DNA of 64,000 nucleotides from Polytrichum commune (taxonomy: Eukaryota > Streptophyta > Polytrichopsida > Polytrichales > Polytrichaceae): positions 20,555,666 to 20,619,665 of the forward strand of contig OX485807.1 in assembly GCA_950295325.1 (NCBI GenBank), given 5' to 3'. Shown here one piece after another: positions 1 to 64,000 of the stretch; the first letter of the stretch is position 1; the number at the start of each line of letters is the position of its first letter. The position numbers and the translations under genes were made by a program. The notes beneath the pieces were generated by a model. The model made no database searches. It worked only from the letters and a program-made list of their open reading frames with translations, and was not told where the DNA came from.

Positions 1-1358
1 AGAGAGAGACGTTCGCAAAGTTTGTGTGTATCCCAGTCCCACCTCCAGGTTTCCTGAAAAACCTGGACGAGAGGGAACAACAGTAAGGAAGGAAAGTGAA
101 CCTGCCCCTTCTGTTGCTTCCTTCACCCTGTTAGTCGATAGGTTCAAATTATGATAGATTCCGAGTCTCGACGCAGCTTCTGTTTCTGCTTCTGCTTCTA
201 ACTTGGTTAATGTACGCACTTAAGTTACCACATGGCAAGCATGCAGAGATGGAGTTTGTGAGGTAATGAATTAGCTCCCCAAAATGAGAGTCCAATTGAA
301 TTAACTGATAAGCACAGAAGCGACACTGATCCCGTACCTGTGATGCGTACATGCACACATCTATCTAGTAAGCCTCTGTTTGCGGATGTTAGCAGAGCGT
401 CAGAGGGGGGAGGAGGGGGAGGAGGGGCCTACCATATTAAACATGAGGCAGCGAAGGAAGGGACCCAGCCCATCACCCCCAAAATAACAGACACAGAAAA
501 GGCAGTCAGGTCAGCCACTGGATCATGCCATTCAAGGGATAGGTAATAGGTAATAGGTAATAGGTAGTAGGTAGTAGGTAGAGTACACAGTAGGTACTAT
601 GGAATCTGGGAAATGGAATTTCTTGGGAACCGATGAATGTAGTAATAAGACGTTGCAACTTTCCATACTAGACCTACTGTGGGGTTGCTTTAGGTCAGAG
701 GTTCAGGTGGATATTAAAGTCATAGCAACAAACAGTTCCACCATAGCCAACAGAACGAAGCATTCAGCACACAGCCGCATTGATGATGAGGAAAATGATT
801 ACTAGAAAGCCAAAGCCACCTGCCCATTCGCTCGCACCCTAACCTGGCAATTGAGGACAAGGATCAAGGAGCTTAATCTGTCACCATTAACATCATATCC
901 TTCATCCGTCATATCAGGTACCAAAATTGCCCTGAATGACCTCAAATGACCACCAACATATCAGACTGCAAAGATAGGCGAGTTCCATGACCCATTGCAT
1001 CTGAAATTGGTAATTCTAAGCACCATAATACATTAAAGTGAATAATCTGTAAAGCCTATGAATATCACTAAAAATCCATAATACAATAAAGCCCACAAAC
1101 AAGAATTAGTACGAGGCAAAAATGAACCCATAGGCATGCCCAAACTTGCTGCAAAGTTTCACTTTGAGATTCAGGTAGTCTCATCCCTTGTCTATGTGTT
1201 CAAATCACCTTTGTTGCTTTAATATCAACAGGTTACAAGACTCATCCCAGCTACTTGGTCAAAGTAGGTGGAATCTACACCATATCAGAGGTATACAAAA
1301 GCTGCTCAATAAGATTTAAACAAAATAGTATATCACAAAATTTGTCCAAGGTAGGTAA
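1..1358. other. Flanking sequence left of the first gene
   Basis: I see no convincing gene here. A short AG microsatellite opens the window. A heptamer run of AATAGGT/AGTAGGT units lies at about 539-582, and a purine-rich GGGGGGA tract at about 400-428. The stretch 800-1358 lies directly downstream of the minus-strand gene that ends at 1359 and probably holds its 3' untranslated region. Short open frames here lack splice or protein support. Confidence 0.5.
539..582. repeat. AATAGGT heptamer minisatellite
   Basis: About six tandem 7-bp units (AATAGGT drifting to AGTAGGT) are readable by eye. It is a small simple repeat with no coding meaning. Confidence 0.8.
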
Positions 1359-4300
1359 TCAGCGAATCCATGAATCCATAGTCCGTTGCCTTCCTTTGCC
1401 TCCTGACTTCTTTGACTTTGGACATACCCATTCTCCTGCATTTTGTTGCTCTGGTGTGCTTGGATTAACCGAGCCAGATAGTACTTCTGGGCAAGTGTTC
1501 CTCTCTAATGTACTCTGAGGCCAGAAGCTTTTCAAATCACTTGTGCGTAATCTTTTCGGCTTCTGTGCAGATGTAATTATGTCAACACGGTCTCCTGTGA
1601 GATCAATGCATTGAACATCTTGAGTTGCGTCCGGGCTTGATGGAATAGAAAGTGGAAGTGATGTACCTGTGCTCACTATTGGCATTCTATAGTTTTCTTT
1701 ATCATCAAATGTGGGCCTCTTTGCAAAGTCTCTCTGAGAACAAGCATTTTCAAGCATCTCCAAAACTACAGGTTGGTTTGATTTCTTTTTTGTCACATTG
1801 TACGAGCTAGTCTCTAAATGGGGAGATCGATTGGTGTTCTCGGAGAGAGCCTTCCTTTTCCTGTTTTCCCACCTGCGAATGATATCGTCTTCAGGTATTG
1901 AGTATGCCTCTGATAGTGCATCAGCCGGAGGTATTCTATCCACTGATTGCGAAGCAGTCTGCACAAAACAAACAAAGGAAGACATTTCAAAATACTGATA
2001 ATACACATTAATTCTGGGAATATGATTTTCTAACATTTATGACCAAAAAGTTTCAAAACAATTAAGGGACGCATGATTACAAAGACATCTACACAGTCAA
2101 TCAACTGCAATGACGTCTCAAATAACACCATTGTAGAACAGCATTTTCAGTGAGATCAAATTTGTGTCAGTATGATGTAGATAACAAAGCCACACTAATA
2201 TGTCCATCTAAGAAACCAAAGCTACATCCAGCCTGGGCAACTCTGGACTCTTCCAGCAGAATAGAAATAGTTCAGCAACTTGCTGAAATATTATTAATTG
2301 TAAACTATCTGCCTAAGTTACATGATACTCCTGGAGAGCTCATAAGTTGTTGATAATATCTTCATAGCATGCGCATGCAGATATGTGGAGCGTGGGTTGA
2401 CAGAAGATGACAAGCAAGACAAGAGAACATAAATGGAGATGCAAGTCATACCAGGGGTGTCTTGCTTGGTATCTCATCTTGTATCATCAAAGATAATGGT
2501 TTTCCTGGAAGTGGAATATCTGATAGATCAGGATTGCAGATCTGCATGTCTTCTTGTGTGTCCTCTTCAAGAAGTTTGGGATCACAAAGGATACGTGGAC
2601 AGCAATCTTCAGAACCCATAGGGCTGAGCGTGTCCTCTTCAAGAAGTTTGGGATCACAAAGGATACGTGGACAGCAATCTTCAGAACCCATGGGGCTGAG
2701 CGTGTCCTCTTCAAGAAGTTTAGGATCACAAAGGCTTTGTGGACAGCAACCTTTAGAAACCATGGAGCCATAGCTATCATCAGGCACTGAAAGTCCTTCA
2801 GAGCAAGTAAACAAATTGTGTCCATCGTTTATACCCTTTGAGGAGGACTCCGTGACTCTATCATCTGAAGTACCTGATTTGACGTGGAAAAATATCTTGC
2901 ATGAGGAGGGTTGGAAATGCAACTCTCAGACCTACATTGCTCCATTATTAAGACAATTCACATGCACAGCACTAAAGAGTTTGCACACAAAAAAGGAATG
3001 TCACTTCACACTGACTTTGCAAGAAGACAATTCTGAAAGCAAATAAAGCAATACTGGCATATCAAGTAGAATATTCAACACAGAAAAATGGAAACACAAC
3101 CAATCTCAAGAAACAATTGAATAGGCATTGGTAATTTGCATTAGGGAAGAGTTCCAGAGACACTGTTAGTAGGACACTACTTCAGCATCATCACAGAAAT
3201 TCTCACCAACAAGCTCGGAAACAACACTGGAAAGTTTCCGATGACTGTCTGCATCATTCTCCTGAAGATGTACAGAGAGGGGTGGCTGTGTTGGATGTCT
3301 CTGCAAAGATTACACATGAGAGAGCATGTTTGAACAATAAGGCAGCGAACTTGATCAAGACACAAAAGACTGCTCTTTGCAGTTTATCGTTCATCATTTG
3401 GCAATAGAGGCAACTGAGTTAGGTATGCTTTGCAGTATTTTCTTCATCTCAGGTGGTTAAGTACTCCAACCCTGAATAATACTATATAGCCTAGTGTCTG
3501 TAGAATGCATACCACCAATTCAAAATTGGTCCTTAACACACACAAAATTGTGACATGTACCTGGAATGAAATTGAGTTAGGTTGTGCAGCAACTTCATTG
3601 TCTTCACAAGTCTCAGACTCCTCAAGAGGTGAGGCTTTGGGCAAACCAGGCGTACATTCAACTGGTGTATCCGAATACTCAGGGTCTGCATTATTCACCA
3701 AACCCATCACTTCCAGATATAACCTTGACTCAACATTCAACAATTTCACCTCCTCTAATTTTCAAGACAACCCGGAAAAAGTGGGGGCAAATACATAGAT
3801 TAGTGAGGGCTTCTATGAAAAAGAGATAATCATCCTTTATCTAAAGAGACAACAACCTTCCAGAAATAACCTGCTCTATGCCACATCACAAACCTCTAAA
3901 TACATACAGTATATCAACTCATTTTATATTGATTCAATCACATCAAACTACAACATTCAATCAATGCCTATTAAACATAGGACTGCGATTTTGTTATTTT
4001 GTTCCTACATTTTATAGTTGCAAGACCTAAAAGGCTGAACTATAGATTGAACCAATGTTGAATGAATCCTTAGCTAAATAATGAATTAGCTCTGGAATGA
4101 TTTGAACCTCAAGTGTATGTACCATGTACAAACAGTACTCAACATTAAACATTGGTCTCTTGCAATTTGCAGTGCATTGTCAATGAAAACTGGAAGGTAG
4201 AGACATGTGTGTCATAAACACAGATGTCTGGACCTGGATTTCAGTGGTCATGAGCTGCCTGCATAGGTGGACCTCACAGATTGCAGAACACAAAGCAAAA

Positions 4301-4940
4301 TTGTACTGCAATATGGATGCAGACAGCGGCTTGCTAGTGATTAACATAGCTCTTGTTTCAGGAAGAATAACTTCAACCCAGGAACGAACGCAATAATGAA
4401 TGCAATACTGTGTCCATTTCAGTTGCAAATCAACAGAGAGCAGCTTCCACAACATTTGCAAATAAATGCCAATACATACCAGATGAAACAAACTTCCCCA
4501 TGCAACTGGTCTCATTCCCTGCAGATGGAAAAAAGATATGCAGACGAATCTATTTACAAAACTAAACTAAAAATAAATAAAACTAAACCCAATTCCAATT
4601 CTATGTCCATTTCGGTTGCAAATTATGAGAGAGCAGTTTACACAACATTTGCACATAATTGCCAATACATTCCTCATAAAACGAACTTCCCCACGCAACT
4701 AGCCCTATACCCTGCAGATGGGAAAAGGATAGGCAGACGAATCTATTTGCAAAAGAACCCTAAACCCAATTTCTTTACAAACAATCTCGTTAGGGCAATC
4801 TCATTAGAGGCAGGCATACCTTCAGAATTGTATGGAGCACTGGGACAGTCCAGCATCTGAGAGGATAAAACCCTGGCATTCGAATATTGGGAGATGGGTT
4901 CACCAGGGGCCAAATCCCATTGCTCCATATTTGTCGACAT
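1359..4940 (-). CDS. Multi-exon gene of unknown function with a triplicated 24-residue repeat
   Basis: I do not recognise the product. The exon chain is partly resolved from GT-AG sites. The first exon runs 4940-4820, starting at the ATG at 4940 (an in-frame ATG 12 bases on also fits), with donor GAAG|GTATGC. Further exons are near 3760-3561 (donor CCAG|GTACATG), 3300-3207 and 2873-2452. The last exon is 1958-1359, after acceptor TTGTGCAG, and ends at a TAG-free stop after WIR. Exons between 3.8 and 4.8 kb are not resolved. The protein is acidic and Ser/Pro-rich, with basic patches (RRWENRKRK) and an acidic IDL motif (CIDLTGD) that could bind SUMO. The 2873-2452 exon holds three near-identical copies of a Cys-rich unit (CCPRILCDPKLLEEDT). 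The C-terminus reads QRTMDSWIR, close to a PCNA-interacting box. A nuclear DNA-maintenance role is possible but only inferred. Confidence 0.55.
2558..2765 (-). repeat. 72-bp tandem coding repeat, three copies
   Basis: Three in-register 72-bp units containing CCTCTTCAAGAAGTTTGGG (plus strand) keep the frame of the minus-strand gene. They encode three 24-residue repeats, each with a CC pair, a later C and the string LLEEDT. The first two are nearly identical and the third differs by several bases. The multiple-of-three length suggests an expansion tolerated inside a disordered region. Confidence 0.8.
4410..4760. repeat. Tandem ~190-bp duplication, probably intronic
   Basis: The block around 4410-4560 (TGTCCATTTCAGTTGCAAAT to GCAGACGAATCTATTT) recurs at about 4602-4752 with roughly 15% differences. 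It lies in an unresolved intron or leader part of the minus-strand gene. No function is evident. Confidence 0.75.
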
Positions 4941-4960
4941 ATCACCACAACTTTCCAAAT

Positions 4961-5420
4961 TCTATCCCAGGTCCAATTCTCTAAAAAATTATCATTGCAC
5001 CATCACTTCGTTCCCAACCTTTTTATTCTGCCTGAATCCAAAAAAACTCTCCACTCCGACATCTCGGTCAGCTCTTATCCCAAGCATTCATCGCCATAGC
5101 CATAGCCACAACAAGTGCCCAATCTACAATACCTCGATCCAAGACCGGAATTTGCTGTAACTCGAAGCTGAAGCTTTTCAAACCCAAAGATTCAGGTTAA
5201 TATATATTTTGTTGGAGCGATTGGATACATGTTTGAAGAGATGTGTTGGCGGGAGGGCACAGGTGGACGCGGGGGAACGACGAGTGTTGACGGAGGCAAA
5301 CGTTCGTCCATCCTGGGTCGCCGAGTATTGTGTGTGTGTATTGTAGAATACATGTATTCTACCATTTATGTATGTATTGTAGATAACATGTAATTTATAA
5401 TTTATATATGTTGTCAATTC
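4961..5420 (-). promoter_or_regulatory. Likely promoter/leader region of the minus-strand gene
   Basis: This region lies directly upstream of the first recognised ATG (4940, minus strand). It holds a CACTTGTTGTGG-rich stretch and then an AT-rich tract with a short palindrome, GTAGAATACATGTATTCTAC, at about 5343. The assignment is positional only. I cannot name a TATA box or start site with confidence. Confidence 0.3.
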
Positions 5421-6839
5421 TATTCAATGTATTTGGATTACGTACAATTGGGGATCCCGATGTGAGATGGGGGAGTCTCTTAAAATGGGGGCACTAGAAG
5501 AAGAGAAAGAAAAACCTCCTACCTATTGTCCATTCATTTAACCATTTTGAACGACATGGAAGAAAGTGTCACTCGCATGTGACCTTGAATTGACATGTGG
5601 ATAGTTATGTATAACTTGTAGGGAAAATGGTTCTCGAGTCAAAACAAACAAATAAATAAATGTTCATGTTCTAGCACCATTGTCATATATATGAGCACGT
5701 TAGCCTTATGCTAACAATGAGTGTCCATGATGCATGATAGGGCGTCGTGCCTTTCTTTCGGAAAGAGGGTTCAACGTATTTAGGGGTAGACCCAAGGTGT
5801 AGGGGGCTGAGGTAGTGACCATGGCCAGGGGCAGGGGGGTGCTTGTTTGTTATTTATTTTTCTTTTGTTTAGTGTTAAGTAAGTGAGGTATTTTATGGCG
5901 TTTTGATGTATGTGTTTTCATGAGGTGTTTGGAGGTGTTTGGTGGTGTTTCTCAATATTGTGTGGTTGTTTAGTTTTTCAATGGAATGTTCGTGATAGCC
6001 TCTCTTTACCCTCCCCCCTCCCTTGTCATGGTAGTGAAGGGGGTCACTACATTGGTTATCCCAATTGTGAAGGGAGGGCTAATGGTGTGTGGGGAAAATT
6101 AGCGAAGGTGACACTAAATATCTTTACATTATGAAATTAGTGCCACCAAAAAATCCAAGTAGCATTGTTCATCCTAGCACAATCCATTGATAATACTATT
6201 CACTAAAAGTACCGGCATTAATCATCATGGCATTAGTCATTGACAACCACGAGTTTCAAATAATCGTCTTCATGGCTCTACAAGCACCTTAGATCATGTC
6301 TTAGCACTAATTCCTTGATATGTATGGTAAATGAGCATGTATTCACGGATTTAGTATCACTTGGTGAACATTTCACCCTCCACTAATTTTGAGACTTAGC
6401 AAAATTAATACCACACACACTAATAGGGATAATCAGTGTGGTTCCCAAGTAGATCAAGCTTACTCGTTACAACATTAAAATGCTAAGAAGTTGGTTGTGC
6501 ATATATATGTAAGGAACAACCTTCCCCAAGAGGAGTTCCTCTTTACACTATACGGTACAACCACATGTTTGCATTATGCTAAATGGATAGAGAATACGTC
6601 ACTTTATCATAATGTGGATCCCTTACATGATTTTATTATATTCTTTAGTTAAAAATAAAGTTGGCATGGGAGTAGGTTATTGGTGTCAATGAATCAACTG
6701 TCAATAAGAATGGGACCCAAAAAGTATTGCAATATTAAAAAAGAGTACATTATAGTACATTGAATTTAAATGTGTTTCCCATGTTATAACATTGTGGTGT
6801 ATAAATAGTAAATAAATAAATAACCAACATTGGGCAATC
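5421..6839. other. Intergenic repeat debris
   Basis: No coding region is supported. The sequence is AT-rich with scattered words such as GGTGACACTAAAT and TTAGTGCCAC, which recur elsewhere between 6 and 13 kb and again near 48 kb. It is probably decayed non-autonomous transposon sequence. No clean terminal repeats could be paired. Confidence 0.5.
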
Positions 6840-7029
6840 CAACATGATTTGAGCCCGTTGGCACTACCCTGCTCAAGAATCTTCTTGGGGTGGGTGGGCT
6901 CTTGGCTTTCTACCTACCTAGCTAGTTTTTTCCGTCAAGTAGAGAGAAGGTTTCAAAGCGGGAATCGAATCGCCAACCACTCCAATCGGAAATGGGTACC
7001 TCTCCACTATCACCCAGTAGGTTAGGGTT
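6840..7029 (-). mobile_element. tRNA-derived SINE, copy 1
   Basis: Read on the minus strand, it begins ACCCTAACCTACTGG. It carries a pol III A-box-like stretch (TGATAGTGGAGAGG) and then a B-box (GATTCGATTCC, one mismatch from GGTTCGANTCC). It continues TTCTCTCTACTTGACGG. The same order of words recurs on the plus strand near 47,620-47,760, so the two copies support each other as one dispersed SINE family. The 3' boundary is not fixed. Confidence 0.6.
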
Positions 7030-7180
7030 ACAAATAGTATGTCTAAATGCATGTATATTGTTTTTTCAATAAATGCATATGGTAACCTAGCTTTCGGCAC
7101 ATGTACCTATGTGTTGACAATGAAACTTTAGATGCTCATCAATCACAAAAGTTAGATGAAAATCTCGGGCACCGTGTCAT

Positions 7181-7522
7181 GGATAACATTACCCAACCCA
7201 AAGGTCTTAACTCCGGCGCGGAGTTCGATGCGGCTCCGGGGAGGTTCGGATGCCAGCTCCGGTGGGTTCGGGTGGGTTGGGGCAAAAATTGCCCCCTATT
7301 TTTTTGATTGGGTGGGGCCTTACTTGATCTCATAAGGGGCCTCCTAGAGTAATTTGGGGCCGTAGAACCCAAATTTAGTAAAAAAAACCAAAAAAAGTCA
7401 TCAAGGGGCCAAAATGGGGAGGGCCAGAAAAATGGACCCACCAGAGCTGGCATCCGAACCTCCCCGGAGCCGCATCGAACTCCGCGCCGGAGTTAAGACC
7501 TTTGGGTTGGGTAATGTTAGGG
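7181..7522. mobile_element. Foldback MITE with 9-bp target duplication
   Basis: Long inverted arms run about 7181-7277 and 7434-7522. Both contain ACATTACCCAACCC, then AAAGGTCTTAACTCC, then GGAGTTCGATGCGGCTCC in mirror order. The element is flanked by identical CCGTGTCAT at 7172-7180 and 7523-7531. No reading frame is carried. The long stem with a 9-bp duplication fits a Mutator-type or other foldback MITE; the superfamily is inference. Confidence 0.75.
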
Positions 7523-7531
7523 CCGTGTCAT

Positions 7532-8644
7532 TGGTCTATAGTTGGAAGTCCGGTGTTTGTATGGGACACGGAATTCATCCCACCTCCCAATCACGAGCTT
7601 GACCTCGGCCACACTCTTGGCATTGTGGGCAAGAGTTTAACCCTCAATGAAGGATTGGGAGACCAAAAAGATGGTGTGAAGGCTTTCTTGAGAAGGTTGT
7701 ATGTGTGAACAAATCAAAATTCGAAACCGTTTTATTCATACTCATGGAAAAATGCCAATAAATTATGTTACACTTAATAATAGTAGTCTTAAAAGCTACA
7801 CTAGATAGTCCTAGTGCTATGGGCCACAATAGTTATCAGTAGCCTATACTAATTATCATAACGCTAATTAATATGGGTCACATTAATCTTACATTCAATT
7901 ATCATTAATTCACAAAAGATTTATAGTAGAAATCAGCATGGACCACATTAGTTGTGTAGTTCTTAGACAATTAATGAGGGTGATTGTGTTTATGTTATGC
8001 TACATTTGTCATGTAACTAATATTCAACGTGTTGGTCAAAAATCTTCACGAAAACACAGGAGAAGAGCATGGGTCTTGGCCCATGTTAATTCCTCCTCAA
8101 CTAGAAAATTAGTGTGGTCCACGCTAATTATTTCGAAGCTTATTTTCCACCCACATGATTTAGTGTACTTAGGGCTAAGGACAAAACACCCAAATTGATG
8201 CAATGGCCTGCCCTTTTCTAACCACAACCTGAGTTCAAATATTAGCCACCATTCTAGCTTGCATGACATTACAGTGAGTATTGTATTTAGTGCGATATGA
8301 AATTCATGTCATTGTGGCTATTTTCTAATTACATTTTCTTTTGAATAATTCTACAAGTATTGTCACATATATTTTAAATTTGAATGAACCTGTGCCAGTT
8401 ATTGAAACAAAGTTATGCATCTTAACAATTTGGATAACGAAATATTGTCATGAATGATTAAAAATTGGATGAAAGATATCATAGTAAATGACAATAATTG
8501 TAACATTGTAAATCTAAGGTGCCCATTTTTATTACAAGAAATGTAAAATAATGTTAAGTTTGCATTTAGTGTTGGTGACACTACGCGGGTAGTTTACAAT
8601 TAGTATCAAGCAAGACAAATAGAATTGGTGACATTAAATACAAT
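7532..8644. other. Intergenic, no gene seen
   Basis: AT-rich sequence with repeated TTAGTGTGG/CACATTAG words. Short open frames have no splice-site or family support. I see no complete element. Confidence 0.5.
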
Positions 8645-8929
8645 CTCGGGGGGTTCACTGGCGAAAATCGTAGAACAACGTGCGATAAAAAATAAGGTCC
8701 AATATATTCATTGTAGATAAAGTTTATAAAAAATGTACATGTAAAATAGGGGATTTTAAAATAATGAAACATGTTTACATGTAAAATACCATCACATATA
8801 ATATTTTCAGGCTTTTTACATGTATAATACCATCACCTTATAATCTTTTATGCAAGGTAAATAACCCCCCCAATAAATAGGTCCCGAACGCACGTGTATG
8901 CAAATATAAGAGGGAGTGAACCCCCCGAG
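8645..8929. mobile_element. P-like MITE 1 (CTCGGGGGG ends, 8-bp duplication)
   Basis: The terminal inverted repeat is CTCGGGGGGTTCACT at the left and its exact complement at 8915-8929. The element is flanked by AATACAAT at 8637-8644 and 8930-8937. The 285-bp interior has no coding capacity and contains ACATGTAAAATA repeats. The termini match those of the large P-like copy B (right end GTGAACCCCCCGAG), so this is a non-autonomous member of that group. Confidence 0.9.
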
Positions 8930-8937
8930 AATACAAT

Positions 8938-11866
8938 ATTTAGTCTAGTACTCAACTATGGTGCAATGTGTCTCAAAAAGAGGGAGGAAAGATAAGAGGC
9001 ATGATCTACCCAATCTTGAGCTTTATATACTTATAGGAACTAAGAGCTGAAGCCCCCCTCAACTAGTCCCCAAACATATTGTTAACCGGTTCTCCCTTCA
9101 TGCCTTTGGGGTGAGTTAAGTGCTTTTAACTAACAATCAATGCTTACGAGTGAGAACATCGTGTAATAATACCTTTTAGAAGTATTAGATCTCCCATGGT
9201 GAAGTACTCTAGTCTTACAAATAATAGAGTCTAGTTGAATGAAAGTCTTCTAGTCGTACGTGGAGTTGAATCTAGTTGGAAATAATGAATGTTGCACCAA
9301 TTTGTTTGGGGAAAACTTCTACATCGACAAAAACAATAAACATTTGAACTCAGAAAATCATTTGGGGACATAACACTCCGGGGGGTAGGACAATCATTTG
9401 GGATAGAGGGAGTACCCGTTACACACCTCCCCACTCAGTGAGCTTCCAAGGTTGTTGTCTTTTGTAGGAGCAGTGGTGACAATGAAAGAATGAAAAAACG
9501 CTCGGGGCCACACTAACACTATGCCATTGTTTGGAACGAGGGGACATGTAAGCAAAGTTGGCTTGAAGAAAACATGTAATAAGAAGAAGGGATGGGGCGA
9601 TGCTAGGCTGGTGATTACACTCCCTTCCTACACATGCGCTAGTTTCATAAGCAAGTTAGGGCGTTTTACACATGTGACCAAGGGGTGTGAGAAAAAATGA
9701 TTTAGAATTTCTCGTGGTCATGGTTGGCAGTCCAAAGACGATGACCAAGAGGACTCCACGCTACTTTTAAAAGCCTTGGTTACATGACATGATTGTAGAA
9801 TGGATTTTAAGAATAAAAACAAAAACCACAAAATAAGTCTTATTTTGTGGTTTTATTTGCATTTGCTAAGAACAAGTCTTATTCAAAACATTTTTTTACT
9901 ACAAAAAAGATGTCCTCATGACACGACCATTGGCATTTTTTTGTTGGGTTCCCTACCACAAAGTCTAGGTGACCACCAAAAATTATCCATTTATGAACAT
10001 GTAAGATTTCATGCACTTTCTCATCCATGTATGACATTGCCACTCTTATTTTTGGTGACCTTGTGTAAAACAAAGAGGGACAACCACTCATTTCTCAACC
10101 AATGAGAGAGCTTAGAAAACAGTGGTCATGGTATTTGGGACTAGTGTAAATAAAGCTTATTTTATAAACCAATTTTTCAGCAGGTTCACCAAAAATGTGT
10201 CATTTTATGTCGATCCCCTTTGCACCTCCCACATTCATGACAAAATTTGGGTGAGAAAAGCATCCCCAAAACTTTATTTACGCACAAAACATGTCGTGAG
10301 AGCATACCTAATAAGTAATGTATTGTATCATTTGTGGCCATGCATAACATGACAAAACTCCTTGGTTGTGGTATGTGGGACCAAGTATCAAATAAGCATA
10401 GTTATCCTTTAATTTTGGGGGAGTCTTCAAACTGAGTATTGTGAGTTTTTTGACAAGCAAAAGTAAACTCTCGAAGTTTCTTTAATCACAGCCTCTTTCT
10501 TTGGAAAGAGGCCATCATGTAGCTACTATGTGATCATGTCATTGTTGACCTGTACATTCCAAGTGATGCAATTTTCCAAGTGTCATTAAGGCACGCTCAA
10601 ATTCCACTAGAAGAAAAAAAATTGTCCATTGCAACCATCTGTTGTGATTCGATCAATGCAACTCACGATGAGGAAAAATGCATAAATAATCATTTTGGTT
10701 GACAACTGAAGGTTTTTGGCTGCAATTTTTGGACAATGAGTAACCCAAACCTTCCGGTTGACAACGATAATGATTTATATAAGCACTAGTACGTCTTGCC
10801 GTGATTCACAATGAACAAATCTTTTCCTAATGTTTTGTGAGGCAATGAACAAGGAGAACCAGCTGCTAGTTACAGTTTGAGAAATCACCGATTGAAGTTC
10901 AAAACTTTGGGAATATTCCCAATCATTTTGAAGGAATATATAGGATGTAAATTACTTCGAAATGATAAAGAAAAACCAAAAGAAGTCAACACGTAACCGG
11001 TTAGAGTTGGAAACACTAGGATCTCGACCGGTTATGCCCAAAAATCTCTCCGGGTATTGCTGCGAGGTGGTTTTGGGGTTCCGGCATTTGGATCTCAAGC
11101 CTCATGTGTGCATTTTAGTATTCAAATGAAACAACTATGTACCACAATTTTGCAATAAAATATACTTTATCACAAATATGTTAAACGTTTTCAATGCACG
11201 TGAATATTGGAGAAGGCATTTGCAACACCCATTTTCGCCATTATTTCCATGACGAAGGACCTTTTACTTAATCAAAGAACATTCTTGCAAATCTCAATGC
11301 TCCAACTTGCCGTTCCCAGTTCCGGCTACATTGTTTATGGTATTTAGTAGGCACGTGCCCTATTTGCGAAGGGCCTAAACGAGATAACTAGAGGTCTCAA
11401 AGTGTTACATCCAGTAATTATCAACATGACACTATTCATAATCATAGGTAACTTTCATAATATGTCGGTGCATCCATTCTATGTTTGGCATTTACCATGG
11501 ACTTTCACTATCTTACCTTCATGGAAGAAACTTAGAAGATAGGAAAAAATTGATGCATGTACAAATAATGAATAGTGTTGATATTTTCAGTATAACCAAT
11601 GCTATGAACAATATTTTCACTGTATAATATTGGGATGAACAATGATTCATGAGAGTAGTGCCAATATGGATTACGATTCGCAAGAATAGTGTTGGGAGTA
11701 TAACCACCCAATTTTACAAGTATTAGTTTGAATGTATGAATAGTAAATGAATATTATTACTTGTTGCAAGGGGGCCACGTAATATAATTGATATATTCTA
11801 GGGTCATGGAACCAATCCACATGGTTGAGTAACGTTATGTTTTTAAAGTGAAGATTTATTTACATT
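8938..11866. other. Gene-free intergenic tract
   Basis: No gene is supported. A 33-bp near-perfect palindrome (AAACCACAAAATAAG arms) sits at about 9824-9857. The part around 10,840-11,100 shares words (GGAAACACTAGGATCT, GCCCAAAAATCTC) with 49,670-49,740, marking one dispersed repeat family. The rest is AT-rich with no pairable ends. Confidence 0.5.
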
Positions 11867-12215
11867 CTCGGGGGGGGGGGGGGTAGTCATTGGTTGGAGT
11901 AGCAATATACGTGCGAACAAATGATAGGGTATTTTTAAAACATGGAGGCAAAATTTTATAAATAGACTTAAGAGTAATATAGGGTATCAAAAATGGCACT
12001 GGACATCTTTAAAGTACTATAGGGTATGGAATAATAGGTAATTTGGAATTATAAGTAATGCAAGCCATTTTTCTATTAACCCAAAGTATAAAATTACATA
12101 ATGATAGCATGTGAAAAAAAATAAGAGAATTGAAAGTAATTACCCCCTATAAAATAGTGGTTGTTCGCACCTATATCCTTAACTTTTTAACACACTGCCC
12201 CCCCCCCCCCCCGAG
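11867..12215. mobile_element. P-like MITE 2, internal-deletion derivative of copy A
   Basis: It starts CTC plus a run of 14 G and ends with 15 C plus GAG, flanked by TTTACATT at 11859-11866 and 12216-12223. The left ~170 bp (TAGTCATTGGTTGGAGTAGC through GGAATAATAGG) match copy A at 13128-13301. The right ~175 bp (AATTTGGAATTATAAGTAATG through AACTTTTTAACACACT) match copy A at 23647-23808. It is therefore copy A's two ends joined with ~10.3 kb removed. Confidence 0.92.
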
Positions 12216-13127
12216 TTTACATTATGCCATTTAGTGTAGCACATCATAATACTTGAGAAGATAGTTTTGCATTTTTAGTATGCAAGGGGAATACATTATC
12301 GAGCATACTAATGGCAAGTGTCGTGTGTTTACATTTTAGTATGCAGGAGGAAGATGTTATTGAGCGTGTCGGTGCCAAGTGTCATTTTGTGTACTCGTAG
12401 ACCATTGTGTGACATATGCATACACCTCATCAATAAACACTAACTTATTGAACGTACTCGTGCAAGATACTTGCAAGTGCACTTGAATGCCAAGTGCCAT
12501 GCGGTGACACTAGTGACACCTATCATGCACCTCTAAACATGGTAAGTGACATTATTACGCATGGTAAGTGGCACTAAATACCATAAACAATGTCCTTTAA
12601 AAAGAAACATAATGGTTTATGATTAATAATAGGTTGACAATGCAATTGCACATTAAATGAATGTTAGAGGAATGATCTTGGATTTGAGTTTGTGGCTTTG
12701 ATCAAGGATAAAGATATCTCATGCATGTCAGCCTATGGTTGGTGTCATCTCTCTTTCACTTGGAGCAACTCCTATGATCTTTGTACAATGATTTTGGCAA
12801 TAATTGGCTTTCAAAGTATTTTGGGTCAATGGAGAATGCCCATTCACACATCAAATAAAACACAAAATAGTTTTTTGCAATAACTTGAGAATGCCTAGGG
12901 CTGGCAAAAATTCAATATTGAAAGCCTGGTCTCAACACCTTAACGAGCCTCAAATTGTCAAAGAGGGTTTGGTGTAGGTGACACTCATGACTCACAATGA
13001 TATTTCATGTTCATCATTTGCTTTTTGGCGAACAAGAGCAAAGATGGATTATAGTTGTCCTTTAATTCAAGTAGACTTTTGGTTAGGAGTTGGTTGTTTT
13101 GCATGCAATATTTTCATGTTTGGTAAG
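12216..13127. other. Spacer between two P-like elements
   Basis: No gene is supported. Locally repeated phrases (TTTTAGTATGCA, GCCAAGTGTC) suggest a decayed repeat. The target duplication TTGGTAAG of the next element ends this stretch. Confidence 0.5.
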
Positions 13128-13383
13128 CTCGGGGGGGGGGGGGGGGGTAGTCATTGGTTGGAGTAGCAATATACGTGCGAACAAATGATAGGGTATTTTA
13201 AAACATGGGGGCAACAAATTATAAATGGACTTAGAGTAATATAGGGTATCAAAAATGACACTAGACATCTTTAAAGTACTATAGGGTATGGAATAATAGG
13301 TCCCATTAGAAAATGAAGTAGTTCTAAAATACCCCCCTTTATATTATTATTTTTGGCCAAAAGTACGAAAATGCTACATTGTG

Positions 13384-13741
13384 AGTTATCCTAAAAGTCA
13401 CGTGGCGTGTGAACAAGATACCATGTGTTTTGATTTAATGTACTCTTATTTGTACACTGTAAATAGTTATGAAGTTTGAAAGAGCTTAGTGGCCTCTCAT
13501 TATTAGGTGTGTAAAAGCTTGGTGGTCTTCAAACTCATGCACAATTAGTTTAACCGTCACAAAAAACGGCTAAACTAGTTGTGCATGAGTTTGAAGACCA
13601 CCAAGCTCTTATACACCTAATAGTGAGAGACCACCAAGCTTTTTTAGACTTCATAACTATTTACAGTGTACAAATAAGAGTATATTAAATCAAAACACAT
13701 GGTATCTTGTTCAAACGCCACTTGACTTTTAGGATAACTCC
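13384..13741. mobile_element. Foldback MITE, GAGTTATCC family, copy 1
   Basis: Almost the whole element is one hairpin. The arm GAGTTATCCTAAAAGTCA through AAAGAGCTTAGTGG is mirrored by the right arm ending TGACTTTTAGGATAACTC, around a short loop near TAACCGTCACAAAAAACGG. No coding capacity. Related copies lie at about 23.2-23.42 kb and 44.91-44.98 kb. The target duplication is not clear. Confidence 0.88.
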
Positions 13742-13859
13742 ATTAAGAGACCACCAAGCTCTTTCAAATGTCAATGACAAGATCGCCTTTGTATGGTTGG
13801 ATGCATCATATTTTTATTAATAATTTTCATTTCATTTTGAAAGGTTTTCTCTTAAAATT

Positions 13860-15640
13860 CAATTAAAAATCCCAAATCAACACAAAAATTTGGTCAAAGT
13901 AAAAGGCGGCCGAGAGTGGCCAAGGCCCGGGCCTTCTATTGAATAATAACCCTATGCTAACCCTAAGTTCACCTAGTCGTCCTTTCTGTGTTTGTCCCTC
14001 CGTGTTTGGTGTTTCTATTGTTTTTGCTAGGTTTCCGTTGTTGCTCTTACCCCGGGAACGTTGTCGTTGCTCTTTCCTGACTGCATTCCTATTCTCTTGG
14101 CTAAGTTTGGTTGCGCTTGTGCTTCGAGGTGGCTCTTCGAACTGAAGTATTTGCCGATCCGATCTCCTCTCGTTTGGTGTATGTCTACTTGTGTTGTGTC
14201 GCGCACCTCTCCATGAGGAGTGCCCGAAACACCATGGGCACAAGGGGGACCCCGGAGTGACACCCGGGACTTGTGGCGCTATTGGTGAGAGGGCCCAAGT
14301 GATCCTAGTTTGGGTGAGGGCCCCGGGCGTTGGGAACGCCTCCCACCCACGGAGACTAGGAGGTATTAGGGTAAGGCCATAAGCTATGCGTAGCTCATGG
14401 CGTGGTGATTCTAGAATGCTCAAGATCACCTCAATCAGAGGTGTGAGCTAGGAGTTAAGGCCATTTGAGTGGGGCGCTGTCCCGGGACAGCGCCCTGGTA
14501 CAGCAGTGCCTGGGAGTGATTCCCAGGACTGCCAAGGTTCAAACAGGCATAACTTCCTCAAGACTTGCCCGAATGGGGCAAGTGAGGAGTCCATCGGCAT
14601 CTACGTGAAGCGTAGATGAAGATGGAGTGGTTGGTTGTTATGATAAGACATTATACAAGGAAGTTATGATGGTCTGAAGCTGCTGGGGGGGTTCTAGGCC
14701 CAGCAGCTAAAGGAAAATGTCCACTTGGCCCCAACTCTTGGTAGAGAGACAAGAGGTGGGTTGACGGTGGGGTAGGGGCCCCGTGTAAATTCCTAGAGGC
14801 TTATATGGGTGAGGTGGTGTGGCCTCACCCACCCGAGGCTGAACGGCAAGGCCTCCATGGGCATTGGCCCATTGTGAAGCCATAGTTGCCTAGTATGGTT
14901 CGGGTTGTTGTAGTGTTGCTCCGGCAATGCGATGATCAACATGGGATTGGACTTCCATGGATGGAAGTCCACATCTAGGAATGGGTTACCGATTAAGGGG
15001 TGAGTCCCGAAAGCAAAGTAGGAGGGTTGGTTCCCTCCTATGAACTATAAGGTCCGGGGTGGGAGGAGCTAACCATTAGCATGGCGGAATGCGAATGGTT
15101 AGCGCTCGTAACCTTTGCTAGAATTGAAAATTGGCAAGATTGTCAAGGGGGGCTAGCAAGGGTTGCGACATGTTGAGTTGTCGTTGATGTTCTTGCATCA
15201 AGCTGATTGATCTCTGATCTGCTCTCGGAGGTTTAGGGTGTGAGATGCTTTTGCTTAATCTGCTTGTGCGCCTACTTCACAAGTTATAATAGGAGTATCA
15301 CCTAGGTATCTTTCAATCAGAGCAAAGACTTGAAGATACTGATTTTGGTGGAGGAGGACCATTTGCGTTCTTCAATCGCAATCGCCATCGCCATCATTGT
15401 GTTTGGAGCCACTTCGTAGCGTTCATCGACATTGTATTGTTGTTGCCGTTTGTGCCTGGCGCGCTTTTTGGAGCTCCCGGGAGGTGTCGAATTTGTGGCT
15501 TCAGGGATTTTGATCCAAGTCGTCTTCCTCAACTACGAGCTAAGGCGAGGCTGCCATTGGCAAACCTATTCGTTCTGCAATGTGGCATTCATTTTTCTAG
15601 GTACTTATTTTCTCTTTGATTGATTGGATGCGAGTGAGAG
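13860..15640. other. GC-rich, hairpin-dense insertion in copy A
   Basis: This block differs sharply from its AT-rich surroundings and has no counterpart in copy B. Between 14220 and 15102 a perfect short hairpin occurs every 40-80 bases. The palindrome GGCGCTGTCCCGGGACAGCG sits near 14473. Other stems include ACTTGCCC (14562), GACTTCCA (14950), GGAGGG (15021) and CTAACCATT (15069). No protein is recognised in either strand. It may be a structured leader or LTR of a retroelement, or an unusual hairpin-rich repeat. Boundaries are uncertain. Confidence 0.55.
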
Positions 15641-16521
15641 GTGGAATGATTGAGCAAGTCAAATCATAAGAGGGAAAAGAGACTTGAAGTATTTATGTGT
15701 CTTTGTGTGTGTATCTTTTTTAGTACAATTTTTTTAGTTCGTTCACAATCTAATGGCTTTTGGGAAAGAAAATTTAACTTCAGTCACAAAATCAATGAAT
15801 TAAGCTTTTGTGTCCATTTTTGGGTGCGGTGAATCCCTTGGACAAGTACGACCCTTTTTTCTCCCATTTTTACTTCCAATGTATCAATGGTGCTAAAATA
15901 GCAGTTACCTAGGAGGTGTTGCTCTTTTGATCGTCATGATTGGTTATATCAAGAAACCCCAAGTATGTGGATATTGAGTTCGTTGCATTACAGGGTGGAG
16001 CAGACACAAATACCCCTTCATGGAATGTATTAGTATTTCATCAAGGTGAGATTTTCTCATATGATTTTTTGTCTTTCTGGTATGTACTTGATTTTGATCT
16101 TATTTGAGTTAATGCAAGGTGTTGCTCAACAGTGAGTTGGTTGTGATTAGGTGGTACCTACAATTTACACAGACGTGAAAGGCCACAAGATTGTAACTAA
16201 TCAAGTAAGTCGTGCATTCTTATATTTTCTCATGCTTTTCATATAGCATGCAAAGTTTGTTATCTTTGCAAATTTGAAACGTTATCGTTTTTTTCCTGAG
16301 CTTCTTTTTTCCGTGAGCAACACATGCAACGTTATAAAATTTGGCTCCATTGTTGATCTTTCACAGTATGATCAATTGAATTAGTCATTTACCTTTCGTC
16401 GTATAGAGTTTAATAACGAGTGTTGTCTTCTTTGCGGGAAATGGGAAATGCAGGGTTCAATTTAATCATCCCAGCCGCAACTCAAGTGCACTAGCAACTA
16501 TGGTTTTGGTTGGTGTGAAAG

Positions 16522-19500
16522 ATGGCGTTAAATTTCAAGATTAGGTTGTACTTGGTGGAAGATGATGTTTTGCGGCCGGAACTATTGAGCCATTTTTTTT
16601 GCCAAACGGGCGACACTTATATTGATTTGTGCACGCACTTGGAGAATGGTGGATGCGTGGAGTGGCCTTTCTTTTTTTGGGACTTCCAAGATGAATGTCA
16701 AACCCTCAAGAGGTTTGAGGCCATGAATCATGTGACAAACCGTGTCTATGTCATTCCTTCGTTGGAGAACGAAGGTGGACTTCAGAAGCGGTGTCGTCTT
16801 CAAGTGCCGGGTGAAGCGGTGTTGCCCCGACGTTGGAAGAGGCAGATATGATTGAAATTCACGAAGAGGAAAATACTTTGCTGCAATCAACACTCTTATC
16901 TGTTGATGTGCTTGAGAATTACAAGCATGGTGCTGAGAAGCTGAGAAGGGAGTTGGAGTCCATGGATTTTGTTGATCACGTGTGGAACCTCAAAACGTAC
17001 GATCACCATGGTGTGGCAGTTGTGAAGATATTTTGTGGGGAGTGCAAGAGAGAAATCGGGGGTACAGGTCGTGATCACTCCCGGAGTGCCATACAAAACT
17101 TGTTTGTGAATTTCAAGAAGTATCACTTGCATTCCACTCTTCACATCAAGCAGTGGTGTAGGAAGAGGGAGATCTTGTACATCGATCACCCGAAGAAGGA
17201 GGGCAACTCTAGCAAACCCATAATTTTGACACCAATCGATCACATGCGTCTTGTGGAAGAAGGTGTCAGCATTCTTCAAAGTATGAATGACTCCATCTCG
17301 GAAGATGATCCTCCATTTGTAGTAGTGGGAGATGTGGGGGTTCCTCAGTTGAAGTCCTTTTGGTTCAAGGTGCGTTGCAAAATCGACGGAGAACTAATGT
17401 ACTTGTGCCCGCAAAAGGGAAATCTCAGAGCTAATTTAGAGAATCATGTCCATGGGCTCCCTCATACCAAGTGCTGTGAAGATTTGGTAAGGGCAAAGAA
17501 TTCTTCAAAGACATCATGTGCATTGAGCTCCGGGAAGCGAGGAAGACCTAGCGCAAGGTCGAGAACAACAATTGGAAATCAACGAGACATGCATTCTTGG
17601 TTCAGCAGTTCATGCAGTACAGATTCCGTCACTACATGCGAATCTCCATCAGGTATGCATTCAAACTCTATCTTGTCATTGTTGTGTTGGGGATTTAGGA
17701 AGAAAATCACTGAGAACGCTGGGAAGTGCTATAGAGTGGATTCATTGCTCAATGATTCAAAGCCTGGATCGTTGTGGATAGCGAAGCCCAACACAACTGC
17801 AGATTTTGTATTCAAAAGCAAGACTGTCGTTGTAAAAGGTTGTTTCCGTCATGTACAATGTAAACGTTTGAGTGGCATAGGAGAACCTTTAACGGATTTC
17901 ACTTGTTTTTATTGCATAGAAATTGAGGAGGCCACTGATTTCATACTTAGAGTGCTTAGGGAAGGTCGTGCTCTTGTTAAGCGCGGTTGCATGGATACAC
18001 AGTCTGGAAGAAGGATAGACTATTTGCAATGTACTGAGGTGGCTGCACAATCTAGGACATTAGTGAGGAAATATCGTGAGGAAAAGGCTCAGCATCGGCT
18101 CATGAAGGCTAGGGTTGCGCAATTGAAAGTAAGTCACCGCGGTCTGAAACTTAGTGCCGTAGAAAACATTAATAGAAAGGATGTTTTCTCTTTTTGTAAC
18201 AACATTTTGGCGGCTCACAGAACCAACGCCTTTGGCAGAAAGCCAACTTTGTGGGACTTCCTTAGGGATGTTGCTACAAACTTGAATTGTATGAGGCAGG
18301 GTCATAGATTCTCAAAAAATTGAAAATCACTTGCACAAATTATGAGGATCTATGGTAGGAGGCGAATGTGTGATTTGTTTGCTTTGAATTTTGGTGGGCC
18401 GTCATATGATTGTACCAAGAGGGAAAACAAAAAAGAAGTTCGGTTCATTGCCGGGGTGGCTGACATTTACAAAGAGGCCAAAGCAAGTCATAAAGTGGTA
18501 GGACCAGTCCTAGTCATCTTAGCTAAAAACGAGATGAAAGTTAAGTCCTGTATTTCTTGGGACGCTCGGTCAGATGGATTGGTAGGCTTTTGTGGAGAAA
18601 AAGAGAATCATGTGTGCATCTCTACTTTCAGACCGCAAGTAGGGAATGGTGAGAGTGGATATTCGTAGTTGATTCTTTCCGAATGAATGTCAAAGGAAGT
18701 TTTTCTCGTGTCATCATGGTCAATCCTTTGCATGATAAGTTGCCCATATTTGTCCTTGTTGTGTCATGCACTTGCAATCGATTTAATTCCATTTGGGTGA
18801 GAAGTCAGTGGGAGACTATTGACACCCTTTGGCAACACAGTTGTAGGCCGGTTGTTGGACCTATTATAGGGCATTCTTCAGATGGCGATTCTAGGAGAAG
18901 GCAATTGATGGTTGAACACTACTGCAGCAAGGTAGGATTCATGTATGAAATTCCATGGGAAGGCTGGTCTTTATCTTCTGAGTGGCTTGGGGAGAATAAA
19001 ATTAAAGGCTTCCATGATCATGATTTCATCCATAACAGTAAAAAATTGATCAACCCACTTGACAATGTTGTAAAGAATCTTCAACTAGGGGCTGATGTCT
19101 GTTACCTAGATCATCTTGGTCATGTTTATCAAAAGTTTGGTATTGATCAGCATCGTCTTAGAAAGGAAAATGTGGACCGAACAGACAGACAAAATTGGCC
19201 TAGTACACAACGCATTTGTCCAAAGAAGACAAAGACTTGATTGCAGGAACTCATAACTTGTAGGGATGCACATTATAAAAGAACTTTGGGGACTGAGATG
19301 TACTTGTCTATATGTGCTAATTATATTAACATTTTCTTTTCCGTATTTTTGACTTTAAAGGAGAGGGTGGTTTTTGCTAGCAAAATGTCATTCTTTTTTA
19401 GAATATGGAAGTTGTGGTTCCACCATGGTGACCACGGTGTAGAAGGAAATACAAAGAATCTCACGCTACATAAATGTTTTGTAAGCAACATGTGTTTGTG

Positions 19501-22500
19501 AGCCTCAAAATTGTCCCCAATGGCAATTTGGCTCATAATTGAGGTGTTTTAGCAAAATTATTAGATTACTTTAGCGAAAAAATTATTTAGATTAAGGTAG
19601 GTTAGCTAAGGGTGTTTTACCCTTAGGGTAAAACTCTTGGGCAAGTAGAAATTAAAAACCGAAGGGGTAAAAACAATATCCTTTACCTGAATCGAAAGTG
19701 TGAAAGTACTGGGCTAGTAAGTAGGTAGGTTAAGTTAGGAACAACCAATTCAAGTAAGCAAAAGTCAAACGGCGGCAGAAAATAAGAGTGTTTCCGAAAA
19801 CAACCAAGAAAAAAAGAAATTGACAACTATGAGCGTAAGGGATCTTGCCAACTAGGGCAAGGGGGCCATGTTGTCCCCCTTGCCAACCAAAAATGAAGTT
19901 CAATTAGAAATGGAAAAATATTTCTAAGGGTTTGAACAAGTGGGGTGCGAGATGACATCAATCCCCCTCATTCACCGCCGAGGGTTTGGTTGTCATCGTT
20001 CAGGGAACAGGGCCCCTTGGTGAATGGAAGGGAGAAGGGCCCAACCCTTCATTTAAAGGATGATAAAAATCTTCTTCCCCTTTCAATCATCTCTCCAAGT
20101 TCTTTATTTATAACAAGGCGAAACCCTTTAGAATTTTAGTTAGAAGGAAAAAAAAACATTCTCATTTATTAAATATAAGTATAAGTTAAAATTCTTATAG
20201 TTAAAATTCTTGAGAAAATGTAGTGTGTTTTTGAACACACCCTTAAGTAGATGTATCACTTTCAATTGACTGTAGTGGACACAAACATTACAATTTAGCC
20301 TTCAAATTTCAAATGAATCTATCCATTTATGTTAACTTTCCAAAAAACCTAAGCTTGTTAAAATCAGAGTTAGGGAGCAAAAATTATGAGTAGTTAAGTG
20401 AAGATGTCTCAACTGCCTCTTAAATTACAAGCGTTGATTTAGCAAGCGCATAACTAAAATATGAATTGTTTAGTTGCTTTGATATTTAGATTCATTATAG
20501 TTATTGTTGTTATCTTTCTAAAAAGTATAAGGTTGTCACAATCAGATTTAAGGAGTGAGCGTTATGAATGTTTGAATGAAGGTATCCGAGCTGCCTCCTA
20601 AGATAAGAGTTGACTTTGTAAGCTCATACCCACAAGAAAAAACATGCAGTTATTGTGATATTTGGGGCAGTTGTAGATCTGATTTGAAGGTTTTTGGAAA
20701 ATTTAAATTTGCTGGAATCTAAGTTAATAAGGTATCACAGCTGCCTTTTGAATTCTAAGCTCACTTTGTAAGCTCATATCTTTAAAGGAATATATGAAAT
20801 TGGTTTCATAATTGGATGAATTATAATTCTTGTTGTTAGCTTTCCATATTACTAACAATTGTTCTAATTGAAGTTTGTGAGCAAAAATTATGGCCGTTTC
20901 AACAAAGGGGTGTTTGTCTTACGATAAGAGGTTCGTCCATCCAAGGTTGGTGTTGTGTGCGGCCAAGCGTTGGAGTAGGGGTTCCGCACCAACCATCGCC
21001 AAACCAAGATGAGAATCAATCGGTAAGTTTTTTACCCTTACACCCTTTAATTTAAGAAGAGAAGGAGCACGGCGAAGGTAAATTCTCACCCAAATCCAAC
21101 TATCCATGTAAGACTAGGGGGGCATCACCCACCTAGCCGCCGAGGGGGATTCCAACTCTCATGTGTGCGGAGCCTCTCGGTTAAATGTTGTGGTAGTAGC
21201 TTTCCATTCATAATTCGTTCGTGTGTGGTGAAGCCGGATTAATCACCGGCATGACCACTTTGCATGTTTGTAGGTGGTAAGGTGAGAGTAATGACCCACG
21301 AAACCACCATCATGTTATTGGCCTCAAGGGTTGGAAGTGATGCCCCCAACCCTTGAAGATTATGCAACAGGTTAAACACACATGTTGTCTTATTCCCCGG
21401 TCCCATCAAGTTGAATTTTTGTGGACAAACCGTGTTAAACTAATCAATAACCAACAAAATTTGTACGACCCCCATGGGCAAAACCAACCGAAAACTTAAC
21501 TCGGAGGGCTTGTGCGGTATACATGGTAAGGAGAGAGCAACCCGAAGGACTTGTACGGTACTTTTAGGCTCCCTCGGAGGGAGGGTGCCCAAAAGCATCA
21601 CTGTGCTATCTTGATGTATAACTGTCTTGCCATTTTGTGGTCTTATTAATAAGGTATTTTCGTGATGGATTCTTTCAATTGCCAGTTCCATTGCACCTTA
21701 CATGATCTGATTCGTGTGAATTTTTTTTTAGCAAGGTGGGAGGGATGCATGGTATGGAGAGAGCTTACGATTTCCAAGAGTTTGTGGGTTGTGCTAACAC
21801 AGTGAACCAGCTTGCTACGATTGAATACGGATCCAATGGACTGCAATTTGGTAGAGCGCATAACAAGCAGCGTAACATTTGGGCTGACTTGCATCGTTTA
21901 GAATGGGGACAGTCCCCTGCAGATTTGGGAGATTACAGCGCCCTTGCCACAGATGAGGACTTCGTATCAACGTTGAAAGAAGGTCTAAAGGCAACCCAAA
22001 CCCAATTGAAGGTGCTAAATATGGCTCCATCCTCTTATGCTAGAAATAAACGGTGGTTCTTGCAGCCTTGGATGGTCGAGAAGGCGGATCCAAAGCACTG
22101 GGCATATGTGGCTCCCGAAAAACTTGTCCCCGACGAAGATGGCGATGGTGAGGTCATGAGGAACTCCGAAATTTTGCCGATGGAAGAAGAGACCGTGGAT
22201 GGTGACGGCGCCAACGTAGACCCGGATATGAGTGTTGTGGACATTGACGTGGATATGAGTAATGTGGACGTTTCCTTGGATGATAGGGAAGAAATTTTAA
22301 AACTTGCTGAGGAAGAATGCAGGGATGCAATCTCGCAAATGCTAGATTCAGCTGAGCCGAGCCCACCAATGCCTCTAACTGGGCAGAACCTAGTACAGAA
22401 AATAGAGCCGGTGGTGGAGTAACAAGGGCAAGGCCATTTACAAATCAACGTTAGTAGGTGAATTGAATGGGAATCCTTTATTGTCAAAGGACCGTTTGAC

Positions 22501-23048
22501 TCGCATCAAATAACTCTATTTACTTCAATAACGCAGAGGATTACCTTTCTGCTGCAAATTCGACATCAACCGCTTTCTTTGGGCTTGGAAGTGACTGCGT
22601 TGTGTTGTTCATGCAATCACCAACTCTGGGCCAGAGTTTTGAAGCGAGAGCAACACAAAAGAGGAACCACACCAGTGTTCATGTGGGACACCCAACTGTT
22701 GTGACCGTTGGCCCGGACATTGGCACTTGGTATTTGGGCCGAGTCCAAAAAATACAAAGGACGGTTGGAAAAACGTGGAGATTGTGTAGAAACCATGTCG
22801 GCCTTATGGCTCACACCTCAGCAGGTAAGAAGGGAAGTTCTTCACCGTCCATTCAAATAATGTTAAATTGGTTCAAATCATCGTCAGGGAGGAACAAATA
22901 TAAGTACGATGTGACTGACACCCAATGGATTGACATTGAAAGCATGATTTGCATCATTGCATTGTCATTCAAATCTAATAACAACGTTTACACCCTACAA
23001 GAGACTAATCAGCAGGTGCTAGATGAATTTGTATCAAAAACTACTTAG
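16522..23048 (+). pseudogene. P-like transposase pseudogene (copy A)
   Basis: It is collinear with copy B's transposase at roughly half identity, from an N-terminal region with WDFQDEC through a CGEC...H zinc finger and a second CKID-type finger region. The catalytic motifs follow: KNEMKIKSCISW (first acidic), HSSDGDSRRRQL (second), HDHDFIHNSKKL, and the late SDSCEFFFSKVGG block at about 21,706-21,745. The C-terminal part lies at 21736-23048. Breaks: a frameshift near 16.83 kb, TGA at 18321-18323, TAG at 18666-18668 with an adjacent frameshift, TGA at 19238-19240, a ~2.1-kb insertion after CFVSNMC (about 19.50-21.60 kb) and TGA at 21703-21705. It lacks the intron seen in copy B at 44784-45031. 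It is certainly inactive. Confidence 0.85.
19500..21605. mobile_element. Probable solo LTR inserted in copy A transposase
   Basis: The coding alignment with copy B breaks after residues CFVSNMC and resumes at CYLDV, so about 2.1 kb is inserted. The interior carries three or four degenerate ~150-bp repeats around phrases such as GAGCAAAAATTATG and GCTGCCT...TTTGTAAGCTCATA (20.3-20.9 kb). From memory, this pattern occurs in long plant LTRs. There is no long reading frame, and exact ends and target duplication were not resolved. Confidence 0.5.
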
Positions 23049-23198
23049 CATTGCAGGTTATTCAAGTAGCTACGGCTTTATCTTTATTTTTCAGTGTCTC
23101 CATGATATGCACATTTAGTTTCATTCATTGTGTTTGTAAACATAATGAGAACATTTTATTTCATACTACTATGATTGTGCACAAATACTTTGTAAATT

Positions 23199-23421
23199 GG
23201 AGTTATCCTAAAAGTCAAGTGGCGTTTGAACAAGATATCATGTGTTTTGATTTAATGTACTCTTATTTGTTCATTGTAAATAGTTATGAAGTTTGAAAGA
23301 GCTTGGTGGTCCCTCATTGGAGTTATTTTAAAAGTCAAGTGGCGTTTGAACAAGATGCCATGTGTTTTAATTTAATGTACTCTTATTTGTTCAAAGACCA
23401 CTTGACTTTTAGGATAACTTT
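23199..23421. mobile_element. Foldback MITE, GAGTTATCC family, copy 2 (rearranged)
   Basis: It starts GGAGTTATCCTAAAAGTC and ends GACTTTTAGGATAACT. It carries the same AACAAGAT...ATGTGTTTTGATTTAATG body as the copy at 13.38 kb, with part of the left arm repeated at about 23319. It sits just after the transposase stop of copy A, inside that element. Confidence 0.8.
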
Positions 23422-24109
23422 ATTGTGTTTCATAATATGAATGATGTCATAGTAAAGGTTTGTATTGTTTTTACGTGATCTATACAAATTGCTCTTTTAT
23501 ATCATTTACACTTTAACCTACATAGTTCATGTATGTGTTCATAATTTGATGTATGTGTTCATGTATGTGTTCATAATTTGATGAAGGACAAAAATTGTAG
23601 TAGATTTTTTTTTTAAATCTAAATTACCATATCATTTATTCATATCAATTTGGAATTATAAGTAATGCAAGCCCCTTTTCTATTAACCCAAAGTAGAAAA
23701 TTACATAATGACAGCACGTGAAAATAATAATAATAATAATACCCCCCTATAAAATAGTGGTTGTTTGCACCTATATCCTTAACTTTTTAACACACTAACC
23801 CCCCCGAGTTGGTAAGTTTTGGGCGCATGCGTGGACATGGTGTGCATGTTTGAACATAGAACAATTATATATCAATCATTGAGAGGGCCAAACTTGTCTT
23901 AGCACCGAACACCTATTAAACATGGAAAGTCTAGTATGGAAAACAACCAACTCCCACAAAAACTCTAGAGAAATCAAAGGCTAGCTCTATTGTTGTTTGA
24001 TATTTTGAAAGGATTTTCGTATCAAGTTGTGTAGCCCTGCTCCGTCAACCTAATTCTACTTCACATACAAGCTCATGGCTCTAATCAAGGTGAAGCTTAT
24101 CTCGCTCAT

Positions 24110-24547
24110 GCCAACATTTAAGGTTTGGCATCGTCTTTCTCATGTTTAATAGCAATAACGACCCCCAAAACCCTTCCCACTCTCAACAATCAAGGTGTAA
24201 AAGACTTTAGAAGATTGTCTTGCTCGATGGAATGAATTTGATGTTAAAGTCTTTGAACCCGAAAAGGTTAATGGGATTGAAAGTACGTAAGGTGGTTTCA
24301 AACTAGCTAATTCTCTAGAGTGGCAGAGTGCGGTAGTCTTTGTGAGATAGAGGCTAATGCCAACTTGATGGTCCAATTGAAAGAAAGACTTGAGGCTCCC
24401 TAGAACTAGATTCTCAACTAGTGATGAAAACTTATTTGTAAAGGGGTTATATTGTATAGGGGACAATCCAACACAAATTGTGTCTCAATTTCAATTGCAT
24501 TATAAGAACAAAAGTGGCATAGTCTAGTATTTATAGAGATAGGGATG
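24110..24547 (-). pseudogene. LINE reverse-transcriptase pseudogene, 3' half
   Basis: Minus-strand frames read RLCHFCSYNAIEIETQFVLD followed by CPLYN. This Cys-rich CxxC...CP.Y tail is typical of non-LTR reverse transcriptases. It continues the LINE half at 37306-38700. Removing the 12.7-kb MULE and one copy of its target duplication puts the two halves in one frame (GIEI, stop, QWATIPIS). Confidence 0.75.
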
Positions 24548-24558
24548 GTTGCCCATTG

Positions 24559-24616
24559 GGGAGTGCTATCTTGTGAGCGGTGAGCAGTGAGCGATGAGCG
24601 GTAATTTGTGAGCGGT
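24559..24616. repeat. Left terminal inverted repeat of the MULE
   Basis: GGGAGTGCTATCTT is followed by TGAGCGGTGAGCAGTGAGCG and related heptamer-spaced TGAGC units. Further TGAGCATG/TGAGC motifs occur at 24745-24830. These repeated motifs are candidates for transposase binding sites. Confidence 0.88.
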
Positions 24617-25240
24617 GAAGAAAACAAAATATTTGGTAATAGGACCCCGAGTATCCTATAACCGTGGCCTAAAGAAATATTTTTTTAGGGTTCAATAATA
24701 AGAAGATTGGGGAGGACAAATAATATGAATGCTAGATTGCAAGTAGTGAGCAATGAAAAAGACCAATATGTACACGACTCGGGGTTGCTAGTATGTGAGC
24801 ATGTGAGCATGCGAGCGTGAACATGTGAGCCTTCAATTTTTTCCCGGTTATGGTTTGTAAATCCGTTGGGGGCCTATGACTGTGGAATTACATGTAAGGG
24901 TCTATAGTCCAAATGAACAACAAATGAGAATGTTGCTATAACAATTTTGTACTAAAAATGAACTAATATACATTTAATTGTTGAGATAATAATAATGTAA
25001 TTGGAGACAATGTGTAAGCAAACTCATGTTGAAAACAAGTGTAGCATGTTAGAATGTCTCACTATAATACACATCAATGTAAAATTTAAATACATCATAA
25101 CACCATCATGAGGGTGACATTTACGAAGTCCAAAACATAAAGAACAACAAAAATAGATTGTAGATATAAATCGGGTAGTAGATTAAAATTGTTGAAGTTC
25201 TTGGAAATCAAATTTCAAAAATCAAATCATCAATACAAAC

Positions 25241-25486
25241 TTAAATATCGTCGGACTCAGATGCACTGAGTTCAAAATAAGCACATACTCTAGTATCATA
25301 ATATCTACGAGGTGAAGGTGAAATTGAAGATGAAGTAGATGAAGCATTAGCATAAGCTTCAGCTAAAGCCTCAGCATACACAGGGAGGCTCTGAGGACTA
25401 AGAGAGGGGCTTCTCAATAATCCACGGTGCCGATAAAATGACGAGATTTGTATCGGCGATGGATTCATCCAACTACAAACAACAAA
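25241..25486 (-). other. Possible extra 3' exon downstream of the methyltransferase gene
   Basis: After a plausible acceptor (TTTGTAG, minus strand) there is an open frame encoding a Ser/Pro/Ala-rich tail ending ELSASESDDI. It does not join the last recognised exon in frame: the phase-1 donor at TTAT|GTGAAT gives a stop. It could be a shifted terminal exon of the same gene or noncoding sequence. Confidence 0.35.
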
Positions 25487-25573
25487 CCATGTATTAGAAT
25501 ATGTAACAACAAATTAGAATACAAAATCTAGAATTTGCAATTGAAGTTGTTGAGAAAAAAACAATGAAAAAAC

Positions 25574-28500
25574 TTATTCACATAAGTTAAGAAGTGCGGC
25601 GTCTTCTATTGGAGTATCATCATCAAAGTCCATACCATCGCATGAGGTATCATTTGTAGGTGTTTGAAGAGGTTTTAGTACCTCATCAAAGAGTTCGGCA
25701 TCACTTTCTAATGCTAGAATATGACGATTAGATGAATGAGCCGCTCTAATAGAAGAACCTGGATGAAGCAAAACATTAATTAGAAAAATACGAACATTGA
25801 AGTATGAATTAAAAAACATATGAACAAATAATTGGATACTGTAATATACAATACCTGTAGAAGCAGTCATGTCTGCCACAATACCGCCTACAGGACTCAA
25901 ACCATGAACAAATAACTTCATTAAAACTTCAGACTTCTCCTTTGCACCCCTCCATGGCTTGCCATCTCTTTGTCTACATAATTGAATTTCCATAGTAATA
26001 GAGTTGAAGAGAACGTCATCTGTGGCTAAATCGACCTCAGGAATTGAAGGATGTATGGTGATCAGAAGTTCTTGAGGTTGCCTCGCAATGGGAATTGAAA
26101 ATGATCGAACCAATAACAAAGCCTTGAACTTCAAAGTCTGAAAGTCAATATAAAATTGAAATTAAAAAATATACAACACATAAAAACAAATTCAAATATG
26201 AACCAATCAAAATGAAATGTCATAATTGCTACTTACATTTTTGGACGGATTCATAGGATTTGCCAAGTGCAAGGAATTAATGATAGTCCACTCATCCTTG
26301 ATTTTGAACTTATAGTTCTTGAAGAATCCTGCCACTTCTCTCTTCATGGCAGAACTGTCAAGATAAAACAAAAGGAATGCTCCATCATCATGAAGATAGG
26401 TAACAACAAATGCCATCAATATGTTGAGAAAACTTGGAATATTGGCATTCCAAGGGGGAATTTGAGATGGCGGATCCGAGACACCTGGAACCCAAAGACC
26501 ATCTGGGTAATCCGCAACAATGAGGTCCACAACATGTTTCTTTTGCAATTGGCCATCAAAAAAAAATTGTCTACCTTCACCAACCTACAAAGATAAAATA
26601 TAAATATTACAATTCATGAATAAAGACGACAATTAAAATTTAAAATTAAAATAACGTAACAAAATACGAGTGAAACTTTATAAAACTTGAATAAAGTAAA
26701 AACTGTAAAATAAAATGAACTCACCTTTGATAGAAAAGCCACAATGTCGTCATATGGTGCACGAAATGTACCTGTTTGCTTCTTATCCTCGATAATCCTC
26801 ACAAAAGAATCATTCAAGATTAAATCCGAAGATGTATGATTTGCAGGTAAAGGAGGCAAGATATTCATCATACGTCTAAGCTTGGGAGGCATATCCAAGG
26901 TAGGAGAAGGGGTTGTTTTCTGCCGCTTTGAAGTATGAAACGTTGCCTCTAGATTTGAAGAAGAAGGTTCAGTAACTACAAGGTTGTTGAGACTGCTTTG
27001 AATTGGAGCATCCTCATCGCTATCATGAATGAGGAGGATTGATCTTTTAGGCTTAGACTTTTTTTTTTGGGCATCTTGGCTGCATCCTCATCCATTATAG
27101 AAGGAACAATTTTAGTTGTACCCTTGAGGGCGGGTTGAATGGAATTTCGAAGGGCAATATCAAAAGTGGGAGGTGATTTAAGAAGACAATCCAAATACCA
27201 CCCACATTTTTCAAAATGCACAGGATCCCAAGATTTCATGATCCCCTCTGTGAACATGCATTCTTCACTTTCGATATCCAAATAATTAGCCAAAAAAATG
27301 GGAGATTTGGAAATGGCTTTCGCAGGAAATAAGACATATTTGAAGTACCTATAAAACACCCTTCGCATGGGCGGATAAAAATTGAGTTGCTTGTCAATGT
27401 TATGATTTTTGTGAACTCCCTTATCCACACCGAATTCACGAAAAAATGCAGTATCCCACAATGATATGCGCATTGCCTCCACATAATCAAAAATAGTGGG
27501 CAAAGGATCCATACCATCTGGAAGGTAGTTGATGGACACATGCATATAAGCTACAGTAGCATCAAAGAGCTTCTCGGTCTCAATAGCCAACTGCCAAATA
27601 CAAAATAAAGATTAGAAGAATTAAATGATTGAAAAAATATTAAAAATAAATTAAAAACACAGACCAAAAATAAATGAACCAAACATAATAGAAGGACAAA
27701 AATTATCACTTGAGCCCACCAAGTAGCTTTATGAAGCCACTTAGGAAACTCTATATCATTGAATTTTGGTTTCGGAAACTTGAGAGCCTCACGAAGAGCA
27801 GGGGGACTGTTCCACCTCTCAAGCCACTTAATCTTCATAGATGTGTCCATTGCCGAAGTTGCTAACATCCAAAGTTTTTCTTGAGTCATCTCAGGGTTCT
27901 CATCGTGAGTTTCATAATGAGACTTCACCTGCTCTAAGAACATAGGATAATGTTTAGGATCCGCAATGGGAAGTTGTTTCTTCAATTCCGAATGAGAAGT
28001 CAATCTCACCCTCTCAACAACTTTGGAAACAAATTCATCTACTGCACTCGAAGTCCAATGCGCAGGATCAGGATATTTCTCATAAAATTTCCTTTGAGCA
28101 GTAGCAGCAGCATCTCCCAACTCTTGCTACACCAACGAAAAAACATACAAGAGTATGAATAATCACACACTATAAAAATAAGATGCAATAGAAAATATAG
28201 TTATAGAAATCGAAATAAAAAGAAAACAAGAAAAATATACAAGAAAACAAAAATCGTGAAAAACGAATACTTCAGAAAAAATAACCTGGTATAGAAATCC
28301 ATTAAGAGCCTCAACAGTCAAAGTAAACCAAGTCCTATGTTTGGATTTTTGTTTGGCATCAGCGGCAGTAAGATCTTCTTTAGAAACAAGTTTCTCAAAA
28401 TATGAAAGTGGTTGTCCAGCAATGCTTTGAATGCGGAAAAACTTATGAACAAGATTGGTACAAACATGAGATTTTTGGTTCCTACTGTCAAAACAAAACA

Positions 28501-31500
28501 TCCAATGATAAGCCAAAGAAAAGAGATATACAATAAAAAAAAAACTAAAAAAAGAACCAAATGAACCGAATAAATAAAAAGAGAAGAATGAAGTAATTAC
28601 CAATTGACTTCATGTAAAGTTGCCAACATGGTTGTAATATCTCCTTTGACGTCCAAAATAATACTTTCAACAACATAATGCCAAACCGGATCATGTGTGT
28701 GATCTCGATTAATAATGGGCAACCATGCTTGCAAACGGTAATTTCCGTCCCACACCATGAACATTTTCCCAGAAAAAACTTGAGGTCCTCATCAGCTTGC
28801 AATATTTTTTCAAAGGCATCATTAGCCCTCACCTAATTTTCACTCCAAGATTCAATGATACTATCGGTAACATCTACTGTTTTCCCCTCATTATTTTCCA
28901 AGGCCACATAAAAAACCCCATTGCCCTCCATATAACCACAAGCAACAAAATGTGCAGCCAGGTTCATAACGTCATTTTTTAGAAAAGGCCTTACAACAGG
29001 CAATGCAATCATTCGACATAGTGGAATGTTGAATTTTGATTTTGCCCTTGGTTGATACCTCAACCGTTCAAGACGGGAAGATGTGTTGACAGTTTCTTTC
29101 TTAAAAAATGCATGCAATTGCATCTCCAATTGCTCTTCAGAAAGATGTACAACTTCCAAATCTAAAGCACAAAACATATCACCCATTTGAAAAACAAAAA
29201 TAAATCAAAAGAAATATATACATAGGAAAGAAATCATATATGCAAACTAAAACAAAATGAAAAAACATTAAAGAAAGTGAGAGTATACATAATAGACAAA
29301 ACCACATATTCCCAAAAAGTCTAAATTTTGAATATGGGTGGCCGTTAACGGCCACTCTTCTTAGAGAAAAAAAATGAAGGAAATGAATGCATACACACAT
29401 GCATGCATACATGTAGAAACAAAATTTGAAATATGAATAAGGGTGGCCGTTAACGGCCACCTTTTTTGAAGCCGAAAAAAATGAAAGAAATGGGTGTATA
29501 CATGTAGAAAGAAACCCTTATGAAAAAAAATCCGAAATGTGAACAAAGGTGGCCGTCAACGGCCACCCTTATTGAAGGACAGAAAATGAGATAAATGGGA
29601 GTGTACATGTAAAGAGAAACCCTTATGAAAAAAAATCTGAAATGAGAATAAGGGTGGCCGTTAACGGCCACCCTTATTGAAGGAAAAAAAAATGAGAGAA
29701 ATGGGTGTGTACATGTAGAAAGAAACCCTTATGAAAGAAAATCTGAAGTGAAGATAAGGGTGGCCGGTAACGGCCACCCTTATTGAAGGACAGAAAATGA
29801 GAGAAATGGGAGTGTACATGTAAAGAGAGACCCTTATGAAAAAAAATCTGAAATGAGAATAAGGGTGGCCGTTAACAGCCACCCTTATTGAAGGAAAAAA
29901 AAAATGAGAGAAATGGGTGTGTACATGTAGAAATAAACCCTTATGGAAAAAAATCCGAAATGTGAAAAAGGGTGGCCGTCAACGGCCACCCTTATTGAAG
30001 GACAGAAAATGAGAGAAATGGGTGTATACATGTAGAAAGAAACCCTTATGAAAGAAAATCTGAAATGAGAATAAGGGTGGCCGTTAACGGCCACCGTTAT
30101 TGAAGGAAAAAAATGAGAGAAATGGGTGTGTACATGTAGAGAGAAACCCTTATGAAAAAAAATCTGAAATGAGAATAAGGGTGGCCGTTAACGGCCACCC
30201 TTATTGAAGGAAAAAAAAATGAGAGAAATGGGTGTGTACATGTAGAAAGAAACCCCTATGAACAAAAATCCGAAATGTGAATAAGGGTGGCCGGTAACGG
30301 CCACCCTTGTTGGAGGAAAAAAAAATGAAGCAATTGAGTGCATACACGAAGAAGAAAACACATATGGAGAAGAGTCTTAAATTTCAAGGACAAAAAATTT
30401 AAGGAAATGTGTGTATATTTGAAGAAAGAAACACATATACTCAGAAATATAAGATGCAACAAAGGGTGGCCGTTGACGGCCACACTTTTAGATGAAACAG
30501 ACTACAACACATAAGTGGGCATCATAGAAAGGGTGGCCGTTAACGGCTACCCAATTGGAAGAGAAACTCACCTTCATTTGAGTCGCTTTCCGGAGTTGCA
30601 GCTTCTTTGTCGCTCTTGCTCGTTTTGTCTCTGTGCCCACGTCGCCGCCTGGAACTTGTACCAGCATCTGCATCCTCCATGGTGCGCGCTCTTGCTTCTT
30701 GCGTATGTTGTTGCCGCCGCACTTCGAAAGAGGATGTCTGAAGACATTACGAAGAGTATGGCTTCAAGAGATTAGGGTAAGTCGGACTCTAAAAAAAAAA
30801 AAAAAAAACAAGTAAAAATTTGGTAGATTTCAGTCTATGGAATCTTTGCTATAACTTTTTCAAATATCCTAATTAATTTCCACAAAAATCTAGTGCATAG
30901 ATTTAAGCCTTGCCATTCACTCCATTTGTTTTCAGAATTATTGGATATAATATCAATTTTACATAAATCGTCAAAGTCTACTAAAACTAATATGGTTAGA
31001 TTTTCTGCATAAAATCTTCATGTTTTGAAGATTTTAGAAGAATCTAAGATGCTCTAATTGTTTTTTTGGCTCTAAAACAAGCAAAACAAAATTATTTTGT
31101 TCATGCTATATACCGTTGGAATCGTATTTTCGGTGTGCACAATATAGTATATATTATATACCTCTAAATTGATTTTCATTTTAAATTTCTTCTCTTATCA
31201 TTTCTTTCGTACAACTTACCTCCAATTCCGCCTCAGAAGATTGTTCTTCTTTTTCGTATTGTGTGGCTTGCTCTTCATCGATGCCTTTATCATAATCTTC
31301 CTCGTTTTTCTCTTCTTCATCTTCTTCATTGCATTCAGAGACGATATGTGGTTGAGCTTCACATGTAGGAGTTTGGTGTTCGAAAACATCTTCCGTTATC
31401 ATTTCGCATGCCACAATATCTTCGTACGTCAAATTCCTTGTTGTACCTAATAGGTCCACTCATTTCATTCGAGAAATACGTCTATTCATTCTAGCCCTTG

Positions 31501-32160
31501 ACAATTGTCTCTTACTTGAAAAACGAAAGCTACTTTTTCGCCTATTTTTTTTCCTACCCTTCACTGGAGTAACCACTGCTAACATGAATAAATGACGTTC
31601 TTTTACATTTAAACGCATTCAGCTACCCTCTGCACTACATTGTTACTCTCAACAACATACATTTCATGGATGTTAATAATGATTCGGCCACTAAATTTAT
31701 GAACTCCAAACAGAAGCCACGGTCTCAGCATAGATAGGGAGGCTTCATGAAGGTGATGGACTTGCTAGAAATTTTGGTTCTTCAAAAGAAGATCGCCAAC
31801 GTCACATTACTAGCACCTGACAACATAGATGTGTTAATACCCATCATAATTCAACTAAATACATACATAATATAATACAAATAAAAATTATACAATCAAC
31901 CATATGAATATTTCGAACAAGATAAACAAACAACATCTTGTTAAGGAATACATAACAAAATAATTTCAAATCAAACAATTTCAGAAGCTGACTTACCTTT
32001 TTGTTTCTTCTGTTTTGTGAACTCGTCTTCATTTCCGACTCCGAAATACCATCGTCTGCATGCTCTCTGCACCTTCATCATCCTCCGCCTTCCTATGTCT
32101 TCTCTTCTGCCTCACTAGTGTTCTCTCTACATGTTCCACTATCATTGTTGTCTATGATAT
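25574..32160 (-). pseudogene. Beta-class DNA amino-methyltransferase gene carried by the MULE (broken copy)
   Basis: Exons, in transcript order: a first exon ending at 31997 (AAAAAG|GTAAGT, start unresolved); 31578-31220 (very basic then very acidic); 30737-30572; 29161-28601; 28484-28286; 28126-27710; 27590-26725; 26584-26237; 26137-25855; 25758-25574. Phases agree throughout once two single bases are allowed for. From the ATG at 30680 the frame is ~989 residues. The middle is a helical region I do not recognise. Exon 26584-26237 holds VDLIVADYPDGLW, matching motif IV (usually DPPY). Exons 26137-25574 hold SPVGGIVADMTASTG and SSNRHILALESD, matching motif I/II of methyltransferases with IV-before-I order. 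Breaks: TGA in exon 31578-31220, TAG at 28833-28835, one-base losses in the A/T runs at 28773-28778 and 27059-27068. Confidence 0.72.
29179..30560. repeat. Palindromic ~105-bp minisatellite filling an intron
   Basis: About twelve copies of a near-perfect palindrome, GGTGGCCGTTAACGGCCACC, occur near 29346, 29450, 29558, 29662, 29767, 29871, 29979, 30083, 30189, 30294, 30474 and 30540. The spacing is ~105 bp, with one ~180 and one ~65. Between them runs a conserved spacer with AATGAGAGAAATGGGTG and GAAACCCTTATG. The array occupies almost the whole intron between donor 30571 and acceptor 29162 of the methyltransferase gene. Variation (GTCAAC, GGTAAC, GTTGAC) falls mostly in the central bases, while the GGCC/GGCC arms are kept. 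Confidence 0.92.
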
Positions 32161-32781
32161 ATCTTCTACCACTCCACTTTCATACATTTGTTTAGTGTTT
32201 AGAGCTCACTTAAACCTAGTGCACATTACGATCATCAGTGTTGCAATTGGCGTCCAATGATCAAGTTGTTTTAATTCGTCTTTCACTCTGCTTCTATTTT
32301 TATTATATCCGCCAAATTTCTCTGATATCCCAACCTACCATATTGACTTTGTTCTATTTATAATGGCCAATCATTTACTTTGCCGGCCAATTTTAATTGT
32401 TCCTGCATCTACATCCAGCCTACACAGTCATATTTTAAAACTCTGCCAACTTGTTTATTATTTGACGCCGTTTTCTCCATGATATCTGTGCCCGCATTTC
32501 TCCCATGTGATAATCTTATATTAGACAACTCCTTTGTGGGTTCAAGTTTCCTATGGCTTAGTTTCTAAAGGAGATATTTTTTGGGATCTGATTTAGGATT
32601 CTATATCTTCCTTGCAAATATTCTCTGTCTACTATTATGATCTGTCTTCTTTTGTATTATTGGATGCTATGGTATCACCTCTTTTAATTTACATCTATTA
32701 TTATATTCTCCATCATTCAATACAAAAACGATGTTGATCTAAGATTATTGTCATGTGTTGTTCATCTTTTTCTTCTTCTCC
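32161..32781. promoter_or_regulatory. Divergent intergenic region between the two MULE genes
   Basis: This ~0.6-kb AT-rich stretch separates the minus-strand methyltransferase gene from the plus-strand transposase. Both promoters must lie here or in the unresolved first exon. I see no motif I would name. Confidence 0.4.
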
Positions 32782-35700
32782 ATGGCTACCATTAGAGCTC
32801 ATGGATCTTTTGTTCCCTTCATTTTGCCACTTCAAGATGATGGTCATGTCAATGTCTCAGAGGATTTGCTTAGTTTGAGATTCAACCTCCAGATAGGAAC
32901 CATGTATTCAGAGCAAGAGATGTATTCTGCAGATGGAGAGGTGTATGAAACGGTTTTGGTTCAAAAAAACAGAACCGAGGTTGGTTTTATGTGGATCTTA
33001 GGACCTGGTTCATTTAGGGTAATAGGTCTTTCTGAATCTCAGATGCAAGCTTCAACTGTCATCTTGACAAACGAATCCGGTACATCCACCGTTCAAATTC
33101 CCTATGTCGCACCTGTTAAATTTGAACCCCCTGATGACTGTGTGTTTGTGCTATCATATTCAGAAGATGACATTTGTGCATCTGTTGATCTTTCAAACAC
33201 ATCGCCGTTTCCATTTAAAAGTCTTCATTCGAGTTCTTCACAGCTTCCTATACATGTAGCCAAATCTCCATGCGGTCCTATGTACAAGAGTTTGGTTCCC
33301 CAGCTCTCACCTTCTCAACGTCTTCCACTACACCCTTCACCTTCATCTATAGGGTTGACTATCGTTGATGCTTTGAAGCTTACAAAGTCTAGAAAAATAT
33401 CAAAGTCAGATCTCGCATCCATTGATTTTGATAGTATAGATGTTCATGATGTCAAGTACTTACCATCTTCTTTTAATGGTGATGTTTTGTTTCTCTTACC
33501 CCCTGTGACACTTAAAGCTCCAAGTACGTATGGCCGCTCAATGGACGGCATGGACAAGATGTGCGACGGTCACCCTTGGTGCACCACCAAAACCACCAAT
33601 ATCCAAAATGATTTTGGATTGTCCTTCCGGCGCTCCACTTGTGCTGGTCATCTCCAATGTCCTAATGACTACTGTGATTACATGAATTGCAATGGGGGCC
33701 TCCGGAACAACACTGAATGGGCCAGTTCAACTCCTCTCCCATTTGCTGTGGGTAATGTTCCTCCTTCTAGGTCCACTGTCGAGTGTAAGGTATGTCGTTC
33801 CACACCTGTGTGCATTGGTTTATGTCATGCTCGAATCCTATACATCCATTCCACATCTGTTCGAATGTCCAGGGCTTGCATTCATATTGGTGTACATGAT
33901 CACCCTGTGGCCAATGGCATATGCCGTGAGTCATTGGACATGGCATACCAGTGCGTTGCAAATGAAATATTGAAAACACCTACAGCCAAAAATTTAGCCA
34001 TAGTTATGGCAGCAAGCAAACAATTCTTGGCCGATTACCTTCTCAAATCTCCCGCAAATGTCGAAGGCCATCACTTGGTTGGTTCATCCCTAGAGGTCGT
34101 CATGGACAAATTCAGCACTCTTGCGTCCCCGAATTGTCGTAACTTTGTATCCGGATCAAAGCGTTTTTTGCGTAGTGGAATGAGAACTATGGATAGTATT
34201 ATGGCACTCAAAGACCACTCTGCTTTCAAGTTCGTCCATGGTAGTCGGTTTCCAGGGCAGTCAAAGGACAAAGTGTTTGTTTTCAAGATGTCTGTAGACC
34301 TTCCAGGTAGTGGTGTGGAGCTTGTGAAGAGGATGCAAGTCGGTGGGGACATGGAGAATTCATGGATTATGTTTGACCATGTCAAACGTTTGAAGGACTG
34401 GACGACCATGGCTTGCCATGTGTAGGACAGTCGATACTGTAAAGTGTTGACTATTGCGTGTTGTGACATGCAATCTAAAGATGGTGCAGCACAAATTCTC
34501 TTTTGGGAAAATTTGAATAATGTCATGGCAGAAAATGGTGTACCAAACGTAAACTTCAAAGGGTTTATGGCTGATAGTGCTCAAGCTAATTGGAATGCGG
34601 TGAGGGCGATTTACGGGGATGGTGATCCAAGTCTACCCATGGTTGCACGTGAGCGTACATGTCTTTTCCATTGGTCTGCAAGCTTGGATAAGGTGACCCA
34701 AAAGTATATCAAACCATCCTTGCAGTTTCAACACAAGCAAATATGCAAGGATTACAAAGACGCAAGAACAATGGACGACGCCGAGACTAAGTATCATGTG
34801 ATTCATTCTTGGTGGTTGTCATCCGGAGCTGCCTCAGAAGAAGGCATGCTTGGCCTTTCAGAGTGGTTGGGTTTTTGGCACTTTCGTTACAGACAATGGG
34901 GTGGTCATATGCTATTTGTAAGTACATATCAAATTTCATTCTTCAATGTCATTCATTTTTCTTCCACTGTTATATATATCTTTTATTTTTCTTATCCTCA
35001 TATTTGTGTGTTGTTCATAGGATATGACAATAGAAGAACGTGCGGAAATGCCAACATGCAACCTTGCAGAGACTGTACACAACAAATGGCTTCAACAGTC
35101 CGGCAACAAGATGACTTGTTTATATGAAGCTATAGTGGACGACATGATTCGTGCGTTCATGCAAATTGCAAATTACCGGACATGGTTGAAAGGGGGGTCT
35201 GATGGTAAAGGTCCTGATTCAGCATCCTTGAAACTCAAAGCGGCTACCAGGTGTGGAGATCCAAAAATGTTGGCCGATGCCATGAAGTCTTATCCAGGGG
35301 CAGAAGACGTCAACACGAGAGATTGTGCATTGGAAGGGTCAGAGCTCTTTGGTTCCACCAAACGCAAACTCAACCTACCACCGGGTGCTGATTGTGATTC
35401 TCATCGACCCGACAAAGTGAACTATTCCATTCCTCGTCCCAACACCCGAGCAACTCGTCAACGCATAGAGGAATCGTTGAGTTCTGCAATTCATGGTGTG
35501 GCTCATACTACATCCGTGTTAGAGACTGATTGTCTTGCTTCTAAGTGGCACATTGCAAGATTGCCATCCAACTCAGCCAAGCGTTGTTGGGCACTGCAGG
35601 CCATTACAGGGACTATGTGCAATGCCAAAGTCGGGACTGGGAAACATGGCACACCTGCTCCAACATACAAAGGGCTCAGGAAGGAATTTCGCTCTCCCAA

Positions 35701-36388
35701 CAATGTGGAGTATGAATTTTGGTTTTGTCCTGACGACATCAAACGTTGTGTGAGTGGCAGTAAGAAGAAATATGTGTTGGATTGGTCTATAGTACCCAAC
35801 ACGTGGCCAGTGAATATAGGTACCAATCTATCGAGAGAGGAGGTTTTGGCACTTGAAGATGCTGGATTTCAACTACATCAGAGGGAGGCATTGTCTCCTC
35901 GTCGTAGGTTTTCAACAATCGCAACTCTTCCCATCCCTCGATCGCATTTTTCTATGCCACCAAACCCAGACGCCCACCCTACATTCAGATTTGGGAAGAC
36001 AGTTCGTCGTAATCCAACAGCACCTCTGGCGGATCACAAAAACAAATGGGAGAGCGCCGGACTCATGGAAGGTTACTATGTGGTTGGGGTCACTGCCATT
36101 CCATATCTGGGCTTTGGAGTGATAATCAACATTGTCTCCAAGCAGGATATCACCTATCATGTCACAATTGGCGATATCCCGCATTGCACATGTCCAGATT
36201 TCACGAAAATGTCCTCTCATGCATTGGGAAAGAAAGGAAAATGGGTGTATTGTAAACATCTTTATTATGTGTTTAGATTTTTGTGCAAGGTGGATTACGA
36301 GAGTGACAAGTTCATTCATGCACCTACATATACCTATAATGAGGTCATGCAACTACTTGAACTTGCTAGTATTGTAGAATGTGAGTAG
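32782..36388 (+). pseudogene. MULE transposase with GCM-type zinc domain and SWIM finger (one stop)
   Basis: Exons are 32782-34917 and 35021-36388, separated by a 103-bp GTAAGT...CATAG intron in phase 0. The full frame would be 1,167 residues, interrupted only by a TAG at 34423-34425 (ACHV, stop, DSRYCKV). I start at the ATG at 32782 because the frame upstream opens only at GTG. Residues ~249-385 form a Cys/His cluster (DGHPWC, RRSTCAGHLQCPNDYC, CKVC, HIGVHDHPV) like the GCM/WRKY-GCM1 zinc domains known to be fused to MULE transposases. The DDE core has MFDHVKRL (D~532) and FMADSAQANW (D~598), then CLFHW. A SWIM finger CTCPDF...WVYCKH lies at ~1101-1126. It would recognise the TGAGC-rich termini and catalyse transposition. 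One nonsense change makes it probably inactive. Confidence 0.85.
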
Positions 36389-36599
36389 TATTGCAAGTGT
36401 TATATTAAGCAACATATATTTGAATGTCAATAAATGACATGTTTTTGTTTGGATTATTATAATAAAAATTAGCAGTGGACTGAAAGTATTTCAAATGATT
36501 CAGTAACTTCATTTTTATTTAGACTGCGACCCAACCATGTGTGGTTTGATTGATTCACACGGATAAATAATATCACGTTTCTAAAAATAATTAATAGTT

Positions 36600-36790
36600 A
36601 AGAAGATTCTACGCACATTCGCGTAGTAACGTCTTCTTGGTATCCGCCTATAGATTATTCCTGCTTTATCACTAGCTCAATTTGGGATAGCACCAGTCAA
36701 TGTAACCAACCGGATTCGAACCTGGGTTGATCCAGACTTAATACCAGTCTCTTACACAACTCGCATCCACAGGCGGATGTCTCAAAACCT
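36600..36790 (-). mobile_element. tRNA-like SINE candidate within the MULE
   Basis: On the minus strand an exact B-box GGTTCGAATCC follows an A-box-like GAGTTGTGTAAGAGACTGG by a tRNA-like distance. It is followed by ~90 bp of tail. It does not fold as a full tRNA by eye and its borders are unclear. Confidence 0.4.
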
Positions 36791-36840
36791 AGTAGCTACC
36801 TACATATTCAGTATTTCTAATATATAATTTTATTTCTTTT

Positions 36841-37085
36841 GTAGATTATGGGCCTTTATTCAACCCGTGAGCAGTTTGAGTGGCTCACAATTATGGCACC
36901 GACATATATGTATAATGAGGTTATGCACCTACTTGAATTTGCTGGTGTTGTAGAATGTGAGTAGTTGTACAAGTGCTAGTTGTAGCTACATGTATAAGGA
37001 TGTCAATATATGACATGTATTGGTTTGAATTATTATAATAAAAATCAGCAATGGATTGAAAGTGTTCTAAATGATCCATGGAAAT
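36841..37085 (+). repeat. Second copy of the transposase terminal exon and 3' end
   Basis: A plausible acceptor TTTTGTAG is followed by an open stretch ending TYMYNEVMHLLEFAGVVECE and then TAG. This closely repeats the true C-terminus TYTYNEVMQLLELASIVECE at 36,330-36,388. The downstream ~150 bp (GTCAATATATGACATG, TTATTATAATAAAAAT) are duplicated too. It could be an alternative last exon or a dead duplicate. Confidence 0.75.
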
Positions 37086-37213
37086 AGGGCCCTTTCACTT
37101 GTGCTTCATTTAAAATATTGGCAATTTATAATTGAAAATATGCAATTAATTTGTCAAAATTTTGGTTGTAAACCCTAAACCCGTGTGTCTTTACTAAATT
37201 TGGATTCATTGCT

Positions 37214-37294
37214 CATATGTTACTGCTCATTGCTCATGTGTTACTGCTCACCGCTCACCGCTCACTGCTCATCGCTCATAAGATAGCTTCCCTC
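37214..37294. repeat. Right terminal inverted repeat of the MULE
   Basis: Plus-strand GCTCACCGCTCACCGCTCAC and neighbouring GCTCAT units, ending ATAAGATAGCTTCCCTC, mirror the left end at 24559-24616. The target duplication GTTGCCCATTG follows at 37295-37305. Confidence 0.88.
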
Positions 37295-37305
37295 GTTGCC
37301 CATTG

Positions 37306-38700
37306 TCAAATTTCAATGCCAAGTCTATGGTTCAAGGTGCAGTAGGTAGCAATGATCTTGCGTTGTGGTGGAGTCAATGGTTGCTTTAAGTACAATTCAT
37401 ATTCATATTTGAAAATAATCCTTCAGGTGGGGATAATCTAGTTTCTTCTATGAGAGATGGAAGAGTGCCACTCTTTGGAAAAAAATCTCCTTAATATCAT
37501 CGTATACTATTTTTGATGTGGTTGGGTTTCCATGGGTTTCCTGATGAGATAGACCCCGTGATGGCTTCTACATGGTTGTCAATTTGTGCCATGTGTTAAA
37601 TCCTTGTTCAACAAGGTGTTGGGATATTGGGGTTGCTTTATTGACTCACCAAGAGGGTGGGGTAGATATGAGCAAGCCCTTGTTGAAATCCCATGTTGAG
37701 CTTGAGAGTGTATAGCTAAATGTGATTTTTTTTCAAATTTGGCCAAATAAATATGATAGGTAGTCGGAGAACGCACTTTGAGGCGAGACTTCATATGCAT
37801 CTTCATGCACTTCTCTAAAACCATCCAGTGAGAGTTTTTCAAGTTGCCTCCCCAAATTTTAGTGTTATATGTGAAAGTTGGAAGCACCGAAGTCTTGAAT
37901 AGATGGGATTTTAGTTCCCGACATGTGACTCCCAATATTGCTTCTTTCCTTAAAAATGTTTCATACTTGTGATTCTTCGCCTTTTACTAGATGGCTCAAA
38001 GTAACCATGCAAATAAAAATACATCCCAAGGTATTTGTATTTATGGGATATCTCAATTTGGTCCTTGTTTAGGTAAAATTCCTCTTGGTTTAGTTTCCTT
38101 TTGTTGTGCCCATATATAATGATTTTAGTCTTTGATAAATTGACTTCAAGACCTAAAAAAGTGCAAAATTCATATAGCTTGTTCAAAGGTCTTGGAAGTC
38201 TTGCTCTTGTTCTTGAACAACACCATCAACACAAAGAAGAGTCACAACCATCGTGTTAAATAAACATAAAGAATCCCCATCAATCTCGTCCAAATATGTT
38301 TCAAGTTATCAATGTACAAGCCGAATAGTGTGGGGGAGAGGGGACACAATCCTTGCTCAATAGAGTTATGTGAAAAGTAAAAGGGATGAAAATTTGGGTT
38401 CAATCCCCAAACCCACAATTTGGAGGATATCCGTAAAACTTTAGTTTGCCGGAGCATCAAGCAACCCAGTCTAGTAAGGTGGTTTCTTGGTTGCTTTTTA
38501 AGCACCACATGGCTTCCTAAATGACATTTTAGTTGCCAACAATAGCCTAATTTTAGAAATCAAAGCATGAGCCAAAGTTTGGGACTCTCTTAAACATGTT
38601 TCAAAACTTTCACCAATCTTTCAAAAACATGATATGAGGTCATGGCTTTGAATAGTATTGTTGCTCAACATAACATCACCTAGCGTTGTGCTTTGTAGTT
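37306..38700 (-). pseudogene. LINE reverse-transcriptase pseudogene, 5' half
   Basis: Minus-strand fragments in shifting frames match non-LTR reverse transcriptase order: GLCPLSPTLFGLYIDNLKHI near 38.3 kb, then NKLYEFCTFLGLEVNLSKTK, then KYKYLGMYFY, then the thumb-like HRLGIEI at the MULE junction. Several stops and frameshifts break it. It continues at 24547 on the other side of the MULE. Confidence 0.8.
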
Positions 38701-39782
38701 AGGTTTTTGCTATGACTCAAAATAATAAATCCAGGGAACTAAGTCTCCAGGAAGACTGAGATAGTGTCTATAAGGGTTAGTGTCACATTGGATTAAGGAT
38801 CACAATAACAACTTAGGGTCTTTCTTTCTTCATTCCTTCTTAATTCCACTTATTCTCCACTCTTATGGTTTCTTTGTGTTTTCTCTGTCGTGAGTGATTT
38901 TGTCCTATCTTCAGGGAATTTCCTATCACTTTATGTCTTGACCTATTTCAGTCGTGAAGCTCAAAAACTTGGCAAGTTGTCATGGGCAATTTGTCAGGAC
39001 ATAGTCCGGGGTAATGTCTTTTGTATGCCACATCGTCTTTGCATCTCAGGATTTAAGCTTTGCAATAATTTCAAATTAATTCATTTTAATTCGACTTACA
39101 ATCGTTCGGCCAATCTTCTCAAAACTGTAATCATCATCTTCACCTTCAACTTATCTGACAACTTGTCACCACAAACATCCACAAGATCATATATAATCAA
39201 AGCATCAACAATTTAGGCGATATATCCTCAATTAAATCCTTAGTCCATTTTAATCTCAAGGTGGTTTGCCTTTGGTAATGTCTTACACTAGTCAAGTAAC
39301 TTCTCTTTCTTGAGATGGTAATGTCTTTCACAACTTATAGCCTGCTACTAATATATCTTGTATGTAATCACTGTGTTGGCTTCACACCTTCACACCTAGT
39401 AATGCCTCAGAGTAGGCATCCGGCTATGCTTTGTCAAGCTGGCCTCTCCGTCCTTTTTTTTTTTTTTTTTTTTTTTTTCCCTCAGGGACGACACCTGTAA
39501 AGCCTATAGCCCTACATGTCTTTACCCTCTCGACTATACCTCTCTCAACGCTCTCTACGACACTTCCTTTCTCTCTCTCGCTCATCGCCTCTTTGATTGC
39601 ATGTAGGCGATAGTCGGGTGATACAGGCGATAGCCATTCTTTAACGCTTCGGCTCTCTGGTTCCAACAGGCGATTGTCCTCCTCACACTACTTGCCCTCG
39701 CTGATGTTCCTCTCAATTGTTCAACTTCCCTCAACTCTGGCCTATTGCCCAAGATTTTTTTTTCCTGACATTGCGGTCTCTC
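38701..39782. other. Repeat-rich spacer before copy B
   Basis: No gene is supported. It contains a poly-T run of about 27 at 39452-39478 and CT-rich stretches. The target duplication GGTCTCTC at 39775-39782 ends it. Similar CGCTCATCGCC/CTATTGCCC words continue on the other side of copy B at 46.6-47.2 kb, as expected if copy B split one older repeat. Confidence 0.5.
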
Positions 39783-40089
39783 CTCAGGGGGTTTACTTCC
39801 ATTTCATTCCAAATGACGTCCAAAAAAATATAGGGTGCAATGAATTGTTTCAAAGTAAAAATTACAATTTGTTTCAAAGTAATACTGCATGTCTTTTATT
39901 TTTGAAGACTGATTTAAATAAATATAGGGTCATGTATATTGGCTGATATTATGTATATATTTAAATTAATATTAGGGGTTCAAAATTTATAAAGGACACG
40001 TGTCATGGTCCTATTGGTTGGGTTGTTTGAAGACCTCGCTTCAGATGTGGATCTCAAAAGTTTGAGGTAATCATTTTCCGATCAGAAGG

Positions 40090-40300
40090 ACATGTCATCT
40101 TGCCGGCATTGCGTTATGCTCTATGTTGAGTGTTTCTTGTGTAAGGGTTAGGGTTTGAGAAAGGTCATCTTGTCGGCATTGCTTTATGCTCTATGTTGAG
40201 TGTTTCTTGCGTAAGGGTTAGGGTTTGAGAAAGGTCATCTTGCCAGCATTGCGTTATGCTCTCTGTTGAGTGTTTCTTGCGTAAGGGTTAGGGTTTCATA
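40090..40300. repeat. Three 70-bp tandem repeats with telo-box motif upstream of copy B transposase
   Basis: Three near-identical units (TCATCTTGCCGGCATTGCG ... AAGGGTTAGGGTTT) lie just before the ATG at 40357. Each carries TTAGGGTTT, the complement of the plant telo-box AAACCCTAA, at about 40148, 40218 and 40288. The position suggests a promoter or leader role; that is inference. Confidence 0.85.
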
Positions 40301-43300
40301 AAGTAATAACATTGTCTTTGATTGTTTGCGTCTAGGGTATTGAGAATGCAATCAACATGGCTGGAGTTAAGCTAATCCTTTGGACTCTGTTGAGTGAAGA
40401 TGCCAATCCTCAATGTCTCGGCTCTCTTGACTGTACAGAGAACGATTCTTATGCTGCTTTGAGAGTGTTGTTGGAGGAGGCCGAGATACTTGACGGCGGT
40501 TTTGATTTCTGGGATCCTAGTTTGAAGTGCCGCATTAGAAAGAAGCTAGAGCGGTTGAACAAGATTGGATCTGATGCTTTCATGATACCGGCGGTTGGAG
40601 AAGCAGAAGTTGGAGCCACAGTTGGAGAAAAGAGGAAGCGACCTAGTTCTCCTGCAAGTGGCAATGGCGAAGAGATGGTTCCGGTGCTAAACCTACCCTT
40701 TGACGACAATGACCCTCCACTTGAGAGCGGTCTGTTTGATACAGAAGTTGGTAGCACTTTGCCAACCACTTTGACAACAACTTTTGAGGTGTTGTTAGAT
40801 GATATGAAGTCGACCCTACTGTCAACTGAGGTCCTTGCGAAGTACTCAACAGCTATAGATAAATTGAAGGTTGAAATGAAGAGGACGACTGTGGATGATC
40901 ATATGTGGTGTTTGAAATCGTGGGATAAGGATGGGAAGGGGATAGTGAAGTTGTATTGTGGGGAGTGCAGCAAATTATACGGTAATTCAGTTGGAGACCA
41001 TAGCAAAACGGCCATTTCTAACCTGTTCGGAAACTTTATCAAGAAGCACTTGGTTTCAACTTCTCACATCAGAAATTGGTGCACAAGAACAAAGACCGAA
41101 TTCAGTTCACTTCCTCAATCGGAGTCCAAAGAGAAAGGAGTTGTTATGATCCGAGCAGATCATGAGAAACTCGCTGACGAAGGCATACACATTGTGAATA
41201 TGATCAATGACAGTGTTGATGGAGACCACAAACCTTTGATAATTATTGGAGATCGATCTTCGCCTCATATGCGTTGTTTTTGGCTGAAGGTAAAGTGCAA
41301 GTTTTGTGGGGATTTTTTCCAGCTTTGTCTTCCTAGGAGGAATTTAGAAGCCAACTTGACCAATCACATCATGGGTCCAAAACACGCAAGTGCAGTGGAA
41401 GTGGCAGAGAACAATAGAGGCCGAGCTGGTGTCTTGCGGACATGGAAGAAAGGACGTCCATCAACATCAAGAGTATGTTTGGAGAACCAAAAAAAACTTC
41501 ACTCATGGTTCACTAGCCAAGGCTCTAATAGCCAGTCAGGTCAGAATCACCATCCTCTTTCCCTTCTATGTTGGGGATACTGGAGATCTGTCTCTAAGTA
41601 TGCTGGGAAGATGTATTTAGTTAAAAGGTTGTTGCTAGATCTACATCCTGGAGGTTCATGGATAGCTGAGCCAGAGACTAAAGGCAAGGTTGATATGGGT
41701 GCACGGGAGACCAAGATCATTGAAGGTTGCTTCAGACACAAGGATTGTAAGAGGGTGTCAATGAGCGGTGCTCCGTTTGACGATTTGACATGTACCTGTT
41801 GCGCACGGATTCCACAGGAAATCAACTTTCGTCATCGAATAATACGTGAAGAGCTAAGTTTGGAAAAGAGGGGCACTAGATCTAGTGCCGGGGGTAGGAG
41901 GCTAGGGTTTCTGCAAAGCCATGAATTGTTTCGGTATTCTAGGCATAGAGCATATGAAATTCGGCTTGCTAAACAGAAGCTATGTAGGATGAAGGCGTTA
42001 GTGTGTCAATTGAAAATCACAAGGCCAACGTTAAGAGAGGCAGTTGCAGAGTGTGAGAATAGAAGGGATGTGTTAAAACTATGTAACAACATTATTCTGG
42101 CACATAAAACTAAAGCGTTTGGAGGAAAAGCAGCCCTTTGGGATTTTATTGTAGATGTTGGTAATAATCTAAATACGAAGTCGGCCAAGGGAGACAGATA
42201 CAGCTCAAACACCGTAGCATTTGCCCAAACAATTAAATTATATGGGGGTAGACGCTTAACCGATTTATTTTCATTAAACTTATCGGGGCCCTCATTGTCT
42301 ACTGTGAAGTTAGCAAACAAAAAAGGTGTGTAGTTTGTGGGTGGATTTAGGCCAGAAATATTCACAGCAGTGGCGTCAATCTACAAGAATGCCATAGAAG
42401 CGTGTGGATTGGTTGGACCCATTCCTGTTCTCATGGCAGAAGACGAAACCAAAATCAAGACACGAGTTTCATGGGAGAGCCGATCTGACACATTGATTGG
42501 GTTTTGCGGAAGGGTGGAAGATCACATTTGCGAACCTGGATACAGTGTTTTAGTTGGTGACGACGAAGCTGGCTACAACAAGATCCTAGACAGCTTCCAC
42601 AACTGTAGGATGGGTACTTTTGCAAGGGTGATTATGGTCAATCCATTGCACGTAAAGCTCCCCCGACTTGTGATAGCCATTTGCTGTACTTGCAACTCTT
42701 TCAAGTCGCCTTGGGTTCGAGAACGGTGGCTAAACATGGAAAAATTGTGGGTTGCCGAGTGCAAGCAGGTTGTGAGTCCTATTGTCGGGCACGCCTCAGA
42801 TGGTGATAGTAGGCGTCGGCAACTTATGTTACAAGATTATTTGTGTGACGATGTTACACAAAATAGACGATCGATACCGTGGGTGGGCTGGAAGCTATCT
42901 ATTATCTTAAATGTTGATGGCGAGAGTATGGGATTACACGATCAAGATTTTATTCACAATGGAAAAAAGCTCATAAATCCGTTAGACAGTCATGCTAAGA
43001 CACTTCAACTTGGAATGGATGTTGCTTGCATTCAACACATTGAGGGAATATACAACAAGTTCGAGTTGGAAGAGCATGGGCTCAAACAAGAAGACATTGT
43101 TTGTAAAGACAAACAAAAATGGGGGAATGCTCAAAGGATCTGCCAACAACGAGTTCAGAAGTGCCTTGAAGTTGTGCGGGGCATGGGGATGCATCAAGAG
43201 CGCACATTGGGCACGCAAACATATCTTTCCATCTGCAGCGATTACATTGATTTGTTTCTGTCCCCTCTTTTGGATTTACGTAGCAAGATTGTGGTGGCAG

Positions 43301-43689
43301 CAAGGGTTTGTTTTTTCCTTAGGCTCTGGCGTCTGTGGATTAAACACGGTAGCCACGGTGTTGGTGGAAACTCAATGACTGTAACATTGGCTGATTGTTT
43401 TGTGTCAAATCAATGTTTTATAGACATCACTATGTCACTTTATCGTTATCTTAATTGTTACTTTTCGTGACAATTATCAGCACCTAGAGATTCCGTTCCA
43501 TCTTACAGCACTACAAGAAAAAACGGTTCCGTTCCAACAGAGTTCCAACAGAATTCTGTTGATTCTACCTGTTGATTTGGAACTCTTGATTCGGAACAAT
43601 TTTAACACATATCTCTTGATTTAGGCATTCGTTAAATGTCCAAGTTATACTAGTAAAAAAAAAGTAAATTAGTAATTCCGCTCCTCACA

Positions 43690-43862
43690 TCCCGGGCCTA
43701 CACACAAACTACCAAGGACCACCTTGCCTAGCCTAGAAATGAACTTAGCCACATACCTAACCTAGGCTAGGCCCAAGGGTGAAGTCCAAGGGTATCAATC
43801 CTTGAACCTCTTGGCTATCGCGAGGAGGCCTTAGCCACCAAGCCACCACTCATCACATGATG
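43690..43862 (-). mobile_element. tRNA-like SINE candidate within the CACTA element
   Basis: The minus strand reads TGGCTTGGTGGCTAAGG (A-box-like), then GAGGTTCAAGGATT (B-box-like), then a tail rich in CCTTGGG/CTAGG. It interrupts the AT-rich interior of the CACTA element. The B-box is imperfect. Confidence 0.45.
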
Positions 43863-43904
43863 TGGAATGAGTATGTAAGACATTTGTATAAAGAGGCCGT
43901 AAAA

Positions 43905-44300
43905 TTTATAATTACATAATTACATAATTACATAATTACATAATTACAGTAATTACAGAAATTATTAATTACTGTAATTACTGTAATTGTTTTATTACTA
44001 TAATTAGTCATTCATGTAAATATTTTAATTATTAATATCTGTAATTACTTTAATTAGTAATTTCTGTAATTAGTAATTATTGTAATTACTTTAATGAGTA
44101 AGTACAATAATTAGAGTAATTGCTGTAATTAGTAATTATTGTAATTACTTTAATGAGTAAGTACAATAATTAGAGTAATTGCTAATTAGTAATTAAAGCT
44201 ACTATAAATAGAACAAAATTACAATCATTCACAATTTACTATAATTGTAAATTTAAGTAATTAAAATAATTAAATATTGCAAATTAATCAAACTATTTAA
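43905..44300. repeat. AT-rich TAATTAC repeat array
   Basis: Irregular repeats of ATTACATA/GTAATTAC, many locally palindromic, fill the CACTA interior. No coding capacity. Confidence 0.85.
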
Positions 44301-44905
44301 TTATTTTAAATTATAGGAATCATAGTAATTGATTACTTCAACATAATTAGTGTTATTTAAAAATTAAAAAACAATAATTAAAATTCCTCTGCTGAAATCA
44401 ACAGATAAATGTTCCCTCTGTTGATTTGTGTCGCACAATGGATCCATTTCAACATTGTTTTTCCCAAATCTGTTGAAATCAACAGAAATTAGTTGATTTT
44501 ATGTTGATTCGGACTGCGATTTCTTGTAGTGCAGGTTCAGATAGTTGCGAGATATTTTTCAGCAAAGTGGGAGGCATGGCTGGTATGGAACGCGTGTATG
44601 ACTTTCAAGAGCTCATTCAATGTGCAAATGCCATGAATCAACTGTCTGCAATTGAATATGGAAGCAATGGTCTGACTTTCAATCGAGCACATAACAAAAT
44701 GTGCAACGTCTAGGACTAGCTACACCCGTTGCAGCCAGGAGAGATGATTGCTGATTTAAGTGACTACACATTAGTTGAAACAGGTATGTTATCTTGATTC
44801 ACATTTGACTCTTCAAGTTCAAGGTGACTTTCTTCTTTGAATTCAAGGTGTCTACTTGGATGATTGAAGTCAAGGCCATATTTGTTACATTGAAACAACC
44901 TTTGA

Positions 44906-44985
44906 GACTGAACAAATAAGAGTATATTAAATCAAAACACATGGTATCTTGTTCAAACACAACTTCTCTTTTAGCATAACTCTAA
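44906..44985. mobile_element. Foldback MITE remnant in the copy B intron (copy 3)
   Basis: AATAAGAGTATATTAAATC, AAAACACATGGTATCTTG and TTTTAGCATAACTC match one arm of the GAGTTATCC foldback family. It lies inside the 248-bp intron 44784-45031 that copy A does not have. Confidence 0.75.
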
Positions 44986-46068
44986 TGAATATGGCCAAGT
45001 GTACTAATGAGGTGTCTTGTTGGGTGTAGACGACCTAGTTGTCGAAGCGTTAAAAGAGGGCTTTAAGCAAGCCCAGGGGTTGATTAACTCATGTAATATG
45101 GCCCCTTCGATTCAAGCAAAGAATCGCAAGTGGTTCACAAATCCTTGGTTGCTGGAATCAGAGGATAAAACGTTCATGTCTTTTAAACCCGCTGCAAGGC
45201 CGGTTCAAGGAGAAGATGGAGATGGTGAAGTCATGCGTGAAGACGTTAGAGTTTCTGTTGAATTACAAATTGAGTCCCCTCTAGGCGACGAAGTGGAGAC
45301 CTCCTTGGTGTTCGATGATGGTATCGATCATGCTGCAACGGTCGAAGACAAGGTTAGAGGTATTGTGAATGAGATGATATCTTCTGCGTCACAAGAGAAT
45401 GTCATCGTTCAGAACACTATCTCGTTCAGCAACACAGTGAAATTTGAAGATAATATTATTTTCAAATCAACATTGGTTAGCCAGCTAAATGTCAATCCAT
45501 TTTTGAGTAAGGATAGGCTAACTCGTGTGAAGTCATCAGTTTATTTCAACAACTCTGAGTCTTATCTAGCTGCTGCAAATAGTTCTTCAACATGTTTTGT
45601 TGGAGTAGGAACAGATGTTGGAGTCTATTTTGTTCAGAGAATATCCACAACTCAATCATCTGCTATAAAGGCTGTTCAAAAAAGAAATAAACAGAAGGGG
45701 GGACGAAAGGGTATGGCAGCACCGGTGACTGCAGCTGTGGATCAAGGTTTGTGGTATCTAGGTAGAATTCAACGGATGAAGGTGAAGAAAGGAAATAGTT
45801 GGGGGAGACTTAATCAACCAGTAGACTTGATGAATAAGCCATCCATAACGATTGCAGTGCACTTGAATTATTTTTCAAGAGCCCCAGGCCACTTAAAATT
45901 CAAGTACGACTTGACAGATAGTATATGGGTAGATTTAGAAACACTTATAAGTTCAGTTACTATGAGCTACAATGAGCGTCACAATGTGTACACTCTTGAT
46001 GCTAATGATGCTGAGGCTCTTGCTGAATTTATTTCTAGTAAAAAATAAATAAAATTGATTATTTCATT

Positions 46069-46340
46069 CTCGGGGGGTGCACTGTATATTATGTTTGAGA
46101 ACCACGTGCGTTCATGACCCCTCCTAAAAACCCCCTAGTATACAAGAGGTTATATGTCTAGATACCTTTGTGTGCAGATGTATTCTGTTTTAAATATATG
46201 TTTAATGTAAGTATACGTGAATGTTTTTCAGTTCTAAATATGTTTATTGTATGTATACGTAATACGGCAAGGTCCAAATCAATACCCCTCCTGTGCACTC
46301 ACGTGGACTCGTACAAGTTTAGTACAGTGCACCCCCCGAG
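46069..46340. mobile_element. P-like MITE 3 nested in copy B
   Basis: The ends CTCGGGGGGTGCACTGTA and TACAGTGCACCCCCCGAG flank 272 bp. ATTTCATT is duplicated at 46061-46068 and 46341-46348. It lies ~20 bp after the transposase stop of copy B. The subterminal GTGCAC differs from the GTTCAC of MITE 1, so it is a distinct subfamily. Confidence 0.9.
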
Positions 46341-46592
46341 ATTTCATTTTTTTGTTGAAAGTGAGGAGAATGATTAGTATTACATTTTTTGTAATATACC
46401 ATGGTATTTATTTGATGATTGGTGTTAAGTTAAAGAAATATACGATAGTGTATAATAGTCGATATTACATAATTAAATAATAATAGGGTGCCTATAAATC
46501 AACCAAAAAAAATTAATACCCCCATGTAAAATACACCGTTATCTCAGGTGCCTATACCAAAATACACTAAGTGAACCCCCCGAGGGTCTCTC

Positions 46593-47619
46593 TAGACTCT
46601 ACCGCTCACTGGCCTACTTGCCAACACTCTTCATCGCTCTCACGGCCATTGCCCTTGCTTCCATACATGGCAAATAGCCCTTAACTTCTACGTCAAACTG
46701 AGAGAAGTCTCTCTCTTGCTTATGGCCATATTCAAACTTCGACTATTGCTATTACAAAGACATTGCTTCTTTCTTCCTCGCCCTCTCGGCGGATGATACG
46801 TCTATTTCAACGCTCATGGCGATTGCCAGAAGTCACACATGACATTTCCTTTATTCATGAATATCAATCAAAACACAATCAAACTTCCATCTCTAAAAGA
46901 CTTTTGCACTTAGCAACTTGTTTGCTTTCTACTGTCAAATCAGAGTCCGAATTACTCGGCTCTTGCATCTACGTTTATTCTTATAAGCATATTGCCCAAC
47001 TAAGTGTCTATGGCCGAACTCAATCACTGAGCTTCAACGTTCACTGCCTATTGCTATCTATGCTGAGATTATGTAAGATTTTACTCAGTTGAAAATAGCC
47101 TACTTGGGCAATAGCCGGCCTCCTTATCAATCGGGGAAGGAGAAGGTGGTTGCAACCGCCTTGGAATGGCTATAGCCCTCTTTTCACACTGTCAGTGAAC
47201 TCCTAAGTGACTATCGCTGCTAATAATCACTAACTTAGTGGTTTTAGCTCGAAAGTTAGGCGATGGCCCAAAAATTGAGTTTACATGCTTTCATTATGTG
47301 AACCTTGGGAATTATAAGCATGGGATAACTTGGATTTAGACCGAGCTCTTCACATCCCATGGTTATATTTTTTCGGGCCCACAGATCAAACACACAATGC
47401 CAAGCAATGTTTTGAAAGAGGGATCAAACTCATGATCCGGTTCCTCTTTGAGTGCTACTTTACACATAACTCTAATGAACATTGCATATTTGAGAAATGT
47501 ATCTATGGGCTTCACATGTGGGATGAGCATGCAAAATTGGCCCTCCAAAAACCTAGAAAGTTGATTTCGAAGATAGTCATTTTATTTTATTTATTTATTC
47601 GTTCTGAGGTATGAGATGA
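46593..47619. other. Repeat-derived intergenic tract
   Basis: No gene is supported. CT-rich phrases (CTCATGGCGATTGCC, CTATTGC) resemble those left of copy B at 39.5-39.78 kb, consistent with one older repeat interrupted by copy B. Confidence 0.45.
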
Positions 47620-47760
47620 CCCTAAACTACTGGAGGATAGTTAAGAGGTACCCAAAATCAAATGGAGTGCTCGGTGGTTCAATCCCTGACAGTGAAATCT
47701 TCTCCCTACTTGATGGAAAAACCTCCCCAGATGATCGCACCCCTCTTGTGTTCCGAAGAA
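47620..47760 (+). mobile_element. tRNA-derived SINE, copy 2
   Basis: GACCCTAAACTACTGG, then GGATAGTTAAGAGGTACCC (A-box region), GGTTCAATCCC (exact B-box match) and CTCCCTACTTGATGG appear in the same order as in copy 1 at 6840-7029 (minus strand). The 3' end is not defined. Confidence 0.6.
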
Positions 47761-49860
47761 AATGAAAATAAGAATAAAAGAAGACAATCACTTTTCTGTG
47801 ACCATAGGAGACGCTTTAAACATTACCTGCTATGCAAGCAACAACGAATGGGGAGAACCAACCGCTAGTTACAGATGAATGGTTGAGTTTTGAGAAATAA
47901 TAAGTTGAAGTTGAAGACTTCAAGAGAATCACTCATCATTTAGAGGAATCTATGGAATATATTGTATCTTATGCTCTCTCCCCACCAAGTGCTAACTAAC
48001 AGTGACATAATTAACTAAATGTCCTGAAGCACTTGCATATGTTTCCTTTCACACAACAACAAATAGACATGTAGGTTGGGGTTATATTCTTGGTGTGAAC
48101 TTCAAGTGGTGGTCACACTTGAGTGTTAAATCACCAAATACTACAGACAACCGCCACCGAAGTTTACGTGATACTACATGTCCTCACACTGCAGTAATAG
48201 CAAATACCACTACACTAAATACGATATTTAGTGTTTGATTTTATCTAGTGTTGTTTCCTCCCTACCCTGCTCAACACTAATTTTCAATTCCTTGATAATT
48301 AGTGTTAGACATAAATGTGCCGCTACCTTCCCTACTGTCACCTCCCTTGTTATATCATATTTTTTCCATATCCTTACTAACACTAAAATCAAACATGTAA
48401 CTTCCACATATCACCATAGTTGATATTTAGTGTTTGAGTTTACATTTAATGTTACTTACTTTCATAGGGCTATTGATATTTAGTGTATGCGTTCGTATTT
48501 AGTGTATCAAACACTAAATAACCTAATTAGTGTAGCCGTTATGAAGAGAGCCTCCTCCGAAACCACATTCTTGGTACTATAGAAATTCAATAGTAAGCTT
48601 GGACAAGTTAGCACTTGGCGGGGAGAGAGCTTTAAGCTCATCAATTCGACTGTGCAATTGAGTTTAGGGTGACCCAGCAAACGATGAGGCGCTTGCAGCG
48701 GTCTCAAAGACGGAGGAAGCATTTGATTGCGGAGGCAAAAACTACCTGTTGGGAGTTGAATCCACTGTCCGGGGAGATTTAGGGTGTAGATAATCGGTCC
48801 AGATCCAAGTGTTTCCAAGTCCAACCGGTTGCATGTTTACATCGTTCGGTCTGTCTTTATTCAATTGGGCTATATTCTCTAAATTCATCTAGAATGATGG
48901 GTCGATCATTTTCCTGAAGCCTTGAACTTCAACTGGTGGTTTCTCGAACTCAACCGGCTCATCATTCTGTAACTAGTAGCCGGATCTCCCTGGTCATTGC
49001 CTCAATCTGAAGCTTGTAGACACAAGCGTGGTTACGGTAGCGACCCAGGGTACCTGATCATGAGCCGGTCAACCCAAAGAATTATAAATGTACCTATTTA
49101 TCATGTCGTATATTTCAACATCTTCAAATAGTGCCTGAAGGCTCAAAAGTCCAAAGACAAGTTCCAGGCTTACCCCCCGACCAACAAGTTTTGATTTCTT
49201 GGCTGTGATCTGCTATATCAGAGTATTACTGTCCACATCCTTCACCAAATCAATCTCACCGAAGTCATGAATCCTGCAAGTGCCGCCCTTTCACACATAC
49301 CCTTCCAGAAGCGACTTTAGAGTGACCACTTGAGATGAGATTCATGAACCCAAGGGCCTGAGCATTGGGCTGGACAGACCCTAAAACATGAATTTCGGGG
49401 TACCAGGTATATTTCAAATTACCACCGGTTAGCAATGGATCACCATGAATTTTGTTATTGATCTGATCGGCCTTTCGACACTTTTTTGGGGCTCTCAGAA
49501 TTTCATGGTCGCGGCTCTTGGCTCGTTGTGTGAAGTGGCCCTAATACAATGCCGAGGGTTAGAACAAATGTTAACTAATACTGTTTTTAGTAGATTACAA
49601 CCCATTTGATAGTGTCAGATGGGTAGAGGGCTTGAATCAGTTCAAGAAAAACCGAAATTCACAACATTGAACCGGTTGGACTTGGAAACACTAGGATCTT
49701 GACCTATTGCGCCCAAAAATCTCCCCGGACACTGGCAAGCAGATGTGTTGTGAACCGTTTATAAACAGGATTGCACTGGAAATCATTTAGTATGGCCTAG
49801 AATGTGCCAGTGGAGCTCTGACTTGAATTTCGGGGGAGAGGAAGCTTCACCCCAACCATC
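47761..49860. other. Decayed repeats between SINE and CLC upstream region
   Basis: The 47,840-47,960 and 49,660-49,760 segments share phrases with 10,840-11,100 (GCTAGTTACAG, GGAAACACTAGGATCT), marking a dispersed, probably retroelement-derived family. From about 48,208 to 48,534 the word ATTTAGTGT recurs in both orientations between CTACACTAA-like ends, suggesting a decayed hairpin MITE. No gene is supported. Confidence 0.45.
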
Positions 49861-51300
49861 TAAAAGTTGCTACGAAGACACATGATACATAATAGACCAT
49901 GTCAATCAATCATCCCATCATTGGCTCCCAAGACCCCCCCCTCCCCCATCTTCGTCCCCTTCCTTCTCACCCCAATATGGTATTTCCAAGACCGCCCCGG
50001 TTGTCTTTGCCTCCTTCATTCGCACTTCAAGAATGGCCTCTTCAAGACCCCCCCCTTCCTTCCCACTCCAACTTGCCAAGAGAGAATCGTCACATACGAG
50101 CATATCTCCCATCTATCCAACATAAAAAGTTGACACCCCCCAATAGGTTTGTGGTCGATTCATGTTAAATGATTTGGACTACTTATCATACTAATCCAAG
50201 GTCTTTTAAATTAGTTTCAATGTTCGGCATAAAAGTTAACCTCTTCACTATGAATACACTATTTCATGGCTTTTTGTGACAAGGTAGATGTGCTTAATGT
50301 AATATCTTGTCTAGGGACATCTATATTTGAGTGGTGTGCATTTAAGTGTGGATCTAAGAACGAACACCAAAAGGACATGGGTTTTAAGAGATTGGACTAC
50401 GTGCTCAAAAAATTGTCAACCGTTTTAGACTTGATTGTCAACATAATTGAGTGGACCTTTATGATCGTTCAATGAGAAAGAAAATATTCACTTTGACAAT
50501 GAATAAGTTAGTTGTTTGACCTCCAAAAGTTATGAGGAACATGGCTATGACATGATTTGGATTGATAATAATCTCACACTAAATGTGTGATCCATATCCT
50601 ACAAGAAACGTGACATAACTAAGACTATCTGCTTTAGACCCCTCAAGGTATGCGGGCGTTCTTCATTACTTTTTCTTCACGCTACACCTATATTTGATTG
50701 GTGTGTGATTAGATGAGGATCAAAGAACAAACAACATAAATACACTTGTCAATGAAGTACATCTTCAAATTTCATTAACTACTCCACACTTAATAATGAA
50801 CACAATTGGGAGAGCCTATCTGTCAATGAAGGAATCAACAAATATGCACTCATGATAATGATAACTACATTAAGAGAGGTCCGATTTTCAATTCAAATGT
50901 CAATGCCTCATCATACATTTGCTATTGCAACACAAGTTTCATTGTGCAACTCGAATTGGTAAATGTTGGAGAACATGAAAAATGAACTGAATAACACCCA
51001 CATACCTTACCCCATAGAGCTCAAGTTTCTATGTTGGATGGATGACAGGTGCACTCCTAATATGACATAATTCCGTCGACCTCTCCAAGATCCCCCTCTT
51101 CGCCGCTGGCTTCCCTCCCCAAGACCCCCGCTTACGTAATAATGAGCCCCCCGTTTCCAGACACCCGAAGACCCGCACCAAGACCCCCCCTCCCCCAACT
51201 CTTGCTTCCCACTCCAAGTTGGCCTCCCCAAGACCCCCCCCTTTAGGTAATAATGAGCCCCGGACACCCGAAGACCCCGTGCCAAGACCCCCTCCGTCGC
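49861..51300. repeat. C-rich AAGACCCCCC repeats upstream of the CLC gene
   Basis: AAGACCCCCCCTCCCC motifs occur at 49.93-50.06 kb and again at 51.08-51.29 kb. At the second site a ~110-bp unit (GTAATAATGAGCCCC, GACACCCGAAGACCC) is repeated twice. Open frames here are by-products of low complexity. The 50.2-51.0 kb interior shows no gene. Confidence 0.5.
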
Positions 51301-53043
51301 CTTCGTCTTGGTCGCTTCTTCTCCGACGCTGCAGGCTCTGTAAGTGCTCCCGCACCATAGCCACGGAAGTCGCTGCCAGCGGCCAGACCACCTCCAGGAT
51401 TCGCAACCGCCCTCTCTCACCACCCCTTCTAAATTTCCCGACTCTCCGCGCCCGTCACGGACACCCTTCTCACGTCGACAACACTTCTGTATCGAGCTTT
51501 TGCGTCCTTTCGGGGACCCATTTGTTTGGGAAACACGCAAGATCGCGCTGGAGCCGATCTAACTCGACCCCGCATAGATTGGCTCAAATGCCACACTGCA
51601 TCGCATGTTGGAAGTAGCGAAGCTGGTGCGAGAGGATAGTCACTTTTCTGTACTTTTTTGATTAAATATTTGTTTCGTTTTTTTTTCCCGTCGGAGTTTG
51701 GTGTTATGTTCCTTCAGATTGGCGGTGGTGCGGATTTTAGTGCAATTGAGGTATCTGGGATGTTGGAATGGCTAAAAGAAGAGCTCTGTCGCCATTAGAG
51801 CTTAGATTTTTAGTTTCCGGAGGTTATGGGAGCTCTGTGTTGTAGGTTTACGTGTTTTTCTTTGTATAGGTATTTTGAGTTGGAGATTGGGAGTCTCGTG
51901 TGGAGATTGATTGCGTGTAGAGATTTAATGCGGATCGATTCTCTACGTAGGCATGGTTGAGCTGCAATTATGAAGGAGCTTCTCCTTAGCTGCATCTATC
52001 TAATGTGGGGACATTTCCGGACATGGATGTTAAGTGGGAGGAGGTTATGTACCTTATTATTATTAGGGTTTGGCTTGTTTAAGGGGATCGCGGAATTGGT
52101 TTTTTGTAAGGGTGTGTTTGGTGTAGGTGTGTGGTAGGGACTTACTGCTTAAGCACCAATGTGGCAGAGTCGGTGTTTGTGGCTGGATAAATTTTAAATG
52201 CGAACATTGCATCCTCTTCGATTGGCTGCATCTCTGGGAAACGTCCATTACTTTGTTTTCAATTTAGGTTTACTGGTCTAAAGCAGTGAGATTCTGCTAT
52301 GGTGGGTCGGTCATGGATAATCATCTTAGTTCGTTTGAACAATATATTATGGGCTTCTCCCAGTTCTGTGGGGTTTGGTATTTTGTGACATATGGGTCTT
52401 AGAATTCAGCTGGATTACTGCTAGAACTTTGAGAGAATCTGGGAGCTGGACTTCCTTCATGGGGTCTTTCAGTCATGGTGTTGTCTTACTTCAGGGTTGT
52501 AATAGCAAATAATTGAAGCTAAAACTCTCCAATGTTCTTCGTTTGGCATTGCGCGGCCAGACCACATTTGCTTACCATCCCTAAGTCTTCGAAGCGTGCG
52601 TGGTTCAATGTATTTATTCCTGATTCTTAATCTGATCCGTCTGAGCAGAATTTGAGCAGAATTTGGATCAATCATCAGGAGCTGCAGCTGTGGACGAGGA
52701 GATTCTAGGATCAGGGATTGTGTGGACTAAGGAAATGTAGAACAGATCCATCACAAATTGCCTGGGCAGCATTACAATTGTTACCAAACTGTTTGGAGGA
52801 CAAGGTGTATAAGCAATTTGCACGAGTAGGAGACAACCTCGGCCATGGGTTATCGGTGATTGATTGACGTGGGTTATCTTTCCTTGGTAATAAGGGGAGC
52901 GAATAACACTGGACATATCTTCTGGAAGGTGGACCAGTAACGAGGTTCTGTTCCCTCCAAGGGTTGAATTTTTTTGGGTGGAGAGGTTTCTGCAAGTGTA
53001 TTCAAGGGTAATTAGTAGGTAGGAGCTGGAGGCACACCCTGGC
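51301..53043 (+). promoter_or_regulatory. Promoter and 5' leader region of the CLC gene
   Basis: GC-rich sequence at 51.30-51.62 kb gives way to ordinary composition before the first coding exon. A transcription start and perhaps a 5' UTR intron are expected here from gene position. I cannot assign either from sequence. Confidence 0.35.
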
Positions 53044-56000
53044 ATGCAGGGGAAGAACATGCCAGGGGTCAGAGGGCCCATGTGGTCACAACTTCTCACC
53101 AGTGAGCCCCCACCTTCGGACCATGTCGAAGAGGATCCGTTGCACGGAACTGGGGATCCAGGCATGGAGAGTCTTGATTACGAGGTTGTGGAGAGCGTAG
53201 CATATCGAGAAGACCAGGTATTGTATTGCATATGTTATCTCTCGGATGTCTCTGCTTTTTCTGCTTTATTTTCTGCTTTAGTGGGGAGCAGTCTCTGGCA
53301 TACGTATGAATTCGATTGTACTGTAATCAGTACTGATTTGCAAGTAAGGTTTGGGATCATGCAATGTATATGATTGAAGCAAGCTTGAATGTTTCTGCCC
53401 GACATTGTATTTCTTTTATTGGAATACCAGCTACTTTCAGAAGGCCTTCTCCCTATCATTCCTACTCCCATGACTTTAATTGGAAACAACAATGATCACA
53501 TGATTCCTAGTTTTTTTGGTACAGAGATACAGGTAGAGTGGTTGTGTATATATGTCTGCTGGGTTGTGATGGACCATGATCTGTTGGCAGAGCCTTGTGT
53601 GGCATATTCACCTCACAAGCTCAGATAGAAAATCCCCTGAAACAGTCATGACTCTGATTTGCTGCTTATATCATATATGATTCTACTGCAGGCTCAAAGA
53701 GGGATCTGGCATCATGCGTCCTACATAACCTTGAAATGGATCTTTGCACTTCTCATAGGAATAGGTAAATCATAATACGCCCTTGGCCTGTAATTGTCAT
53801 TCCAAATGCATCTACTTTGAAGCACAGAGATAGGGTGGGTTGTCAAAGTAGGAACACTTGTGGTAAGGGGCTAATGCAGAGGACTTTCAGAGTTTTTTGG
53901 TGATCACATTGTGCTTTTGTGGAATGTAGTAAAACCTATTCCTGTGTTTGCAATTTAATTTTTATGAGCATTAGGAGCCTTCATAAATAGATGTGGTTTT
54001 TTTGCAAGAATTGGAAACAGTAATAGTGCTGAGGTAGTACCCACATGGGACTACTTGCTACAGCTTTCCATCTTGTTTCATGGCCTTTTTGTCCTCCATA
54101 TTCAGAGGACTTTGGCAACTTAGAATAATTACTGCTCCAGCTCAATCCTTTTACCCAAACTTTTAACAAGCAGGTGATCATTTTTGAGTACATTATGACC
54201 AATGAGGTTACAGATGTGAAACCAATGGAGTGGTTGTTCTTTAGTGATTTGGGTTTTCCTTCCTTTCAATTGGACAGAAAGTAGTTGCATTTATCAATTT
54301 TGCTCAGTAATTGACCCTTCAGGTTTGTTTGAATTGCAGGGACAGGTCTTGCTGCTTTCTTTATCAATATAGCAGTCGAGAATTTTTCAGGATGGAAGTT
54401 TGCAGCAACATTTGCTGTTATGAAGTACTCATACTTCTTAGGACTACTTATATACATTCTCTTTAATGCAGCATTAGTCTTCTCATCAGTCTACATTATT
54501 ACACAATTTGCCCCTGCCGCAGCAGGGTCTGGCATACCTGAGATCAAGGCCTATCTGAATGGTATGTTGCAATGTAACCATTGCTTTACATCAACCTCTT
54601 TTAACATCTATGAGAATGTTGGTGGCAGGGGCACTTGGACTAGTTTTCAAGTTTCCAGCATTTGGAAGTTGCTGACGAGTATATTTTTCTGTGTATGGTG
54701 TACTTTGAATTTGGTATGATATCAAGCATTTTTGTGTTGCAGGTATTGATACTCCTGGTATTCTCCTGTTCCGGACTCTCATTGGAAAGGTGGGTGTTGT
54801 GTGATCCTATTTGCACCCCCCGCACCCCCCCTTCATCAATCAGTTGTGACGATGATGATCCCAGCTCTTGCTGATTGTCATTTTTGTAGGGCCAGTTTTT
54901 ATTTATCCTCTTCCGATAAGAATGGAGGAAAAAGTTCGGGCTTCTCAAATTATTGCATGATCTGAAAAGTGATGGATTTTGATTCCTCTTTTGAACTGCT
55001 TCTCTGGCAGATACTGGGGAGCATAGGTTCTGTTGGAGGCGGGTTAGCTTTGGGCAAAGAAGGGCCTCTGGTGCACACTGGGGCCTGTATTGCATCTGTG
55101 CTTGGACAGGTAAAAAGCTAGGCATTGCAGAATGGACTTTCAGCGCAATTGGAATGACGTGACCTTGTCTTTGGTGTCATTACCCCCATTGTTAATGACA
55201 GATGAAATTAAGTGTTTATATGACTGAAGCATACATTTCAGACAATGTTGTGCTGTGTGCTTTGGACTTATTGGTACTTGAGGTTGGCAGGGTGGCTCAA
55301 CCAAGTACAATGTGAATTGGAGATGGCTTAGGAGGTTCAGGAATGATCGAGATCGTCGTGATCTTGTAAGACTCTAGCGTTCCTTAGTTTTTGAATAAGA
55401 TTAACGTATGCTCCTTGTAGTTGCAGTTTATTGGATTGTGCTGTTTTCATTCAAATCTTTGTGATCACCATTGAAATTCCTTGTGATATCATTTTTTGAG
55501 TTCCAGGTTATTATACCTGCTGAATCATTGTGAGTGACCTGAGTATGATTGATTGTTGCAGGTGACTTGTGGCTGTGCAGCGGGAGTAGCAGCAGCCTTC
55601 AGATCTCCTGTTGGGGGTGTCTTGTTTGCCCTTGAGGAGGTCACTTCATGGTGCTTAATGTTCTCTCTGTCTTGGTGCAACAATATTTGATTTCATCATG
55701 ATTATTGAGTGCTGACTGTCTGTATATAGCCTGGTGTGTGTTTGCAAATTCTATTTACTTGTTTGTACTATGAGCAGTGTCAACATCACAATTGAAAGAG
55801 TAGTTGGACGATGTAGGATGCTCTTCACAGTTTGTTGCTTACAAGGAATTTCTTAATATTATTTATGACACCGACATCAATCCCATGAGTTGTGAATGAA
55901 GGTGGAGAAGTCAGCTCCTATGGCGGGTGTTTTTCACCTCAGCTGTGGTTGCTGTTGTTGTGCGGACTGCTATGGGGTGGTGTAAGAATGGAAATTGTGG

Positions 56001-59000
56001 GCATTTCAGTTCTGGTGGTTTCATCATATGGGATATATCAGGGTAAGGTCTTCCATGTGGTACATTTCAATCATCTGTGAAGAACAGATGTTCTGAATAT
56101 ACTAAGCTTAGTAACTGATTGTTGCCCAGGCTCTAAAGTTGCAGAGTCATGCATAACCACAAGTGATTCAATTTAAAATTTTGGAATGCTTTCAAGCAGA
56201 TAAGGTGTACATCATGTAATATTTTGCTCATCACTTCTATTGGTCAATCTGCAGGGGTCAGGATGACTACTCTTTCTATGAACTGTTACCAATGGCAATG
56301 CTTGGTGCAATTGGAGGTTTACTTGGTACAAAGCATACACCTATTTCCACTCTGATATTAATATGCCACCTTGGTGGGTAGTTCAGAGCAGAATTTATGA
56401 GTGTCGCCAAGTTTCGCATGTTGACAATTCTATAAGACAGCAACAGCCCCCAGTGCATCTTGATCAGGAAGTGATGAAATGTTTTTCTACAGGTGCGCTG
56501 TTTAACCAGCTGACCATCTTTATCTCAACGTGGAGACGGAATGTATTGCACAAGAGGGGAAACCGCGTGAAGGTACTCATCTTGGCTACAACATAAATTC
56601 TAGAAATCAAGTACACCCTTCTGTCCAGTGGTCATTTCATGGTTTATGCCTTGATTCCCCAGCGTTACAGCTGAATTCAGTACAAGAACTCAGATAAACA
56701 AAATCAAGGTTGCTGTGTGCAATCATGAAGTTATTTCTAGTGTGTCCACAATCACCCTCATACAATGGGTCTCTGCATTTACCTTTCGGATTTGTCAGAG
56801 ATCCAAAATAGAATTTTGATCAATGGTTAACCCAAAAATTCATCACAAAGTTGAAATTTGGTGTTTGGATACCAGGCTATTTTAATTGATCAATAATAAA
56901 ATACACATGTGATTATTGAAAGTAATGCCTCGAGTATAACTTTGTTTGATTGAACCATCATTTACTCCTTTCTCTTTCAAATTTGAAACCACAATGAAGT
57001 TGGAGCTACATTTGTACTAAAAACTATGAAATACCATGCAAACTATAAAGGGAGGATGAGGTTAATAGAAGTCTTAATAGGTTTGAGGCTCCTCATGGGT
57101 CATCTAGGTGTTTAGAGGTCAGTTGTATTCTCTTCCATGTCATGTCTTTCTTATGCAGCAATCTGTGCATTGTCGGGTAGTGTAGTGGAATATCTTGGCA
57201 GAGATTCTGGCAGGGAACAATCGTCTAAAACATTTATATTGAGGTGCTTGTACACTTTGTTCTGGTTTTGTCAAAGAAGTACTGATCTGGAAAGTATTGT
57301 GATATGACAGATTATTGAGGTTTTGTTGGTGTCCTTGATTACATCTCTTCTATCATTTGGTCTTCCAATGATGACCAAATGTAAACCATGTCCTGACTCT
57401 GTGAAGTACCCAGACATTGTTTGCCCTCGCCCCTCTGGAAATTATGGCAACTATGTGAATGTAAGTGATATTTGGGCACATTTTTTTTCTTGAAGAATGT
57501 AATACTTTGATTTGTTTTGCATTAATGAGGTCTACATTCTAGACAGTTGTTATCCTCATACTATTCTGCCGAGGATCCTACTTGGACTAACAAAGTTTAA
57601 GCTTTCTATTCTAAGCATATTTGTTTGTAAATTCTGTCCAATGATTGTTGTCTCTTCTCTCTTTCAGTTGGTTTGCATATGTCAAGCAGATCTGTTGAGG
57701 ATTGTCTATCTTATTTCATCTGCATGCTAGACTGTTTGTTTTGGAGTTCATGCAACAGGCAGTTTGTTGCTCTTTGGTCAATTTGTTTCTTTCACTACAA
57801 TCAAATAATTCTAGTGCTGTAATGGGGGACTACTCCATACTTGAGAGATTTATAAGAGAGCTGTGTTCTGACCTTTTGTTGTGATTTTCTTGCAATCTTG
57901 TAGTTCTTTTGTTCGAAAGAGACCGAGTACAATGATCTTGCAACAATATTTTTCAATACTCAGGTACTATTCTATCCAATTTGGAATTCCAAGAACTGTT
58001 TTGTGCTAATTTGGGCAAATACTTATTCTAAATGCCACAGTGGCCAATATGGACTTTTGAGGGTATAAAACTCAAATGGAGTGGTGCATAATGACCATTG
58101 TAGTGGATCCCTACAACTTGGACCACTCCAACTAGTTGTCTGCTCATTAGAATATAAAAATTGAGTGAGAAATGAGTTTTTTAAACATCACTGTCAAATA
58201 GTCAACAAATCATGATTCCATGAGTTTTTTGGTGTGTCAAATGTATATTGATATGTTTGTGAGGAACAAAAGTTTAATTTTAGGTTGAACTTGTCATCCG
58301 ATATCCCTTGTATGTTCTCACGTATATGTTCTCATCAGAGTTGTTTGTGACATCTGATTTTGTCCATCAGGATGATGCTATCAGAAACTTATTCAGCACA
58401 AACACTCCACACGAGTATACATCTCGCAGTCTACTTACATTTCTGGTATGTCATAAATTACTGATTGCTGAGCAGCAATGGATCTGGCAGATAGTCTATG
58501 AAATCCTTCTATCTTCCAACTTCAAAATTCACAGCTTTGGCTGAAAAGCTCATGTTGTTTGGGGATACTATTGTTGTCTTGCTAATGTGTCGACAGTTGT
58601 TTACTGTGTTATGCAAGTTGTTTAGAAAATCAACGTCAGTTTTGTGGGCCTGTGTGCAGATGATGTTTTTCTCACTGGCAGTGCTGACATATGGAACAGC
58701 TGTTCCATCAGGGCAGTTTGTTCCAGGTATTATGATTGGTGCTACGTATGGACGACTTGTTGGCATCCTGGTTGTCAATGCCTCCAGTAAAGATAGTGTT
58801 GACGAAGGAACGTACGTATTGTGATCTTTTCACTGACTTTATGTTCTTTGGAAGTTTTCCCTCATGCTAATTGTGGCAGACATCTGTGAACACATCTGTG
58901 GAGGAAGTTCATGTGTATTTGCATCAAATCTGTATTCTAATGGGCATCCCTAGTGAAGAGAGATGATGCCTTTCATTTGCAATGACCTATCTGCTTTTTT

Positions 59001-62000
59001 CAGATTGTTATCATTAATATGGTTGGCAAATACTTGTAAGTGTGTCTAGGCGAGGAGCTTGAAATATAGTTGTACCATTAAAGTATTATGTGCATTCTTT
59101 GGAGAGTAGATAATTTGTCTTAATGAATCCAAATGAGCAAATGGGTGTTTTACTATTTCCTGATTAGAAATTTATAGATGTTTCCTCCAACATATGTGAG
59201 CAGGTATGCATTGCTTGGTGCTGCATCTTTTCTAGGGGGATCAATGCGTATGACTGTGTCACTTTGTGTAATCATGGTGGAGATCACAAATAATCTCCAG
59301 CTCCTTCCGCTGATTATGCTGGTTCTACTCATCTCAAAGGTGAAATATACTTCTCTAATGAACTACATTCCTCTACCAAATATTCCTTGTGATGTGTCTC
59401 TTTGCTTATACTCATCAAGAATGTCCTAATCATCTTTATTTGATTTGGAGCTGCAGTTACCAAAGTGTTTGTGATTGTGTATGTGCAGGATCACCTAGAT
59501 GTTTACTCTTGAAATGTGATGATAATTACTTGACTAATGTTTACCTGACTAATGCTCCATTGAGTATGATGATTCTTCAAATTTTGAGTCCATTGTTCCC
59601 AATTTTAAATTTATCAGTGACAATGTCTGCTGGGAAGGGTTCTCCATATTTCAAGCTCTTTTCAATTTCTAATTGGGATTGATGATGCAGGCTGTTGGAG
59701 ATGCCTTCAATGCTGGTCTTTATGAGGAGCAGGTGAAGTTGCGTAGTCTCCCTCTCCTTGAGTCAAGGCCTCAACGTTTCATGCGCAACATGACTGCTAA
59801 AGAAGCAGTTAGCACCAAGAAGGTGTGAGGATTTCCGATGACCTTTGTATGCATATTGTGGTTGTAAGGCGATGTTTGGTTCCTTATGACTTTTCAGAAC
59901 TTATGTGTTCTTTAACGATCTTCTATGGACTGTATCATGTCTACTTGTGTGGCATGACGTGCCCTAGTACTGCATATCAATTAGTTACTGAATGTATTTA
60001 TTAGTTATTTTGTTGAATATTATTCCTATCTTTATGTGTAACTGCCTTCAAACAGGAGTAGATGTTTCTTTCCCACTGAGATGCTGAAAAACTTATGAAC
60101 TGTTGCTGTGGCTGGAACTATTCAGGTTGTGCAGTTTTCAAGGATATCCAAAATTAGCCAGATAGTAGCAGTTTTGAGAAGCACCAACCATCATGGCTTT
60201 CCTGTGAGTTCATCTGCCTTTCTTCTCATATTCTTGTTTGTGTTTAATCTGGACTCCTGCTTTGGAAACCATGGGTAGCATATTATGCATGATTGGCAAT
60301 AGAGGATGGGTATGTGATACACGAGTATATGTAGTGCTGTTAGTGCTGGTGCAACCACATTTTTGATAAGGTAAACAAGCCTATGACCACCAAATAAGCC
60401 TTTGATTCCCTTCAAGTTAATGGTCTGGTGAGCTTTGCCCAAGTATTTTCACAAAGTTCTCTTTGAGTTGGTACACATTTGCTCAAATCTTTAATAATCT
60501 CTAATTATTTGGAAGCATCACATTGCTAATTAAATGGTCCAAATACATTGGCAAGATAAGCCATCGAGTGTAAATGAGTCAGCCTTAAGTATGATAGTAA
60601 AGAGTTGTGGCATAGACTCCACATAGTTCTTGGGTGCTCTTAAGGTCTGAGATTCGTCATAGGTTTGCTTACCTTACTTAAATGTGTGTTTATTAATTTA
60701 TTATTTTAAATTTCAATATATATGAAGTATATGCTTTTCATATCTTTGAAGGCAAGATGTTAGGTTAACCTTTTAACTTCCCATGCCCAATTTCCCTCAA
60801 GTCTGCCCAGAAAATGTGACCTCAATTTCAGAGAATTTAGCTGAAGATCTAAAGCTTTTTTGACAATCCAATCGTATAGGTGATTGCAGGTTAGAGGTGG
60901 CTATGCACAGTCCAAATTTTAAACACTGAAAGTCTGTTCTGTAGGAGATTATAATAGGAATGTCAATAGTGGTCTTGAGGGCCAACAAATTAGAAATTAT
61001 ATTGAGGTGGGTTTTTTGATTGAACCTCCACTCAAATCATCTCTAAATGTTATCCAAAGGGGCCTCAAATCAGCTCACAAATCTTGAAACCATTATTTTG
61101 TGATTTTTTGGGAAGCTTCGCAATTTGTGGCAGCAGTGCCACAACTGCACACCTTCCACATGCCCAACTAAAAGTTCCAACAATAGATGTTTAGGATATG
61201 CTGCGTTTGAGTGCCATGCAAATTTTCAGGTCAATTGGGAATCATTTGCACATAGGGATCAACAAAAAACTTGTTAAGGGTATGCGGCCCCTAAATTGTG
61301 GAGGTGACAAATGTCAAGTAGGTGTTTGTGGACCGGCTCCATTGTAAACCAGTTGAGAGCACACTCCCATATTTGAATTAATCCAAAAATAGCTAACTTT
61401 TTCCAATCAAAATTATTCATGTGGCAAGGCATAGCAGACCTGAACATGAACAAGAGGAGTAGTTGAAACAGTCCAGAAACCATCTGAATTAACATCAAAG
61501 GGGTTAGAATGAACTGTTCACGACCAGATTATGGTCGCATAGGTCATTAGGGGTTATAAGTAAGTTACTGAAACTTTGGAAGTGACTTTTGAGTCTTCGA
61601 GACTTCTGTAATAGTAGTACATCTGCAGACACCAAATCAGAAGGAGGCCTCAGTACAATTGGATCGCTTCACATCTTATAAATGCTAAGATGATGTAGAT
61701 AGGATTCACAAGTCCATGTGCATTGATCATATGATGGGTCTATTCTTGTAGGTGATTGATAAGTTGGAGACAGGGGAGCCAGTTGTGACTGGCCTCATAC
61801 TAAGGAGGTAAAGGAAGAGTTTGCTACCATTTTTGGTATTTTGAAATGTTGGTGTCTGTACACCTAAGAAATTTATGACATATACGTGAACTGTATTCTT
61901 GCACTAGATAACTTTGTTCAGGTCCATTCTAACCAAATTTTGGAATCGCAGTTACCTACTTGTTCTTCTCAAAGCAAAATCAGACTTTCAGCTTTATCCT

Positions 62001-63516
62001 ATTCCAGGTGATACACGGGGACGGATGAACTTCAGGTGACTTACTTCACCTCCAGCTTAACTTTCTTAGCTTTCTTTTTCTCTTGCATGTGTAAACTTAC
62101 TGACTGAATAATTCTCTGGTCCTTTCTTACTCAGACAGGCGTTCTGCATCACATCACTTCTTGATGTAATTTGCCTTGTTGTATCTGACGTTTCTATTTC
62201 TGTCAAGCTAATTTGTAATGTGTTGTCTGCAGATATGATGTTGGAGATTTTGCAAAGCCAGTGTCAAGCAAGGGTCTCTCCATCAATGAGATTAATATTA
62301 GCCCTCAGGAGATGGAGATGTACATAGATTTGCAACCCTTCGTGAATCCAACACCATATATTGTTCCCGAAGACATGTCTCTCACCAAAGTATGTAATCA
62401 TTGTCTCAACTGTCTGTGATTCTAACTCAGGACAAATTGGATAGTATAACTCTGCAAGCATATTTTTGTGGATAACATGTTTCCTTCCTGGTTATATGTG
62501 AGGTGCATTAGTGTTCACTCAAGAGAAATTGTACAGCTAGAAATTAGATGTCAAGGGGGAAGTTCTCCCATTGTGTCTAGAATTTTTCATGCATTGATAA
62601 TTCTGTCTGCCCGATTTGTGTGTGCTCCTGTTTACTAGACTTCAAAACAGCAGATTTGGGCAGTACTGCACCTTCACTACCTGAGATGACATACTCTATT
62701 GTTTTGAAATTAATCACCTTGTGAACTTTAGCGTGAGCCTATTACTCCAATGATGCTATAGGAATGCCATTGCACCAGGTTGTGCTGGTATGATTGCTTA
62801 TGATGTCCATGAGTAATGTGGTAGTGTCCAATGAGGGTCTTTGATTGTATCGCAGGTTTACAATCTTTTTCGGCAGCTTGGATTGCGGCATATATGTGTT
62901 GTGCCACGACCTGCACAAGTAGTGGGAGTGATAACTCGGAAGGATTTACTTCCTGAGGTGAGTATGAGTATGAGCTACACTGTAGACATCTACTAGGGTC
63001 CAAATTTTTCAAGAGCCCATACCCTAGTCTGATATGCAAGTGAGCATTTCTTGAAGGCCACTCCTGTGCTTATGTGTGTTGACCCACACAACCGTTGAAT
63101 CATTTCACTATAGTTTCTTGCTGGGTTTGCCTACTCTCCATGATTATCGAATGCACGTTTAATGTACCCCCTAGCACAGTAATTGACAGAAGGGCATGTA
63201 TTAGTAAGCAGTTAGTGAGGTGGCCATACATCTCATTAACCAATCTCTAGTCTACATTGATTGCCACAGATGATTCCTGAATCTTCCTGTCACTGTGTGA
63301 CATCCTTATTTGTACCCTTTTGATGTTGCTGATTAGTAGGGAAATCAATTGCTCTGAGACAGGTTCTTGACATCCATTTTGCTTTAAGTTAGCACAAATT
63401 ATTATGTTCCTTGTGTAGCTTCTGTTAAGATATGTGTGCTGATGCAGATGTTGGAAGAGAAAGAGGCTGTGGAAGAATTGGTGAGCAGTCGAGGAAGGTT
63501 GGGTCCGGATGCTTGA
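53044..63516 (+). CDS. CLC-D: CLC-type anion channel/H+ exchanger, CLC-d-like
   Basis: Twenty-two coding exons join in perfect phase to 783 residues: 53044-53217, 53692-53764, 54340-54561, 54743-54789, 55011-55109, 55291-55365, 55562-55650, 55902-56042, 56255-56325, 56493-56572, 57311-57460, 57904-57963, 58371-58445, 58660-58811, 59204-59339, 59691-59822, 60126-60203, 61752-61807, 61922-62035, 62233-62389, 62856-62957, 63448-63516. The N-terminus has ESLDYEVVESVAYRE. The selectivity loop is GSGIPEIK (Ser, the Cl-type residue, not Pro as in nitrate-type CLCa). GKEGPLVHTGA carries the gating glutamate; ALEEVTSWW carries the proton glutamate. FVPGIMIGATYGR follows, and two CBS domains lie in exons 16-22 (MRNMTAKEAV, IVPEDMSLTK). 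Arabidopsis CLC-d is about 790 residues and acts in the trans-Golgi network. All splice sites are GT-AG and there are no disruptions, so it is probably functional. The start is the first ATG preceding the conserved SLDYE motif. Confidence 0.93.
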
Positions 63517-64000
63517 CAAACCCTCTTTTCCTCTGAGCACATGTATGCTTTCCTGGTCCATTTGCTCCTGCAAGTGTCATAACCCCATAACCTCCGGCTT
63601 TTGTTCTTAAGAAAAAAAACACCTGGCCTAGCACGTGACAGTACCCTTAAAGCCATGGCAGTCTGCAATCTTATCATCCTATTAACAATCTCTACAAATG
63701 AAACACATCATGTGTATATTTTTGTAGAAGTACAAGGTTTTATGTAACCCATATCAGTCACAAATGTTTCCAAGCGATATTAGCTCACAACATTCATAAA
63801 GCACATGGAATGATGTAGAATGGCTGCTATATGTTGGTTTGTGTATTCCAGCTCTTGACCTTGAAGCAAATATGTTGGTGGTGTTACAGGTATTTTTCTG
63901 TCCCAAATCAGCAGCAACCATTATTGGAGGACTTGATGTAGGCCAAGTGCAAGCTCCACATCAAATGCAATGTGCAGACAGGCCAATTCACTGATCCGCA
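63517..64000 (+). other. 3' untranslated/downstream region of the CLC gene
   Basis: AT-rich sequence after the TGA at 63514-63516. A polyadenylation site is expected but no single signal stands out. The last 150 bases show no recognised gene. Confidence 0.45.

Follow-up and report, generated by a model that had tools for sequence, protein, structure and literature searches.

Anatomy of the element

The window, as we call the whole stretch of 64,000 nucleotides of Polytrichum commune DNA that was analysed, contains an element of 12,736 bp (24559-37294) with a two-exon transposase gene and, divergent to it, a multi-exon methyltransferase-like gene encoding a protein of about 970 aa (Table 1). 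Exact copies of an 11-bp target-site duplication, GTTGCCCATTG, abut both ends of the element, and the arms of the terminal inverted repeats, with runs of TGAGC and GCTCA, could be aligned over 38 nt. By itself the 11-mer is unremarkable (three matches with at most one mismatch in the window, against 1.94 expected from shuffling); what is notable is that two exact copies stand at the two element ends. The 12.7-kb element, the duplication and the mirrored TGAGC ends of the preliminary description were thus confirmed by the exact duplication and the 38-nt arms. A second element, comprising L008 and L003, had similar ends and, as read by eye, its own duplication CACATTGTAAC, and the duplication was 11 bp in both elements of which both ends were read. 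Terminal inverted repeats were found at both ends of the window copy and L003, and at the one end read in each of L001, L009, L010, L015, L032, L036 and L037. A 68-base query from the left terminal inverted repeat region gave 40 scored genome matches, the best 40 of 604 candidates. For MULEs, duplication entries of 8 to 11 bp are given in excerpts of a table in PMC6446971.

The window copy, a member of a Mutator-like transposon family, is dead, which the preliminary description did not note; it has stops in both the transposase and the second gene and frameshifts in the latter, and the frameshift near 27090 is common to the window copy and L001. Other transposase copies had stop-free open frames of 741-794 aa. 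The enzyme had been described as a GCM/SWIM transposase, of which the two exons and a visible CxC...CxH motif stand, while the SWIM match stayed at 12.6-13 bits against the Pfam cut-off of 19.6 (E 0.075-0.1) and GCM had no Pfam match. SWIM zinc fingers are common, but not universal, in MULEs. Membership in the MULEs is provisional, because no MULE profile of Pfam matched the transposase with E limits of 1, 5 and 10.

Table 1. Positions in the window of the features of the element
Feature	Position	Strand	Basis
Left copy of the target-site duplication GTTGCCCATTG	24548-24558	.	exact match
Left terminal inverted repeat region, TGAGC runs (aligned arm 24565-24602)	24559-24640	+	38 nt, 92% complementary
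Exon 8, last part of motif I with acidic E.D residues and the C-terminus	25577-25758	-	spliced model
Exon 7, C-terminal half of the methyltransferase as far as motif I (ADMTASTG)	25855-26137	-	spliced model, profile match
Exon 6, methyltransferase motif IV region, VADYPDG replacing DPPY	26237-26584	-	spliced model
Exon 5, middle region and linker; frameshift near 27090	26725-27590	-	spliced model
Exon 4, middle region	27710-28126	-	spliced model
Exon 3, SHVxTNLVHxLxRxQ motif	28286-28481	-	spliced model
Exon 2, conserved N-terminal domain (IPLCRM..VRP...DGN(H/Y)RLQAW); in-frame TAG 28833-28835, frameshift near 28770	28601-29162	-	spliced model, alignment
Array, 105-bp tandem repeat; corresponds to intron 1 provided that the candidate first exon is correct	29314-30566	-	repeat and inverted-repeat analysis
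Candidate first coding exon (MEDADAG...), ends at GT donor	30571-30680	-	by-eye reading; frame joins exon 2
Transposase exon 1; in-frame TAG 34423-34425	32782-34903	+	computed exon; stop-free frames in other copies
Transposase exon 2, CxC...CxH (SWIM-like) motif	35034-36385	+	computed exon
Right terminal inverted repeat region, GCTCA runs (aligned arm 37250-37287)	37206-37294	-	inverted-repeat alignment
Right copy of the target-site duplication	37295-37305	.	exact match

The methyltransferase-like gene and its family

Based on Pfam scans with E values up to 10 allowed, all eight family members scanned, including the window copy, matched N6_N4_Mtase (PF01555), the best of them with an E of 6.5e-6, at the curated cut-off. 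L036, a deep lineage, matched over residues 1-216 of 221 with an E of 1.1e-7, above the cut-off, and L037 was likewise above it. These matches bear out the earlier reading of a divergent multi-exon gene with a beta-class methyltransferase domain. The N-terminal part gave no significant match to a known family in the libraries searched (Pfam, PDB, PHROG). By eye its DGNHRLQAW resembles ParB, and DUF1015, which is kin to ParB, matched in one of nine members at E 0.029. A ParB domain or a phage-type ParB-methylase fusion was rejected, as Pfam, PDB, PHROG and hhalign with small phage ParB profiles were all unsupportive. The searches gave no phage match for this domain, and among the 42 IMG/VR stretches and 65 GTDB-contig stretches that hold its peptide patterns there was no relative. 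The family alignment of the second gene was made without L004 and L014, because their spliced models ran into other sequence.

The window copy belongs to a large family. A divergent methyltransferase-like gene was located within 16 kb of 117 of the 150 scored transposase copies, whereas random placement gave a mean of 0.67 and a maximum of 3 in 200 trials, so this gene is no chance passenger; no second gene was found within the test distance for the other 33. Whole-genome counts rest on the best approximately 150 of 1,007-1,935 candidates, so that copy numbers are lower bounds, and the co-occurrence test used lists compiled from five sets of matches, with 21 of the 150 rows of one set and 15 places of another included. 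Elsewhere in the assembly, the plastid contig C8 carries trnR-CCG with rbcL on one side and an accD-like frame on the other, an arrangement indicative of a seedless land plant; the plastid stretch L029 was left out of the analysis. The preliminary description had proposed a passenger if other copies never contain the gene, and this fails. The gene had also been considered a possible recent capture, but the family is old, with 26-57% identity between lineages.

In four pairs of better-preserved copies dN/dS was 0.14, 0.16, 0.165 and 0.18, and the second gene is under purifying selection. The ratio was close to 0.7 in the pairs L001-window (0.70) and L003-L009 (0.67). Mutator-like elements are known for the capture of host genes, and the second gene could be such a captured host passenger. 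We regard this as very improbable in view of its co-occurrence in one fixed orientation, the purifying selection and the many lineages. Furthermore, of the five genome matches to PF01555 above the cut-off, two were L036-type members and the other three lay on C10 and C12, which are small contigs; this search, run exon by exon, could miss an intron-split host gene.

Identities of the two proteins to those of the window copy were in reverse order: 93%, 77% and 46% for the transposases of L003, L015 and L005, and 31%, 38% and 50% for their second proteins. Similarly, the second protein of L036 was 26% identical to that of the window copy, and its gene lies divergent to a transposase piece (C1:9652578) with 91% identity to the transposase of the window copy. 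With transposases 91-93% identical and second genes only 26-31% identical, the gene and its array look like a swappable cassette, and exchange of cassettes would account for the disagreement.

The second protein has kept motif I together with the acidic residues for SAM binding; an enzyme would need them, so their retention counts against a non-catalytic reading. The canonical motif IV, (D/N/S)PP(Y/F/W), was present in none of the 16 copies read, and its aromatic residue was absent in 15. Nearest to canonical was the D-I-P-Y of L036, close to the D-L-P-Y found in three of the four phage relatives examined. Since these relatives have D-L-P-Y, the first proline is not essential, and since L036 carries D-I-P-Y, some copies may be active. 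If the protein is an active amino-methyltransferase, its own palindromes, which have the core GTTAAC, could receive 6mA or 4mC from it as a self-mark that shields or de-silences the element. Such an enzyme would agree with the clear N6_N4_Mtase homology, the retained residues and the L036 and phage motifs, and a 4mC enzyme of bacterial origin is active in the liverwort Marchantia according to excerpts of PMC8885841. The same excerpts report that a change from SPPY to APPA abolishes the activity of rotifer N4CMT, and this, together with the missing aromatic residue and a methyltransferase part that was less constrained (0.17-0.36 in the same four pairs) than the N-terminal part (0.07-0.12), makes an active enzyme unlikely. 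With motif IV altered in all 16 copies and without its aromatic residue in 15, loss of catalysis, and thus a 'pseudo-methyltransferase' that binds DNA, is more probable than an enzyme that marks its own element. The earlier suggestion that the enzyme marks or protects the DNA of the element is weakened accordingly by the state of this motif.

Palindrome arrays

The array in the window contains 12 sites with at most one mismatch from GCCGTTAACGGC, six of them exact, and some belong to perfect palindromes that reach 32 bp. The long palindrome of the window type is GGTGGCCGTTAACGGCCACC, tandemly arrayed in the non-coding part of the second gene. Palindrome arrays differed in sequence between lineages, and their unit length ranged from 32 to about 245 bp. 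Inverted-repeat arrays were significant at 11 of the 22 loci examined (10 of 14 in one set and 1 of 8 in the other), a locus being counted when, in one or more of the several arrays tested there, the best inverted repeat scored above each of only 60 shuffles. The 11 loci with no significant inverted-repeat array include L011, which has an open gene and was covered only for 1.4 kb upstream of exon 2.

The three palindromes tested had 70, 490 and 259 occurrences in the genome, and the reversed-pattern control had none for each. For each type the first 50 listed places were considered. Of the window type, 42 were at most 6 kb from a window-type exon, and by-eye comparison showed that the remaining eight adjoin window-type pieces. 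For the L003 type 45 places were within 6 kb of the gene of its own lineage, and for the L005 type 44 were within 6 kb and all 50 within 8 kb. The other five L003-type places (C1:461704-462618) had no gene match nearby. None of the 50 listed places of the window type, and none of the 50 of the L003 type, was near the gene of the other lineage. Proximity was determined against the best gene matches, in lists of 125 and 135 rows. As the palindromes are intronic or next to the gene, they adjoin it regardless of function.

The arrays might be neutral minisatellites, expanded by slippage in introns, with functionless palindromes. The varying unit lengths and the 11 loci without a significant inverted repeat fit this, but the units of several lineages, different as they are, converge towards long dyad symmetry, and three of them have CGTTAACG as their centre. 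In addition, cores were more uniform than flanks (0.96 vs 0.75, 0.97 vs 0.83 and 0.91 vs 0.56), a comparison that is biased by the picking of sites and by ungapped flanks. We consider neutral expansion quite improbable.

It is rather unlikely, though somewhat less so than neutral expansion, that the arrays are bound by the transposase or by host factors, in transposition, replication or as an enhancer, with the methyltransferase-like protein unrelated to them. Palindromes are generic sites for dimers, and one palindromic array of L003 is located inside an intron of the transposase gene (6776-6927). However, the window copy and L003 have transposases that are 93% identical and yet differ in array arms and unit lengths, and the arrays track the lineage of the second gene. 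L003 also has a second, unrelated palindrome, although one of its arrays shares the centre CGTTAACG with the window.

A putative self-recognition cassette

At about even odds (roughly 0.5), we read the element as a transposon of two modules, of which the first would be the transposase with the ends. The second would be a cassette made up of the divergent gene and of long palindromes arrayed in tandem within or beside its introns. Its protein, which combines a C-terminal methyltransferase fold of the beta class (N6/N4), altered in the catalytic motif, with a conserved domain at the N-terminus, would bind the palindromes as a dimer and so recognise elements of its own lineage. Bound to the arrays, it may counteract host silencing or regulate the element, as VANC does for VANDALs, and the fold would hold DNA, and perhaps SAM, instead of methylating. 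With specificity laid down in protein and array, lineages could drift or exchange cassettes and so gain independence from one another. Together, the fast-changing second gene and the arrays of mirror-image motifs resemble a self-recognition kit, which may help a cut-and-paste element to escape silencing.

Should this hold, transposons would have arrived at sequence-specific anti-silencing at least twice, starting from unrelated protein parts and following a common evolutionary route, in which a protein and its tandem target arrays diverge together. The family might then represent a new class of DNA-binding proteins, and its many natural pairs of protein and target in one genome could teach how specificity changes. 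It would also allow a clear-cut test of the ability of a methyltransferase fold to undo silencing when its canonical catalytic residues are missing.

The C-terminal domain is homologous to the prokaryotic and phage beta-class N6/N4 methyltransferases (DpnA, CcrM, RsrI), with motif IV before motif I, but here motif IV is changed, a long N-terminal part is fused and introns are present. DIRS1-like elements carry a methyltransferase domain. Methyltransferases are also carried by the virus-borne Mariner-2_PGv and Mariner-1_OLpv, for which the excerpts of PMC3627910 describe neither palindrome arrays nor cassette exchange; all these share the element-borne domain with our family but belong to other superfamilies. 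Dinoflagellate and charophyte retrotransposons encode a DNA-methyltransferase-type protein as well (excerpts of PMC5890265), of the C5 family and in retrotransposons, whereas ours is an amino-methyltransferase fold in a DNA transposon.

The comparison with VANDAL elements, made already in the preliminary description, is apt and is strengthened by the arrays, which were absent from it. Both are Mutator-like elements with a conserved transposase and a much less conserved second protein, and excerpts of PMC5735166 likewise give VANA as more conserved than VANC. The targets of VANC are tandem repeats in VANC and VANB introns and upstream of VANA (PMC5735166), and VANDAL target motifs differ between relatives (excerpts of PMC5735166 and PMC10398659), as do the tandem motifs in introns and non-coding parts here, significant at half of the loci. 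VANC carries DUF1985/DUF287 (PMC5735166), neither of which matched the second protein in profile searches of family members, against an N6/N4 methyltransferase fold here. Its motifs are YAGTATTAY for VANC21 and AGTTGTCC/AGTTGTAC for VANC6, against long palindromes. VANDALs have 9-bp or unstated duplications and 46-174-bp TIRs in the excerpted table of PMC6446971, and the review PMC13317346 calls Vandals non-TIR, whereas our elements have an 11-bp duplication and short TGAGC-rich TIRs. In architecture and evolution the family matches the anti-silencing system of Arabidopsis VANDAL/VANC, which suggests a similar function. Tentatively, and at somewhat less than an even chance, this could be a second, independently built VANC-like self-recognition, in which a bacterial-type amino-methyltransferase fold became, within a plant transposon, a non-catalytic or re-tuned sequence-specific DNA binder and gene and arrays move as a specificity cassette, comparable to the specificity subunits of bacterial restriction-modification systems.

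Structure and abundance of the element family

The preliminary description had placed a Mutator-like element (MULE) at positions 24559-37294 of the window, and this position was exact: GTTGCCCATTG flanks the element with one copy on each side, and its ends form a TGAGC-rich inverted repeat of 38 nt (92%). Divergent to the transposase lies a multi-exon, methyltransferase-like second gene on the minus strand. As no MULE profile matched the transposase, membership in the MULEs is provisional. Exon borders are computed models, and exon 1 and the 5' end of the second gene are candidates only. The window copy is broken by stop codons in both genes and by two frameshifts, of which the one near 27090 is common to L001, another family locus.

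By eye, two lineages with just 31% identity between their second genes were seen to have in common a conserved short exon, ending in SESE(M/L)KT...NKKVSQ, that lies upstream of this gene and would be its 5' exon or else a small third gene. Similarly, a conserved acidic tail, SASES(D/E)D, past the computed stop is possibly a last exon of the second gene. A 183-nt repeat includes the transposase C-terminus, of which L003 also has a weaker second copy; this duplication may be a family feature. The tRNA-T-arm-like GATTCGAACC between the two duplicates is perhaps part of a SINE-like insertion.

Coordinates of features in the window and in other family loci (L003, L005, L035)
Feature	Position	Strand	Remark
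Transposase, two exons	32782-34903, 35034-36385	+	computed
Transposase, in-frame TAG	34423-34425	+	window copy
Second gene, in-frame TAG	28833-28835	-	window copy
Second gene, frameshifts	near 28770 and near 27090	-	window copy
183-nt repeat	36320-36502 and 36896-37078		window, 83% identical
Second copy of C-terminal stretch	L003 8743-8925		39% at protein level
Stretch with GATTCGAACC	36640-36800		by eye
Short exon, window	31844-32074	-	by eye
Short exon, L003	3659-3976	-	by eye
Acidic tail, window	25241-25472	-	by eye
Acidic tail, L005	8640-8840		by eye
Perfect 24-bp palindrome GGGCGCTGTCCCGGGACAGCGCCC	14472-14495		outside element
GCTGTCCCGGGACAGC	L035 2631

In the 408-Mb host genome about 150 best candidates were scored per search, so that all counts are lower bounds; matches were obtained for the best 150 of 1,935 candidates with the transposase and for the best 151 of 1,007, 151 of 1,213 and 150 of 1,275 with three N-terminal queries of the second protein. 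The co-occurrence of both genes, which the preliminary description had proposed to count, was found for 117 of the best 150 transposase copies, with a divergent methyltransferase-like gene within 16 kb, compared to a mean of 0.67 and a maximum of 3 in 200 random placements. These genes were L003-type (90), window-type (14), L036-type (8) and L015-type or other (5). For the other 33 copies no divergent gene was found within 16 kb; narrowing the count to fewer gene types and a distance of 12 kb yielded 100 of 150. Recent movement is suggested by three L003-type copies that do not differ across 184 residues. Contig stretches C53:15540-29170 and C2:19223737-19237367 have identical match scores and matching spacing, and the former looks like an assembly duplicate of the latter. 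In locus L004 (8011-9173), Copia-type reverse-transcriptase/RNase-H-like frames were seen by eye at the end of the methyltransferase-like gene.

Domains of the second protein

The Pfam profile N6_N4_Mtase matched the C-terminal ~240 residues in all eight family members compared (E up to 10 allowed), with a best E of 6.5e-6, at the curated cut-off. In the L036 lineage (C1:9.66 Mb) the match covered profile positions 1-216 of 221 (E 1.1e-7). The family profile found DpnA in PDB (5hfj, E 1.3e-4), and 62 of its columns, around motif I, were aligned by hhalign with methyltransferases of phages (probability 94.8%, E 5e-8). In the beta class, motif IV precedes motif I, and the family has this order.

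Motif IV was canonical in none of 16 copies, not all of them independent lineages, and lacked the aromatic residue in 15. It reads DYPD in the window copy and L001, EYPD in L005, L007, L014 and L011, DYPN in L012, EYHD in L013, QFPD in L003, L009 and L010, DIPE in L015, L032 and L033, DIPD in L037 and DIPY in L036. As three of four phage relatives have DLPY and one has DPPF, the first proline is dispensable there and the aromatic residue is kept. The main rival explanation, that the second protein is an active self-marking enzyme, is in line with the retained motif I (DLTAGTG and variants) and acidic E.D, and is rendered improbable by the state of motif IV. Judged from these motifs, the methyltransferase fold was probably retained to bind DNA, and perhaps SAM, and catalysis was probably lost or changed. 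Two small contigs have strong N6_N4_Mtase matches, with scores reaching 98.5 bits (C10 4592-5212 and 15117-15353; C12 29682-30278), which are perhaps bacterial sequence within the assembly.

Conservation is strong over the N-terminal ~250 residues, where 39 columns are invariant across nine sequences. No significant domain match was found in Pfam, PDB or PHROG, none among phages, and no tblastn relative at E <= 1e-3 among those stretches of IMG/VR and GTDB contigs that match its peptide patterns. Kinship with ParB was also tested and was unsupported, its sole weak sign being a DUF1015 match in one member (E 0.029).

The dN/dS values were 0.14 (L003-L010), 0.16 (L005-L013), 0.165 (L005-L007) and 0.18 (L007-L013), with the lowest values, 0.07-0.12, in the N-terminal part; silent sites are saturated in pairs 50-58% identical. 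No clear constraint was seen for L001-window (0.70) or L003-L009 (0.67, 14 changes). The second gene is open throughout in L005 and L011, and in the computed models of L007, L013, L003 and L010 its frame is broken at least once.

Palindrome arrays and possible exchange of the second gene

Tandem arrays of long palindromes lie in or next to second-gene introns. The window array has a 105-bp repeat with 12 sites at <=1 mismatch from the core. In L005, GGTGCCGTTAACGGCACC is part of a ~234-bp unit found both upstream of exon 2 and within a later intron. L003 has two palindromes: CCCTGTGCGTTAACGCACAGGG, with a 64-bp unit, and GTTTGGGTCGACCGACCCAAAC, with a 32-bp unit, which is present in the intron of the transposase as well. 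L015 carries GGGGTATTGGCGG/CCGCCAATACCCC, and L031 and L033 carry GTGTCTCGG-NN-CCGAGACAC. Three lineages have the centre CGTTAACG in common, with different arms and a symmetric consensus. At 10 of 14 loci, and then at one of 8 further loci, which included two without an array and two transposase-side pieces, one array or more had a best inverted repeat above that of every one of 60 dinucleotide shuffles. The loci are partly dependent on one another (window/L001; L003/L009/L010), with several arrays tested per locus. The strongest repeat of L033 was equalled by 3 of 60 shuffles. Within arrays, the palindrome core exceeded its flanks in uniformity (0.96/0.75, 0.97/0.83 and 0.91/0.56; 28, 19 and 22 sites), with sites picked by core similarity and flanks ungapped. 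The palindrome GGGCGCTGTCCCGGGACAGCGCCC lies outside the element and, as GCTGTCCCGGGACAGC occurs in L035 too, perhaps belongs to another repeat family.

The genome holds 70 window, 490 L003 and 259 L005 palindromes; reversed-pattern controls gave none for each. Among the first 50 places per palindrome, 42 window-type palindromes lay <=6 kb from an exon of the window-type gene and, judged by eye, 8 lay beside pieces of that type; none was near an L003-type gene. L003-type palindromes lay by L003-type genes in 45 and by window-type genes in none, and L005-type palindromes had an L005-type gene within 6 kb in 44 and within 8 kb in all 50. Such co-location is expected, because the arrays sit in or beside the gene. 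As the palindromes are nearly absent elsewhere among these places, the second protein, if it binds them, would meet and recognise chiefly elements of its own lineage.

Additionally, both proteins were compared with the window copy in four elements. Transposase identity was 95% (L001), 93% (L003), 77% (L015) and 46% (L005), and second-protein identity 95%, 31%, 38% and 50%, so the orders disagree: the window copy shares its transposase with L003, and of these two loci L005 is the closer in the second gene. The L036 second protein is 26% identical to that of the window (26-29% to all six compared), and its gene is divergent to part of a transposase that has 91% identity to that of the window copy. 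L003, L015, L032, L036 and L037 have terminal sequence in common. The simplest reading would be that gene and array were exchanged between elements as a module. Between L003 and L010, dS drops from 0.51 (N-terminus) to 0.22 (middle) and 0.045 (methyltransferase part), which points to recombination inside the second gene.

Comparison with known systems

Some retrotransposons reportedly encode C5 methyltransferases (PMC5890265). DIRS1-like elements also carry a methyltransferase. Passages of PMC3627910 describe methyltransferases on virus-borne Mariner elements, and passages of PMC8885841 bacterial-type 4mC enzymes that act in rotifers and Marchantia. We found no published report of the moss family among the open-access papers searched; the main text of a MULE diversity survey (PMC6446971) never mentions methyltransferase, moss, Physcomitrella or ParB, and a 2026 plant gene-capture review (PMC13317346) does not mention methyltransferase, moss, bryophyte or bacterial.

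The closest working model would be VANC, the anti-silencing protein of the Arabidopsis VANDAL elements. As described in PMC5735166 and PMC10398659, VANC is encoded by a Mutator-like element and binds tandem-repeat motifs in non-coding parts, binding leads to loss of DNA methylation, and VANC and its motifs co-diverge while the transposase is conserved; PMC5735166 locates the motifs in VANC and VANB introns and upstream of VANA. The moss family resembles VANC in architecture and evolution, but DUF1985/DUF287 were not found in it. We therefore put at about even odds that, by analogy, the moss family works like a VANC system without being one.
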